Below, one piece after another: positions 1 to 64,000 of a DNA stretch of 64,000 nt. The translations under genes and the position numbers were made by a program. This DNA is from Candolleomyces eurysporus (taxonomy: Eukaryota; Basidiomycota; Agaricomycetes; Agaricales; Psathyrellaceae), in assembly GCA_027579435.1 (NCBI GenBank), contig JANBPK010000730.1:186001-250000 (forward strand). The letters run 5' to 3'. The notes below the pieces were generated by a model that did no database searches, had not been told where the DNA came from, and worked only from the letters and a program-made list of their open reading frames with translations. Every line of letters begins with the position of its first letter. The stretch's first letter is position 1.

Positions 1-265
1 TTGGAGGACAACATCAAAGCGCTGGATGTCGCCCTCACCAAGGAGCACATTGACTTCTTGGAAAGCATTTTACCCTTTGACAAAGGGTTCCCTGCCAGCG
101 AAATCGCGAGTACCACTTTCCTGTCATCATCTTGTAAAATCGGGGCTTACCACTCCATGTCAGGGTGACGGTACCACGCCCATCCCCATGATCCGTGCCT
201 GCGGATGGACCACTGACTGGGCTGCTGCTGCTCCAATCTCCGGCTCCAGCGTTGAACTGAACTAG
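1..265 (+). CDS. Aldo/keto reductase, C-terminal end (partial)
   Basis: This is the 3' end of an NADPH-dependent aldo/keto reductase of the fungal aryl-alcohol dehydrogenase / norsolorinic-acid-reductase-like group; the start lies upstream of the window. The first exon (1-105) reads NIKALDVALT and FLESILPFDKGFP, the usual helix and 'PFDpGFP' stretch near the C-terminus of these enzymes. The second exon (164-265) begins GDGT, the expected continuation of family members reading ..FIGDGT, and ends at a TAG at 263-265. The two exons join in frame only if the intron is 106-163, giving a GC donor (GCGAGT) and a CAG acceptor. The GT at 110 leads to an immediate stop. The family assignment is secure. 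The substrate cannot be told from this tail. Confidence 0.8.
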   Translation, partial: WRTTSKRWMSPSPRSTLTSWKAFYPLTKGSLPAKSRVPLSCHHLVKSGLTTPCQGDGTTPIPMIRACGWTTDWAAAAPISGSSVELN

Positions 266-546
266 GCACCATATTGACGTGGTGAACGCGATTTGCCCAC
301 GATCTGTCCTTAGTTTGTGTATTACTTTGCGTATAGTATTGCTCCGTACTTCTTCTCACTTGTATTATTACAATTGGACACTCAAATCGAGCTTTTCCTG
401 TTCTGGCATAACGAATGCTTGATATTGCGGGTATCGACCTCCGTTAAGTAAGTTTACAGTAGTGTACCGTAAAGGCCATCGAAAAAAACCGACAACTCCT
501 AAGCAACACAGTCAATCCGCAAACTGGATAGTATGGTATCGTGTCT

Positions 547-1323
547 CTAATCAAGCTCGTCAAGGGATCGAGCCTCAACCTCCATAATCTCATCCGCATC
601 CAACTCGCGCAAGCCGAGGGAGTGAGCCGTAGAGCTGACCTTGTCCGCAACCCTCAACACCTTTCCTGCTACGCCCTTGGCCTTGCTGAGGAATCGACCG
701 AGCTTGAATGGTTCACGCGCGTCCAGCTCGTCGAAATCTTCAAAGTCGCGCTCCTCCAACTCAAAGTCGGAGGGATCGAACTCCCTCTCCTCGAAGTAGA
801 CGCCGTCGTCGAGCTCCCTCAGCCCGAAGCTCTGAGCGGTGCTCGCAACCCGGTTGGCGACGCGCAAGCCCTTGCCGACAGCGCCCCGAATCTTCTTGAA
901 AGCCCGGCCCAGCTTGAAGGGCTCTCGGGCCTGGAGGTAGGCGAGTTCGTCCTCGTCGAGCTCGCGGACGTAGACATTGCCTTCCTCGTCACGGCGGAGG
1001 AGGAGGGGTGCAGCCTTGAGTGCGATGGGTGCAACCTTCTTGACGACTCGGCCGATGCTTCGGAATGCCTTCTTGAAGCTGAAGGGGTTGGGCTCGCGGG
1101 CTTCGATGTCGAGCACGTCGGGGTTGTCGATCGAGCGAGCAGCGACGCTGTAGATAGAAGAAATTCAATCAGTCGTTGGCCTCGGTGTGTAGAAAACCCA
1201 TGTATGATATACTCACGATTCAGGAGCGATGTGCCTGTGGGCGTGGTGGGGATGAGTGGGAGCAGCAAGGACGGGGCCAACGATGAAGGCGGCGGCGACG
1301 AGCAAAGTGGATGCTTTAACCAT
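547..1323 (-). CDS. Secreted precursor with three cationic peptide modules (new-looking family)
   Basis: Two exons (1217-1323 and 547-1147) encode 235 aa. Residues 1-20 form a signal peptide ending VLA, followed by a His-rich stretch. The remainder is three modules. Each begins Ala-Arg-Glu-Pro, continues into a Lys/Arg/Gly/Ala-rich core with almost no acidic residues (about 58-88, 113-145, 183-215), then Arg-Glu-Leu-Asp and a strongly acidic linker. Cores 2 and 3 both start FKLGR and are 33 residues long; core 1 starts after Glu-Pro-Asn-Pro. Inference: cleavage after Arg, then dipeptidyl-aminopeptidase removal of X-Pro pairs, would release cationic amphipathic helices reminiscent of cecropins, with linkers neutralising charge in the precursor. 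No cysteines stabilise the cores. Function could be antimicrobial, cytolytic or signalling; I know no named fungal family. A TATA box lies about 150 bp upstream. Confidence 0.8.
610..708 (-). other. Predicted cationic core peptide 3
   Basis: Precursor residues 183-215, again 33 residues between Arg-Glu-Pro and Arg-Glu-Leu-Asp, with seven Lys/Arg and one Asp. It is clearly homologous to core 2 (shared FKLGR start, LRVA centre, STA and GL end), pointing to internal duplication of the module. Confidence 0.55.
820..918 (-). other. Predicted cationic core peptide 2
   Basis: Precursor residues 113-145, bounded by Arg-Glu-Pro upstream and Arg-Glu-Leu-Asp downstream. It is 33 residues long with eight Lys/Arg and no acidic residue, and begins FKLGR. 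Lys/Arg recur every three to four positions, as expected for one face of a helix. Confidence 0.55.
991..1083 (-). other. Predicted cationic core peptide 1
   Basis: Precursor residues 58-88. It follows two X-Pro dipeptides (Glu-Pro-Asn-Pro) after an Arg, contains about nine Lys/Arg and no Asp/Glu, and ends at a dibasic Arg-Arg. The C-terminal boundary is uncertain: it could run on about eight residues to the Arg-Glu-Leu-Asp signal. Confidence 0.5.
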
Positions 1324-2893
1324 GATGAATGAAGTGGATTTAAAAATTTGGTGTGAGGATAGAGTGATTGATGAAGAGACAGAAGCGTTCAACGCCGACT
1401 GTGTTGTAGATTGTGAGGGAGTAGTAGTTGCGAGACCAGCTCTGAGGAGAACAGAACGAGCACACCGACCCTTTTATACTCCCAAAGACAAAGGCATAGA
1501 CAGGTCTGTCAACCGGAAATGATCACCAACGGTGAGATTGGAAGCTGTCCCAAAATAGAACGTTATTGCCTGCGAATCGTATGTTGGCGGATAGCAATCT
1601 ACATTGACATATGTTTCAATACGGCGTTCATTGGACACTGCCATTTCGGAACTGAATACTTACCAGACTCGTTGAATCCGCACTGGTTCCCCCGCGTTCA
1701 CATAGATCCCGGAGATACTTGACCGTAGGTTTTCCCTACTCTCCGTCATTTTTGGCAGAGGGTCTTAGAAATCGGGCGCCCTCACACCGGTAATGGTTTC
1801 GAATAAGCGGCCAGTCAGCACCAGGGGGATCTGCCTTTTGATGCACGGATCCGCAACGTACATTGGAGTAACTTTGGTGATCTCGGATCTAGGGGAGTGG
1901 CAGTGAGTACGAACTGATAGCTGATGCCTAACAGCATGGCAGCGGGCGGTGCCCGTCGTCTACGCCGCCTCGACAACCACTGAAGAGTTCAGCCTCATCA
2001 CCATGGATACGATGGAATGTGGGCATGGGTACTGAGTACTTGCCTCGGGAAGTCCTCGATTACTGGCAGAGAAGACTGATAAGAGGACGATGGGCGTCGA
2101 TCCATACCACTGAGTATCTTGCTATGCTTATCAAATCCATGTGTTGGATAGTATGGCATAGATAGATGGCAGGCTCAATCACAGGCGTTCAAACCGTGGT
2201 TCGCCCTGTGAAACCGTCTTCGACGGAGGGCAGAAAACAGTCACGTATGGAAGAGTGGGTGATTCAGAACGAATGAGATACCAGCCGGCGAGATGTGAGG
2301 TGATTGACGCGATGAACACTGCACTGAAGCCCCAAAAAATCAGTACATCCAAGGATTTGGTTCACCAAAAACGCCGCACCAGATACCATTCGTAAGTTAG
2401 TTCACAAGCGATAAGCACCTAGTGTTCAAACTTTATCAGAAAGGTCCATCTGCGGAGCAGGGAGTTGAGGTCAAGAAGATCAGAATCATATGATACCCAA
2501 CGCGGACACGGACGTTGGTTGAGCGGTGAGGATGTTCAAACGTCGAAATCTCGTAATTGCTCCGGAAATGCCATCCTCAGCGTCGAATTCGAAGATCAGA
2601 AGTTTTGTCATGAGTCACTTCAGAACGAGAGCACTGGAAAGTTACTCTCCCGTAGCCAGACTGACGATTCTTGTGTATCGATACGGTTAGTAAGAACACG
2701 TTCATCAGTACTGGAAAGTGGGGTCAGAACAAGTTTTACAATGGAATGATAGAAGATTACTCACCTTTTGTGCCTAGATCTGAGTAAGCCAAGATGCCGC
2801 TTCAGAGCTTATTCGAGTGATGAAGACGCGAAAACCCGAGTCATCATAGAGTACATAGAAGCTACATCAGGAGAGACATCTGGAAGCTGTGCG
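1324..2893. other. Intergenic stretch, no gene seen
   Basis: The first ~200 bp are the promoter and leader of the peptide-precursor gene. The remainder to 2893, downstream of the RPC19 stop, holds only short unconnected open frames on both strands. I could not link any of them by splice sites into a recognisable protein. Confidence 0.5.
1471..1478 (-). promoter_or_regulatory. TATA box of the cationic-peptide precursor gene
   Basis: On the minus strand this reads TATAAAAG. It lies about 150 bp upstream of the ATG at 1323, a reasonable distance for a basidiomycete gene with a 5' leader. Confidence 0.5.
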
Positions 2894-3521
2894 CTACCGC
2901 TTTTCATCCCACCGTTCAAAGTTTTCTTCTCGCAGGCTTTCGAGATAAGCATCTTCCACTGTGTTGCACAGGTTATCCAGGTCGTCGAGAGCCTTAATCA
3001 AGGCATCAAGCGACGAGAGATTGTCTAAATTCAACGCCGCATCAGCGAGCGTTCGAAATGGTAAGGGAGGAACTGGGAACGTACCATACATCTGTATCCG
3101 GACGTTGATGACGTTCTCGGAAGGATGGGGATTACTGCAGTCAGGAATAGGGTCAGCGACGGGAAACAGAGCTTTCATTGTCCCCCTACAGGAACAGAGG
3201 GGACAAAGGGGAGAATATAGAGCCTGAGAAGCGGAGGAACCAAAGTTCCTCACCTGTAACCACAGAATTCGACCTTTGGACTATCGAACAATAAGAGCTG
3301 ATACCACAAAAAATAATACCACAATACGCACTTCTTCATGAGCATCCATCTTAGCGAGTTCCCAATGGTATGGGATTCATCGTAAATTTGGTATGTCGCC
3401 GCAGAGAGATCTGGCGAAGTGCCTTGCAGCTACGACTTGGGAGTGAGAAAAGGGTCAAATATTGAAGGTAATACCATTGGTAAAGACTTACAACTTTAAT
3501 TTTGGGTGGGACTTCGGTCAT
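2894..3521 (-). CDS. RPC19: RNA polymerase I and III subunit AC19 (RPAC2)
   Basis: Five exons (3492-3521, 3332-3429, 3254-3280, 3085-3134, 2894-3024) join in frame to a 111-aa protein ending at TAG 2894-2896. It is the small alpha-like subunit shared by RNA polymerases I and III, which pairs with AC40 in the nucleus during core assembly. Diagnostic segments are YQIYDESHTIGNSLRWMLMK, KNPKVEFCGYSNPHPSEN, and the C-terminal helix LDALIKALDDLDNLCNTVED, which together cover the whole RPB11-like dimerisation domain. Length fits the family. The start ATG at 3521 gives a short N-terminus before the conserved fold. Exon 3 is only 27 nt. The gene is divergent from the unidentified gene at 4140 and is expected to be constitutive. 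Confidence 0.93.
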
Positions 3522-4139
3522 ATTCGAGGACAATGGCGGAGGACTCGAAGAATAGCGGCGGACCGCGAGCTCACCCAAAATTCTTGAAAGTCACGTGATA
3601 GGCGGCCGACCGGCTCGACTCCAAACAAAGATGGAGTTCTCTGTTCAGGAGGAGAAGCCTCTGCTCTTCTCATGCTCAATACGCTCAGAGAAGCGAAGGT
3701 GGATGTATTCCTTATTATTCCTCTAATTTCCCATAGTTCGAAGCGCTGGCAGTTGAAAGAAGCGACTGTTTGCCGGAGACGGGATCAATAGATTTGAAGC
3801 TCCGATAGCCAAACAACGCGTCTATTGAGCGCTCTCGTCATTGATCACTGGCTTCGTATTGTCCTACCCCACAATGAATGCCTCATTGATTTCACGTATT
3901 GTCGCTAAACCGTCTAGGTTTAAAAGGGAAGGGCGCTAGCGGAGAGTTTCTCCAGCCCACGTTCTCTTGCTTTTCCTTTTCCTTCCTTTCAATTCTCCTT
4001 ACAGCAACGCTTCAACCTTTCAACTTCAACGACAACTCTTTTTACCTTTCAATTTCTTCAACAAGTCTAGATAATCCCGGTGGTTATCGATTTTTCTTCT
4101 TCTTCAACTTCAAGCCTTCAAGCAAGTCTACTCTTCACA
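3522..4139. promoter_or_regulatory. Divergent promoter region between RPC19 and the gene at 4140
   Basis: 618 bp separate the two start codons. On the plus-strand side a TTTAAAAG element (about 3918-3926) is followed by a strongly CT-rich stretch (about 3957-4135) directly before the ATG. Such pyrimidine-rich leaders are typical of actively transcribed basidiomycete genes. Confidence 0.45.
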
Positions 4140-4733
4140 ATGTCTTCTTTCAACGGCTCGAGAACGTCGGAACGACCCACTCTTCCTTCGATCCATTCTT
4201 TGGATCTCCCTTTCATGTCACGAAACGCTAGCTCAGCGTACGACTCGTACGAAAAGGTGTGTTTAACAGGTCACTCTCTGACGAATATATTTATTAAACT
4301 ATCTACCACAGAACCTCTTCCACTCNNACCGAGGAAATCCTCGACGTCTTCTTCCACCACGTCCATGTCACGATCACCCTCTCCCAGCCCTCCCCCGGCC
4401 TCTCCAGTCTCCACCTCCTCGGTATCTTCAACCTGCAGGCAAAAGCTCCAGCTTGTGCCATGCCACTTCGAGGAGGCCGACGCTGTGATCCTGCTCCCCG
4501 CTCCCTCCGCCTCTGCGACGAGCCCAAGCCAACTTGGCGCACCTTCGTCAGCTGCGGCAGTGAAGCCACTGATGTTGGTGGGATCGGCCTTGCACGCTCT
4601 GCGACGACAGCCCAGCCGACAGCTCGCCAAGGGTGCCCGTATGCATCCCTACCGCATCGTTGCTGGTCACGGCTCCCTTTCCCGGAGGTCATCGATGGCT
4701 TCCATGGTCTCGTTGCCAGAGTCCTCATCATGA
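4140..4733 (+). CDS. Unidentified Ser/Pro-rich protein
   Basis: Two exons (4140-4256 and 4312-4733) give 178 aa. I do not recognise the family. The N-terminus contains LPSIHSLDLP, a pattern common in fungal regulatory proteins. The middle is Ser/Pro-rich and likely disordered. The C-terminal third carries KGARMHPYRIV followed by a Ser-rich tail, which looks like the conserved core. The sequence has NN at 4326-4327. With both Ns counted the frame breaks; deleting both joins ..NLFHS directly to PRKSST.. in frame, so they are treated as artefacts. There is no signal peptide or membrane segment. The gene converges with YVH1 downstream. A nuclear or regulatory role is only a guess. Confidence 0.65.
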   Translation: MSSFNGSRTSERPTLPSIHSLDLPFMSRNASSAYDSYEKVCLTGHSLTNIFIKLSTTEPLPLXPRKSSTSSSTTSMSRSPSPSPPPASPVSTSSVSSTCRQKLQLVPCHFEEADAVILLPAPSASATSPSQLGAPSSAAAVKPLMLVGSALHALRRQPSRQLAKGARMHPYRIVAGHGSLSRRSSMASMVSLPESSS

Positions 4734-5321
4734 GGCAGGTGTACGGCCGTCTTCCTTTTCTACGGACTTTTCTTTCTCCTGCATCCTTCGAACATTGTTT
4801 CCTTTTCATGGATCCCCTTCGAACTCTCACCCCCCCCCACTTTTTTTTCTTCAAAACGCAATGCAACGAACCTGTACGATATATTTCACGCACGCATGCA
4901 CGATTCTTCGGCAAACTGTTACCCCACATGTCTTTATACCAAGCTTTCTTTTGGATGTATTACTAGGGGTGCCTACTGCACCACCGGCACCAGTCGTTTG
5001 TAGAGTTATTACAGTACGACTCTTGTTTCATTTATTGGTTAATATTGTAGACTACTTATTTGGCGATTAATTTTGTCGCTGCTAAAATGTATCATACTAT
5101 AGGGTCCATTGTTCTCTTTCGTAGAATCAATGAAAAAGTCGAAACGTTCTGAACAAACAATATGCCGAGGGTTGAGTCGGACAATAGAGGGTGAGGACAA
5201 TGCTGAAGGGCCTGCAGACAATAAATCAATAATTTCATTAAGTCTTCTCAGAAGCATGCGCATTGTGTGCAAAATGTGTATGTACTAGCCAAACAATCCT
5301 TGTCCGAGTCGTCATTGTTGG
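4734..5321. other. Convergent 3' intergenic stretch
   Basis: This lies between the stop of the gene at 4140 and the stop of YVH1 and presumably holds both 3' untranslated regions. It contains a run of Cs followed by Ts near 4830-4850. No additional gene is supported. Confidence 0.5.
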
Positions 5322-6670
5322 TTACACCACAATCTCGTCCACCTTGCTCCGATTGAGACAAAACGCCGGTGTGGCCCATTGTCCACACCCACACCCAACG
5401 CCCGCCCAATCATAATTCCCCAACTTGGCTTTACACCGTTTGTTTGGGCATAGTATCTTGCCCGAGACCTCCCCTTTCTTCAGGAACTCGTTCATCCATT
5501 TTAACTGGAAAAGGGAGCAGAGGGGTCGTCAGAAAGATGATCACCATACTAATATACCACACGGAAGACGGAGACGGAGAGGTGAGGTCACGGAAACACG
5601 AGGACTTACAGGCTCAACAAAGTACCCAGAACACAAAGGGTTGATGAGGATAGGGACGGAGATAGCTGTTTCTGTTGGGTCTGCGGGAGGGCTGCCTGGC
5701 GTCGGAGGGAAGAATCCGACCTCGCCGTGCCCTAGCATATGCTCTTTCGTAGCAAGCTCCTGCCGGCACATTTTACACCGTATAAGTCGTCGACGCGTAG
5801 GCATGCCACCGGTCGAAACACCGATGGTGGTAGTAGTGGCGGAGGAGGAGGGAACGGAAGGCAGAGAATCAACGAGTTGGGTTCTCTCCTCGAGGGTAGT
5901 TTGCTCATCTATGCAGCATACGGAAAATATTATTCAGTACGAGAGTCAACGATCAGACGTCATAGAAGGTCCGGACTAACCTTGCATTTTTACGACGGTC
6001 CTGTCGAGGTAGAACCTCCGTACATCCGTCGAGTCGGTAGAGACAACGCAACCGGCTTCATGATATACCTCGAGTTGGTTGAGGAAACCTGGATTCGGAC
6101 TGGAGTGTACGTAGGTGCGTACCATATCAGAAACCTATACCAAGCGCTGGTAGGCAGAGGAAGGAAGCATACCTCACAAAGGGCCGGGCGAGGCGAATGA
6201 GGTCGACAGCTTCAGTAGGGCTCAGCTTTTTCGAGTACATCAAGTACGCTGCGACGACAGTCGCGCTTCTGCCTATCAGAAAGTATCGACCTCAGAACTG
6301 GTCCTCCAAATTTCGAAAGATAAGACGATAAGTGCTCACTTATGCCAGCCAGACAATGAACAAGGACTCCGCGTCCTTTGCTCAACTGAGCTCCGATAAA
6401 CTGGTTACAGGCCTCGAAGTGAGCAAGCACGTCCGCATCCTGGACGTCGTCTAGGGCGACTTGGTGCCTTATAAATGTCTAACGCGATTCCATTGTGAGT
6501 TGAGCGGTATATGAGAAGGAACTTGTGAGGAGGGTATGTACCTCGTGCACCCTGACAACCCCTCTCATCGCCGACAGAACGCTCTGAATCTGGTTGGCCT
6601 TGAGACTTTGCGTGTCGAGTGCGCTGCGGAGGTCTCCGATCCAGAGACCTGGTATTACTTCGTTCATCAT
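5322..6670 (-). CDS. YVH1: Dual-specificity phosphatase YVH1/DUSP12
   Basis: Six exons (6542-6670, 6340-6478, 6173-6272, 5981-6099, 5610-5908, 5322-5504) encode 322 aa. YVH1 is an atypical dual-specificity phosphatase that releases Mrt4 from pre-60S ribosomes in late subunit maturation. The phosphatase domain begins near residue 3 (VIPGLWIGDL). The signature HCLAGISRS puts the catalytic Cys at 85 and Arg at 91, and the general-acid loop contains LDD at 52-54. After a linker, the C-terminal zinc-binding domain reads IRCKMCRQELATKEHMLGH, CSGYFVEP, LKWMNEF, then KILCPNKRCKAKLGNYDWAG and GCGCGQW, all characteristic of the family. The two halves and the length match well. The HC..R loop is split by an intron after Ile89. 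Confidence 0.95.
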
Positions 6671-6894
6671 GATTGACTAGCTCTTATTTGATTGTCGTTC
6701 AGAGTCGGTACGGTCAGAGGAGCAAAGGAATGAGACATTTTGGATGAGAGCGCCTACGATACCGCAGAATCGTAATGAATTCAATGAGCGTGAGAACTTC
6801 TCATTGTACTGTTGACCGGAACGATGATGCATCACTCTTTCATCTCGTCTCCACTCTTGACTTGCTCTTGATGTCTAATACTGACTCAGGGGCC

Positions 6895-7345
6895 TCGAAA
6901 TACCAGCGTATCTTATTGGCTTCCCGCTACCTTGCATTTTTTGCCGACCCTTGATATCCATCGCATCCGCAGGAAACGGAATGGCCGAGCTGTCGCAGTT
7001 GCTCTACCGAAATTCCAGGTCGGGGTTGGGACATTGACAGCTAGGGGGCTCAGGCCCGGGGAAGTCGGGCAACAGAATACCTGAGGCTCTGGTCGTCTCA
7101 TCGCTACGCTGGACGAAATACCGTTCCTCAGTCCAAATCTCGAAAAAGAACGCGCCAAGGTTCTGGTGGCACTAGGAGAAATCCCATTTCTGGTGGAATC
7201 TGTTGAGCTGGACCTTTGCAGTTTCGAAGCTCGAATTCGAATATGATCGCAAGCCCATTCAAATTACAATCAGTGGGTGTCTTCAGCTTGTTTTGGCTAG
7301 ATGTTCGCTAACATGACGACGGATCGCCAAGGTCTGGGGTACACT
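6895..7345 (+). pseudogene. Decayed N-terminal fragment of an RdRP paralogue
   Basis: This segment is a diverged copy of the start of the RdRP gene at 19280. Homology begins in the promoter (ccagcgtatcttattggctt here, ttttattggctt there). It includes a stretch translating LDEIPFLSPNLEKERAKVL and FLVESVELDL, matching LEKTLFVSPDVEEKHSKIV and RLESVQLGL in the RdRP. It ends after the first intron and ATGACGACGGATCGCCAAGG, the counterpart of the second RdRP exon. Stops and rearrangements interrupt it, and no catalytic region follows. It is a gene relic; whether its transcripts could feed RNA silencing is speculation. Confidence 0.7.
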
Positions 7346-7937
7346 CGAGCCGCAGAAAGTCCGTTCACAGACTGAATCGAACTCGGTGTGCTGCACATTA
7401 AACCGTACTCCTTGGGGAATCTTTCAAGCCCTACCGGTCCTCTAGCATACCGGAGGAGTCTTGACAGCCGCTCAACTTTGAGGCTTCTCCGGTGGTGATC
7501 GACGGTCTGAACCTATGCTCGCGCCGATAAAGCGGCCGGCATTGACAGTCTCCTGAGTTTCATCTTTGCATTCCTCTGACTTGAAACCTGCGTTAGGGAG
7601 ATATTCCGGGAGCCGTCCTGCAAATTGTAGAATTACAATGTACGACGACGTCTCGCGCACGCGGTAACTGGGCGGTCATCCCCCTACACATCCCCGAGAT
7701 AACCAGAGTTTTGCCGACCTGGTGAATGATGGAAATTTTACAAGTTTCGAATCCCCGGCGCAGGGCTACGAGTAGCGCATAAAAGGGAGGTGCTCTGAAC
7801 GCCATTTCTACAACGTTGACCGTTGAACTCAACTACCCATATACGCTGGTAAGTGGTGTTGCACTCACTACATTGGTAACTGGTGTACTCATCATCTGAT
7901 TTCTCAAAGGTCGTATCTATATCACATCGAACGCACT
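7346..7937. other. Intergenic stretch and promoter of the secreted-protein gene
   Basis: No gene is supported here. A CATAAAAG element near 7776-7785 lies about 155 bp before the ATG at 7938 and could be its TATA box. Short minus-strand frames in the region have no recognisable content. Confidence 0.4.
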
Positions 7938-9065
7938 ATGATCTACTCTAGTCTCCAATCTTTGTCGCTCAAGTGTCTATTGGCTGGTCTCGTAGCCCTG
8001 CTCTCTATCACGAGCATCGTAGCACTACCTACAGCCTCGCCTTCAGACGTGGGTGTCATTTCCTACAGTTCAAGGTTAATCGTAATCGTCGGAGCTGATT
8101 GTGACATTTCTTCTAGGACCTCGGGGATTATGAGCAGCTGTTCAAGCGAGCACTGATCCATCCTGCTGGAAACCAGAAATTCCCACTATTCCATGGGACT
8201 ATCCCAGCTAATGAGGCTGCCTTGAAAGTGCCTGATCTCTCGAAAAGTCACACCGAGGGTGATTTGCACACTAAATGTACGTCCCTGCTCGATCTTGGTT
8301 ATTCTTGGCAATTAATAAACTCTTCCATAACCTCAAGGCGGAGGGCTATACCTCACAGACAGCCTTATCGCTGCAGCTCAGTTCGTCTGCCATCAAATAG
8401 GAAAAGCGCCTACGGATAAAGTGCATGTTCTGAGTGAGTTTCTCTTCTGACGATTCTGTCAATCAATGCTGATGTGTTGGTCTTTTAGTGTATGATTGGT
8501 CCCCTCCAGCAAGGTACGAGTCGGAAACTGCAACGAAAGTCGTTGAGCCATCAGCAGTGGACTGACGATACGTTTGTGCTTTTCACTATCAGTATCAAAA
8601 TCCACGAGACGAAGACAGTCGCCGAACAGAACGCAGCCGCAGTGAGTGCAACGGTCAAAGTCACTCCATTTTCGTTTGTTAACATGGCTCGATTTCCAGC
8701 AAACGTGCAAGGCGTATGATATGCTCACTGGGTACGTTTATTCCTTAGACTTTGATAGCATCATGAGCTGACAATATTGGTTGGTTCTTAGTCCGATGTA
8801 TAATGAAATCACAGGTTAGCTCGTTCGGTATTACCGCACACCACACCCTTACTGACATAAACCAGACAAGCATTTGACGAAGGACTTCTGGCAATACGCG
8901 CTCATTAACCAGAAGATCGCCACCGATAACCTCAAGTACCGGCAGACATTCGTCATTCCTTGTACCAAAGTCCACAAAGGACGCGACTTGCCCTCCACGG
9001 ATTACGAAAAGGGACAAGGCTTGAACCCAGGCTTCTCGGCTTATGCCAAAACTCTTACTGGATGA
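7938..9065 (+). CDS. Secreted protein with possible ADP-ribosyltransferase-like fold
   Basis: Eight exons (7938-8048, 8117-8276, 8338-8433, 8489-8513, 8593-8641, 8700-8731, 8792-8814, 8866-9065) join in frame to 231 aa. Residues 1 to about 30 are a hydrophobic signal peptide ending in SIVALP. The mature part has LFHGT at 61-65 and CGGLYLTDS at 91-99, followed by AAAQFVCH. A 'HGT ... G-x-Y-L-T ... A' arrangement is the NAD-binding layout of PARP/ART-like enzymes, so an ADP-ribosyltransferase-like fold is inferred, not proven. The catalytic acidic residue was not identified. Three exons are only 23-32 nt. Alternatives are a non-enzymatic effector-like secreted protein. The gene sits between an RdRP relic and a repeat block. 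Confidence 0.72.
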
Positions 9066-9329
9066 AATCTACGGGAAGCGGCGATCATCCAACGGTTGTG
9101 TACTAGTCCATAGCTTCGATGTCGATCGATAGGAACCCTGAATAGCACGTCGAGGGTTGTCATTGTTTAACTTCATTGAGGGTGTCAGGGTTCAGGAACA
9201 TCGTCACCCTGCACTAGAAAATTACAAGGGATATGAAAAGGAGACGATTCGGGTCCTAGACGGACGGACATTCTTGTACACCGGAAATGAACCAGAAGAA
9301 CCAGAATCGACTGTCCTTTAAACTTTAAT

Positions 9330-12300
9330 TACATTACTGCTCGTGGTCATAACGGGCTCCCCGAGGCACAGCCACCAACGCCACACCAATATTGCGGATT
9401 TGTGGAGCATAAATAAGCTCAAAATCGGCCCAAAAGGACCAGACACACAGTTTATGGGCAATTTACTTAAATTGGTGACAACTCACCCAATTCTTGACCA
9501 TTTAGGGCATATTAGGGCCCATTTTGAGAGCTGCAGGTCGCAGAATGTTAGGCTGCAGCACCCCACCAACCTGCACCTGCAGGGAATGGGCCAATGCTAA
9601 AGCATGGCCCTAATCAATTAGCCTATTCCCGCTCACACCCTTCCAAAAGAAAGACAGCAGGGACGAGAGAAACTTTCCAAAAATGGATGTCAGATGTTGA
9701 ACCCTATGATGGGTTCGAAAGCTTGGCATGTTCTCTTCCACTTCGAAAAATTGGTATTTCAGGTCAGATTGCCCCGGAACTTGTAACCAACGGGAAATCG
9801 AAAGCCCATGGTGATCACTATTGTGACGGTCCTCAAAAATCCAAATATCTTCTTTCCTGGCTGCATGTGGAGCTTTAGTCATTCAATGTGCAGGGTTGAT
9901 GTTCCAATGGAAGCTCTCGGAGTTTGAATTCCTTCCACACATTCCAAATTGAGCCACAGGCAGGTTGTGCCACATTGATCAAGAGTAATGGTCATGCTCA
10001 TTTGGATTTGCCTTGCGATTTCCGCCCTGCGCTCTTCACCTCTTATGGATGATCCCCGTTATTTGTATGACTTTGGTCAATACAAACAGGACAAAATTTG
10101 CTGAAAAATGACAGGCTGCTCTATGCATGTCATTCACTGGCAAATGCTGAACAAAATCAATGGGAAAGTCATAAAATTCCTTTGCTCCATGAGCTTTGTG
10201 TGTTAGGGCTTAGTAGTAGGTGCGAGTTGGTTGGACCCGCCAGATTTTTGGGCATTTGTTGGAGGAGTAAGGGTCAAGTTGGGATTCCCTGACTTGCAGG
10301 CTTCAAAATGAGCCCAAAAGCACCCAAAAAGGATGGTTTTCGGACAAGCAATTGAATCACTTATAACTTGGTCATTTCTGACTCAATTTGGGCGTTCTTG
10401 GGCTTGTTTTGAAGCGCAGACCCACAATTTTACAAGTGAGATCAGCACGGGTCCATTTCAAGGCCGCTGTCCCGAATCCCAGGTTACTGTCCCTGTCACA
10501 GACTCACAGCTTCCATATTGAATTGCTAGTGATAACCGGGGGTCTGCTGACCTGCGCAGGTTACAAATATGGGCAAGCGTGGATGCGAATATCGGTTAAT
10601 ATTATGCGTACCTTCAAAACAAGCCCATACATGGCCAAAACGACCAAGAAATGGGCAGATTATGATTGATTTAAATGAATCCAACGTAACTTGCTCATTT
10701 TTGGGCCGATTTTTACGTTCTTGAGCATTTTTCGCCTGAGACTAAGCATAAATGGCAGGTACTCACAAGTGCAGGTGCAAATGCTAAAATAAAGAATGCT
10801 GAGACCTGACAAAAACCAATCGTAACTACTATTAGAAACCACTTGCATTATCTTTCACTCTTCTTTATTTTACGACCACTACAATTACCATTTGTTTTTT
10901 TTTTCCAGTCCAAGTGCAAGCTACATTAGGCTTTGCATTTCCCACCACCCTTTTCGATTGAATGTATGTGTGACAGCCTGCGGGCGAGCTGTCCCGATGC
11001 TGATGCCAGTGCGGAAATGAGCCGAAAAAAAATAAAAATAAACAGGAGAGTGGTGGCACCTGGCTCCATGGCACCGGCAAGAGATGATATGTAAATATTG
11101 GTCAAACTATGTAAAATTGTATAGTAGAGATAGCCGGGCAGATGTTGAGGCGTAAATGAACCGAAAAGAAGTGAAGAGCGGCGCCCGACTGCACTGGCAT
11201 TAACAAAGCAGGACATGTAAATACAGGAAAACATATGTAAAATTGAGCAGCAAAGATAGCTGAGTAGAGGCTGATGCAGAGATGAGCCGAAAAGAGTAAA
11301 GGAAGGAGCAAGATGGCACCCGATTTGACTCACATTGACAAGACAAGCTACGTAAATACAGGGGGAACTATGTTAAAATTTGCAGCGGAAATAATAGGCA
11401 GATGTTGGTTCGGAAATGAGCCGAAACCACAAAGCAGCACCCGGCTCCACTGGAATCGNCAAAAAAAAAATACGTAAATATAGATGAGACCATGTAAAAG
11501 TGCACAGTGGAATGTAGGGGGCAGATGCTGATATGAGAAAGAACAAAAAAAAATTTACAAAGCGGCACCCGACTCCACTGGCATTGACAAAAAAAATATA
11601 CGTAAATTCAGGTGCAACCATGCAGAAGTCTGCAGCAGAAAAAGCTGTTTCAATGCTGATGCAAAAATGAACCGAAGAGAGCAAAGAAAACGGCAATGTT
11701 GCACCCGACTCAATTGGCATGTACAAGACAAGTATATGTAAATAAATGTGAAACTGTGTTGAAATCTATGGTGGTGGAAAGACTGTTGCAGTGCTGATGC
11801 AAAAAATGAACCAAAAAGCAATTAAAGAAGCAGCAAAGTTGCACCCAACTCCATTGAAATTAATCATGGCAAGAAACGTAAATGCAGGGTAAGCTACATA
11901 ACAGTTTGCAGCAGAATAACCAGGCCGGTGCTGGTCTAAAAATGAACTGAAGAGAGTAAAAAAAAAAGTGGCAATGCAGTGCTCAACTCAACAAGACAAT
12001 ATACGTAAATACGTAAATACAGGCAAAACCATGCAAAAATGTGCAGCAGAAGTCGCCAGCAGAATTTGAATGGACATGTCCATCACGATCGGTGGGCAGT
12101 AGCCGCCGCAATAGTCTCTTTCAGTTCAGGTTCGCACAGTTCTTTATTTATTTCTGAACTGAATGTAAATTCAAGGTCTGGTTTGCTGCCTCGCCAGGGT
12201 CTCAAGATACCTCAAATCTGAAGTTCAGAAGTTTGGAGCTGGTTTGTGTAANTTTTTTTTCAATCATTTTTGTGCTTAAATCCAATAAAATTGCCTGATA

Positions 12301-13490
12301 ATTTGAATTTATTCTTTTGCATTTTATACTGACTGTGGGCTCGGGTCCAAGTTTTCCAGGCACGGGTTTGGTTTGAATTCAAACCCAGTTTGCATGGTTC
12401 GTGAACTGGACCATAACAGTCTATTTTCAAGGCAGCCCTAAACCTCATGTTATGTTTGGTGATCACTGCAGGTAACCTGCAGGTCTCAGCGCCCCATACT
12501 GTATCTCATACTTCTCTACACATAGCTGCAATCTGCAATTTTTTCTGGTCAAAATGAGCTCACAAACATAAAAATCGGCCCGGAAATGCATGATTTATGA
12601 TGGATTTGCTAAAATATATTGTATTTCAGCCATTTTTGGCTGTTTAAGGGCTTGTTTTGAAAGCCATGGGTAGCAGATTCTTGACCCGTACACGTGCCTG
12701 TAGAACATGCATGTTGGACAACCTGTTCATATCATGTCTGCTCATCTCTCCACGCTCATTTAATAATTTCATTTTATCTCNTTTTTTTATTTATGTTTTA
12801 CAGGTTGCCTTTTATAAAGGGAGCCAGTGCTATAATTGGACTTGGCCTGGCTATTTGCGTGGGGTACTTTTATGTGTGACTCCTTGGCCATGCATTCAGA
12901 TATGCCTTGTTGCCAACGCCATTGCTCGGGTAACACTTTACACTCCAGTTTTTAGTTCGTCATGCAAACAAATCAATTTTGCCCTTTTCTTGCCTTTTTT
13001 GGTGCCAGTCTGAAATTGGATCAAGATGGCGTGCCCATCACACAAATTTTGGGGTCTCTGGACCCTGACTGGTGCCAATATTCAAGTCAAATTTCAGGCT
13101 TGACGGGAATTCAAGACAGCTTTGACTCATGGTCATCCCACAGAGCTTGTTTAGTGCTCGGTGAGAACCACCAGTGCATCTTTACTGTTGTGATCTTGTT
13201 TCTAGATCCTACTCAAAATGTCAGTGATGGGAGTATGTTTTGGACAAATTTGGTTCCATTTCAAAACTGGGAATCCTTGGCACGGGAGCAAAATGTGAGC
13301 CAGTATAAGATTGTTTCTGTGTACAGAATTCAAGGAGGTACAGTACCAAAGCTTGAATTGATGCCTCGGCAACAAGGAGGATCCACAAATTTGGAAAAGG
13401 CTCCTTCAAGTTGCCAGTGAATCCTACCTCTAATCAGGGAAAGGACCCTGGTTTCGAAGCTTGAGCATCATAGTGCAGTAAAAGGCAATA
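9330..13490. repeat. Gene-free, repeat-rich block (probable decayed transposon DNA)
   Basis: About 4 kb with no plausible gene. The sequence is repetitive in a dispersed way. Motifs such as 'aaaatcggccc..aaatg' recur at about 9410 and 12560 (plus) and 10695 (minus), and 'gggcttgttttgaa' at about 10400 and 12650 (plus) with its reverse complement near 10615. A tandem array occupies the centre. Boundaries are approximate. I saw no transposase, terminal repeats or target-site duplication, so the element class is open. Confidence 0.6.
10970..12055. repeat. Diverged tandem array, about nine units of 120-140 bp
   Basis: Units share an ordered set of landmarks: 'gcagcagaa', 'gctgatgc', 'aaatgagccgaaaagag', 'gcacccgactccactggcatt', then 'gacaagacaa' and 'tacgtaaata'. 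Successive unit ends at 'gtaaata' fall near 11098, 11222, 11358, 11480, 11607, 11744, 11884 and 12019. Copies differ by many substitutions and small indels, so the array is old. The unit length excludes a CRISPR or telomere-like repeat. Confidence 0.75.
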
Positions 13491-13924
13491 TACTCTAAAC
13501 CTTTTGTGGCAGGTGTATTTGTTGCAATTTGAGCTGTTCGTGCCTGGTTGAGCCGGTCCACCTACTGTAATTCAAATAAGTTGTGTAAAGGCCCCGATTT
13601 GCCTGGTCCTCCTTACCATTCAGTAAATCTGCGTAAATCGCGATTGGGTCTGAACATTATGGTCGAGTCCTGAATCGCTTAGACTTTATATTCTCCTCCG
13701 TCTCCTGCCTCCGTCTTCCCATCCTCCGTCCCCCATCCCTCTCGCCAGCTCGTCGTCAGCGCGAGCTCATAAATCCCCGTTGCGACCTGACTGTACCTCA
13801 TCGAGTCGCTTGTGTGTTTCAGTGACGTGACCTACGCATCTGGGCAACGCTCAGCCAACACATCTTTCCCGGATCGGTCGTTAAGCTCGACGAAACCAAG
13901 ACGTGACGAGAGGAGGAAGCAGGG

Positions 13925-16900
13925 ATGGAGGGTGCACCGCCAGAGCTAGATAATGGTGTCAACGAAGACCCACAAATGTCCACGGGTTCGTCAGGAAATG
14001 CCAACAATGGTGGCGGTAATGGTGGAGCCTCTGGGTGCGTGATCTGTTTTCGCAGGGTGCGCGTGAAAGCGAGGCCAAACCTTGGCTTTCTCCTTCCTCA
14101 CCACTATCCCTCCTTGCCATTGCCCCCTTTCTTCAACCGTTACTGACATTATGGCTTTGACAGACAAATACGGGCGAGGGTGACTGTTGTGTGCCAGGAG
14201 GTGAGTTCTTTCATTGATTTTTGCTTGATCTCCCTCACCTTGTATCCAGTGCAAGCGACAGAAGCTCAGGTGCGATCGCNAAAAAACCTTGCGGCTCATG
14301 CGTGAAGAGGCATACGTTGGATAGATGCGTATACTCGGCGGCGGCAACAGAGAAAGTGTACGTCGCCTTCGCCTTGCCTATGCTTCAGAACTGAGTTCTT
14401 TCGATAGGGATGTACATTCCCTGAACAACCGCGTGATGGAGTTGGAGGCCATGTTGGCGATATTGTCCANGGGGGTTTCCTATCGACTTCACCCCGACAT
14501 TCCCCCCTGCAGCGCAATTAATGGAGGATCAATTAGCTGCGCGTACTGTCGAGGGCGGGGCCGTCAACGCAACTCCTCAAGGTGCCTCGGCCCAACCCAC
14601 AGATCTTCGCCACCACCATCATGACGCAGCGAAAGCCAACGCACAGCCGTTTTTTCTCTCCGGACCAGTAGATATCGCTCGAGGCTACGGGTCTGCACTG
14701 TGCGAGCAAGCAGGGGAACCAATCGAAGGGATTTGTAGATGCGGCGAAGAGAGCTCTGCGGGCGGGGAGGGATGGAAGGTCAAGGAAGAGCCCATCCCGT
14801 ACCAGGGGGACGAGGACGAAATCGTGCACTCCACTGGGTCCTCTGTCATGTCAACCGTTCCGATTGCCGCATTCACTTCCTCGATGCCAAAAGGGAACGG
14901 GAAAACGCCTCATCGAATTCACGCTCCCAGTCGTCCTCTCGTCTCATCAACGCGACGGCAAAACGGTCAAGCGTTCCTCCCCCCTCCCAGCATTTATTAC
15001 TCTGAGTTGACCCCTTCTGATCCAACCGCCGTGGTTGGGGTCCCCGTATCCAACCCAGGCCCTCGCACCAGTTTTCCAGGGTCAGAGTCTGCTCCCCTGT
15101 TCTACGCTGCTCAAGATCACATCCGACCTCAGGTTCTCGCAACTCCCGGTGGCCCGCCTTCCATAGCTGCTACCCCCTTGGCTTCCCCTTCCCCATCCAC
15201 TGCCTCATCCATGGGCCCGCCGCCAGCCCCTGTTCGCGCAAGCCAAGAGGTTACGTCGAAGCCGTCCGTCACTTCAACCCTCCTTGGTCACCTTCCTCAC
15301 CCAGATTCCGGAACCCAATATCTCAAGAACGCCATGAACGCTACAACTTGCTTTATTTTGGACTTGGGCCTCCCGCGAGGCCCGGGTCGGATTGGTTGGA
15401 GTGCTCTATTTAGACGTTACCAGAAGCGGCTCATGCGGAGAGGTTCATCTGGGGTTTCGTTTATGGCGTTATCGACTACTCAATCCGTCGACCACGCACT
15501 CGCGCCTTGTCTCAAAGGGAAACCCAAACCTGGCGGCTCCAGAAAGAAACCTGTGTCGACCTATGACCCTCAGAGCCCGTCGTCCCCTATATTGGACGCC
15601 GCTCCACCGAGTGTCGCCGTTAGTTCCCGGAGATCAAGTCAAGTGCGCGTGCGACCGTCTCGAGGCGCCTCCCCTTCCTTCCCCCAACGTCCTGTCCCAG
15701 TCCTAATCGCACCCAAACTCGGAAAATCGCGAACGGAAGACGATGTGTCAATGGCCTCTTCCGACTCGTCGCCTCAGAGCGAATCCCTTCCGTATTTCGC
15801 GTTGATTGCAGCCCTCATGGCAGTGGGTGCCTTCAACAGTCCTCCAGTCCGAGTTCACAAGACCGAACCCAATACCAAATTCGGAACGGTCAACCATTCA
15901 GAGTCGCCCTCGTTCCTCTTCGCGCTTTCTCAACAGGCCCTGGGCGTATGGTTGGACGACGGGCAGCCTCTTCCCGAAGATGTGAAGGATGAGCGAGTGT
16001 CAATTATGGAGATGCGTGCAGACTTTCTTCGTGCCTGTCTTATTGGGCTGCATTACCTCATGGACAACGCAAACTCACCCAACCGCTTTTGCGTGAACAA
16101 TCGGAAGCACGATAGTGCCGGACGTCAGGCTATATTGTCATTGGTACGTGTCTCATTCTCTTTTTCCCTGTCGTTCTTTCATATATCATTCCCTTTAGCT
16201 GGGGAAGATGGTCTCAGCCCTCCGGAGCTGGGGTTTTGCTGAGGGACTCCTCAGTCCGTTATCGCTTTCAAAGGCTGAGGAACGCACAAATCCGCCGGCT
16301 ACATCTTCAACAAATAAGGCCAGCTCTTCCAAAAGCAAGCGGGGCAGTGGAAAGTCGGGCAAGATCCGAAGCACCGAGGTCGACAGCAGCGCGGGCGGAC
16401 CACACGAGGGGCCGGAAGACGCGTGTTGCGAAAAGGAAGAATCTAGGATTCGGCTTCTTTGGGACGTCTACTATTACGACTTGTGAGTGTCCTTTTCTCC
16501 TGACTTGTGCTTGGAATCTTACCATGCATCAGGATTTTGTCTGATGCTTTCGGAGAGGAGCCGTTGATCCCCGCTACATGTTATTCTTCGACACCTCTTC
16601 CCCGCCTTCCCCCCCGAAGTGAGCTCCAGCGAACTCGACAGCGATCCAAAGCAAATGGACGAAGACGCTAACGAAGACCAAGGAGCTTCCTCAAGCGGTC
16701 GAGATAAAGTGATGGAAGAGATTCAGCGTATGCAGTTGGAGCAAATCTACTCCGCACACCGCGCATCGTACGTTTATTGCACCGTCGAATCTGCTCAGAT
16801 GTTTACGCTCTGCTTTCTCCAGATGGACCCGCCTCGCCTTTACCGTCAAACGTGACATGGCGTCTCCATACTCCTGTTGCGGCCATACGCTGGACCAAGC

Positions 16901-18827
16901 AGTGAGGATGGAAAACGCGGTCAAGGAATGGATGGACGGCGTTTCTTCCGAATTGCATTGGGCCTTCAAACATGGAGTTGAAAGTACTCCGTCAAGACTC
17001 GTCGCGATTGGCAAGGCCGTTCTCAATGACGATCTCGCCTCGCACAAGAATGTATCGGGAAGTCAGGCGTCATCTCAAAGTGCTGACTCGGCTCCTGAGT
17101 CCACTGCCTACCAGTCGAGGAGACGTATACTCGGTTGCGAACTGGCGCTCATGGCCCAATTCATCCTTTTCAGGATTTTCTCTCCTTTCATGTCGGAGCA
17201 TCTCGCCAAAGGAAGTCCCACTCCTAAGCCGGATTCCTCAGTCGCCACCGCCCTTCGCCATCTCCGAGCTCCAGCGCAGGCGATTATCCATATTTCGAAC
17301 CTGATGCACGACGTTTGGGAAAGGTCTCTCACCTCGAAGCGTTCAACTTTCCACACGCCCCCTTCCCTCAAGCCTCCCCTCCTACGATTATATCCATTGG
17401 AACAGCTCATCCTCGACGCTACCTTGGTGTGCTCCCGGATATGTTGCGGGTTCATTCCTGGTGACCCTGGAGCAGACAACCCCGGGATGGATCGCTGTGA
17501 CCCATGCAGCAGCGAAATGATGCTGTCGATCGGGATGGGGCTTACCTTACTCGAGCGCTTCCATGGATCGTCGCAACGCAGTCAGTCATCTGCTCACAGC
17601 TCCTTGTCCTCGACACCGCGTCCCCCTTCTGTCGATGTGAAGCTTGTGGAATTGTTACGCAAGCGTTGGGAGGTCAAGAATGCATCGTTTGCTCCTCCCG
17701 AGCTCCGGAAGCGTGATTGGAGGACCATGGAGGAATACCGTGAGCCTGAGGATGGCGGCGTCGGTGACGATGAGAGAGTTCGATCCGAAGTTGGCAATTG
17801 TTGGATGGATATTTGCTCTGACCTTAGCGAGGAGGAGGACATCCCCACGGGCGAACCTCAACAGCATAATAGGCATCCCACTACGGTTCAGACTTCAGAG
17901 CCTCTTCGTGACGCAACACCTACGGCCGCCAGTGACGATGGTTACTATGGATCTGTCATTGTCCCCAGGTTACAGCCCCGAACGCCGTCGCTCCCGGAGG
18001 TACCGCCAAGACCCCCATCGGTCCTTGCGCCTTCCCGTCAGACCAAGCCAAAGAAAGGGAAGGAAAGGGGCCAAAAGACTTTGCTCCGCCTCAGGAGAGA
18101 CGGATCTACCGGGCAGAAAGTCGCACCTACGAGGCAACCTCCCAATCCACCGAAACCGCTCTACACTTTTTCAACTCGGGAATTCAAGGAAGATGGGACG
18201 TTAGGCTCTCCGGAAACCCGTCAGAACGTGAGTACCGCACTGGCCAGTCTCGTGATAATCTTTTCACTAATCTACACGTCGCATCGAAGCCTCAGTACCT
18301 GCCCGCATTGGAACGTCTTAGCTGCTCCCCGACCACCGAGATGCACCCCTCCATGTACCTAACCCTTTCCGAGACGCCCAAGTCGGAGTACGATAACAGT
18401 GCCATGTCCGATTCGACGCCGTTAGTACATGTAAGTCTGCCGTCCCATGGTTTAACTTGAGCATCATTAATTGTTTTTCGTAGTACCCTACATCGTACGC
18501 TTCTAGCACCGCATTGATAGGACCGGCACAACCTCACTATCGAGAGGAAGCCCACGGCCTTGCAACTCCCCACATCAACACGGCTTACCCCGATGCTCAA
18601 CAAACGTANTGGCCCCGCTCCTCCAATNCACCCCAGTCTATGGACCTCCTTCCCACCCCCAGTCACCTTCGAACGCTAACTACCTTGGGCATCGAGTAGA
18701 AGGCCAACCTCGTCCCTCTGGATACTATGTGGACCAGCCTATGGCAAACCATCCGGAATCAGCCACGGACTGGTCTGAATATCATCGGCTGTACCAGCTC
18801 GAGGACAGCTGGGGCAGCCACAGATAG
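13925..18827 (+). CDS. Zn(II)2Cys6 fungal transcription factor
   Basis: Nine exons (13925-14034, 14164-14200, 14250-14357, 14408-16143, 16199-16482, 16533-16767, 16823-18227, 18290-18430, 18484-18827) encode about 1464 aa. The DNA-binding binuclear zinc cluster has Cys at 47, 50, 57, 63, 66 and 75 (CX2CX6CX5CX2CX8C) with the basic loop KRQKLRCDRKK. A short helix (SLNNRVMELEAMLAIL) may dimerise. A long Pro/Ser linker leads to the middle homology region (LLWDVYYYDLILSDAFGEEPLIP, then WTRLAFTVKRDMASPYSCCG). The C-terminus is disordered and Tyr/Pro-rich, suited to activation. Ns at 14280, 14470, 18609 and 18628 must be deleted to keep frame, and the seven-C run at 16610-16616 needs one C fewer. 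Target genes are unknown. Confidence 0.88.
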
Positions 18828-19279
18828 CTTTAGTCGTGCGTTTGCGTTTATACACGATCTTCATCGCGTTGTACGGCTGCTAGGTTATATTTAAATTCAT
18901 ATATGGATCTTTTGTCCAGCCTTTACTAGATCCCTCGAATGCTTGGCCAATCCGCTGACCATCAACCCCCAGGCTGATGAAGAGGGACCTCGACCTCGTA
19001 CCTTTCTATGACTGCCGGTGACTGTTCTTGATAACGACCTAACGATACCGCATCAAGAATGTCGATCTGGAAGTCGCTGGAGACGTGAGGAATTCTGTGG
19101 TCTACGAATCTTGGACTCACCTCATTGACATTAAATAGTACTTCAACGAGCGTGGGAACGACTTTGTTGTACATAAGCCATGCTTCCGAGATGACTCTTT
19201 CGTCTTGACTCTCAACACTGTGAAGAAGCCCATAAAATATCAGCGTATTTTATTGGCTTTTGCACCTCCTCTTACTATC
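18828..19279. other. Intergenic stretch before the RdRP gene
   Basis: It holds the 3' end of the transcription factor transcript and the RdRP promoter. The part from about 19230 is shared with the RdRP relic near 6890, so the duplication that made the relic included promoter sequence. Confidence 0.5.
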
Positions 19280-22200
19280 ATGGATATCAACATCTTTTTC
19301 ATTCCCAGGAACCAAAACAAATGGGCAGTAACCCGGGCCTTGGCTCAGAGGATCCACGAAGACGAATCATCGGAAAGGAAAGTCAATTTCAAAGTCAACT
19401 TGAATCCTGACGAAGTGGCTAGAGTTGGTCACAACGGTAAAGGGACTCTGACCCTGCCATCGAAATCGCTCGGCTCGCGATTCCTCAATGAGGTTCGCAA
19501 TAACCCTGTCGAGCTTCCAGATGCAGATGGATCTGTACGGAAGCTCAGGTTCAACAAGTCGAACAAGCCACCCCGCAAGGATGTTACCGAAACTCTGGAA
19601 AAGACGCTGTTCGTCAGTCCAGACGTTGAGGAAAAGCACTCCAAGATTGTGGCAGATCTAGAGGCTCCAGTTCGGTTGGAATCTGTTCAGCTGGGTCTCT
19701 ATCATCGTCCAAACGGTTCTAGTGGTCGCGAATTCTCAATAGAATGGCCCCCTAGAGACGATCGGGAGAGCTACACTGCAGCCTCAAACCTCAAATTTGA
19801 ATATGATCGCAAGCTCATTCGAATTACGGTCAGTGGGTGGCTTCAGCTTCGTTTAGCTAGATGGCATTGATCTGATTTCTTCAGCTCGGGGATATGATGA
19901 CGGATCGCCAAGGCCGTACCATCGCAATCAATATTGCTAGTATCAACCGAATCGCTGTCGGGCGTGATTTCGGGAAGCCTTGTAAGTTTTACGACACATT
20001 TTGCGATAATGCTCGTGATCACGATTTCACAGATGCCTGCTTCGATACCTTGACGCCACCCGTTTTCGAGCGTATCAGCTTCTATCGCGGCGACGACCAG
20101 TACAGGTTAATGGAGGCTTCGCTAGACCCGGCTCACAAGGTCGTAGCCCCATACGCAACCCAAACGCGGATTGTCTTGTTTGACGCCAGAAAGCCTGGGC
20201 GCGACATAGTGCGCGAATTTATCGACCTTTGCGGTCGCGCTGGGATCTCCCCGAGTCGTATCATGCATTGTAACGTCCCTGCCACGCGAGAGCAAAGGTT
20301 TTGCTCTGAAAACAAGATTCCCCGGCTGCGTGAAACGCTAGGCACGTTGCCGTGGTCTGCTGCCTTCCAGATGGAAGCGCTTCTCCACAATGGACTCCTC
20401 GATCCGGGATCCATCAAAAATCTGCTACCCCATGTACAGCGGTTGTGTAAGGAGCACCGGCGCGACGGCTCTATCTTCGTTGGTGAGCTTCTCCGGGCCT
20501 ACAAGCAAGTGTTACAAAGCAAGAACGTCCCGGGGAAATACGAGGACCCCATAAAAACGGTGTTCCAAAACGTCCGTTCAACTTTTACCCTCCCAAACAA
20601 CACCCACCCATCTGGCAACTCGACTATCCGGTGCGGTCATGTTACATTCACTCCGACGCGCATGATCCTGGAGGGGCCGTACCCGACTCAGTCCAACCGA
20701 ATCATCCGCAAATACAGTAAACATTCAGACCACTTTATCAGAGTGGACTTTCGAGACGAAGATCGTTTGCCATACCGATGGGACCGCTCAGTTGATCCCA
20801 CTGCGTTCCTACAGAGCCGGGTGGGCGGTATCCTCAAAGGCGGCTTCTTCCTCGGTGGACGACATTTTGAATTCCTGGGTTATTCAAACTCTGGTTTACG
20901 GGAACACGAGGTGTGGTTCATGTTCCCAATCGACTGTTTCAGTACGACCACCGGAGAGACCGTTCGCGTTGATGGGCAATATATCTGGAACGAAATCGGT
21001 GACTTCCACGGCACTCTCTTGATGAAGCAGCCTTCGAAATACGCTGCTCGTATAGCCCAGGCTTTCACCTCTACTGAGTCGTCGACTTCGATTGACAGGC
21101 TCGAATGGGAAGAGGTAGAAGACTTGGGTCAAAAACCATACTTGTTCACAGACGGTGCAGGGACTATTTCAAAGAACCTAGGCGATCGTATCTGGAAAGA
21201 GTTGTGCAAGGATGGCAGAAGATCTAATAGCATTCAACCCTCTGTTGTGAGTATTATATTGATTCTGTAATCGCTTGAGCTGATTGTAGTTGTGTGGTGC
21301 ACTGCAGTATCAGATACGGTTCCTTGGTTATAAAGGGGTCGTATCGGTCGATAGGGAGATGGATAATGTCAACGAACAGAGAGAGCCTGGAGAACCCCAT
21401 ATCCATATGAAACTACGACCGTCTATGAAGAAATTCGAAAATAGCAACATGGAAAAGGCCGAGATCGAAATCGCCCAAGCTTTCTGCGCGCCCAACGTCT
21501 GTTACCTCAATAGGTACATATCGGTCTGTACTTCCTTCCTTTCAACTTTCAGTGCTGAGCGATCTATAAGGCCTTTGGTAGTGCTGCTTGAAGACCTAGG
21601 GGTCAGAAAAGAGGCCTTCGAGAAGTTACAGGATAACGCGATTGCGGATGCGAAGACCATCGACGATGGCATAGAACAGTTTTACCAGTTCGTGTCAAGC
21701 CATTCGCTCGGGGGGCCATTCGGACTGCCAGGACTGTTGCGACGGCTACGTGATCTAGGCTTGGATACCAAACCCTCTGGATCGCGGGAAACAACCTCCA
21801 TTGACGGTCCGTTCCTGCGTCTTCTACGCAGCGTTGCGATCAACGACGTCCTGCGAGATATCAGGCATAAGGCTCGTATACCAATCCCGGGAAATTATTT
21901 GCTTGTTGGAATCGCGGACGAAGGTGTTGCTTGGCAAAAAGCTGGGCGAAAGGATGTAGTGACGCTGTCAGCAGAAGAGATATATGGTACGTACTTTCCA
22001 TTTTCCACGCTGATCACTTGGTTTGCTCATTGAAGTCGTTTACAAAGCATGCATACAGAGGCCAGGGGACAAAGATCCGACGTGGATTGAAGGGTCTTGC
22101 GCTATATCCAGAAGTCCTGTGGTACACCCCGGTGATGGTGCGTTTACGCCTTTCACAAATTTACCATCATCTACTCAGATTGATTTTTTAAAACGTAGTG

Positions 22201-23648
22201 CAACGCGTCTATGCGATCGGGAAACCACCCGATGAAGGGTTCTGTGCTTTCAGGGGCCTTGTTAATGTCGTAGTCCTTCCTTCTGTTGGTAAGTTTCAAT
22301 CATTACAAACAGGTACACCCTTCCTAGCGATTAATCCCATTTTTGCTCCAAGGTGATCGATCACTTGCGTCCTGCTTAGGTGGAGGAGATGTTGACGGGT
22401 ACGTGACTTATGACGTCCCCGCTAGGCCAATCTAACTGTCTGAGGGCATTCTGCAGCGATCAATTTTCCATTATCACGGATAGCTCCTTGTTGCCTGATT
22501 GCAGGGAGGAGCCAGCAGAATATACGCCCGTGGATCCGTACGAGCTACCAGACGGTAGAGAGAGCACCGTGAATGACATATGCGACTTTATTGTCGAGTA
22601 TATCCGCTCGGACGTCCTGGTAGACCACGCTTCTCCGTCCTTTCATGCTGAAGACTGAGCACATTCACAGGGACTCCTTTGTGACCGCCAACTAGTCATG
22701 GCAGGTGAGTGGTGTGCTACTTATTGGAGCCAACGTACTGAAAGAGGTGACCTCTCTGGTGCAGACCAGCTAAAGGTGGGTCGAAATTTATCGTAAAATA
22801 ATCGTTAATTGACAACAGCTTTGTAGGATGGACTCAAGAACCCTAAATGCCGCAAACTTGCGGAATTGTGCTCTCAGGTGATGATGTCAATGGTTTCATC
22901 CGTTTCAGTCACTCACGTTGAACAGGCTGTCGATTACCAAAAGCAAGGCAACCCGGTGAATATGAACGAGATTCAAATGTGGTCCAAGACTCCCATCAGA
23001 CGCAAGCCGGACTGGCATGCCACAGCCGTCGTATCCGATAAAGAAAACACGGACTATTATTTGTCGACGCGGGCGCTTGGTCACCTTTGTCGAAACAAAT
23101 TTCTGCAATTGCCTGACATTACCGAGGCAGACAAGGAACTCTCACCTAGCGCTCTTAAACCGCTCGCAGATCCTATCTCGCGGCGGCTTATGCCGCATGT
23201 GAAACACCATCTTGGAGAAAATGCCAATCCTACAAATGCCAATCCTACGGGCGAAATTTCCGATCTCGAAAGCATCTTTCGTCACTATGTTCAAGAGCTC
23301 GATTATATTTGCCTTACCCACAGTCTATCGAATAATCCCAGAGAGAAGTTGACGGAAGCAGAAGTGGTCGCGGAGGTCATCTTGGAGGAGAGTTTGTTGA
23401 AATCCTTACGAAAAGCTAGAGTGTATCGCATGCGGACGCACTCTGAAGCTTTAGTGAAGGATGTTCAAATAGGGCTGCGAGGGAAAGCGCTTGAAACGGA
23501 TGAAGATAAACTGACGGGGCTGAAGCGTGCGTGGAGAGCATGGGAGTTCAGCCAGAGGTCAAACAACAAGCATGGCTCGAACAGTTTCGGAATTATCGCG
23601 TTGGGTGTTGTCTTCGAATGTCTTGAAAAGCTTGGGACTGTGTTTTAA
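19280..23648 (+). CDS. RNA-dependent RNA polymerase (QDE-1/RDR family)
   Basis: Thirteen exons (19280-19828, 19885-19981, 20033-21246, 21308-21513, 21553-21986, 22036-22137, 22199-22288, 22353-22398, 22457-22619, 22671-22704, 22765-22775, 22827-22877, 22926-23648) join in frame to 1239 aa. Cellular RdRPs copy single-stranded RNA into double-stranded RNA for Dicer in RNA silencing. Landmarks in order are ACFDTLTPPVFE, the SVYQIRFLGYKGVVSVD region, ARIPIPGNYLLVGIADE, SRSPVVHPGDVQ, then the catalytic DVDGD at 910-914 with three metal-binding aspartates, followed by KLAELCSQAVDYQKQGNPV. All expected core motifs are intact, so the enzyme should be active. Exon 11 is only 11 nt. The ATG at 19280 is chosen because only a TTG opens the frame further upstream. 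A decayed paralogue lies at 6895-7345. Confidence 0.93.
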
Positions 23649-23884
23649 ATGTTTTTGTGGGCTCGATTCACAATCACTTTCCTCTTACATACTCCACCCT
23701 GTATGTTGGGTTATGCTCAGTGCCATGAACTACCGTATGCCTACCTACTAGCCCAATGGAACGCTCACTTTATAGGTCACGTATCGCGGTCAATGTCTTA
23801 TCATCCACGCTACATCGACAGCCGCTCAATTGACGCAACTCAATACAATAAGTAGAAACCAAAGCGCTTTTCGTGCACACTGCG

Positions 23885-24013
23885 AATTGGATTGTGCTAT
23901 GTCAATCGATGACGACCCGGCTCAATTCACTTAGGAGGGTGGACGAGAAAAGGTAGAACGATTGCCAGTGCTGCCTTTGGCTTGGGGGAATTCATGACAG
24001 TTTGAAAGTGGGT
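23885..24013 (+). pseudogene. Relic of an NLR-like gene tail
   Basis: The sequence is a degenerate copy of 25540-25700, the last part of the neighbouring NLR-like gene. It shares 'ctatgtcaatcgatgacgacc', the 'gttcaattcact' segment and 'tgacagtttgaaagtgggtg', with a deletion and stops between. It shows that a second copy of this gene family once stood just upstream. Confidence 0.6.
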
Positions 24014-24288
24014 GTTCAAGCTTCAGGATCAATTAGATCGGGCAATGTTGCGAGGGTGCAATGCGCGGTAGACCGGGCTATCTCTAAGAGAAGCCTGACG
24101 TGGTGGCGTGCGCTGTACAGGGACGCTGGCCGTGTCATCGACCAGGCTCGAGGTGGGATTTATTATTTCCGTAGCTTTGGGCGTCTGTCCGAGTCGGGCA
24201 TCTGATTGTCACCCAATACACCTCATTCCCTGCTTCCTCCACCTCGATCCCCCCCCTCCACCCCAGCGAGCTCGACTCTTCTCGCACG

Positions 24289-25905
24289 ATGCCGCCCGCT
24301 TTTATGTCCCGCTCCCCATCACTAATCAAGCCTAGCAGCAAGCCAACTCTTAAATGGCACGATCAACTTCGAAACCGCGACAGCAAAACCTCCACCACCG
24401 ACAACCCTATCCACTCGATTGATGGTACATTGGTGAAAGGTCTACCACTAGCAATATGCCGACCCGATCTTGTTTTGCAGTATCGTGGATCCTTTCAAGC
24501 GCTTCCAGGAAAACCATGGAATCGATGGCATCCATGGGCACCTCTGCACACCATTCTCATTGACGGTCTCGATGAGGTTGGGAGGGAAGATCGCCAAGCG
24601 GAGCGTTTGCTTGCCATCAGACAGACCCTTCTCGCCGATGACGTTCCCATTCGCATTCTCATCACCAGCCGACCAGAAAGGACGATTTGCACAGCGATGG
24701 GGGCCGGTGGCTACCTAGACGGAAGGGCTTACCACCTACGACTCAAAGATTACGATGCTACAGAGGATCTGCATCGGTACTTGCGGAGGAGGCTGCTGGT
24801 ACTCAGCTTGCGATCCGGCATGCCTCCGAGTCAATGGTTCACCGAAGACGACATCGAGACCTTTGTGCGATCTGCATCAGGGCAGTTCATTTACGTTGCG
24901 ACGGTATTCAAATACATCTCGGACCGTCGAGATTCTCCTGTGCACAAACTAAAGGAAGTCCTCGCCCGGACTTCGCGCCAAGATGCAAACTTATTCGCCA
25001 CACTTGACTTCCTTTACATTAAGATTTTGTTGGAGGCAGCAAGGGACGCATACAGCCACGCTGGCCTTCTCCTTTTTAGGTTGTACCAGGTCAATAATGT
25101 CTTTGGCCTGGGTGTCAAACTACCAGTGGACATTCTCACTGCAATTCTTGGCCTTGAAAACGACGGCCTCGAGAACCTTGTTTCGTATAAGGCCACCCTA
25201 GTGACTCTCGAACGGGACTGCGAGGGAGAATTACGCCTTCGTATGTCTCACAAAACCTTTTCCGATTTCTGGAGCGAGGAAAGTCGAGCAAAGGATATGT
25301 TTGTACCAGTTTCTCGCGTTGATGCCCACTTCGCAAAGTGCTGTTCGCGACACATTCTCCAATGTCCAGTGAAGCTCGATCACCGTATGTGTTCTCTCTC
25401 AGTACTGTCTTAATTGACATTACTGATTCCAGCCTGGTTCCGATTCCAGTACCGGACAGATGGGAGCAGCTACCACACTCCGAGCGTCGTAAGGGTTCAG
25501 TTTAAGCGGCTGTCTGGTATCTCCCGTGGATCTTGGGGTGCACTATGTCAATCGATGACGACCTAGTTCAATTCACTCGGCAGGATGGATGGGGAAAAGT
25601 AGACTGGTTACTGCCCTTGGCGTACCGAGACTACCCTAATTTCTTTTCCTGGAATTGGGCAATTTGCTTAAGCAACCTCATTGACAGTTTGAAGGTGGGT
25701 GCTTCTCTTAGTCTAATGTACGGCGAACGTGGAAACTCATGCCGTTTGATTGTTCCTTCAGGATCGAATCCCTGAGGGAGCCACGATCATGAGCGAGTTT
25801 CACGCAGGGTGGGACCGCGACCTTTTTGAGTGGAGATTTGAACCGACCAAACTTCTCGACGCCGCAAAGCTCGCTAGAAATCCGGTTCAAAGGACTCCAG
25901 GGTAG
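24289..25905 (+). CDS. NACHT NLR-like protein lacking the P-loop
   Basis: Four exons (24289-25384, 25433-25516, 25567-25694, 25762-25905) give 483 aa. The NACHT ATPase core starts at its second half: TILIDGLDEVG is Walker B, RILITSRPER the sensor-like strand, and ASGQFIYVATVFKYI the winged-helix region seen in Agaricomycete NLRs. Homologues place a GxxGxGK[ST] P-loop about 100 residues earlier; here that position holds an unrelated Lys/Ser/Thr-rich leader, so the protein probably cannot bind ATP normally. The C-terminal exons encode a Trp/Phe-rich tail (KVDWLLPLAYRDYP, EFHAGWDRDLFEWRFEP) that I do not recognise. NLRs act in non-self recognition and programmed cell death. It may be a truncated gene, a regulator or an early pseudogene. 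Confidence 0.62.
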
Positions 25906-26635
25906 AGGAACGCACGGATGTGAACTCAACTCTCTGCCCCCATCCTTATCACACGAATGTACGTGTGTAGGAGTATCGCCTGGTGCCGCCCGTTTGTCAG
26001 ATCTCGCGTTTCAGCTGGGCGCCCACGGTAGTCTTCTCATCGTGAAGTCATGTTGCACATTATGTACGTAGGTTAGTCAACCGTTACCTGTACCATATGC
26101 ACCACAGTCACGGTTTGCCGCCCAATCCGCGCAACTCAATGCAATGCATAGAAATCAAAGTGATATCGATAAAATACTTCGGTCGGTAGCTCCAAACCCG
26201 ATATTCGTATGCTTTCCTTAAAACCAATCTTCTGGATGGTGGAAGCTTCGTACAGTCTTGAATACTCCAATGATGAATAGATGTATGTAGTAGGATCTGA
26301 AGTGACTTTGAGAGCTGTCTCACAGCTGGGTACTTAAATGCTTGGCGTGTAGATGTGGTTGAGCACGGATTCTCAGCCAAAGTGAGGTAGACCTTTTAGA
26401 CGATGGATCATGAGATAGGGTTTGGAGATATCAATCATACTTCTCCAAGTTGTGTTGCAGAACCTTAACAATATCATATTAAGCACGAAGTCCCAATGAG
26501 GAACGGACAATATGATGAGAACCACGAGTACACGAGTACACTGATTAAATTTCCTCCGGCTGAAATTGTATATAAACTAGGTGAGCCGGAGCAATGTAGT
26601 CAAGAAACCCTCCCATTCGTTTGGTGCTAGCAGCA
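25906..26635. other. Intergenic stretch
   Basis: No supported gene. The last 70 bp form the promoter of the small secreted protein gene at 26636. Confidence 0.5.
26569..26576 (+). promoter_or_regulatory. TATA box of the small secreted protein gene
   Basis: Reads TATATAAA, 60-67 bp before the ATG at 26636, the expected spacing for a strong basidiomycete promoter with a short leader. Confidence 0.6.
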
Positions 26636-26882
26636 ATGTCGCAGAAACTCGCCAAGTTCGTTTTAGCTCTCGTGCTGACCCTCATGTCAACCCAGGGAGT
26701 CCAAGCCGCTCCGACCAACGGTACCGACATAGGAGAGGCCGCCGGTACGCCGTTCTTTTTCCGTTTGTTGCACTACAACACCGAAGGCTGACTTTAAGAC
26801 AGCGGGACCGTGCCAAGGATTCCGCCTTAAGAGTCCAACTCCTGACTCGTCTGAATTTCGTGGCCCATGCGATTTGAAATGA
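26636..26882 (+). CDS. Very small secreted protein, 62 aa
   Basis: Two exons (26636-26744 and 26803-26882) join in frame. Residues 1-24 are a typical signal peptide (KLAKFVLALVLTLMSTQGVQA). The mature part is about 38 residues with an N-glycosylation sequon (NGT) and exactly two cysteines, each in the tripeptide Gly-Pro-Cys and separated by 18 residues, so a single disulphide loop is likely. A perfect TATA box stands at normal spacing. I recognise no family. The size, secretion signal and paired cysteines fit an effector-like or peptide-signal protein. The gene would be missed by length cut-offs. Expression evidence is lacking, hence moderate confidence. Confidence 0.6.
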
Positions 26883-27452
26883 AGTTCAAGCAGTGAGTGG
26901 AGCGGTAACAACGACAGCCGAATAGTATTGGCTAAAATCCAAACCTCGAGGAATAAGGACAACCTCTGGCATACCCTCAGATACGGACGTTGTTTGGCTT
27001 GAAGTACATAGTCTCTTTGTATCGACTTTAGAATATAGCGTACAGTCACCTAGAAGTCTGCATCAACAGACTAGAAGATTGAGGACGGCAAAAGATGCCG
27101 CTCGTTGTTGTTGTCGAGTTTGTGCCACGTCTCATTGAGACATAGAATCCGAGTCTGCCGCGCAAGAAGGGGTAATAGAACGAATGAAAAGATCTAGAAA
27201 AGGTGCTGCAAAGGGCACTGCTGCGCAAACGATCGTATTGGACCCGCCAAAATGTTGAAGGCGGCACTGGTGAGAATCCAGCAAGCGCCCGACAAGCGCT
27301 TAGGATCTCCGTATCGGACTTGGCCAAACGATTTGACCGCCCTGAGAAATTGCTACTCAGGTGCGTTGATGAGAAGTGGCCCAGAAAGGTAGCACAAGAG
27401 TCATCATTAGTATCATCAAGGTCGGCATAACATCATTGTATCTACATAACAT
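26883..27452. other. Intergenic stretch
   Basis: Between the small secreted protein gene and the stop of the permease gene. Overlapping short frames on both strands (about 27046-27430) show no domain, signal peptide or splice-supported extension. Confidence 0.45.
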
Positions 27453-30189
27453 CTAAAGCAAAATAACACGGGTGCCGAGTTCCTCGACCGTCCATGGGAA
27501 ATCGGGGCCAGGACAGCTCATAAACATCAACGAAGGCGGTATGTTCAAGTGATGTGCCAAAGCATGCACGGTTCGTGGCTCGAACGTGTCTTCTATCAAG
27601 AGCTGTGGGATACAACAATAGATCAATCTTTGTACATTAGGAGATAGCATTATATGACATACGAGGTCGATGGTGATTTCGGGAAAAGCTTCGTCAAGGA
27701 CTAGGGAAGGGAGGTGAGGGATTTTCTAACGGTGTGGGTGAATAGACTCACTCTTGGCATTAGCTTCAAGTTCGGATGGGATTCCGCCTTTCTCTTCTTC
27801 GTAGAAGTGAATGATCTTGAGGTGGGACGTCTCCTCGTTCTTCTGGACGTAAAGGACCATATGGAACAGCAGATTGATCTAAACAAAGCAACAATAAATC
27901 AACGGCATCCAGAGAATCGAAACGAGAGATAGAGCGGCTTGGAAAAGGACCGTCATACCTCATCTCCCTTCACGCAAATGCACACCAATTGTTGTCGCAA
28001 CTTGGTCATCAGCTTGACCAACCCTCCACCAGTCCGCTGTTGAGCAACAACCGCAGCTTCTTTGCTTCCATTCACAAACCCATACCACTGATCATAGATC
28101 CAATAGATCCAACGCAGAATCGAAACCTTGTTTTGCGTCACCACGAGCAGGCTCAGCACGCATATCTCGTATATCGCGAAATAGCCTGCCGTCTTGGGGT
28201 TCAAAGCAATATTGCCAGCCAGAACAACGGGCGAGACGATCAGAAGCGCGAACAATATGGTGGACAGTCGAGTCGTATCCGATCGGCGTAGCCGTCCTCG
28301 ATTGAATCGAAGTATTAAGAGAGATAGCGGGAACAGAGTCATAACGCATAGCCAGACGAGCGAGAACATTTCCGAAATCACCCCGAGGTTTGCACCGGCA
28401 GATGCGTATATAATACCGCAAGCGGCGACGAAGCAAATGATCGAGACATAAGGCGCGTTGGTTTTAGGGGTGACTCTCAAGAAGACTTTGGGGAGAACAC
28501 GGTGATGCGAGAGCTGTTCGAGCAGTTCGCATGCGCTCAGGATACCAGTCAGGACGCCACCGCAAAGCACAATGAACGCGTCGACTACAACCCAGATCCG
28601 TAGCCATCTGCCTGCCGCCTATGTCATAACATATTAAATCAATGAGTTAATTTGATCCCCATGAAATGAGGCGCTTACCATTTGACCTAAGACGCTTAAT
28701 ACATTTGCGGCCCCGCCATTTTTTATCACGTCGAGAGGGATTGTTGCGAGTACCAAGAGCATGAGGACGGTGTTGAAGACGATAGCCGGGAGATGGAGGT
28801 TCCTCAGAACAGCGGGGAATCTACCATCCTTAATCCGTGCAATGTAGGAGGGAGTACCTAGGAAAGAAATCTCAGAACTCGCGTGCTCTTTTCTGAGAAG
28901 TTTCACTTACATTCAAAGCCGGTAAGCCCTAGCATTCCCAAACAGACGCCAAAGTACACTTGTTTCAAGATGCTTGCGGCGGAGGTTTGAGAATATTCCG
29001 CCATTCCTTGCGACCAGTTCTGTTTCAGCCGCTCATTCCCCATTCGAGCCCAGTTAACGGTGCTCGCTATGATAAGCGACGTCATTGTCAAAACCTAATA
29101 CAGAGTTTAGCGCCAGACGCAAAATGGAGAATGGATTGACATACATGGAGACTGAGTACAAGAAGTGCGATCCTCGCACTTTCTCGAACGCCGGAAAGGC
29201 TGACCATCGTGAACAGGGCGAGTACCATCACCGCGAGAGTCCAAGAAGGGAACGGCAGCACAACCTCCCCGGCAAGATAAGTAGCGGCAGTTGCAGACGA
29301 TACGATGGATGTAGCAATGAAATCAAGCATGAGCAGAGATGCTCCGACTACTGCTAAACCCTTGGTCGATACATTCAGCCTTTAAAGTCGTAAGATAATG
29401 CGTAATTGAGATCACCAATAAATCGACTCACAGATGGGTGTAAGGTGCTCCGCTGATGGGTAGGGCCGATACCAACTCGAGCATAATAGGCCTCCAAAGA
29501 AACAGGATGAGGGTGGCAACAAATAAACAAATAGGAGAGCTGGCCATCTGGGATAAGTTCTGGATTGGATAGAGGTAGCGGTATTGACTTACTAGATCCC
29601 AGCGACGACAATAACAGCTGGAAACGCGTAAAATACGCTTCCCAGTACGGCGTTACCTGCCAGAGCAGCAGCGGTAAACTGCCCTAGGACTTTCTCCTTT
29701 TTCTGCTTATCGAGGGCTCGTTCTCCAGCTTCGCGGTCAGCTGTTGTCAGCTTAACGGGATATATCGACCCCCAGCCGGCAAACTCAAACGAGTTGGAAA
29801 GGTTGATAAATCTCGATGGGATTCCTGTGTAATTCTTCAAACCAGAGTTGTCAGGAGGCCGGCAACGTTGGCGCCGCAGAATAATCCCAAACTGAGAGTC
29901 CGAGAAAGTGGGTGGAGGCGCGTTCACCTCGCGACCTAGCGCGTGAATAACGTTCACATATGTACTTTCAAAGAGAAGGAGCTGGCGGACCCGTACCTTG
30001 CGACCCTCCTGACCCACTCCCCTCCGCATTATCCGACGCGCCGTGACCATGCACTGGTGGGGGTTCTATGGCAATCCAATCGCCTGGATGCTGAAACTCA
30101 TCTGTACCGGTGATTTTAGCATGAGAGCTCTCTGAATCAGAAGCCAAAAGGCCGCAAGTTGAGGTGGTGGTAGAAGATGGTACAGGCAT
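27453..30189 (-). CDS. APC-superfamily amino-acid permease
   Basis: Ten exons (29997-30189, 29593-29935, 29432-29539, 29145-29379, 28911-29094, 28679-28857, 27959-28618, 27752-27878, 27663-27700, 27453-27602) encode 738 aa. It should be a plasma- or organelle-membrane transporter for amino acids or related compounds. About twelve hydrophobic helices follow a soluble N-terminus of roughly 150 residues. Family hallmarks are ELVSALPISGAPYTHLLNVS (the 'ELGSALPISGAPY'-type motif before TM2), a GLTGFECTPSYI segment and a GVLTGILSACELLEQLSHHRVLPKVF stretch split here into recognisable helices. An unusual soluble C-terminal tail of about 150 residues follows the last helix. The start at 30189 is the first ATG in frame after a stop; a more upstream exon is possible. 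Confidence 0.85.
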
Positions 30190-30769
30190 AAGAAAAGAAG
30201 TGGGATCAAAGGGAGTGAGGTCCAAAGCTCCGAGGGCTTTTTACGTGCCACCTGGCCACCAAAGGTAGAAACTGTGATGCATGGCATTCCTGCTTACCCC
30301 ATTGCGAGTGGTCATCGATGCCACAGAATTGACTGGGCTCCATTGTCGTGGCTGGGATAAAGGAGTGGTCGCGTGGAGAAGAACGAGTTTACTTTCTAAT
30401 TGTGGGCGTCTACGTCTGAGTTTGAATGTTCTGAGCCGTAACTTTGGGCCATCATTTCCTGGACGACCGGGGTCTATACCGTCGAGGCAAGTCGCATTTA
30501 CTCTTCACCAGCTTCGGTTCAAAATTTAGCAACCATGCGATCTGTAGGCTCATAACTTGGCTTAATCGTTGAGCTAGGGCTCCACAGCTCAGGAGATTGA
30601 GGAGTTGTTCAATGTGACTTGAGGCTTCACATCAGCGCGCTCTTGCATCGTTTACACGCACGTCGTGGCAATACTGCGTTTGTAGCGTTCATCTGATTCT
30701 GTTTGTTGATTTTTGTCTTCCTTACTCTCGTACTTCCAACATCTCATCGAACCGAGACTAGCGACGCCC
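30190..30769. other. Divergent promoter region, permease and F-box-like gene A
   Basis: The stretch from about 30585 is repeated before gene B (about 33093-33284), including 'gcgcgctcttgc' and 'tcatctgattctgtttg', so the tandem duplication carried the promoter. Confidence 0.5.
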
Positions 30770-32627
30770 ATGAACTCCCAGTCGAAATTCCTCACATTCC
30801 CACCTGAACTACGGGAACATGTCGCAGTCGAGATGCAACCAGCTGACTTGCTCTCACTGAGCCAGGTGCGTGCTTACCACTGAAGCTTCTTGAGCGCCAA
30901 AGAGTTCAACCGAAACTCGCACTGTATACACAGACTTGCAAAGAGCTTCATCAGTTCACGTCCAGTAAACGGATCTGGGTGACTGCTCTACGCTCCATGT
31001 GCCGCAAGTACGGTCTCTTTGAACTGTCGTTTCTCGACGAATCCATGGATTTGGTCAACATACAGCGCGCTGCGCTAGGGCCCGCACTTTGGCATCACAA
31101 AATCACCAGGCTTACCGACCGACGGAGCGCCGCGAATGACGACACCGAAAGCTGGGTACTACAGCCTCGAACCCGAATGACCATCAAATTAAAGGCAGAA
31201 CACCTTCCTGAAAATCGTCTCACTTTCTTTTATCAAGTTCACCTCGTTCCCGGAGGACGCTGGTTACTCGGACGCGCCTCTGAGAGCATCGTGCTCGTGG
31301 ACTTGGGTTTGCCGGGCGGACCCGCCAAAAATAAAGGCTTCACCTATTTTGATACCTCAGAAGACAGTGAATGGGAGGTTGACCGGATTTTCGAACCTAC
31401 GCAATATCGCGCCGCTTCCGATGATTTGAATGAAGAAAAGTCCAAAGATACCCTGAGGTTCGCCGCACTGGCTCTTGGTCCAAAACGTTTGCTCTGGTAG
31501 GCTTTAGCGTATACATTCTACTTCTTTGAAGGGATAGTACTGACTACCTTCAGGGCTCTCGTGTTTGAAGTAGGACCTTTACCTGATGACCCGAGCATCC
31601 GACTCTTAGCAAAAACGAGAGTCCACCGCATATGCCCCCTCCAGATCTTTGGAGATAGGTTGTTCCTGGACTTTGGAGGAACGCTCGTCATTTGGGACTA
31701 CATTCATCACCTGTCTGCATCGTGGGCTGTCAAAATATCGGGTATCGTAAAGGTTTGTCTTTTGCGTGAATATATATATGCCTGAAGCTCACGATTTTTC
31801 GCTGTCTACGGTAGTTCGCCAATATCAGGGACTGGGTCATTGGCACTAATCCGACGGGTGTATATGGCTGGAAGATTCCTACACTCGAGCATATGGGAAA
31901 AGATGATATATTTGGTGGATCCGGTGCCTCCACCTCTTATTTCAAGATCCAGCATGGCGGAGGAGCTCAATACAGGGCAGGCTATTTCCGTGAACTCGCG
32001 TTATCGACATCGTGGCGAACCCATCACCATGATTCAGAAGGCAGAGGCAGTAGCTCGAGGAGCTGCCTCGAAGTTTCAATTGTTTATCACGTCCAGGAAA
32101 CTTCACCGGATATAGGGTGGGAGGCTGAAAGCCTCGAGGAGATGGAGCTATGGAGATACGACCTTAAGCTTCACATTCCGGACAATCATGACCCTGGTGA
32201 CCCTGTGGATATCACCGAATTCGTCCAGTGCAACATGCAGTTCGCAACTGGCACTTTTCCTAAACTAATACGCCTGGACAACTACGGCGATGTGGACCAC
32301 CCACGCATTCCACATCATTCGCTGTACGACGATAGTGGGGTAGAATATGCTTTGTTCATGATGACACATCGTCGTACGGCTCAGTTAGTGTATTCACCCA
32401 TGTCCTTGAGCAAGGCGAAGGCGAAGAAGGAAGGCGGAGGAATGGATGATGGTGACAACGACCGCGCCGCAACATGGGCTATTATCAATATAGAACACGA
32501 AGAGGATCACCCAGTTCATTCTGCGACACTCTGCCCCTGGTCAGGCCGCATGGCGTATATTTGCGACAGGGAGCTCCATGGAGGCGACGAATCCTACCCG
32601 ATCCACGTCCTGAACTTTCTTGGGTAG
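30770..32627 (+). CDS. F-box-like protein, tandem copy A
   Basis: Four exons (30770-30865, 30934-31496, 31554-31752, 31815-32627) give 556 aa. The N-terminus (FPPELREHVAVEMQPADLLSLSQ followed across the intron by TCKELHQF) has the three-helix F-box pattern, which in other proteins binds Skp1 in SCF ubiquitin ligases. The rest has no repeats I recognise but shows regularly spaced Trp and Gly-Gly-Arg-Trp segments (VPGGRWLLG, LVIWDY, DWVIGTNPTGVYGWK, LCPWSGRMAYIC) that suggest a beta-propeller-like domain. Many Agaricomycete F-box families look like this. Copy B follows downstream. The target is unknown. Confidence 0.75.
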
Positions 32628-33284
32628 GTAGATAGATAAGCTCTTGTACATATAACTTGGCACTTTGCCCACCATTGTAATTAAGGTGACTCTCAATCTC
32701 ACAACTCCCTTCTTTTCGTATCTGTATGAGTGCGAGAACCTGGCACATTTACTGGTGAGGTCGATACTATGCCGCCGCCAGACTCCCCGCAACTACAGCC
32801 TTCAGCTGCGCCCTTAGAGCCTTAAGGTGCGCTCTCATTCTGTGACTTATCTCGAGTGTAAGAATCTATCTATACAACTATCAGAAAAGACAGAGACTGA
32901 TGCATACACGGAGACCAGTAATATTCTTCAAACAATGGCATTCTTCTACTCCTCCTGCTTCAAGTTAGTTACTGCATCCAAAGCGGCCAACTCTTCCTTC
33001 AAAAGCACGATCTCGGACATCTCCGATAACTTCACGTCGCTTTCCAAGAAGCTCCATCAGGGATTCAACACAATCATCCAAGGCCCCAAAGCTCAGGAAA
33101 TTGAGGGGTTGCTCAAGTTGAAGTCGTTGATGCCCTATGCTTCAAATCAGCGCGCTCTTGCCTCATTTACACGCCGTGAGGGTATTGTGTTTGTAGCATT
33201 AACGTTCATCTGATTCTGTTTGGTGATTATTATCTTCCTTACTCTCGTACTTCCAACATCATCGAACCGAGACCAGCAACACCC
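32628..33284. other. Spacer between the two F-box-like genes
   Basis: It holds the 3' end of gene A and the promoter of gene B. A plus-strand frame from about 32937 to 33213 (92 aa) has no start context, domain or splice support; the minus strand has short helical-looking frames with stops. Neither is called. Confidence 0.4.
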
Positions 33285-35190
33285 ATGAACTCCCAGTCGA
33301 AATTCCTCACACTCCCACCTGAACTACGGGAACATGCCGTTGTCGAGATGCAACCAGCTGACCTGCTCTCGCTGAGCCAGGTGCGTGCTTACTGCTGAAC
33401 CTTCTAGAGCGCCAACGAGTTCATCCGGGTTCTATACACAGACTTGCAAAGAGCTTCATCAGTTCATGTCCAGTAAACGGATCTGGGCGATTGCTCTACG
33501 CTCCATGTGCCGCAAGTACGGTCTCTTTGAGCCGTCGTTTCCTGACGAATCCATGGATTTGGTCGATATACAGCGTGCTGCGCTAGGGCCTACACTTTGG
33601 CATCGCAGAATCATCAAGCTCACCAGCCAACCGAGCGCGCCTGATGATAGCGAAACTTTCGGGTTGCAGCCTCGAACCCAAATCACTATCGAATTCGAGA
33701 CATCGCATCTTCCTGGCCGTCGTCACGAATTCTTTTTTCAAATTCACATCGTTCCCGGAGGACGCTGGTTAGTGGGACTCACCCCTTGGTGCATTGGCCT
33801 TGTGGTCTTGGGTCTGGCGGGCAGTCCCGCCGAAAAGAAAGGCGTCACTTATTCTGAACCGTTGGATAGAAACAGCGGATGGATGTTCGATCAGATGTGT
33901 GAACCTGCTCAATGTCGTGCTCCCGCCGCTTCCAATAATCTGAATCAAGGCAAGTGCAAAGATACTTTGAGGATCGCCGCACTGGCCCGTGATCCAGCCT
34001 TGTCCTTTTGGTGAGTATAAACGCACACATTCTACTACGCCTTCCTCGGACATAGTTCTGACTATCCTTAGGATTCACGTGTATGAAGTAGGCCCTTTAC
34101 CCGATAACCCAAGCATCCGGCTCTTGGCAAAAACGGAATTATACTGCGAGGCAGAAGCCCGTTCCTACTCCATGCCAAGCACCTTTTGGATCTCTGGAAA
34201 TAGGTTGTTTCTGAAGATGGGAAAGGTTTTCATCGTTTGGGACTATACTCGTCACCTATCCGCATTGCGGACTTCCATGGGACTGGGTCTGGTGGAGGTA
34301 CGCCCGTTGCATGAATATTTGCTCGCTTGATGCTAAGGAATTTTCGCTATTCACGGCAGTTTGCTAAGATCGGTGACTGGGTCATTGGCACCACGACGAC
34401 GGGTGTCCATGGCTGGAAGATTCCTCCACTCCAGAATGTGGGAGAAAATGGTATACTCGGTGACCCCGATGTTCCAAATAGCTCTACTACCCATTTTCGA
34501 ATCCAGCTTGATGAAGACGCTTGGCCTGCAGTGAACCCCGACCAAGGACTCGCTCTATCGACGTGGTGGCGAGCCCATCACCATCATGAATCAGAACGTG
34601 GCGGCTGTACTTCTAGGACCTGCCTCGAAGCCTCAATTGTTTATCACGTCCTGGGAACTTCATTGGGCACAGAGTGGGAGGAGTTTGATGGGACGGAGGA
34701 TATCAACCTGTCGAGATATGACCTTGCGCTTCACATTCCGGACGACGATAACCCTAGTGAGCCTGTGGATGTTACTGAATTTGTCCAGTGCACCACACGG
34801 TTCGCGGCTGGAAGTCTTCCTGAGATGATTAATTTCCACCACCATGAAGAGATGGAATTTCCAGGGGTCTCACATCATTCACTGTACGATGACAGTGGGA
34901 TCGAATACGCTTTGTTCATGCTGACACATTGTCGCACAGCGGAGTTGGTGTATTCCGCCATGTCCCTGAACAAGTCAAAGACAAGGAAGGAAGGCACAGA
35001 CTTAGATGAGGATGAGGCAGCAGAATGGGTTATTCTTGCTATAGCTCACGAAAAGGAGCACACAGTTCATTCCGCGACACTCTGCCCTTGGTCAGGCCGT
35101 ATGGCGTATATATGCGGCGATGATGATATGCATGAAGAGAACTCCTCGATTCACATCCTGGACTTTCTTGGGAAAGAGGTAGATAGATGA
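33285..35190 (+). CDS. F-box-like protein, tandem copy B
   Basis: Four exons at the same intron positions as copy A (33285-33380, 33442-34010, 34072-34297, 34360-35190) encode 573 aa. The F-box segment is nearly identical to that of copy A (LTLPPELREHAVVEMQPADL), and the Trp/Gly-rich segments recur (VPGGRWLVGL, FIVWDYTRH, DWVIGTTTTGVHGW, LCPWSGRMAYICG). Copies differ most in exon 3 and in the acidic loop near the C-terminus, where B has an extra run of Asp/Glu. Both copies are open throughout, so both may be functional. Confidence 0.75.
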
Positions 35191-37497
35191 GTTCTTGTGT
35201 GACTTGGAACTGTAATAAAAGTGACTCGGAATCTCACAGCTCCTTCCTCTTTCATATCTTTATGAGAACCCGGCACCTTTAATGGTGAGGCCTTGAGGAG
35301 GCAGCTTGCGACGAAGTGAAATCGCTTTTTCGAGTGTCGACGAATCCATTTTCTTAAATGTTAATGAATGAGCTTTGGCAAGGTCCTCGAGCAGTATTGG
35401 GTGATCTCGGTGTGGTGTAGTGCAAATGCTTCACGATAGATTAAAATGCACTCGTTGAACGTTTTGATGTCGCTATTTAACTCGGAAAGAGATCAAAGGG
35501 CGGTAGCAAGACTATTGCCCAAAAAACGCTCCACAAACATTGGTGTCGATGGAACTTGGTGGTCAATCTCGAAGGCGGGTAGGCGTTGAAGTGTTTGCGC
35601 TTTTTGTCCAAACTTATCTATTGTCCTCTGTTACACATTCCCACCCTCACAGCGTACCTGGACGCTCGATGGCCGATACTCTTAAAGCATTGATCATTGA
35701 GTCCCTATGATCGCCATGTCGGGCATTAGGCTAGCCTGTTTCGTTGCCGCCGCCCTCGCTCCCTCTCTGTATCCAAATGTGTGAAAGAGGGCCGACTTGT
35801 CTTCCAGGGTGAACTGTTCAGAAGATAGCAATTTTCGTCATAGCCATAATCGTTTGAGATAAAGGGTCTTAATGGTCAGCGCCACTGGCAGCCCTCGGCG
35901 TCTGCCGAGCAGCGCTGAACGACTCGTTCTCACAATTGTTCCCGTCTTTACACTCTGGCAGCGGTCTCTCATCTATAAACTGTATGGAGCCACAAGGTAT
36001 TATCTACCGTTTCCGAGGTTGCATTATTAAGAATCCTTGCCCCAGAGGTGTCACCGTTGCAAATTTGTCGGTTTGGCGCACACCGATAACAATTTCTAGA
36101 ACAAGGAGTCAACAGAAGGCCAATTATCAAGCATGTCAGCTTGCGTGTGCTCACCTTCGTCATGGTTGATATGGTTAGGACATATGGTTCGTTATCAGCT
36201 CTTGTGTGGGAAGAGTTTTGGTAACACTAACGTACCTTTCACCGGAACACTATCTTTGACCCCACTTTTGCATCTCGCCAGGTCCTAGATCAACGGGGAT
36301 CCAAGAACGCCCGATCCTGAGCATATATCAACGTCCAATGCCATTCTCTACACAAGGGTTTGAACCGAGGCATGTGTGCGGAAAATATATGGAATTCTGC
36401 GGCTGCTTGGCTGCCTCAGATTCCGATGTTCAACGAGGTCGCAGACTTCTTGATTCCTTTTGTCGACCTCATTCTTGCCTCAACCTCTCAATAATTGCTC
36501 ACTACGTGATCTCAGAACCATGCATCAAGAAGTCGTCTTAAGGAACTGACATCTCGTTTCCGAAAGGGCCGAATCAAATCCGATGCTTCGCGTTGCATGT
36601 GGTACATACCAACTCTTCGGCCTTGAGCTAGCAAACTGTGTGCTCTTTGATCTTGCATATGGCCAGTTGTTATCTAGGGGAATCTTCTCGTTATCCAGGC
36701 TGACCTCTGGTCACGTTAGGAGTCTACCAATCGAAAGAAGGCTGCTGCTGCATGCGACACTCCAATCATGTGGCCCACTTCCGTCGTCTCCATTCCGCCC
36801 CTTTGCCCGAGAGGAGTGACGTGCTCAGCAGCCACAACAGTATCCGGCCACCAGTATGGTAGCTTGGAGCTTCGAAAGTCGTATCCGGTAACTGGTAACG
36901 TACCCGTCATGCTTGTTTGAGCTTCGATAACTCGAGGCTCCTGGCTAATCTAGCAATGCTTCCGATTTGCTCGCTGAGAGTACAACGCGCCTTTGAAAGC
37001 TGTTGCGCCGCTCCCTGACACCGATAACTGCGACCTCATGGCATCCCCGCCAGTGACCACCTGGTCTCGTCTTTACTCACGCTGACATGGGTGCTTCGAC
37101 AATCTTCTATCTATGGGTCTCCACACTCTCCTGCCAACCGATTGAAGGCCGCCCAGGTCAGTACCACTCCTCTTGCCACAAGCCTGCACCTGAAAATTAG
37201 GCTCTGAATCCTATTTTTAGATTTTTTACGGTCAAATGCGACAATAACAGACATGAATGGCGCATTTGAGTTGGAAGTTGAGCATGAAAATAGCCAGTAC
37301 AGTGCAAATGGGGCGGTACTTTTTCTCCCACCAGCACGCAAGGCGCGCCGCAACCAGAGCTCGGACTTGACGACCAAAATGGTCATCGTGATTTGTGTCC
37401 ATGCTATCGCATTCTTGCCATATAAAAGGAGGGCGACATTCATCGGGATGTAAGTGTGGTGAACTTTCTTCATCTACTCTACCTCGCAAGCTCAATC
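35191..37497. other. Gene-poor stretch
   Basis: I could not assemble a convincing gene. A minus-strand candidate near 35969-36250 has intron-like signals (GTGAGC..CTGACA..TTCTAG at 36154-36097) flanked by short coding-like pieces, but no complete model or known domain results. The last 70 bp hold the promoter of the metalloendopeptidase. Confidence 0.4.
37431..37437 (+). promoter_or_regulatory. TATA box of the metalloendopeptidase gene
   Basis: Reads TATAAAA, 61-67 bp upstream of the ATG at 37498. Confidence 0.6.
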
Positions 37498-38787
37498 ATG
37501 CTCGCTCCTGTGTTGACTGCCTTTGTCGCACTTGCGTCCGCTTTATCGGCCGCCGCCGCCCCCAGCATTTCTCTTGCTGTTGAAGGTACTTTGACGCGCC
37601 TTGATCGTGGCTGATCGTGCTAAACCCACTTTTGAAAAACGTTAGGCGCCGAGGCTATCACCAGTGCGGACAGCTTCCAGGTCACAACCGTCATCACCAA
37701 CACAGGTGACGAGACCGTCAGGCTCTTGAACGACCCTGCCGGTCCTCTCTCGAAGTTNGCCCACCGACACCTTCTACATCACCAACTCGAAGGGTTCTTC
37801 GGCCGTTTTCGGTGGTATCAAGGCCAAATATGTGCCCTCTGTTGCTGCTGCCCAGGGTGGCTTCACCGTTTTGGCTCCTGGCGCATCCGTCCGAGTTCAA
37901 CATGACTGTAAGTCGAGATCAGTCTGCCCAAGTACACGCTGCTTACATTCATCCCAGTGGGCCAGGCATACAACTTCACCTCCACTGGTGTCGACAACTA
38001 CGAGATCGAGCCCAGGAACAACTTCTACCTTGTCAACGACAAGGGTGAAGTCTCCACCATCCGGGCACGCGTTGCTTCTGCCCACTCTGCCCGAGTCAGC
38101 GGCAAGCTTGTCAGCTCCAAACTGATCCCCACTCCCACTCTTAGCAAGCGTGCTACTTATGTTGGATGCTCGGCCGCTCGCCAGACTCTCTTGGCTTCCG
38201 CCGCTGCCGCTGCTCAGTCGTACGCTGCCAACTCGTACAGCTACATCAGCTCGACCACCTCTGCAAGACCCCGATACACCACCTGGTTCGGTGCTTACAC
38301 TAGCACTCGTCGCAACACCGTCTTGTCTCACTTCAATGCTATCAACGGAAACACCTTCTCTTCGTACACCTATGACTGCACTTGCACGGAGAGCGGTACT
38401 TATGCTTACGTCTATCCCAATACGTACGGATACTTCTTTCTTCTTGTTCGTCACGTTTGCTCACATATATGTGTCGTCTTGTATCACAGGTTCGGCCGTG
38501 TCTATCTCTGTGGTGCTTTCTGGAGTGCTCCTCTCACTGGTACTGACTCCAAGGTACGGTTAGATACTAGCGTGTGTGCGCACGTCGACGATGCTGATTT
38601 TTCCCGTGACATATAGGCTGGAACCCTCATCCACGAGTCTTCTCACTTCACTGCTAACGGTGGAACCGACGACCACGTCTACGGCCAGACTGGTGCCAAG
38701 AACTTGGCTATCAGCAACCCCAATAACGCAGTTATGAACGCCGATAACCACGAGTACTTCGCCGAGAACACTCCCGCCCTTTCTTAA
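37498..38787 (+). CDS. MEP: Peptidyl-Lys metalloendopeptidase (M35, aspzincin)
   Basis: Five exons (37498-37585, 37646-37907, 37958-38423, 38490-38553, 38617-38787) encode a 349-aa preproenzyme. Mushroom MEPs are secreted zinc proteases that cut on the N-terminal side of lysine. Residues 1 to about 20 are a signal peptide, then a propeptide ends at the Kex2-type site LSKR at 178-181. The predicted mature enzyme (182-349, 168 aa) starts ATYVGCS, like the mature Grifola frondosa enzyme, and contains [17 protein letters not shown] and VYLCGAFW. Zinc ligands and catal ytic Glu are in HESSH (299-303), with the third ligand Asp312 in [19 protein letters not shown] closes the fold. The N at 37758 must be deleted to keep the propeptide in frame (SKLPTDTF). 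Confidence 0.95.
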
Positions 38788-39229
38788 ATTAAATTTGGTT
38801 TGGACGCTCCCCTTTTGGATAGATAGATCGCGTTGGGCTCGTCGAAAAACGAGGGGGGTTGGTTCGGTGGAGAGGCCTGCCATTGACAAGACATTTTAAA
38901 TAACAGTGGCGGCTCAAGTGTAAATTTAGTGGGATGTACTTGTAGTGGACACACGGTAGATACCACTGGAACAATTCGAGCTATTCATATTTTTTGCGCA
39001 GACACGGTTCCCTTGGTCCTGATCTTTTCACATGGCCTTTTTACTTCTCTTTCCCGATACGAGGTGTGATGAGTCAGTGAGATGGCAAATCCTATGATGA
39101 TGTTTCTATTTCAGCTGAGCATCCTAACGATCTACCCCGCCGCCTCGCTGTCAGTGGCACCGCTAGTTCTTGGTCCTGGTCAAAGCCCTTCCGCTCCATG
39201 AAAAAATCATAACAAGAGCATCGTATATA
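38788..39229. other. Intergenic stretch before tRNA-Asp
   Basis: Metalloendopeptidase 3' region. No further feature seen. Confidence 0.5.
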
Positions 39230-39301
39230 TCTCTGTTAGTGTATCGGTTAGTACACGCGCCTGTCACGCGCGAAAGCTGGGTTCGACTCCCAGACAGAGA
39301 G
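39230..39301 (+). tRNA. tRNA-Asp (GTC)
   Basis: A full cloverleaf can be folded. The 7-bp acceptor stem is TCTCTGT with ACAGAGA. The D arm is GTGT/ACAC. The anticodon stem CGCGC/GCGCG encloses the loop CTGTCAC with anticodon GTC, and the T arm is CTGGG-TTCGACT-CCCAG. There is no intron and no encoded CCA, as expected for a nuclear gene. A T-run follows as Pol III terminator. Confidence 0.95.
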
Positions 39302-39307
39302 TTCAAN

Positions 39308-39317
39308 TTTTTTTTTT
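39308..39317 (+). terminator. RNA polymerase III terminator of tRNA-Asp
   Basis: A run of ten Ts starts seven bases after the tRNA end. The N at 39307 stands directly before it. Confidence 0.8.
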
Positions 39318-39459
39318 GTCATCCCATTTAGTNAAAAAGCGGTTGCAGAATAGCTGTATTTCTGTCATGAGCGGTTGCACATAGACGCTCGATAAACAGA
39401 TCACAACATAACGTGGCGGCAATGTTAACTGCACTGCTCAATATGATACAGCCTCGTCC

Positions 39460-40941
39460 ATGGCCAGCAACTTCAACAACGCCCACAATTTTCGGATCGA
39501 TAACTACCAGATTGTCAATGTGAACCCCTCAACAGATCCACTGAGCAGTGAGTCTGGCTCACAATGGGTGTAGATGAGCATTGACCCCTTTCGCGGGATA
39601 CAGAACTCGAAGCTCAAATCGCAGCAGGCGCCATCCACGACTCCGCCGAGCGCTGCGATGCTCCAAAATGCCATCCCGACACTCGAGTCGCTGTCCAAGA
39701 CGACTTACATAGCTGGATCGTGGACGGAGACAGAAACCTGGACCGCCCGAGGAAGATTAAATGGGTGACTGGGCCCGCGGGCACTGGAAAGACGGCTGTT
39801 ATGGGATCGCTGGCTGGACGTTGCAAGACGGGCGGAGTGCTGGCAGCGACGTTCTTCTTTGCGTCCTGGTCAGCGTCCGTGGGCCGACGCCGAAAAACAG
39901 CCTTCATCACAACAATTGCACACCAGCTAGCTGAGTATCGAGAGGACCTGAGGGACGCGATCTCAACTGCTATCGAGAAGAACCCAAGCGTTTTCAAGAA
40001 GAATTTACACGTCCAGATGGAAACACTCATTCTGGCCCCCCTACGGCAGGTGGCACTCCGGTCCGATCGAGCACGACTGCAGGGTGCTATCATCATCGAC
40101 GGCGTAGACGAATGCGAGGCTGAACAGTATCATGATGGATCCATAGCGAAGCCTCCTCCCGCACGGACGAACGACCAAGACCAGCTGGAAATCCTTCAAG
40201 TCCTACAAGTGGCGTCGTTGGACCCATCATTTCCTTTTTGTATCCTCATCTCTAGTCGTCCCGAGCGCGTATTTCGTGAATTCTTCGACCCCGAAAGAAA
40301 TCCTACCTCCTTCGCCCAAAAACTCGATTTGAACCAACAGTACAATGCCGACGCCGACATAGCCTTCTTCCTCGAAGCCCAGTTCAATCGCATAAGTCGT
40401 CGTTACAACCTTCCGCCTTCATGGCTACCCCCTGACACCATTGAAACATTGGTGGATAAAGCATCAGGACAATTCATTTACGCAGCAATCGTCATCCGAT
40501 TTCTTGAAATGGGTCATCGAGAGCCTCCAAAGGCTTTGCTAGATGCTATTTTGAAGATGGAAGCGAAACCGACTTCAAACCCACTTGAACAACTGGACAC
40601 TTTGTACTCGCACATCCTGGAATCCAGTCCAGATCCATGTCTCTCAGTACGGTGGATTCACGCTATCAACAAGATCACTATCGAGCGTGGTGCTTCTGCT
40701 CTGGACACAAATATATTCCTGCAAACGGACCCAGAGAGTAACGAGGCGGAACACTTGCTTGGAAATCTTCATTCATTGATTCGGATCCCATCTCAAAGCG
40801 ACCAGACGACGACTCAATATGGCCTTTACCATAAATCGCTGCTCGACTTCCTCCACCACCCTGGCCGTTGCGGGAAACTGCATATTCGATACACGGAAGT
40901 TCTCCGGTTTCTCTGGGATCGATTCAATCAGGCGTGCGCAA
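39460..40941 (+). CDS. NACHT-domain NLR protein
   Basis: Exon 1 (39460-39547) and exon 2 (39604-40941) join in frame. The N-terminus (FRIDNYQIVNVNP, then AAGAIHDSAERCDAPKCHP) is the typical leader of Agaricomycete NACHT proteins. The P-loop GPAGTGKT is at 86-93, Walker B is IIIDGVDECE, and the sensor strand CILISSRPERVF follows. The winged-helix-like part contains ASGQFIYAAIVIRF, and HKSLLDFLHHP ends the recognised region. These STAND ATPases are candidates for intracellular non-self recognition. The 3' end is uncertain: a donor GTGAGT follows 40941, and reading on without splicing meets a stop at 40991. No ankyrin, WD40 or TPR repeats follow, so the protein may be short or its repeat domain lost. 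Confidence 0.82.
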
Positions 40942-41794
40942 GTGAGTCAATTTCCAGCCTGGTTTTTTGTTTTTTCTCTTTTAAAGGATGAATCTGACAA
41001 CGGTATGGTGTTGAAGGGGGCTGTGATACTCAGTATTCATACCCGGAAAGCTTCCTCCACCTCTTGGTCCGCCTTCCATTTTCCTCAGGTATAGCTCTCG
41101 GCAGCGCATACTCCAAGGCTCTCCATACACCATCTAGTGCTGAGTGGTGGGCTTCGTTGGCTATCCCAAACCGGGTTGGCGCGATCTGCATCTGGGAGAT
41201 CTTCTTAGGGGTCCACAGTTCGGTGCGTGCAAGAGTCACCTTAATCNTTTTTTCCGAATTTGGACTGAAACGCAATCTTTCTTTTTTTTTTTTTTGGCTC
41301 TCATCTTTAGTGCCCTTGGTATCGTTGTAAACCTACGTGTAGAATTTGGAGTCGTTCCATTCTGCGTCGTTTGGGATCGCTCTCCTGGATCGCTCCTGGA
41401 GTGTTTTGGCCACGTCGTCAATGGGTCGGGCTTGATAGGGTCGAGATGATACCGGAAATTAATAAGGCTTTTGGACGGTTGGTTGTGAAGGCAAGGGACG
41501 CCGAACAGAGGGACTCCGACACCCAGAGTTGGACATCAGAATGAAAATTTCAATATTCACCCATTTCGCCTAGGTTGGTGGTAACAATCGGTAGAGAATT
41601 TGCTTGTAATATATGACGGTTTAGGTGCCGAGTAGGCATACAAGACAGAAAGCGTCCAAAAAATCGCATGGCTGAGGCTTGAGGGTCCATCTTTTTAGGA
41701 TCACCAGTCAAGACACGCACGTACAAGAGAAAAACAGGCGGCGGGCCTAATTCATGATATGACTATATATCGGTTTCACTCGCCGTATCAGCCA

Positions 41795-41822
41795 ACCACG
41801 CGCGGAAGCTGGGTTCGACTCA
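41795..41822 (+). pseudogene. Relic of a tRNA-Asp 3' half
   Basis: The 28 bp 'cacgcgcggaagctgggttcgactc' segment matches the anticodon 3' strand, variable loop and T-arm of the intact tRNA-Asp at 39230 with one change. The acceptor stem and 5' half are not preserved. Confidence 0.5.
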
Positions 41823-44800
41823 CATCCTTCCAATGCATTGGATTGAGTATGAATGTTACATCGCCGTCCTTGTCGCCCGTTGAGCCCATCTTCAGTGCCT
41901 TCACTGATCCGTTTACCGATTCGTCGAGACCACAAAGTATCGCTCGGCCAAGCTCCCTGCTATGCTGACACGAGATGAGGGAAGAGAAAGAAACATGCAA
42001 CTCAGTCGAGTGGAGAAGTTGACCGGGCTCCCGCCCAAAAAGCCGCACAAAAAAGGGAGAGCCAGTCTCGGAAACACTGAATCCAGACTAGCGCTCGCCA
42101 CTCCCGACGCACGGTAAAGGCACTTGCTGACCCCCATCCTGCACCTCAGACCGCTGGGGAGCTCTGACACTGCGAAACCTTTTCGGTAAAGGTGGGTAGG
42201 CCTAAGAGCATTCAGCTTCATCATGCATAACACGATGACCATACTTTGATCCTGCCAGTGCGAACCAGTGCCGACATAATGCTAATGCTATAAACAAATT
42301 GCGAGCGGCGGGATAGGATGGTATAATTGCCTCGGCCCGATGTAAGATATCGAGAGTAATCCTTCTCGTGAGACGCGTCAGGGGCAGGCTCGCTGACCGC
42401 TCAGCCAACCTGGAAGCCTTTGCAGTAGCTACGTACCGCCTGCCAGCACCTCTTCCCTGCCGTTTCCTCATCGCTGCCCCCGGCTTCCTTCTCCCGAGTT
42501 TCGGGGATACTCAGCAGTCNGAGCACCCGAAGAGGCTCGGGCAATCGGCTCGTCACAATGTATCTGGTCCGCTAGGTTGGTGATCAAGTCGACGAGCCCT
42601 CGACACAGAGGCTGTTATTGACTATCATGCCGCATTGAGAGCTAGTTGAATCGCCTAAACGCCATGTTGCCGCATTTGAGAGCCGGTTGAATTGCCTAAA
42701 CACTATGTTGACACTGAGAATGACGAGGAAGGAACGGGTTGAGGCGACGTGGTTCTTCGCGGAGATTGGTGGTGGGACGAATTGGAGGGGGGGAACCGTG
42801 GAGAGGTGCGGTTCCGTCCCTCGGGCATGGCGCCGTCGTCCCCGCCCGCCAGAAATAAACTTACCGATCAAGTGGGAGGCGTCGTTGGGGTCGTGGGTGT
42901 GCGTGGCAAGGGTGGCCCTCTGACGGGAAGAAGATGGTTCGGATGCAGAACGACCATCTCGTATTCTGCGTTAGAGAAGGGTTTGTCGGTGAGCTACGAA
43001 AGCGTGCGGTGTCAGCACCTGATCCGCGAGAGGGAGAAGAGTACTCACGTTGGAAAATCGGAGGTAACTCTCATGAAACTGGGCATACTATTTCCGCCCT
43101 GACCACATCTAGGATGGCCGTATAAGGTGGCCGTAAGTGTGGCCCTTGAGCAGGTGATGGCAATGAACCCGACACTATTAAGAGTGTGCACTTGCAAAGT
43201 CCGATCCACTGACGAATCGTTCGTACGTGAATGGCCCGATGCGGTTTCGAACTCACAAGCTACCAGATTGGTAGCAGAGTTCAAGTTGAATAATCGGCGG
43301 ACAACCAATCGACGGGGAAAACCTCCGACTGCATGGTTAATCCCTTCACGCTCGAAAGCGTACCACTGCCGCCTTCAGACACATTGTGCCTGACAGCATT
43401 TACCCAAAGAGTCTCAGCAGAGTCGCCGGATCTCTCGGGTATGAACCAGGGCTCGGCGGCATGAATGGTTTCGCGTTCTTGTTTAGAGAGGCTGCGGCTG
43501 GGACTCGTGCATGCCAAAGACGCGGTACCCACAGAGTGGGTGCGCAGGCAGGTCGATTAAGGCTCGGGATCTCCTTCACCCTGGCGTAAGTAAATGTCGT
43601 CGAGATCCGTGCGTAGGCCGGGACTTGTTGCAGCCGGATAGTCGCTATTAGAAACAATGACAAGGTATGAGTTCGGAATTAGTTCGGATATCGAGCCCGA
43701 CGCGTTGTTTGGCAAGGTCGCGAAACGCAAACACCTGGATCATCGAACCCATGCGGTGTGGAAGCACCACCAGCGCTCTGACAACCAATTGCGGCCAATA
43801 CTCGAAATCTCGCGTCCTTCCGCTCTAACCAAGGCCCTCGAAACCCTCCAAGGAGGCTGCAAACGGAACTGGCTGGCGAAGAGGCCTCGGGAGGAGACGC
43901 GGCTATATCAGTGATGGCGACGTCGACCAACGACATGCGCCCAACTCGCAGCTAGAGAGTGGCACCACCGCGAACCATGCAATATTCTTCTTGTCAATAC
44001 CCGATATTTCGCGTCCGCAACAGTCAGGGCCGTTTTATTGCAACGCGCCCACCATCGGACTGGTCCGACAGGGTAGAGCTCCACACCAGTATGCACACAG
44101 CGCGTTCAGTAAACACCACTTACGCTGACAATCGTAACTTCAGATGGTACATGTGCCGTATACGAGTTTCATAGGATCGTATTTGGATCGTAGCATGTCC
44201 TCGGGGCACAGCTCATTGGCAGTTCCTGTGGCCCATGTTCGGCATCAACATCAGCCTCCTCATCAGCGATGTGGTGAGATGACCCTTACTTGCAGCCAGG
44301 AACACTCATTCTGGGCATACGCATCCACTCCCAAGGCCGATTTTCCCGCTTTTGCCCAGCGCAGCGCCGCCACGATCAGGAGCCCTTCCTCCACCGCCGG
44401 AATGGTGGATGGCTTTCAATGCAACTCCACTACTAGGATGCGATCACCATGATCAGTGGGCGTTGGGCGGACGAATGAGGGTTTTGGGGAACATTGACCC
44501 TCTTTGTGATCCTGCGGTGACTTCATGTAAGTTGCCAGGTGCATGCGGGATTTCCTTGGAAGAGCTTAGGAGGCGCAGTCGTACCATGCGATAAGAACCT
44601 GCCGGTCATTCTTCGTCCCCGTCCGAAGAACGACAAGTATCTTGGAGCGACTTTCGCCGTTCGGGCATAGGGGGAAGCCAAGGATAACAGCTTAGTATGT
44701 GTATGTACCCAACCCACCACTGCTTACTGAGAATTATCGGAAAATTTCTGCAATGGAGTGGAATCATACTTAGTCTTTCAAAGTCATCAGAGCCACTCAC

Positions 44801-45807
44801 TTTCTGCGTTTCTTTTATTCGTTTTTGTTTCGCTTTCTTTCACCTTCTTCATGTCAAATCTTCCGGTGCCCGTGTCTGCGATCAAAACAATCGCGTGAAA
44901 CGAGAAGCTTGTGCACAAAGCTTAAAGTTTGAATGGTCAGAACCCTTGCCTGCCGTTTACGAAACTGTTTCGATTCTCGTGGTGTTGGCGCGGCTGTCGA
45001 ATTTTCTTGCTGTTCATAAATAGCTGGTCACACGGATACGCTCTGACCCACAGGTTGTACTGGGGGTATTGTTCTGTGCATTTTTAGTGTACATTTCCTG
45101 TGTCTACACCACCCATTCTACTGTACAGAACACAATAGCCTTTTAGCATGCTCCCACTACCTTTCTTTTGTACTTCCCGCAATAATCCTTAAGCAGTTAA
45201 TATTGCTGACGCAAAGTGGACAGGGTCATCAGCCGTTGGTATGGACGGCATCCGTGATTTTCAAGCTTAAGGAACCATTTGCAATTCAATCGGCCAACCC
45301 CATTCACAAAGCGGGTTCAAATGTCCCAAGTGCTGCCACTTCGGCTTGGAAACTGGGGCAATTTAATGGAATGGGGAGACGATGGGAGACTTCACGTTCT
45401 CCTATCGCATTGACCCCACTCTAAGTTCAGACACACCACCATGATGCAGAAGATGAGGCTTCTAACAAGCTCGAGAAGGTGATGGGATCGTTTGTACATA
45501 TGTAACGACAACCACAACAGGGCTCGGACCGCACTAATTTATCCGAGTTGGTTCGCTTAGCCCACATTTCGCATATGTATTTAGCGCGTCGTATGTATTA
45601 AATGAATGCCGAAGAGGAGCCCCTCAGGGCTCATTCAGTTTTCTTTTATAAAGAAAGGACAAGCGTTTTCGGGTCTTCGTTGTCACAACGCCCTCCCCCC
45701 GCGACAGCTTTAATAGCCCACCCCAACCCAGTCAATCCGGCTGCCAGCACCGCCGTGACGCTCTGGACCCTCGGATCCAAGGCTGCCCCATCTCCGGAAC
45801 TCCTCCC

Positions 45808-45814
45808 TATATAA
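45808..45814 (+). promoter_or_regulatory. TATA box of the gene at 45885
   Basis: Reads TATATAA, about 70 bp before the start codon. Confidence 0.55.
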
Positions 45815-45884
45815 CATTCGCTGGCAGTGTGTCCAGACATACGAGATTCCTCCACCCCTCAACGCCCTCTTCCGCAGTGCAAAG

Positions 45885-46932
45885 ATGTTCGGTGGCCCCT
45901 CGATCCCAACAATGGTACCTCTATCCTCGGAGAAGCTGCACCAGATCCTGAAATGGCGTGTCGACGTCGCACGGACATCCTCCCCATACGACCTCTACGC
46001 GCTGTCAATAGAGCCCCTATTGGACCCCCTAGACGGATTTCATCACCCAGACTACTTCGGCTTCCCAGGCTGCTCACAAGGCTTCAACGGCAACGTCTTC
46101 CAGCACCACCAGACTGCCGACATGGACCCGTTCGACATGGACAGATACACGTTCGTCTTTGAAGGGAATAACGAGATCCAGAGTCTTCCACATCCAGGAA
46201 GCAATCCATTGGTGAGCGTTTTTTTCCTTNTTTTTTTTTTNCCTTCTTTTCCTTAGTGCGCTTGCCACCCCCACCCCCGAAACGCATTTGGTTAATCCTC
46301 TTCGATTTCGAACGTCGGCTGACCCACCCGTTTCCTCCTTTCCTGCCCTTCCCCTCGTGTGTGTCCAATCGCAATCCGCCATCGCGCGTTTGTGTGGATT
46401 GATTGGATGGTTTGCGTATCAAAAACAGATGACGACGGACCTTGAGCTCCTCCACGAAGAATACCTTCGGGTACTGGACGTCTGGAACAAGTTTGAATTG
46501 GAGAAGTGGCAAGCGGAGAAGATGCTCCGAGGCGCAGCAACCCCCGATAACGTACAACGCGTCTTCGCAGCCGATCATGCCGTCGAGTCCGCAAGCGCTG
46601 CTGCTCGATACATCGAGACGTACGCCAAGATGCATGGGATCCGGTACAACTTTGAGGGCCTGTTCTTCAAGTATTATCAGTCGTCGGCGGATGTGTTTGG
46701 GTTTTATGCGCAGGCGCCGTCAGCGACGATCGGGAACAACGGCCCCTGCGCAGTCAAGGGCAGCGGGAACGTCGCACCGTCGTCGGCGTGGAATGCAAGT
46801 CGCATTCCTAGTATGGGTTTCGGATACAACCCTGCGCATGGCCAGTCGCAACAGAACATGCCTTTCACTGCCTGCGTGCCAGAATGGACGGTCTTGCCAG
46901 CACCGGTGCCTTCGCGCATGATTGAGGTATAG
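45885..46932 (+). CDS. Unidentified protein, 276 aa
   Basis: Exon 1 (45885-46211) and exon 2 (46429-46932) are both in phase 0, separated by a 217-nt intron, long for this window and containing T-runs with Ns at 46230 and 46241. I do not recognise the family. Exon 1 encodes a Pro/His/Asp/Phe-rich region. Exon 2 begins with a predicted helix (LLHEEYLRVLDVWNKFELEKWQAEKML) that could be a coiled coil, followed by an Ala-rich helical stretch, and ends in a Gly/Asn/Ser-rich tail. There is no signal peptide or membrane helix. A TATA box at normal spacing and clean splice sites support a real gene. Confidence 0.65.
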
Positions 46933-47401
46933 AGTGTTGGAGAGACTTTTTCCCTATTTTTATCTTACCTTATGCTTCCTTGCTTTCGCTTTTTAATCTT
47001 CTTGTTTCTTCTTGTTGTTTTTGTTGTCCACTCTGCATGCACATATCATCGTCATCGTCATCATCATGCTTTCGTTTTCCTTTTTTTTCGGGTTAGACGC
47101 ATACTTGTCGTTGTTGATTCATTCATAGCAACCACCTCGTAAAAGAGGTTGTATCATAGATAGAAAAAAGTCGGCATTGCATTATACACATTAATCTTAA
47201 TTCATTGAAAACATAAAACATGATATATGAGTGGGGGGTAATGTGTTGATGACGATGGATATACACACGCGACAGAGGAGTATACAGTGAATGAGTATCA
47301 ATCCAATCATCTCCAATGCCAACCATTAAGTCCTGTCCATCGCCACGCCTCTAAACCAACGACCAAACTAGATACCCGGAGATTTGAAACCCATCCATCC
47401 C
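46933..47401. other. Convergent 3' intergenic stretch
   Basis: CT- and T-rich 3' region of the gene at 45885 and the 3' side of the CHCH-domain gene, with a 'catcatcatcgtcatcg'-type microsatellite near 47045-47066. No gene seen. Confidence 0.5.
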
Positions 47402-48041
47402 TTAGTAAGGAGCAGCGGCAGCTTGGCACTAAGTCGAGGAGAATGTTCGTCAGCACGGGTGCGAAACGAAGGAATGAACGTGATTACTCACAGCCTTGAG
47501 CTGGTCAAGATACCATTGGCATGAAGGAAGATCCGCCTTCTCCAAGCACTTTGTGAAATCTGTAACAAGTTTCGTCAGCACACCGGCACAACTCTTCCCT
47601 GCTGACGTGTGTCATCGGACTTACCCTTGGCCTGAACTTCACATTGGATTCCCGAGGACTGCTGGTGCTGCATNGGGGGGAGCAGCTGCAGGTGCCTCCG
47701 AGGCGGCTGCAGCATGTCCACCGCCTCCACCAAAGAGCATGCTGGAGATTCCGTGGCCGATGACCGAACCGGCAGCGACGGAACCAGCTGTTGCGGCCAT
47801 TTGGGCCATCATACCGGGCTGTTTGGCCTGCCCTTGGTGTTGGACGGCTGCTGGGGGTGCTGGGGCGTGGTGAGCGGCACCATAGCCAGCTGGCGCAGCG
47901 GCAGTGTGGGCACTCCGGGTTTGGGCAGGTGCAGGTGCGGGAGCAGCCCGGGGAGCAGCGGAAGAGCGACCACGAGATTGACGCTAGACCGTAGAGTCAG
48001 TATGAAGCTATTAAATAAATAACAAAAAAACCTACAGGCAT
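47402..48041 (-). CDS. MIX17: CHCH-domain mitochondrial protein (MIX17/CHCHD2-10 family)
   Basis: Four exons (48036-48041, 47625-47983, 47492-47559, 47402-47428) give 152 aa. The family resides in the mitochondrial intermembrane space and is imported by Mia40. Its members influence respiratory-chain and cristae function. The N-terminus is Arg/Ser/Ala/Pro-rich (MPRQSRGRSSAAPRAAP), the centre is the conserved hydrophobic stretch MMAQMAATAGSVAAGSVIGH, and the C-terminal CHCH domain has twin CX9C motifs with Cys at 116, 126, 135 and 145. The first exon is only six nucleotides (Met-Pro). The N at 47674 must be deleted to keep the frame into QHQQSSGIQC. The gene is divergent from another mitochondrial gene. 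Confidence 0.92.
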
Positions 48042-48305
48042 TATAAGAGAGAAATTAGTAGAGAAAGACGGTGTAGATGATGGAGGTTGGGGTTCAAGAA
48101 GTGACAGCCGGAACCTCAGGAAATTTCTGGCATGGGTGGCTGTGCAATCCCTGGCGCCAATCCGTTTGCGTGGATTGCCGGCGAGACAAACAGGAACAAA
48201 CAGCCAGGTCCCGTCTCCGAATTCTCCAGCGCAGACCAGAAGAATTGTCTCGTCGATTTACTCGTTTATGCCCTGTCGGCCGTAACCCTACCTGGAGCTC
48301 GCAAA
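48042..48305. promoter_or_regulatory. Divergent promoter of two mitochondrial-protein genes
   Basis: Only 264 bp separate the start codons of the CHCH-domain gene (minus) and the mL45/MBA1-like gene (plus), so they must share upstream regulatory sequence. Confidence 0.6.
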
Positions 48306-49729
48306 ATGGCCATGAACGTGTCGAGGGCGTGTGGGCTGAGGCTGCGACTGTCGGCTATGGGGACTCCAGCATACTCCGCTGGTACCCAGAGTTGGCGTGT
48401 CGTGTCACGGTCATACGCGACGGAGAGCGCTGTAATCTCGAAACGAAGAGGGGCACCGTCAGCAAAGGCCACCCACAAGTCAACCAATGTCTCCTCGGCA
48501 TCTCCGAAGAAGGTTTCCGTCAAGGTCGAGGAACGGGCAGCTGGACACGCAGGCAAAGACGCTGCCGTTGCAGATCTCAGAGCCCTTCCGGGAAGCTCCA
48601 AGACGACGAAGAACGCGGGAGTCACGAGTGCAGCCCAGTCCTCCTCGCAGGCCGCCCCTCCGAAGAAGCTCTCAGTGGAAGAACAGCAATTGCAGGAACT
48701 CGAGGCGATTGAATATTTCAAGAAAATTATGAAATCTGCGGACCCGTTCGGTCAGCCAATAGTAGCTTCATTAGGTGCGCAAACCAACCCCCTGGTACTT
48801 CCATTGCTTACGTTCCATCTTGAAGAAAGATGTCACGCTGCCTCGTCCTGCCGGTTTGACTAAAATATCTCAGTACGGTTCCGTCAAGGAATGGTGGAGT
48901 CAACTCCTAGGAAACCTCCTTAACGGCGCCAAAAACATGATGAGGTATAGCGCGCTTTCATATTCCGTTAGACCCAAACTCACCTCCGCTCTTGAATTAT
49001 GTCAGTATGCTCTATCTTGCAGGGGATAACGCAATCCCCGGAGTGAATCTTGGCCGAGTGCCTTGGTACAAGTCGTTTGGCTGGATCTTCAAGGCATGGC
49101 GAGTCAAATCCACAAAAGACAATACTTGGATAGCGCCACTACGCCAGATCGCTCTCGACACATATCGAGACTTGAACCAAATGGTGGCCAGGTACGCCTC
49201 CGTTATCCAAGCCGGCCCGCTAACGTTCCAGCTGACATTGATTAAACAGTGGTAATGTGAAAGGCGTAAAGACCTTGACAGCTGCCGAGTACCAAGCGGA
49301 ACTGCTCCGTCGGGTGAAAAAGCAGCCATCGAATCTTACGTTCAAGTGGAATCTAGAGGGTGTCGTTTCGCCAATCCAGATCGTATCACTTCGTGTTGCT
49401 CAATACCATATGGGCAAAGAGGACCCCAAGTTCGGGAGCAGGTATCTTGTCCACGCGCTCGTGAAATTGGACACAGAGCAGGTGAGATTCTCACTGCTCA
49501 CCTATCAATCTCATAGCGCTAATGGAGGAATGTTCAGTCTCTTGAGTGTTATGGACCCAGAGGCGAGCCTTTACACGAGGTGCCAGCTGAGGCTGTCAAG
49601 CGACCCAATGGAACGATTGCAGCTAAACCAAAGCGAGTGACCGAATACCTGGTCCTAGAGAAACGACTATGGTATGACTCTCCGTGGGTGTTCAGGGAAC
49701 AGAAATGGGATGTCCCCCAACGCAAGTAG
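48306..49729 (+). CDS. Tim44-like mitochondrial protein, mL45/MBA1-like
   Basis: Five exons (48306-48774, 48830-48944, 49006-49191, 49250-49481, 49538-49729) join in frame to 397 aa. The N-terminus is Arg-rich with no acidic residues for the first ~40 positions (LRLRLSAMGTP, WRVVSRSYATES), a mitochondrial targeting signal. A Lys/Ala/Ser-rich linker follows. The second half reads WKAW..-like and Tim44-fold segments: VPWYKSFGWIFKAW, ALDTYRDLNQMVA, LTAAEYQAELLRRVKK, then beta strands ending RVTEYLVLEKRLWYDSPWVF. This domain is shared by mitoribosomal protein mL45 and the ribosome receptor MBA1, which dock mitochondrial ribosomes at the inner membrane. Which of the two it represents is not decided here. 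Confidence 0.8.
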
Positions 49730-49964
49730 TCGAAAGGCTCCAATCTTGCAAAAGTATTTCCTCCGGTGACCTCGCATATATGGTTGCACAAAGATCTAGG
49801 GTACATTCCGTATCTCGCTGGCTGTCGTCTAGTGGATGCTAATCTCAATCATGTTTTCTCATACCTGATTGAGTTCACTCACCTTTGAGTGCTCCTATAC
49901 AGAGCCCCCGACACCGGGATCTGCACTTTGTACTCGGTAATTCTGACTTTACGTCTCTCATAGC

Positions 49965-50267
49965 CTTCTCCTCATGCTCTAGGTCAAAGTTGTTCGGCCC
50001 TTTCTTAACCCCCATGATGTGAGTACTCGTCAATTGACTCGCCTGCACCTTCTATCTGGGTGACCTAAACTGACAATGACGGTATTTTCCAGGGTTTCGC
50101 CGTTTCTACAGCTCCTCAGGGCTCATTCCGAGTCCGTCACCTGCTTTATCTAACCGTTATACTCTCAGAGTACAACAATAACACCCACAGCATCCCATTC
50201 GCAACATCCTCCATCGAGATAGATCTTCTCATGGCCACCGTCACTCTTGTCAATGTCTCTTTCTGAC
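49965..50267 (+). pseudogene. Possible orphan 3' exons of an unidentified gene
   Basis: Two coding-like blocks are joined by a well-formed intron. The first (about 49982-50019) reads VKVVRPFLNPHD and ends at GTGAGT. The second starts after TTTCCAG at about 50094, reads GFAVSTAPQGSFRVRHLLYL onward, and ends at TGA 50265-50267. No upstream exon could be attached, because the mL45-like gene ends just before it. It may be a truncated gene copy. Family not recognised. Confidence 0.35.
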
Positions 50268-52349
50268 AGCTGACAATGACGCAAGCGATCATTAAAGGGC
50301 TTGAACCCCGGACCCATGGACTATGAGAAGACCTTTGCAAACCTGTGAAGGGCGATGGCGACTCTTGTTTTTTCGCAGCTGACATTTATTATGCATGGAA
50401 GCTCTCCTAGTCGGACGGCAGAAGAAGTCAACCAGGTCGATCGTTCGGCCCGTTCGCACTCAAAGCTCCCCCGCTGTCAAGAATTTCATTATCGCTGTAC
50501 AACACCTGAGCACCGCTGCTGGGTTAGTGCGCCGCAGAGCTGCCCATGGGGCCTGTGCCTGTCGAGTGGTTGGTCCTTGTACCTCGGTCGTGGCGGAACC
50601 AGGTCGGGCGCGGGCAAGCCGATTGATCCAGTGGAGGAAGCTTGGACATCGGACGACAGTGCGTACTTGGCTGGCTGGCTGTTGGCTGGATCCCTCAGGG
50701 CTGCTGCTGCCCGTGAAGTTTGGACGCCTGACATGTCCACCATCACTTGGCTCCCTCCCTTACTGCCCGCGTGCGACGATCAGCCAGGGACGGCTAACCG
50801 TTTCCATCCAAACCTTGGGACCTTGGTGCCCCATGTCTGGTTGCCTTGCCCCTCTCTCGCTCCGAGTCGCAGTGCTGCATGGTGAGTGATATGCGTCACA
50901 TGGTGTTGCTGGGTGCGCCATGGGCATGCCAGCTGCCACCCCATATCCATCCATGCCGGGCTGAACTCAATTGTTTTCTTTTCGAACGCTTTGGTCTCCG
51001 AGATGCTTCTTAAACCATTGGTATTCAATAGATCGCGCTCTTTTTTTTTCATTTCCATTCTTGAATGGTCACGGCGTTGACTTTTTTACTTGCCAGATCA
51101 GATTTGAGCTGCCGAACTAGCTTTCTTTAGTCGCTTTGATATGGCGCTGGTGGTGTAGGGCGGGCCGCGGCTCGTGCCAGCTCCACCATCAGCTGCTGTT
51201 ACCATCCCCGAAAAAAAAAACACCAACGATATGGAGGTAGAGTTAGTAGGTGTGTGAGAAGTGACGGCCACTGACGCTCAGAGATAAGCCTCTTTTCACT
51301 GCCATGATCTTGGGCGGCTCCATTCAGTCAGACGTGCAGTCCAGACTTGCCCACCTGTTCGTAACTTTTTTTCCAAATCCAAACAAGAGCCACTGCCAGT
51401 CGGATTGATTACTCACAGCGTTCGATGACAGATAGATGGATGCATATGATTAAAGTAAGAGCGCAGTCGCGATTACGATTGTTGCTTTACCTGCTTTGCT
51501 CTCTCCAACCCCCATTCGGAGTCGCTCGGCGTGGTTACTTAGATCTTTGGGGGTCGCAGATACGTTACACCTTTATGTACGTATACGAAACGTTTCAATG
51601 GTTTCACGAGGTGTATTCACCGACCATTCCACCCGAAGCTCCGCGTGACCGTACGTCCGTCCGTCTAGTACAAATGGAAACGCTTGTAAAAATGCGGACT
51701 CTGGACCCATTTCGCGTGATTGAAGGAAGGTGGACCCACTACAGCCCACTACCTACGCTTTTCCCCGGGTTGTACTCGAATCAGTTGGAGGCCTGATGGG
51801 GGAGCAGTAGCATCATGGCACCCCCGGTCCTGAACCGCCCCGGTAATTGAGTTCATTATGCACCAAGGTTCCACTGAATGATAACTTGAATATAAAAAGT
51901 CTATGGCTATTCACTAAGGGACCATTGACACTGACCCAGAACCTCCCATATGCGGAACGACCTCCATGAAAGAGGGATCGTTCGTCCAAAAAGGGTCAGA
52001 GTCGNAAAAAAAAAAAANAAGACAAAAACCAGACATCGTGCAGAAAATGGGTTGTTGCGTCAGATATCCGGTCAAGGACACAAGACCCAAGAGGGCACAC
52101 AGATATGATTATGATATGATATGAGATGATATGATAGCGTCCTGCCAACTCTCCGCTGGATGGGTTCTGTGCGGCTTCAGCATTCGTACCTGAGGTACCG
52201 GTCGGTACTTTACCCCCACCTGGGCTGGCACACCCCCTCCCCCATTTATGCACTCGATATTCCCGCCGTGCACGGAACGAAAACGGGAGAACAAGTCAAA
52301 GTGTATGTTACCCATCCATCATCGATCTCGTTGCATTTTCCAGAAATGA

Positions 52350-52800
52350 TATGACGCAAGAAAGAAACAAAAAAAAAACCAAAGATCTGAGGGGAAGGAA
52401 AATAAGGAAAACAGATGATGCCTTGGTAGTGGTGGTGACGACGACGGATGACTGACGCGACAGCAGAAGGAAAAAGAAAGATCCACCTGAGGGGTATCTA
52501 TTTCGAATTATATGGGAGAACGGGTTTGTACAACAACGGGTGCCTATGGTACAAGTAAAAGGTTGCTAGAAAGAGAGACATATAAAAATAGATATAAATA
52601 TGAATACAAAATTGGACGAAGAATGTATTGCATAATTGAGCAGATAAATGGGCGAAAAAGAAAAAAAGGGAGGATAAAGAATGTAGATTGAAGTGGCCGG
52701 AAGAAAGGTACGAAGAGGGAAGGAAAGAAAAGGAGATAGTGGAAGAAGAAAGCCGAAGGGGACGAAAGAGAGAAAAGAGATATGCAGGTTGAAACAGGCA
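52350..52800. repeat. Purine-rich strand-asymmetric tract
   Basis: The plus strand is dominated by A and G in several blocks (about 52353-52420 and 52610-52800, e.g. 'gaagaggga', 'aaagaaaagg'), so the minus strand is pyrimidine-rich. It lies downstream of the sesquiterpene synthase. No coding potential is inferred; long frames on the minus strand here are Phe/Leu/Ser composition artefacts. Confidence 0.5.
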
Positions 52801-53076
52801 TTGAAACAAACGCCCAATGAAATATACTAAAGATACACAGGAAATTGAAAAGAAAGACGGGCGGTCCGACGATGTCGAAGTCGCGATGAAGAATGAAGAA
52901 AAGAAGGTTTTGCGAGCCTGCCTGGAGAGATATACCCAGCATCTTTCAGGGACATCAATGGCGTCTAAAGCGCGCTCAAGGGGGCTAAGAGATGGAGAGC
53001 AAACGCTTAATCAATCAGTGGCAAACCGATCATGGAGGCTTAACTTACGGGGAGAGAGAAAAAACAGGCTCCGAGT

Positions 53077-54268
53077 TTACGAAGACGATGTTCGACGGGG
53101 TAAGAGTTCCACTACTCGAGTGGCCTTCACTTGCCGGCCGGTCTTCCCAAAGTACCGCTCAGAGTCAAACGACCAGTGTAGCGACCCCACTATCCAGTTA
53201 GCGAGCCCGTCGATGTAGATAGCAAGGTCGGCGTCGATCTTAGGTCCCCAGGAAGGAAGATACTCCTGCTCCTCGATAAATCGGTCAATCGATTGTTTGC
53301 ACATATCACCGACGAAATCGACAGCAGATTGGAGGTCCAATCCCTCTTGTGCCATGACGACAGGAATCATGTTGTGGGTATCGCCTTTGGATTGCTCGAC
53401 GTTGTAAGAAAAGATATCCTAAAAAGAAAGATGCCTGTCAGGAACCGTGTACAGGGATCGGCGGAAGAAGATGACAAACTCACATTTGACCAGGTCACAA
53501 GGTCATTGGCTGCTTCGCCTAGATTGCGGACGATTGGGTGTTCCATAACTTCGTCCGGGATATCCAAGTTGTTGGCGTCTAGATTCATCAAACCAGGTGA
53601 GATCAACATGACATAACTGCTGTAGGAGGAATGTAGCAGATCTTACATTCTATCAACGCCCAGCATGGCTTGCAGCCAGATGTGTCTCTCCGAAGGGCGA
53701 TGTAAGATTCCAAGTCTGGAATGACACCTGCAGCGCGATCAAGCGCCTGCTGTGTGACACTTTGGAAGAAAAAGTCGAATGTTTCGATGAACCGTTGTTG
53801 GGATCCAGGGGACGCGGTAGCAATCATCCGTCTGAAGTAACTGGACAGAGAAGTCAGCGACGAGTAACCGCAAGTCATCAGAAGGACTCACTCCCTAGTC
53901 ATTTTACCAATCCGCTCAGGGGAGTAGATGCGAGGATGATAGAGGCTGTTGAGCACCACGGTCGCTACAGAGCGTGTACCTCTGTTATCCATGTCGTCCG
54001 AGAGGTTATCCAGGTGGAAGAGATATGTAAGGAAGTCGTTGCAGAGACGAAGCTGAGGATAAGCGGCATCGGGGTAGCACATAGCGGTAAGGAGGCCAGC
54101 CTTGAGTCCGTGGTATTTGTCCCGTGCGCGGCCGGTAAGGTTATCGCCCTTGAATAGCCACTGCTTGGTCTCGCCGGTAATCCGTCGCCTGTGGCGACTG
54201 CAGCGAAGAGTGAAGGTGCAGTGAGACACGAGGTCTGGAAGGATAAACTTCTTGGGCTGAGATTGCAT
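53077..54268 (-). CDS. Sesquiterpene synthase
   Basis: Four exons (53892-54268, 53647-53840, 53484-53578, 53077-53418) encode 335 aa, the usual size for basidiomycete sesquiterpene cyclases. These class I enzymes ionise farnesyl diphosphate with three Mg ions. The start KKFILPDLVSHC is typical. The Asp-rich motif reads HLDNLSDDMD with Asp at 87, 91, 92 and 94, so the second position is Asn rather than Asp/Glu. The NSE triad is NDIFSYNVE, with Asn222, Ser226 and Glu230, followed by QSKGD. The C-terminal RY pair is present (SERYFG). An intron cuts just after Asn222. Product not predictable. An MFS transporter lies next to it; no P450 was found nearby. Confidence 0.93.
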
Positions 54269-55993
54269 ATCCGGCGTCGAGCTGGGAGCGATAGCGGAGA
54301 AGTCACGGACGGTGGGTAGAGGGAAGGGAAACAAACGACTAGAGGAGCCTGAGCCTGGAGAGACTGTCAGGACACGCAGTGCATTTATACGCAGCGGATA
54401 GCTGATCGGTCGGTTTCCAATTTAGAAACCTCATAACCTCGCTAGGCCCGATTCGCCCTGTCGGCTGCGTTCCAAAACAAACTTTCAAACTTCGCCTTCC
54501 TGAATCTGTCCGGAGGTCAATTTCAAGATCGATGGCGTGAAGTAATCACATACCGCTATCCGTATTTTGTTCGGTCAAAACACGCAATTGGTCGCCCGAT
54601 CCGAAACTCTTATCGGAGGTTCAAGGGACGGTGCCATATCGGAAGTAGCTCGAAATTAGACAAGGAAGGAGTGGACAATCGCACGATGGAAATATAAACC
54701 TCTATGTACATGCGGAGCATGACAACATTCTGTCGGAATGAGATCTCGGAAGTGAAACCGTTCCAAGAGACGTGCTAGAAGGCTATCAGCCGGTAAGTTC
54801 AGATTGGATCCACAGGAACATACTTAGATCTCTAGTCCCCAGTTCCGTCTTGAGGTCAGCTTGGAGCGGCTATGCGACCGCCACCTGTGAGAGAAAACAG
54901 GTTATGGTAGTCATACCTATGCTGTTCCGATACAAGGATGGTTACCCCTTTTGTAATCAAGGCACGCTGGGGACAGCATCACTGAATATGCAAGAAGTCT
55001 TCTTGGGCCTTGGGTGGTGCGTACCTTGTTCTGAAGAACAGATCAGTGAAGACGATGGGGAAGGGTGTCAAGACAATTCATATCGCAGCTCCGAAAGTCA
55101 GAACAGCGTGAGAGCCAAGTGGTTCTGGACCCGAGAGTCGCATTAACTGCGTTTTATCCCCAGGTCCAATGGCAGAAGATGCCCAACGTGCGACCAGGGA
55201 GCCCCACAGGTTTGATGGTCTAATATCTGGCAGAAACAATGGAACGCACGGAAACGAGGCCATCTGTCAATTTCAATGTATTGGAGCGCGTCAGTATGGG
55301 TCGCTGAACACGAAGAGACGTTGACCTTTCACGGCACCACGCGAATGGGCACGCTTGCGAGCGGATATTGGGTGGTCCTCATCTCGGCTTGGAACATGGA
55401 GGTCGGTCTAGCGTTCCATTGGGAGGCCGCGCCCATCGCCCATGCCGAACCGTTGACAGGGAATGAAATAGGAAAGAGTCGAGCAGAACTTCCACAAGGG
55501 CCGTCTCTTTGGATGGAATTCCACGATAGTCTCGCTGCTCGGCCGCCCTTGCGCTAGAGGATAAATACGTTTGACTGGGAGAGCTTTCACCTCGGACAAT
55601 GAGGATCCAGACGCCCAAGGTGCTCCTCGGTCGAGCCCCAAGGTAGCCGTCCAACAGCGGCTGAGAACGAGAGCTAGCAGTCAGGCATATTGATTCTACG
55701 ACCTGGATAAACTTGAGCTAAATGAGCACCGCGAATAAGAGAGAGTCTTACCGGCCCGCTGCAAGGTGAACCTGTCGAACCTACAGAGGACACTGCCACC
55801 GGCAACTCAACCATGTGTGCAACGGCTCAAGGTCAAGGCCTTTGTCAAGCAAAGCCAAACAATGACCCCATTTCCCAATTAGTGCCTGTGAGTCCCTATA
55901 AACCAACTTCCACCATCCTTTGGTGTGTCTCCCGGGCATCTTCCATGCTCTAATCCTCGATATTTAATCCAGGGAACTGCACAAGTCTTCTAG
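54269..55993. other. Divergent intergenic region, terpene synthase and MFS transporter
   Basis: 1.7 kb separating two divergent genes. Open frames within it (for example 54772-55146 and 55276-55557) show no domain, and no splice combination extends them, so no gene is called. It must contain both promoters. Confidence 0.5.
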
Positions 55994-58900
55994 ATGGCAG
56001 AAACCCCCAGGGCGTCAGCGCCAATCCGGACATTCGGGCTGCAAGACAGCCAGGCAGAGGAGCAACAACAGAATACCCCATCGGCACTGCGACGGGTTCT
56101 CAGTAGATTGTCGTTCGCGAGCTCAATGCGTCGGCCCAGCTTCTTTGGGGGAGATGGAACCGAGGCGCACTCAGAACAGCCTCCTATACCCTCCATGGCA
56201 GCTGGAGAGCCCGACGCAACACCGCTCCCAAAACTCTCCATGATCGTGTTATCAATTGTATGTGTATTTTTTCCATCTCCTCATTCAAGGCTAATGTTCC
56301 ATTGAAGACCATGCTTGGAGAATTTTTGTCTGCGAACGTATCCACCCCATTCTTGCTCTTCATGGTGAAAGGTTCGCACAGGCTGTTGTCCACTGCGGAA
56401 TGAAATTAACGTCATCATGATTCAGGGTTTGGTGAACTGTCGGACGATGCAGAGGTCGCACTGTGGACTGGGATTATTGGTATGGCTTCAAATTAATTCC
56501 GGGAGCAAACACGACTCATAATAATCTAGTCTCGACCTTCTTTTTGACGCAATTCGTGACATCCTTGCTCTGGGTACGAATTTGCTCTTGAATGGCTATT
56601 GGTCGACCCTAACCGATCCTTTCTTATCAGGCGACCGTCGCCGAGAAGCATGGGAGACGCGCGGTTTTGGTGGTTTCACTCCTTGGAACGGCTCTGACTT
56701 GCTTGACCTTCGGAACCGCGACTTCTTTAAAGCAAGCTGTTTGCATCAGGTTGTTACAGGGGGTCTTCGCTGGTTCTGTTGGCGTAGCCAGGGGCTCCGT
56801 TGCATTTATTACCGATCCCAGCAACGAAGGCAGAGCTTATGCCATTCTAGGGTGCGTACCTTGTTCATTGTATCGATACTCTTACAAAAGGACCAATGTA
56901 GCTTCTGCTGGGGATTCGGAGGTGTTGCTGGAGCAATCGTTGGTGGATCTTGTGGGTCAAGTCGTGGACTCCTCCTCTCTCGCCAAACTGACTGTTTTCA
57001 GTCGAACGACCGGCCGACAAATGGCCCGATATCTTCAAGGATATTGCGATCTTCAACACTTATCCGTACCTCCTTCCATGTGCCATCGCGTCTACGATAA
57101 TGCTATCAGGTATGGTGCCGGTCTCCTCATCTCTATCATGTCGTCTCATTATTTCCAGGTAGCATTCTCGCCTGTTTCCTTGGCCCTGACGGTGGCCCTC
57201 GGGAAGGTGCAATCCAGCTAGGACCTGAGAAAGACGATCCTCACCCTACCATTCCCGAGGAAGAATCTGTTGTCCTAGATTCTCCATTTGAGGAAGAAGA
57301 GTCCACAGGCCTCACCAGGTTGACGCGGAAGATATCACGAAGATTCTCTAACATCTTCGCTAAACGTGTCTCCGATGCCCATACTCCGGCTCAGAACATT
57401 GCTTCAACCAGCGTTTCAGTTCCGCTGAACTCTCCGCCGACAAACTCTGACAGGGCACGGTCGTTCTCGAGGACGAGTCGGGCAAATGGGTCAGCTTACG
57501 GGTATTCTGGAGCTTATAGACACCGTCTTGCTAGCAATCCCACTCTTGGGGCCTTTCGCCGAGGCAGTTTGGCGAGCACGTTGCGCCGCCGACGTGGAAG
57601 CAATTTCGACACCGTACGGGACTCAACTGAAACCCCCGATCTCAATTTCGCTCAAAGATTATTGATGGCCAACGAGAACGCTGTTACCAACATTGCTGAT
57701 CTGTGGGTGGCATCAGCTATCAACGCTGATAATGAGGACGTCTTTGAAAGTGATGAAGAAGATGGTCTGGAAGGCGGTAATGACCCTTTGGAAGAGGAAG
57801 GGCTCGGTGCTGGGTCTTCCACCCTCAGCCCACCGTATTTAGGGCACCGGCCGAGCACGACCTCCTTTGGCCCCCGGCGTCCGTCACATCGGCATCCATC
57901 TGTCTCATTCCACCCTCATCTGCAGTCACCGCGACGCCCGTCCATTGTGCCAAGCATATTCTCTCACTCGGGCGTTAGGACACCTCCGGCTGTGCTAGAA
58001 GCGCAGAGACTTTTGTCCGGGGAGGGTGATGATCATCTCGGCACTATCGCCGAGTCTGGACAGACCTCGCAGGTCGATGCTGAATCGCTGCGAGAACCGC
58101 CTCCTTCCCTTGCATCCCAGATACCCACACTCATCATCGTGCAATACGGTGTGATGGCTCTGCACACGACAACTCATGACCAGATATTCATGTCTTACCT
58201 AGTCTCGTAAGTCTTCGTTGCTTCTTTGACAGTGCTCGCAATTTTCTCAATCTATTTCGTAGGAAATACGAATCCGGAGGGCTGAACTTGAATGCAGGGC
58301 ACTTTGCGCAACTAAGTCGGTCGCAGCTCTCAGATATTCGTATACATTACTGACATTTCTCCTTCAAGTTGCCCTCATGTGTTTCGTCCAGATCGCATAC
58401 CAATTCTATCTCTATCCGTACGTTATTCTTTTGCATACTTTCACCGAGGATTCGTGACAGATATCTGACTTTTGCTTTAGAAATATGGGGTACGCTGTAT
58501 CTTTCGTCACCTTGGACCCTGTCGCTGAATGTAACTTTCTTTTAATACTACCAGACCACCGCGTGGACGCTTTTCACATTTAGCAATGTTCCGCATTGGC
58601 ACCATTTTGTTCATCCCGTCTTACCTGACGGTCGTGCTGTACAGACCTTTGGCCAGCCCTGAAGACGGAGGAAACTTGCTTCTCATGATAGGTAAAGTCT
58701 CCTTATGCGGCTATCCCTCTTCTTTTGTCGTAATCTGAATACCTGACTAACTGGTTTTTTTGTGCTCCCCTCCTCCGTCGGTATTATAGCGCTTGTCATA
58801 AGCACGTAAGTTTCCCTTGTTTTCTATACTTTAGGTGTGTGATTGCCAACTAATCGCCTACCAACTACCGCCGCTTTGCGATTCTAGGGCTATACGGTAT

Positions 58901-59337
58901 GCGGGTATCGTGTTTGGGTATACCGCGATATCAATTCTTTTGAATTACAGTAAGTGCTTTCTGTTTTTCTTGTAATCGGTGTTTCTCCGAGGATCGTCAT
59001 CTGACTTTGTGGCCTCACCCCCCCTCCAACTCTAAATCTATTTGTATTATAGTGACTCCGCCCGCGGCTGTCGGCTATGCCAACGGGATCGCCCAGAGTA
59101 TCGTCAGCCTTGCTCGATGTGTTGGCCCCGTTATCGGAGGTTATGTGAGTCGAGATTCCACCTTCTGTCCTCGACGTCTTTTCTGATTGGCTGCACCATT
59201 TCCGCCGCCTGCGTTACGGCACGTATTAGCTCTGGTCCACCAGTGTACAAGATCACCCCTCTGGATACTACATGGGCTTCGTGGTGTGCGCTGCCGTGTG
59301 CGCGTTGACAGTTGCTCAGAGCTTCCTCATTCGGTGA
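55994..59337 (+). CDS. MFS transporter (DHA1/ZIFL-like) with a very long central loop
   Basis: Sixteen exons (55994-56257, 56308-56371, 56426-56479, 56530-56573, 56631-56851, 56902-56951, 57002-57109, 57159-58206, 58263-58315, 58369-58417, 58481-58489, 58555-58691, 58790-58805, 58888-58949, 59053-59144, 59230-59337) join in frame to 792 aa. It should be a proton-driven exporter. Key features are the TM2-3 loop motif WATVAEKHGRRAVLV (MFS motif A), the RLLQGVFAGSVGVARG helix, and CWGFGGVAGAIVGGS. A hydrophilic Ser/Arg/Glu-rich loop of nearly 300 residues separates the two halves, then QYGVMALHTTT opens the second half. The C-terminal helices include YANGIAQSIVSLARCVGPVIGGYLWS. Exon 11 is only 9 nt and exon 13 only 16 nt. 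Substrate unknown; export of the neighbouring enzyme's product is possible. Confidence 0.92.
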
Positions 59338-59817
59338 TCCACTTCCTTAACCACTGCACTACACTTTCATCTCTTCTCTCAAGTCCTTCTCAACTTCCCC
59401 ACTAGTATCGTTGTCGTCATCGTCATTCATCTGTCAGTGTTATTTCGTGTGCAAAAAACTTCAACATCTGGCGCATATTTAATTCTCCAGCCCTATCCTT
59501 CAACCCTTTTCTTGTTTCTTTCTTGATTCCACCCTTTCTGTACGTGTCGTGAGATATCTAGTTTGGTTTGTTCAGCAAGTAGCAGGAGTTTGTAGTCTGT
59601 AGTTCAAGAAGTTGCGGATAGATCGATCATACGTTCCATCTTCCCTTGTTTTCTGTCGCTTTCAGTTGTACATAGTAAAATCTCCCAGTTCTGTCGCGAA
59701 AAGTTGTGTGGGCATTACGTTCGTGAAAGTTCAGGGCGCTCCAAGACGTGCACGCCAGGTGCCAAACGCATACGCCTAACTTGATATATACACTAATTAC
59801 AGTCGGCACCGCGATGT
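59338..59817. other. Convergent 3' intergenic stretch
   Basis: MFS transporter 3' region, T- and C-rich, and the 3' side of the PC-esterase gene. From about 59690 the sequence is repeated downstream of the pseudogene copy near 62040. Confidence 0.5.
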
Positions 59818-61675
59818 CTATATCTCGCGCGTGAGGTAATGCCAAATGTAATGAGACCATCCCTCGAGAATGCCCAGTCCTGTCATGATGTGCAGACAAT
59901 CGCTCCGCACATGCTATGATTGACGTCAACTAAACCGCTTAGGACTTTGAGGAGCCACAGGAAACTCACCCCGTCAGGCCTAAATCGACCGGGCAAGTCG
60001 ATCGGTAAGAAGTGGATGTCAGGGTAGTCAGTCGTCTTGTTGACCACGTCCTACAGTCAAAAGTTGTCAGTCGAAAGCCACTAGTATTTCACCACCACTC
60101 AAACCAAAAAACGAATGTCCAAATGGCCAGACCAAGGAGTCTAGTATAGATCGGAAGAAATAGATAGATAGATAGATGGACCACTCACCTCGAATATCTG
60201 ATTAAACGTCGGAATCTTCGCCCAATTCCACGACGGCGGAATCGGCTGGAGTTCTTCCACCGCAGAGCGGTATGTATGGCATCTATCATGGCCCGGCAAG
60301 TAAGCTCGGACGATAACCCTGCGTTTCTTCACCCCAGGTCTTCCTTCAGAGCCCGGTGCTGCAGGCGGGTACCGCTTGAGCGACCCCGACTTTGCCACAG
60401 TGCGTTCATTGACCAAGTCGAGGTGTGCTTGGACTTTCGGCGCCCACCTCTCCATGACCTCGCCAAAGAACTGCAAAAGGCCGTCGTATCCGTACACCGG
60501 CTGCACGCCAGCGCCTCCATTCGCGGGAGGGGTTCCATGTTCTTGGTACCCGGCGAAGAGGCCCGTGGTCCAGTGCCCCGCTGTGCTGAGGATCATAGTC
60601 CCGTAGTTTGCCACCGGGAGCGATTGGGTGAAGATGTTGAGGTACTCGTGTGGGGAGATCGTCCATACAGCTTCTGTGCCGAATAATTTGAAGGCCCAGT
60701 TCGCGCGGTAGAATTCTGGGTGTAGTATTCGGTGCATTTCTTGCAGTTCGTCTGTTGACCAGAGAAGGTCGACTCGTCTGTAGGTTGCTAGAGGTGTTTG
60801 GGCGATGTCGAATCCTTCGGGGAGGCGCAGGACTGGCTGCGCCGTAGAGTCGTTTTGGAGAAGTGGGGAGGCGGGGTTCAGATAGAGATGTTGAGGCCAG
60901 GCTCTGTCGAAGTGCTCTCCGGGCTGGGGCCTAGCGGTAACGTGGGGATAGAGGAGGCACGATAGAGAGAAGAAGTGGTTCTCCGTTATCGAGTCTGTCC
61001 AGGATTAAATATTCTTCATGAGCGCCTGCCATAGATAAGCGTCGACTGTAAAGATCACGAACCTCCAAGCATAAGCCAACCCCCTTGCTCGAGCATATCC
61101 TTTAAAACCTGCACCGAGTCCCACTCCCTCAACCCTCCCCCATTCTCTAAATCATCATTACACCTCCCACCAGGAATCCACTCCCAATTCACTGCCCTAG
61201 GGAACCTATCCCACCTCTCCTCCTGGTCCACGGAGAAATGCCACCAATAGTCTTGGATGCTCGCACACCCTTGGAATCGTGTGAGCTTGAAGATGTCTTC
61301 CTTTCTTGTGAAATTCGTGATATGAGTTTCCTCCGAACCTCCGTATGCCAGGACGTCTGAGTCGGCGTCTGGGCGCCCGACAGCACTTCTGCTCCTACTG
61401 AGAGGTCCAGGACGGGTATAGTACGGCTGCTCCACCCATTTGCCTTGCGAATACTCTCTCGGCGAGCACGTCATGAGCTTGGGTTTCCTAGCGCTCGTGT
61501 AAGGGACCAGCGATGAAGGCAGCCATTGAACTATATCCGCGATCCCCAGCGTCGTGCTGTATATGAAGACGAGCGAAAGGGACGCGACGCCAAAGAGGAT
61601 TAAGAATGTCGCCCGGCGCGTTCGGATCCGGGAGAGGAGGGCAAGGCAAAAGTCGAGGCTAGGGCTCGAGGCCAT
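59818..61675 (-). CDS. Membrane-anchored PC-esterase / CAS1-TBL-like O-acetyltransferase
   Basis: Four exons (61063-61675, 60189-60994, 59970-60050, 59818-59913) encode 531 aa. A single N-terminal membrane anchor (FLILFGVASLSLVFIYSTTLG) suggests a type II Golgi protein. A Cys-containing segment (MTCSPREYSQGKWVE, then FQGCASIQDYWWHF) resembles the PMR5/TBL N-terminal domain. The catalytic GDS motif reads MLGDSITENHFFSL, with the Ser nucleophile rebuilt across intron 1. The second catalytic site, DxxH, is DCLH in exon 4 (SDCLHIMTGLGILEGWSHYIWHY split by normal spacing). This SGNH-fold family moves acetyl groups on polysaccharides; the substrate here is unknown. A pseudogene copy lies immediately upstream on the same strand. 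Confidence 0.82.
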
Positions 61676-62166
61676 TTGTCGATGCGCCGTGTTCCCAGTG
61701 GGCGCCTGTTGGTGTCTGTACTGCGGTTTGCTTGCAGCAGGAAATGCCGCTTGGAAGAAGGGTCAACCCGCTTGAAGAGACCAGAAGCTTACATTTATGT
61801 AACTTTGGTCTTGCCGCCGAAGAGGCCAATGGGCGATGCATCGATGTGTTAAGCATCTGCTAATTATGACGGAAGCTTCGATGAATGCGGTTGTTGAAGG
61901 GGTTCTCGGGAGTAGCTCTAGGTTCTCTGATCCTAAGCTGATAGTGTGGGTATTAGATTAATTAGCGCCTTGTCAATTGAAATTGAACTCTGTTAGAACG
62001 GGCTTTGAAAACAGAAGTCACACAATCTCGTCGCGAAACATTGACAGAGTACGGGGATCACGATCATGAAAGTTCAGGGCGCTTCTAAGTGATGCATGCC
62101 AGATGCCAAGCCCACGCGCCCAGGTTGATACATACATACACTAATTCCGGTCTGCGCTCATGTTGT

Positions 62167-64000
62167 CTATATCTCGCGCGTGAGGTAAGGCCAAATGTAA
62201 TGAGACCATCGCGCCAGGACGCCCACTCCAGTCATGATATGCAGACAATCACTACGGACGTGCTACCATTGACGTCAGTCGGTTTGCTTAGTAAAATAGG
62301 ACCCAGATGTGAGGAACTCACCCCATCAGGTCTAAATCGACCAGGCAAGTCGATCGGTAAGAAGTGGATGTCGGGGTACAGTGGCGGAGTCGTCTCGGAG
62401 ATCGACTTGTTGAGCACGTTCTAGAGTCATCGATTGCCATTCACAGGTCAGTGAGGATGTACTCATTCCAAAAACAAGGGGGAAAAATCTCCCGAAAGTA
62501 ACGGGGCAGGATAAGATAACGAGCAACATACTCACCTCAAAAATCTGATTAAACGTCGGGATTTTCGGCCTTCCACGAAGGAGGGATCGGCTGAAGTTTG
62601 TCAACTGCAGAATGGTGTCTTACATTCGCCGTGGCCCGGTAAGTAAGCTCGGACGATAACCTGTCGTTTCAAAGCCACTTCTCCACCAACAGGAGCAGGT
62701 CTTCCAGGTGTGTACCGTGGCCCGGACTTTGCACCGCGTTCATCGACATTGACCGAGTCGAGGAGCGCTTGAACTTTATTTGCCCACCTCTCCATAGCCT
62801 CTCCATAGAACTGTAGCAAGCCGTCGTATCCGTATACGGGCTGGACTCCAGCGTCTTCGAGGTCGTCCGAGTCCGAGTTCGCGGCGGCCGGAGTACTTGT
62901 GTATCCAGTGAAGAGGTTCGTGGTCCAGTGCCCCGCGGCGCTGAGTATGATAGTCCCGTACCTCCCTTCTGGGAGGGGTTGAGTGAAGATATCGAGGTAT
63001 TCGTCCGGGGAGATCGTAAACACCAGTAACTTGCCGAATAATTTGAAGGCACTGTTGGCGCGGTAATATCAGGGTGTAGTTCGTGGTGCATTTCTTCTAG
63101 TTCTCGTTGACTAGAGGGGGTCGACTCGTCGGAAGGTTGCGAGAGGTGTTTTGGCGATGCTGAACCCTGGAGGAGACGGGGTTTTGGCTCCACCGCGGAG
63201 TCGTTCTGGAGGAGTGAAGAGGCGGGGTTCAGGTAGAGATGTTGAAGCCAAGTTCTGTCATAGCGGTCGTGGGGATAGAGCAGGCATGATAGGGAGAAGA
63301 AATGGTTCTCCGTTAACGAATCTGTATCATAATTCCAGTATTCTTCATGAGCATCCGAAAGAAATCAATGGAGAAGAAACCAACGAACCTCCTATCATAA
63401 GCCAACTACCTTGCTCTAGCATATATTGCAAAACCTGCACCGAGTCCCATTCCCTCAACCCCCCGCCATTTCCAAATCATCGTTGCATCTCCCACCAGGA
63501 ACCCACTCCCAATCCAACGCCCTCGGAAACCTATCCTACCTCTCGTCCAGGTCCACAGCGAAATGCCACCAATAGTCTCTCGAGCTTGCGCACCCTTGGA
63601 ATCGATTGAGGGTGAAGATCTCATCTTTTTTCGTGAGATTGGTTAGGTGGGTTTTTGGCGACGAGTCTCCCTGTGCCAGCACATCCAAATCGGTGTCTAG
63701 GAGCAGTAGTTTGGTTGGGGTTGCTCCTGCTGAGAGGTCCAGGACGAGCATAGTAGGGTCACTCTACCCATCTGCCTTGCGAATGCTCTCTTGGAGAGCA
63801 CGTCGATTTCGGCTTCTTAGCACCCGTGTAGGAGACGAACGGCGAAGGTAGCCATTCAGATACCGCGATCCCCAATGTCGTGGTGTAAACGAAGATGAGC
63901 GGCAGAGACACAATGCCCAAGAGGATTGCGAGTGTTGCTCTGTGCGTTCGGATGCGAGAGAAGAGGGCAAGGCACAAGTCGAGGTTCACATATGTCGATG
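62167..64000 (-). pseudogene. Broken tandem copy of the PC-esterase gene
   Basis: Homologous to the intact gene throughout and running past the window end. A TGA at 63759-63761 replaces the codon after WVE. A TAG at 63536-63538 replaces a Trp codon in the DERWD segment. A frameshift near 62620-62640 disrupts the region after LPGHG. The expected start codon position is also not preserved: the ATG seen is out of frame. The GDS and DxxH encoding stretches remain readable, so decay is fairly recent. The protein is unlikely to be made. Confidence 0.82.

Follow-up and report, generated by a model that had tools for sequence, protein, structure and literature searches.

A mushroom gene predicted to encode a secreted precursor of several cationic, helix-prone peptides

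Organization of the peptide gene and its product

The window analysed here is a 64,000-nucleotide stretch (C1008:186001-250000) of the 65.9-Mb assembly of Candolleomyces eurysporus, a member of the Psathyrellaceae in the order Agaricales. A peptide gene lies at positions 547-1323 on the minus strand, and its conceptual splice yields a predicted secreted protein of 235 residues, all of which are identical to the database protein H1R20_g3151 (P0001, hereafter g3151) from the same species. The features of the gene, in window coordinates, are as follows.

1469..1478, minus strand: TATA-like box TATAAAAGGG, picked out by eye some 150 bp before the ATG; putative function
1217..1323, minus strand: exon 1, signal peptide and start of a His-rich pro-region; splice identical to P0001
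1323-1264, minus strand: predicted signal peptide, residues 1-20, a hydrophobic leader kept in relatives that are complete there
1148..1216, minus strand: intron of 69 nt, GTGAGT...CTACAG, of the GT..AG type, phase 2 (exon 1 is 107 nt)
547..1147, minus strand: exon 2, remaining coding sequence including the stop codon; deposited protein identical
991..1095, minus strand: core 1, residues 54-88, EPNP + 29 residues + RR, charge +8; model helix 60-85
925..990, minus strand: acidic linker 1, residues 89-110 (DEEGNVYVR / ELDEDELAYLQAR), cut at Arg before Asp/Glu
817..924, minus strand: core 2, residues 111-146, EP + 33 residues + R, charge +8; model helix 115-142
715..816, minus strand: acidic linker 2, residues 147-180, divided into three sub-segments with the ends EER, EER and DAR
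607..714, minus strand: core 3, residues 181-216, EP + 33 residues + R, charge +6; model helix 185-212
550..606, minus strand: acidic tail, residues 217-235, with the C-terminus DELD

The removal of 1148-1216 that the original prediction had proposed agrees with the deposited H1R20_g3151. In two relatives, P0002 and P0003, a single open frame runs across the aligned splice junction, on contigs of 935 and 965 bases that we take as putative transcripts. The hydrophobic leader, MVKASTLLVAAAFIVGPVLA, is kept in relatives, which is consistent with the proposed signal peptide and with the secretion signal expected of KEPs, and the spliced 235-residue protein contains no cysteine, as had been claimed. 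On the plus strand, a 263-residue open frame (541-1332) lies antisense to the peptide gene and is probably a shadow of its codon use.

Charge-alternating modules of g3151

After the signal peptide and the His-rich pro-region, nine Arg residues, each directly before Asp or Glu (R↓D/E), delimit the segments of g3151. Cutting at these sites gives three segments of 35-36 residues with charges of +8, +8 and +6, five intervening segments of 9-13 residues with charges of -2 to -5, and a 19-residue tail of -8; after the predicted trimming, the cores would be 29, 33 and 33 residues long with charges of +7, +8 and +6. These charges confirm the proposed alternation of cationic cores with strongly negative linkers: the spread of net charge over 20-residue windows is 4.65, and the maximum among 5000 shuffles is 4.46. 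Arg precedes Asp or Glu nine times in g3151 compared with 4.2 expected, a number attained in 45 of 5000 shuffles. Core charge and remaining charge are loosely matched (r = -0.36).

The three repeats originally described hold only in part. Cores 2 and 3 clearly repeat each other, being identical at 23 of 36 positions with a score reached by none of 2000 shuffles, whereas core 1 weakly resembles core 2 (7 of 2000 shuffles reach the score) and has no significant similarity to core 3 (360 of 2000). The protein is therefore better described as two true repeats plus a third module of like kind than as three equal repeats. Core 1 represents a core type of its own; as judged by eye, the relative P0012 has three cores of this type and one of the type of cores 2 and 3.

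Predicted helices

Hydrophobic-moment z-scores of g3151 cores 1-3 are 3.9, 2.3 and 2.6. Among 250 unique trimmed cores of the family described below, the moment peaks at 100 degrees (0.304 compared with 0.170 in shuffles) with no excess over shuffles at 160-180 degrees, and 56% of the 206 cores of 20-45 residues exceed shuffles at p < 0.05. An AlphaFold model built from 31 sequences places one predicted helix in each core (60-85, 115-142 and 185-212) and further putative helices in the signal peptide and in linker 1 (101-110), but with low confidence and no confident overall fold (mean pLDDT 52.7, pTM 0.23). The moments, together with the one modelled helix per core, are in line with the proposed helix-prone cores, and the sequence features as a whole support the proposed layout of a secreted multi-module precursor of linear cationic peptides.

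A family spread mainly among mushrooms

With E values of up to 1, the first protein search gave a list of 31 proteins, including g3151 and two paralogues. A profile of nine members then listed 78, of which 67 were new, giving 98 proteins including g3151, and a third search with the gene model on contig C230 (see below) listed eight, seven of them new, for 105 overall. Nineteen of the 98 carry an organism name, and 18 of these are from mushrooms (Candolleomyces, Coprinellus, Ephemerocybe, Coprinopsis cinerea, Cyclocybe, Gymnopilus, Pholiota and Psilocybe) and one from an ascomycete; the named mushroom genera besides Candolleomyces are ones that we take to be Agaricales. The profile (A2) included P0031 (E 0.15 in the first search), so that the N/Q/H-rich branch of the second search rests partly on this protein, and the most distant members, P0093-P0098 (E 2.6e-4 to 0.62), are provisional. 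A C-terminal -LD, mostly as DELD or DDLD, ends 93 of the 98 proteins and is kept while the cores change. In g3151 it is encoded at 550-555 of the window.

In agreement with the original prediction, a known globular family did not emerge. None of the 31 first-search proteins reaches a Pfam cut-off (scanned up to E 1 for g3151 and up to E 0.05 for P0002-P0031), the names below threshold including Moricin, Stomoxyn, Dermcidin and Peptidase_C53 among others, and NCBIfam gave no consistent match on the 31, the best being 3.3e-4 in one member. A Pfam scan of ten proteins outside the 31 gave matches over the cut-off for DUF502 (P0099-P0102), Clavanin (P0105) and GAP1-C (P0063), as well as Lsm_C, Phage_int_SAM_4 and DUF5987 in P0071; apart from GAP1-C, no single stretch passes alone in these matches, which we read as summed repeats. 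The precomputed Pfam annotation of the other 64 new proteins of the second search is empty. DUF502 (PF04367), for instance, scores 31.6-34.3 against a cut-off of 23.8 bits in four of the seven third-search relatives with no stretch passing alone, and has no match in the Pfam scan of g3151. Since added-up repeats pass whole-protein cut-offs in this way (DUF502 four times, clavanin once), automatic annotation of the family may mislead.

Two further candidates were set aside. Homology to ribosomal protein L7/L30, suggested by the name that P0005 bears at its source and by PDB matches at E 0.21-0.27, is rejected, as P0005 has no Pfam match up to E 0.05 and the AlphaFold model of g3151 shows no confident fold; the PDB match to a designed protein, 7dgu (E 0.015), is taken as composition.

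Processing signatures at the module boundaries

In the 98 proteins, which are related and non-independent so that this and the following signature counts are not significance tests, Arg precedes Asp or Glu 1128 times where composition predicts 464, and Lys does so 27 times where 286 are predicted. The boundary residue is thus Arg and not any base, and the choice is specific, since at all other positions of these proteins Lys outnumbers Arg (1335 vs 1067). A hydrophobic P4 or a dibasic P2 accompanies 1038 of 1123 R↓D/E sites, as against 342 of 1053 other Arg and 579 of 1348 Lys. P4 is L, I, V, F, M or Y, a set wider than aliphatic, at 946 of the 1123 sites (273 of 1053 other Arg), and P2 is basic at 115; both features occur together at 23 sites and neither at 85. 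In the 30 strict proteins, the same P4/P2 rule fits 274 of 285 sites vs 119 of 339 other Arg. With Arg at P1 and Leu or another aliphatic residue at P4, the boundaries look like LxxR substrates. Kex2 prefers Arg at P1, Leu or an aliphatic residue at P4 and a variable P2 according to the available text of PMC8528282, and, as judged from sequence, the family boundary context is that of the extended Kex2 motif, LxxR, given there.

Segments cut at R↓D/E and sorted by length and charge comprise 266 cores, 682 linkers and 98 internal segments in neither class. Pro occupies position 2 in 219 of the 266 cores compared with 5 of the 682 linkers, so the cores begin with the X-P dipeptide of Ste13 (DPAP) substrates; two such leading dipeptides are found in 31 cores and three in 2. 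Where a core opening with D/E-P has a further Pro within its first eight residues, it falls at position 4 (33 cases), at position 6 (3) or at odd positions (2), and over the 105 proteins Pro follows the nearest Arg at a distance of 2, 4 or 6 residues in 357, 90 and 30 cases, vs 35, 25 and 33 cases at distances of 1, 3 and 5. The X is often Ser, Asn or Ala in the seven C230-related proteins, with Pro retained. Within cores KR occurs 19 times compared with 60.3 +/- 7.2 in shuffles; RK is common (114 vs 60.2), KK is slightly raised (133 vs 103.7), and RR is not avoided (37 vs 40.5). After thinning to below 70% identity the KR deficit is 13 vs 35.5, and below 40% (46 cores) it is weaker, 4 vs 9.7 +/- 2.9. 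An inner KR or RR is present in 45 of 251 unique cores. The same processing signatures appear in the 30 strict proteins alone, and they persist in 39 others once 29 N/Q/H-rich proteins are removed.

Candidate processing enzymes are present in the C. eurysporus genome, which has three matches to P_proprotein (kexin-type) and one to DPPIV_N. Three is also the number of KEX2 genes given for C. cinerea in the text available of PMC9769878.

Core turnover and gene copies

Nine close relatives of g3151 keep the linker and tail pieces at 78-91% mean identity (0.91 and 0.79 for the two pieces of linker 1) and core 1 at 81%, and cores 2 and 3 at averages of 60% and 63%, with core charges of +3 to +9. 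Core 3 is largely replaced yet cationic in P0006 and P0009 (6 and 3 of 24 aligned residues kept), as is core 2 in P0008 (9 of 34 residues kept), and P0007 and P0010 have a shorter core 2 that is changed by half (15 of 28 and 13 of 28). P0006 and P0009 have Lys in place of the acid after boundary 180, and some boundaries of P0003, P0007 and P0010 fall in alignment gaps. Conserved cores, as originally expected of orthologues, are therefore found more as regards the positive charge than as regards the letters: core charge and most boundaries are kept, cores 2 and 3 vary more than the linkers, and in three of the nine relatives one core is largely exchanged for another cationic sequence. Core residues thus change more readily than charge or cut sites do, a pattern common in defence peptides.

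Further family loci were found in the same assembly.

C1008:179816-180445, strand not given: g3148, family copy just left of the window
C1008 about 178337-178940, strand not given: g3147, family copy left of the window
C230:10490-12425 (L027:1490-3425), minus strand: gene model of at least eight exons with seven introns, all phase 2, 496 aa
C215:55327-55937, strand not given: gene model of 161 aa with a single core
C42 near 111195-111314, strand not given: fragment with linkers similar to the family

Weaker remnants lie on C1008 near 172.4-172.9 and 175.7-175.8 kb, and some boundary Arg are lost in the one at 172.7-172.9 kb. In g3148, a base N in the first core region (L006, about 2599-2945) probably distorts the deposited model P0019. 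The predicted C230 model has eight cores that are near-copies of EPFFRKIFRGVGRVAGSLLGR and a longer ninth cationic segment that may hide another intron. Judged from exon lengths, six of its seven introns interrupt a core at residue 14, always in phase 2, so that every repeat corresponds to one exon unit; on this model, the peptide modules would multiply as exons. The first introns of the C230 and C215 models are phase 2, like that of g3151, and the two predicted proteins end in DELD and DDLD, respectively. Pieces resembling an aldo/keto reductase recur between the peptide gene copies (L005 3858-4172 and 7247-7564; L006 7040-7913; window 1-168), three recognized by Pfam and the others by visual likeness, a pattern that would fit joint duplication of the reductase and the peptide gene.

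Relation to known peptide systems

The original prediction knew no fungal family with this layout, a statement that is not supported, as KEPs and the Candida protein Ece1 share the plan of a signal peptide followed by peptides that Kex2 releases (available parts of PMC6339444, PMC7329392 and PMC9769878). The KEPs of Coprinopsis cinerea, Pleurotus and Lentinula have a signal peptide and several cores between Kex2-type sites, and they share with the g3151 family the X-P/X-A Ste13 motifs, present in some of them, and the occurrence in agaricomycetes (same sources). Unlike them, g3151 has a single Arg before an acidic residue at eight of nine boundaries, cationic helical cores of about 30 residues, and acidic linkers between these. 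The accessible portions of the three surveys give the sites as KR/RR and then KK (PMC6339444), as KR, KK, RK or RR with at least three repeats (PMC7329392), and as KR, RR, KK and RK (PMC9769878). The two clear repeats of g3151 are fewer than the three demanded by two of these screens, as far as their available text goes (PMC6339444, PMC7329392), whereas P0012 and the C230 model have three or more. In place of dibasic KR/RR/KK separators, g3151 contains one KR/RR site, and it would give two fragments by KR/RR cutting and four by KK. As its boundaries do not match the sites that were surveyed, g3151 is unlikely to be in earlier lists of repeat proteins. Four or more KR/RR fragments come from 36 of the 98 proteins, so some members may figure in KEP supplementary lists, and KK gives four in 24 more. 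We file g3151 as a KEP variant, because its proposed working is like that of KEPs and Ece1 but, by the published definition, it lacks two defining KEP features, the repeat number and the dibasic separators.

Other comparisons are more distant. Core 2 has a weak local likeness to insect moricin (PF06451; 14.7 bits, E 0.027; PDB 1x22, E 1.1), and the cut-off of 27.6 bits is reached neither by g3151 (13.5-14.7) nor by P0002 (18.4); moricin being of animal origin, the likeness is likely convergence. The distant relative P0105 scores 23 against a clavanin cut-off of 21 bits through summed repeats, with no single stretch passing. Ece1/candidalysin of Candida albicans is cut at KR sites and is, to our knowledge, without acidic linkers having X-P starts, and Ece1 is absent among the 105 matches listed in the three family searches. 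It is likewise one secreted precursor, giving eight Kex2 peptides (available text of PMC7329392), of which one, 31 residues long, is cytolytic (available text of PMC12153327). Pro-domain effectors have the same extended single-Arg Kex2 motif, LxxR, but lose one pro-domain, whereas the many sites of the g3151 family would give several short peptides (PMC8528282, as far as its accessible text shows). The 2022 mushroom KEP study describes, in the part available, products with single-Arg ends and removal of X-P/X-A motifs (PMC9769878). A literature search found no description of the family, of mostly single-Arg sites, of the charge alternation or of the -LD end, although the supplementary tables of the surveys may list single members, and it found nothing on CC1G_06461. 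The general plan is thus already known from Kex2-processed repeat proteins and Candida Ece1, while the sequence family is apparently unnamed and its cut sites differ from those that earlier surveys sought.

Proposed processing and alternative readings

From sequence-based evidence, namely the architecture, site signatures, helical amphipathicity, family conservation and candidate enzyme matches, we infer actual cleavage, trimming, charge masking, membrane activity and an ecological target as follows. Once the signal peptide is removed from H1R20_g3151, a Golgi kexin-type protease would cut after a single Arg within the motif (Leu/aliphatic/aromatic)-x-x-Arg↓(Asp/Glu), or following RR, and so part the three cationic cores from the acidic linkers. 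A Ste13-type dipeptidyl aminopeptidase would then strip X-Pro, taking EP-NP off core 1 and EP off each of the other two, while a carboxypeptidase of the Kex1 type would take off the terminal Arg, leaving three linear peptides of 29, 33 and 33 residues, charged +6 to +8, that may form amphipathic helices. As long as the precursor stays within the cell that makes it, the acidic linkers would balance the core charge, and the free peptides would target membranes, most likely those of competitors or grazers. Judged by its sequence, g3151 is very probably a precursor cut into cationic helical peptides and, given processing, the freed peptides would probably act on membranes in defence; the whole reading, a Kex2/Ste13-processed precursor of membrane-active linear amphipathic peptides probably directed against competitors, is the one toward which we lean on balance. 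The tandem copies and remnants, which indicate turnover, and the kept core charge count for it. Against it count the acidic P1' of the sites as defined here, whose acceptance by kexin is presumed, the 85 of 1123 off-rule sites, the inner KR or RR of some cores (45 of 251), and the 98 unsorted segments. The same holds for the RR that cores do not avoid, the KR deficit that weakens on thinning, the altered or gapped boundaries of some close relatives, the low-confidence structure model, the lack of antibacterial activity in peptides of other, dibasic mushroom KEPs, and the merely loose match of core and remaining charge.

Peptides cut as proposed might instead be pheromone-like or developmental signals, as suspected for mushroom KEPs with Ste13 motifs, which we consider unlikely. 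Signals usually retain their sequence, and these cores are long (about 30 residues), differ from one another within one precursor, and turn over with charge kept. On the other hand, alpha-type pheromone precursors typically carry X-P trimming motifs, which mushroom KEPs also have, and the three kexin-type matches equal the kex2 number reported for C. cinerea (both in the text available of PMC9769878). It is rather improbable that the products are surface-active or fibril-forming peptides coating aerial hyphae: Rep1 of Ustilago does have the same plan, a secreted repeat precursor cut by Kex2 (available parts of PMC8528282 and PMC7329392), but the cores here have a helical periodicity (peak at 100-105 degrees, no excess at 160-180 degrees) and a high cationic charge.

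An uncut, charge-patterned wall or matrix protein, its own acidic and basic blocks complexed with one another, would fit the alternating charge blocks and a low-confidence model that lacks a fold, yet it leaves unexplained the Arg/Lys contrast of 1128 vs 27 at boundaries, the hydrophobic P4, the X-P register and the scarcity of KR, and appears about as improbable as a hyphal coating. Cyclization as a dikaritin-type RiPP is very improbable. Dikaritins need UstYa, and the genome does have at least 16 UstYa (DUF3328) matches alongside the KEP-like layout of g3151, but among the matches listed none is on C1008, and the three g3151 cores contain neither Tyr nor Cys.

The processed, membrane-active defence precursor allows a wider and more tentative proposal, which may well prove wrong: an undescribed Agaricales class of ribosomal defence peptides, consisting of cationic amphipathic helices of about 18-38 residues that are stored charge-masked between acidic linkers, freed at single-Arg (LxxR) sites by the several mushroom kexins and replenished through tandem duplication of genes and exons. 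Mushroom peptides are known mainly as cyclic and Cys-rich, and such a class would add linear helical peptides to mushroom chemistry, as a counterpart of insect cecropins and moricins and of Candida Ece1. If it exists, it would have escaped characterization owing to the dibasic cuts on which surveys relied, and KEP screens could be widened to LxxR↓D/E sites and X-P starts besides dibasic ones. Synthetic peptides of other, dibasic mushroom KEPs had no antibacterial activity on the bacteria tested, according to the available text of PMC9769878. The same text gives three kex2 genes for C. cinerea and other agaricomycetes vs one in ascomycete knockout strains, implying diversified function, and a large single-Arg substrate family would allow a concrete test of this diversification. 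Among the organism-named members, the one ascomycete protein, P0071 of Clonostachys solani, likewise alternates cationic cores with R↓D/E linkers but has no -LD end, and may have originated by convergence or transfer.
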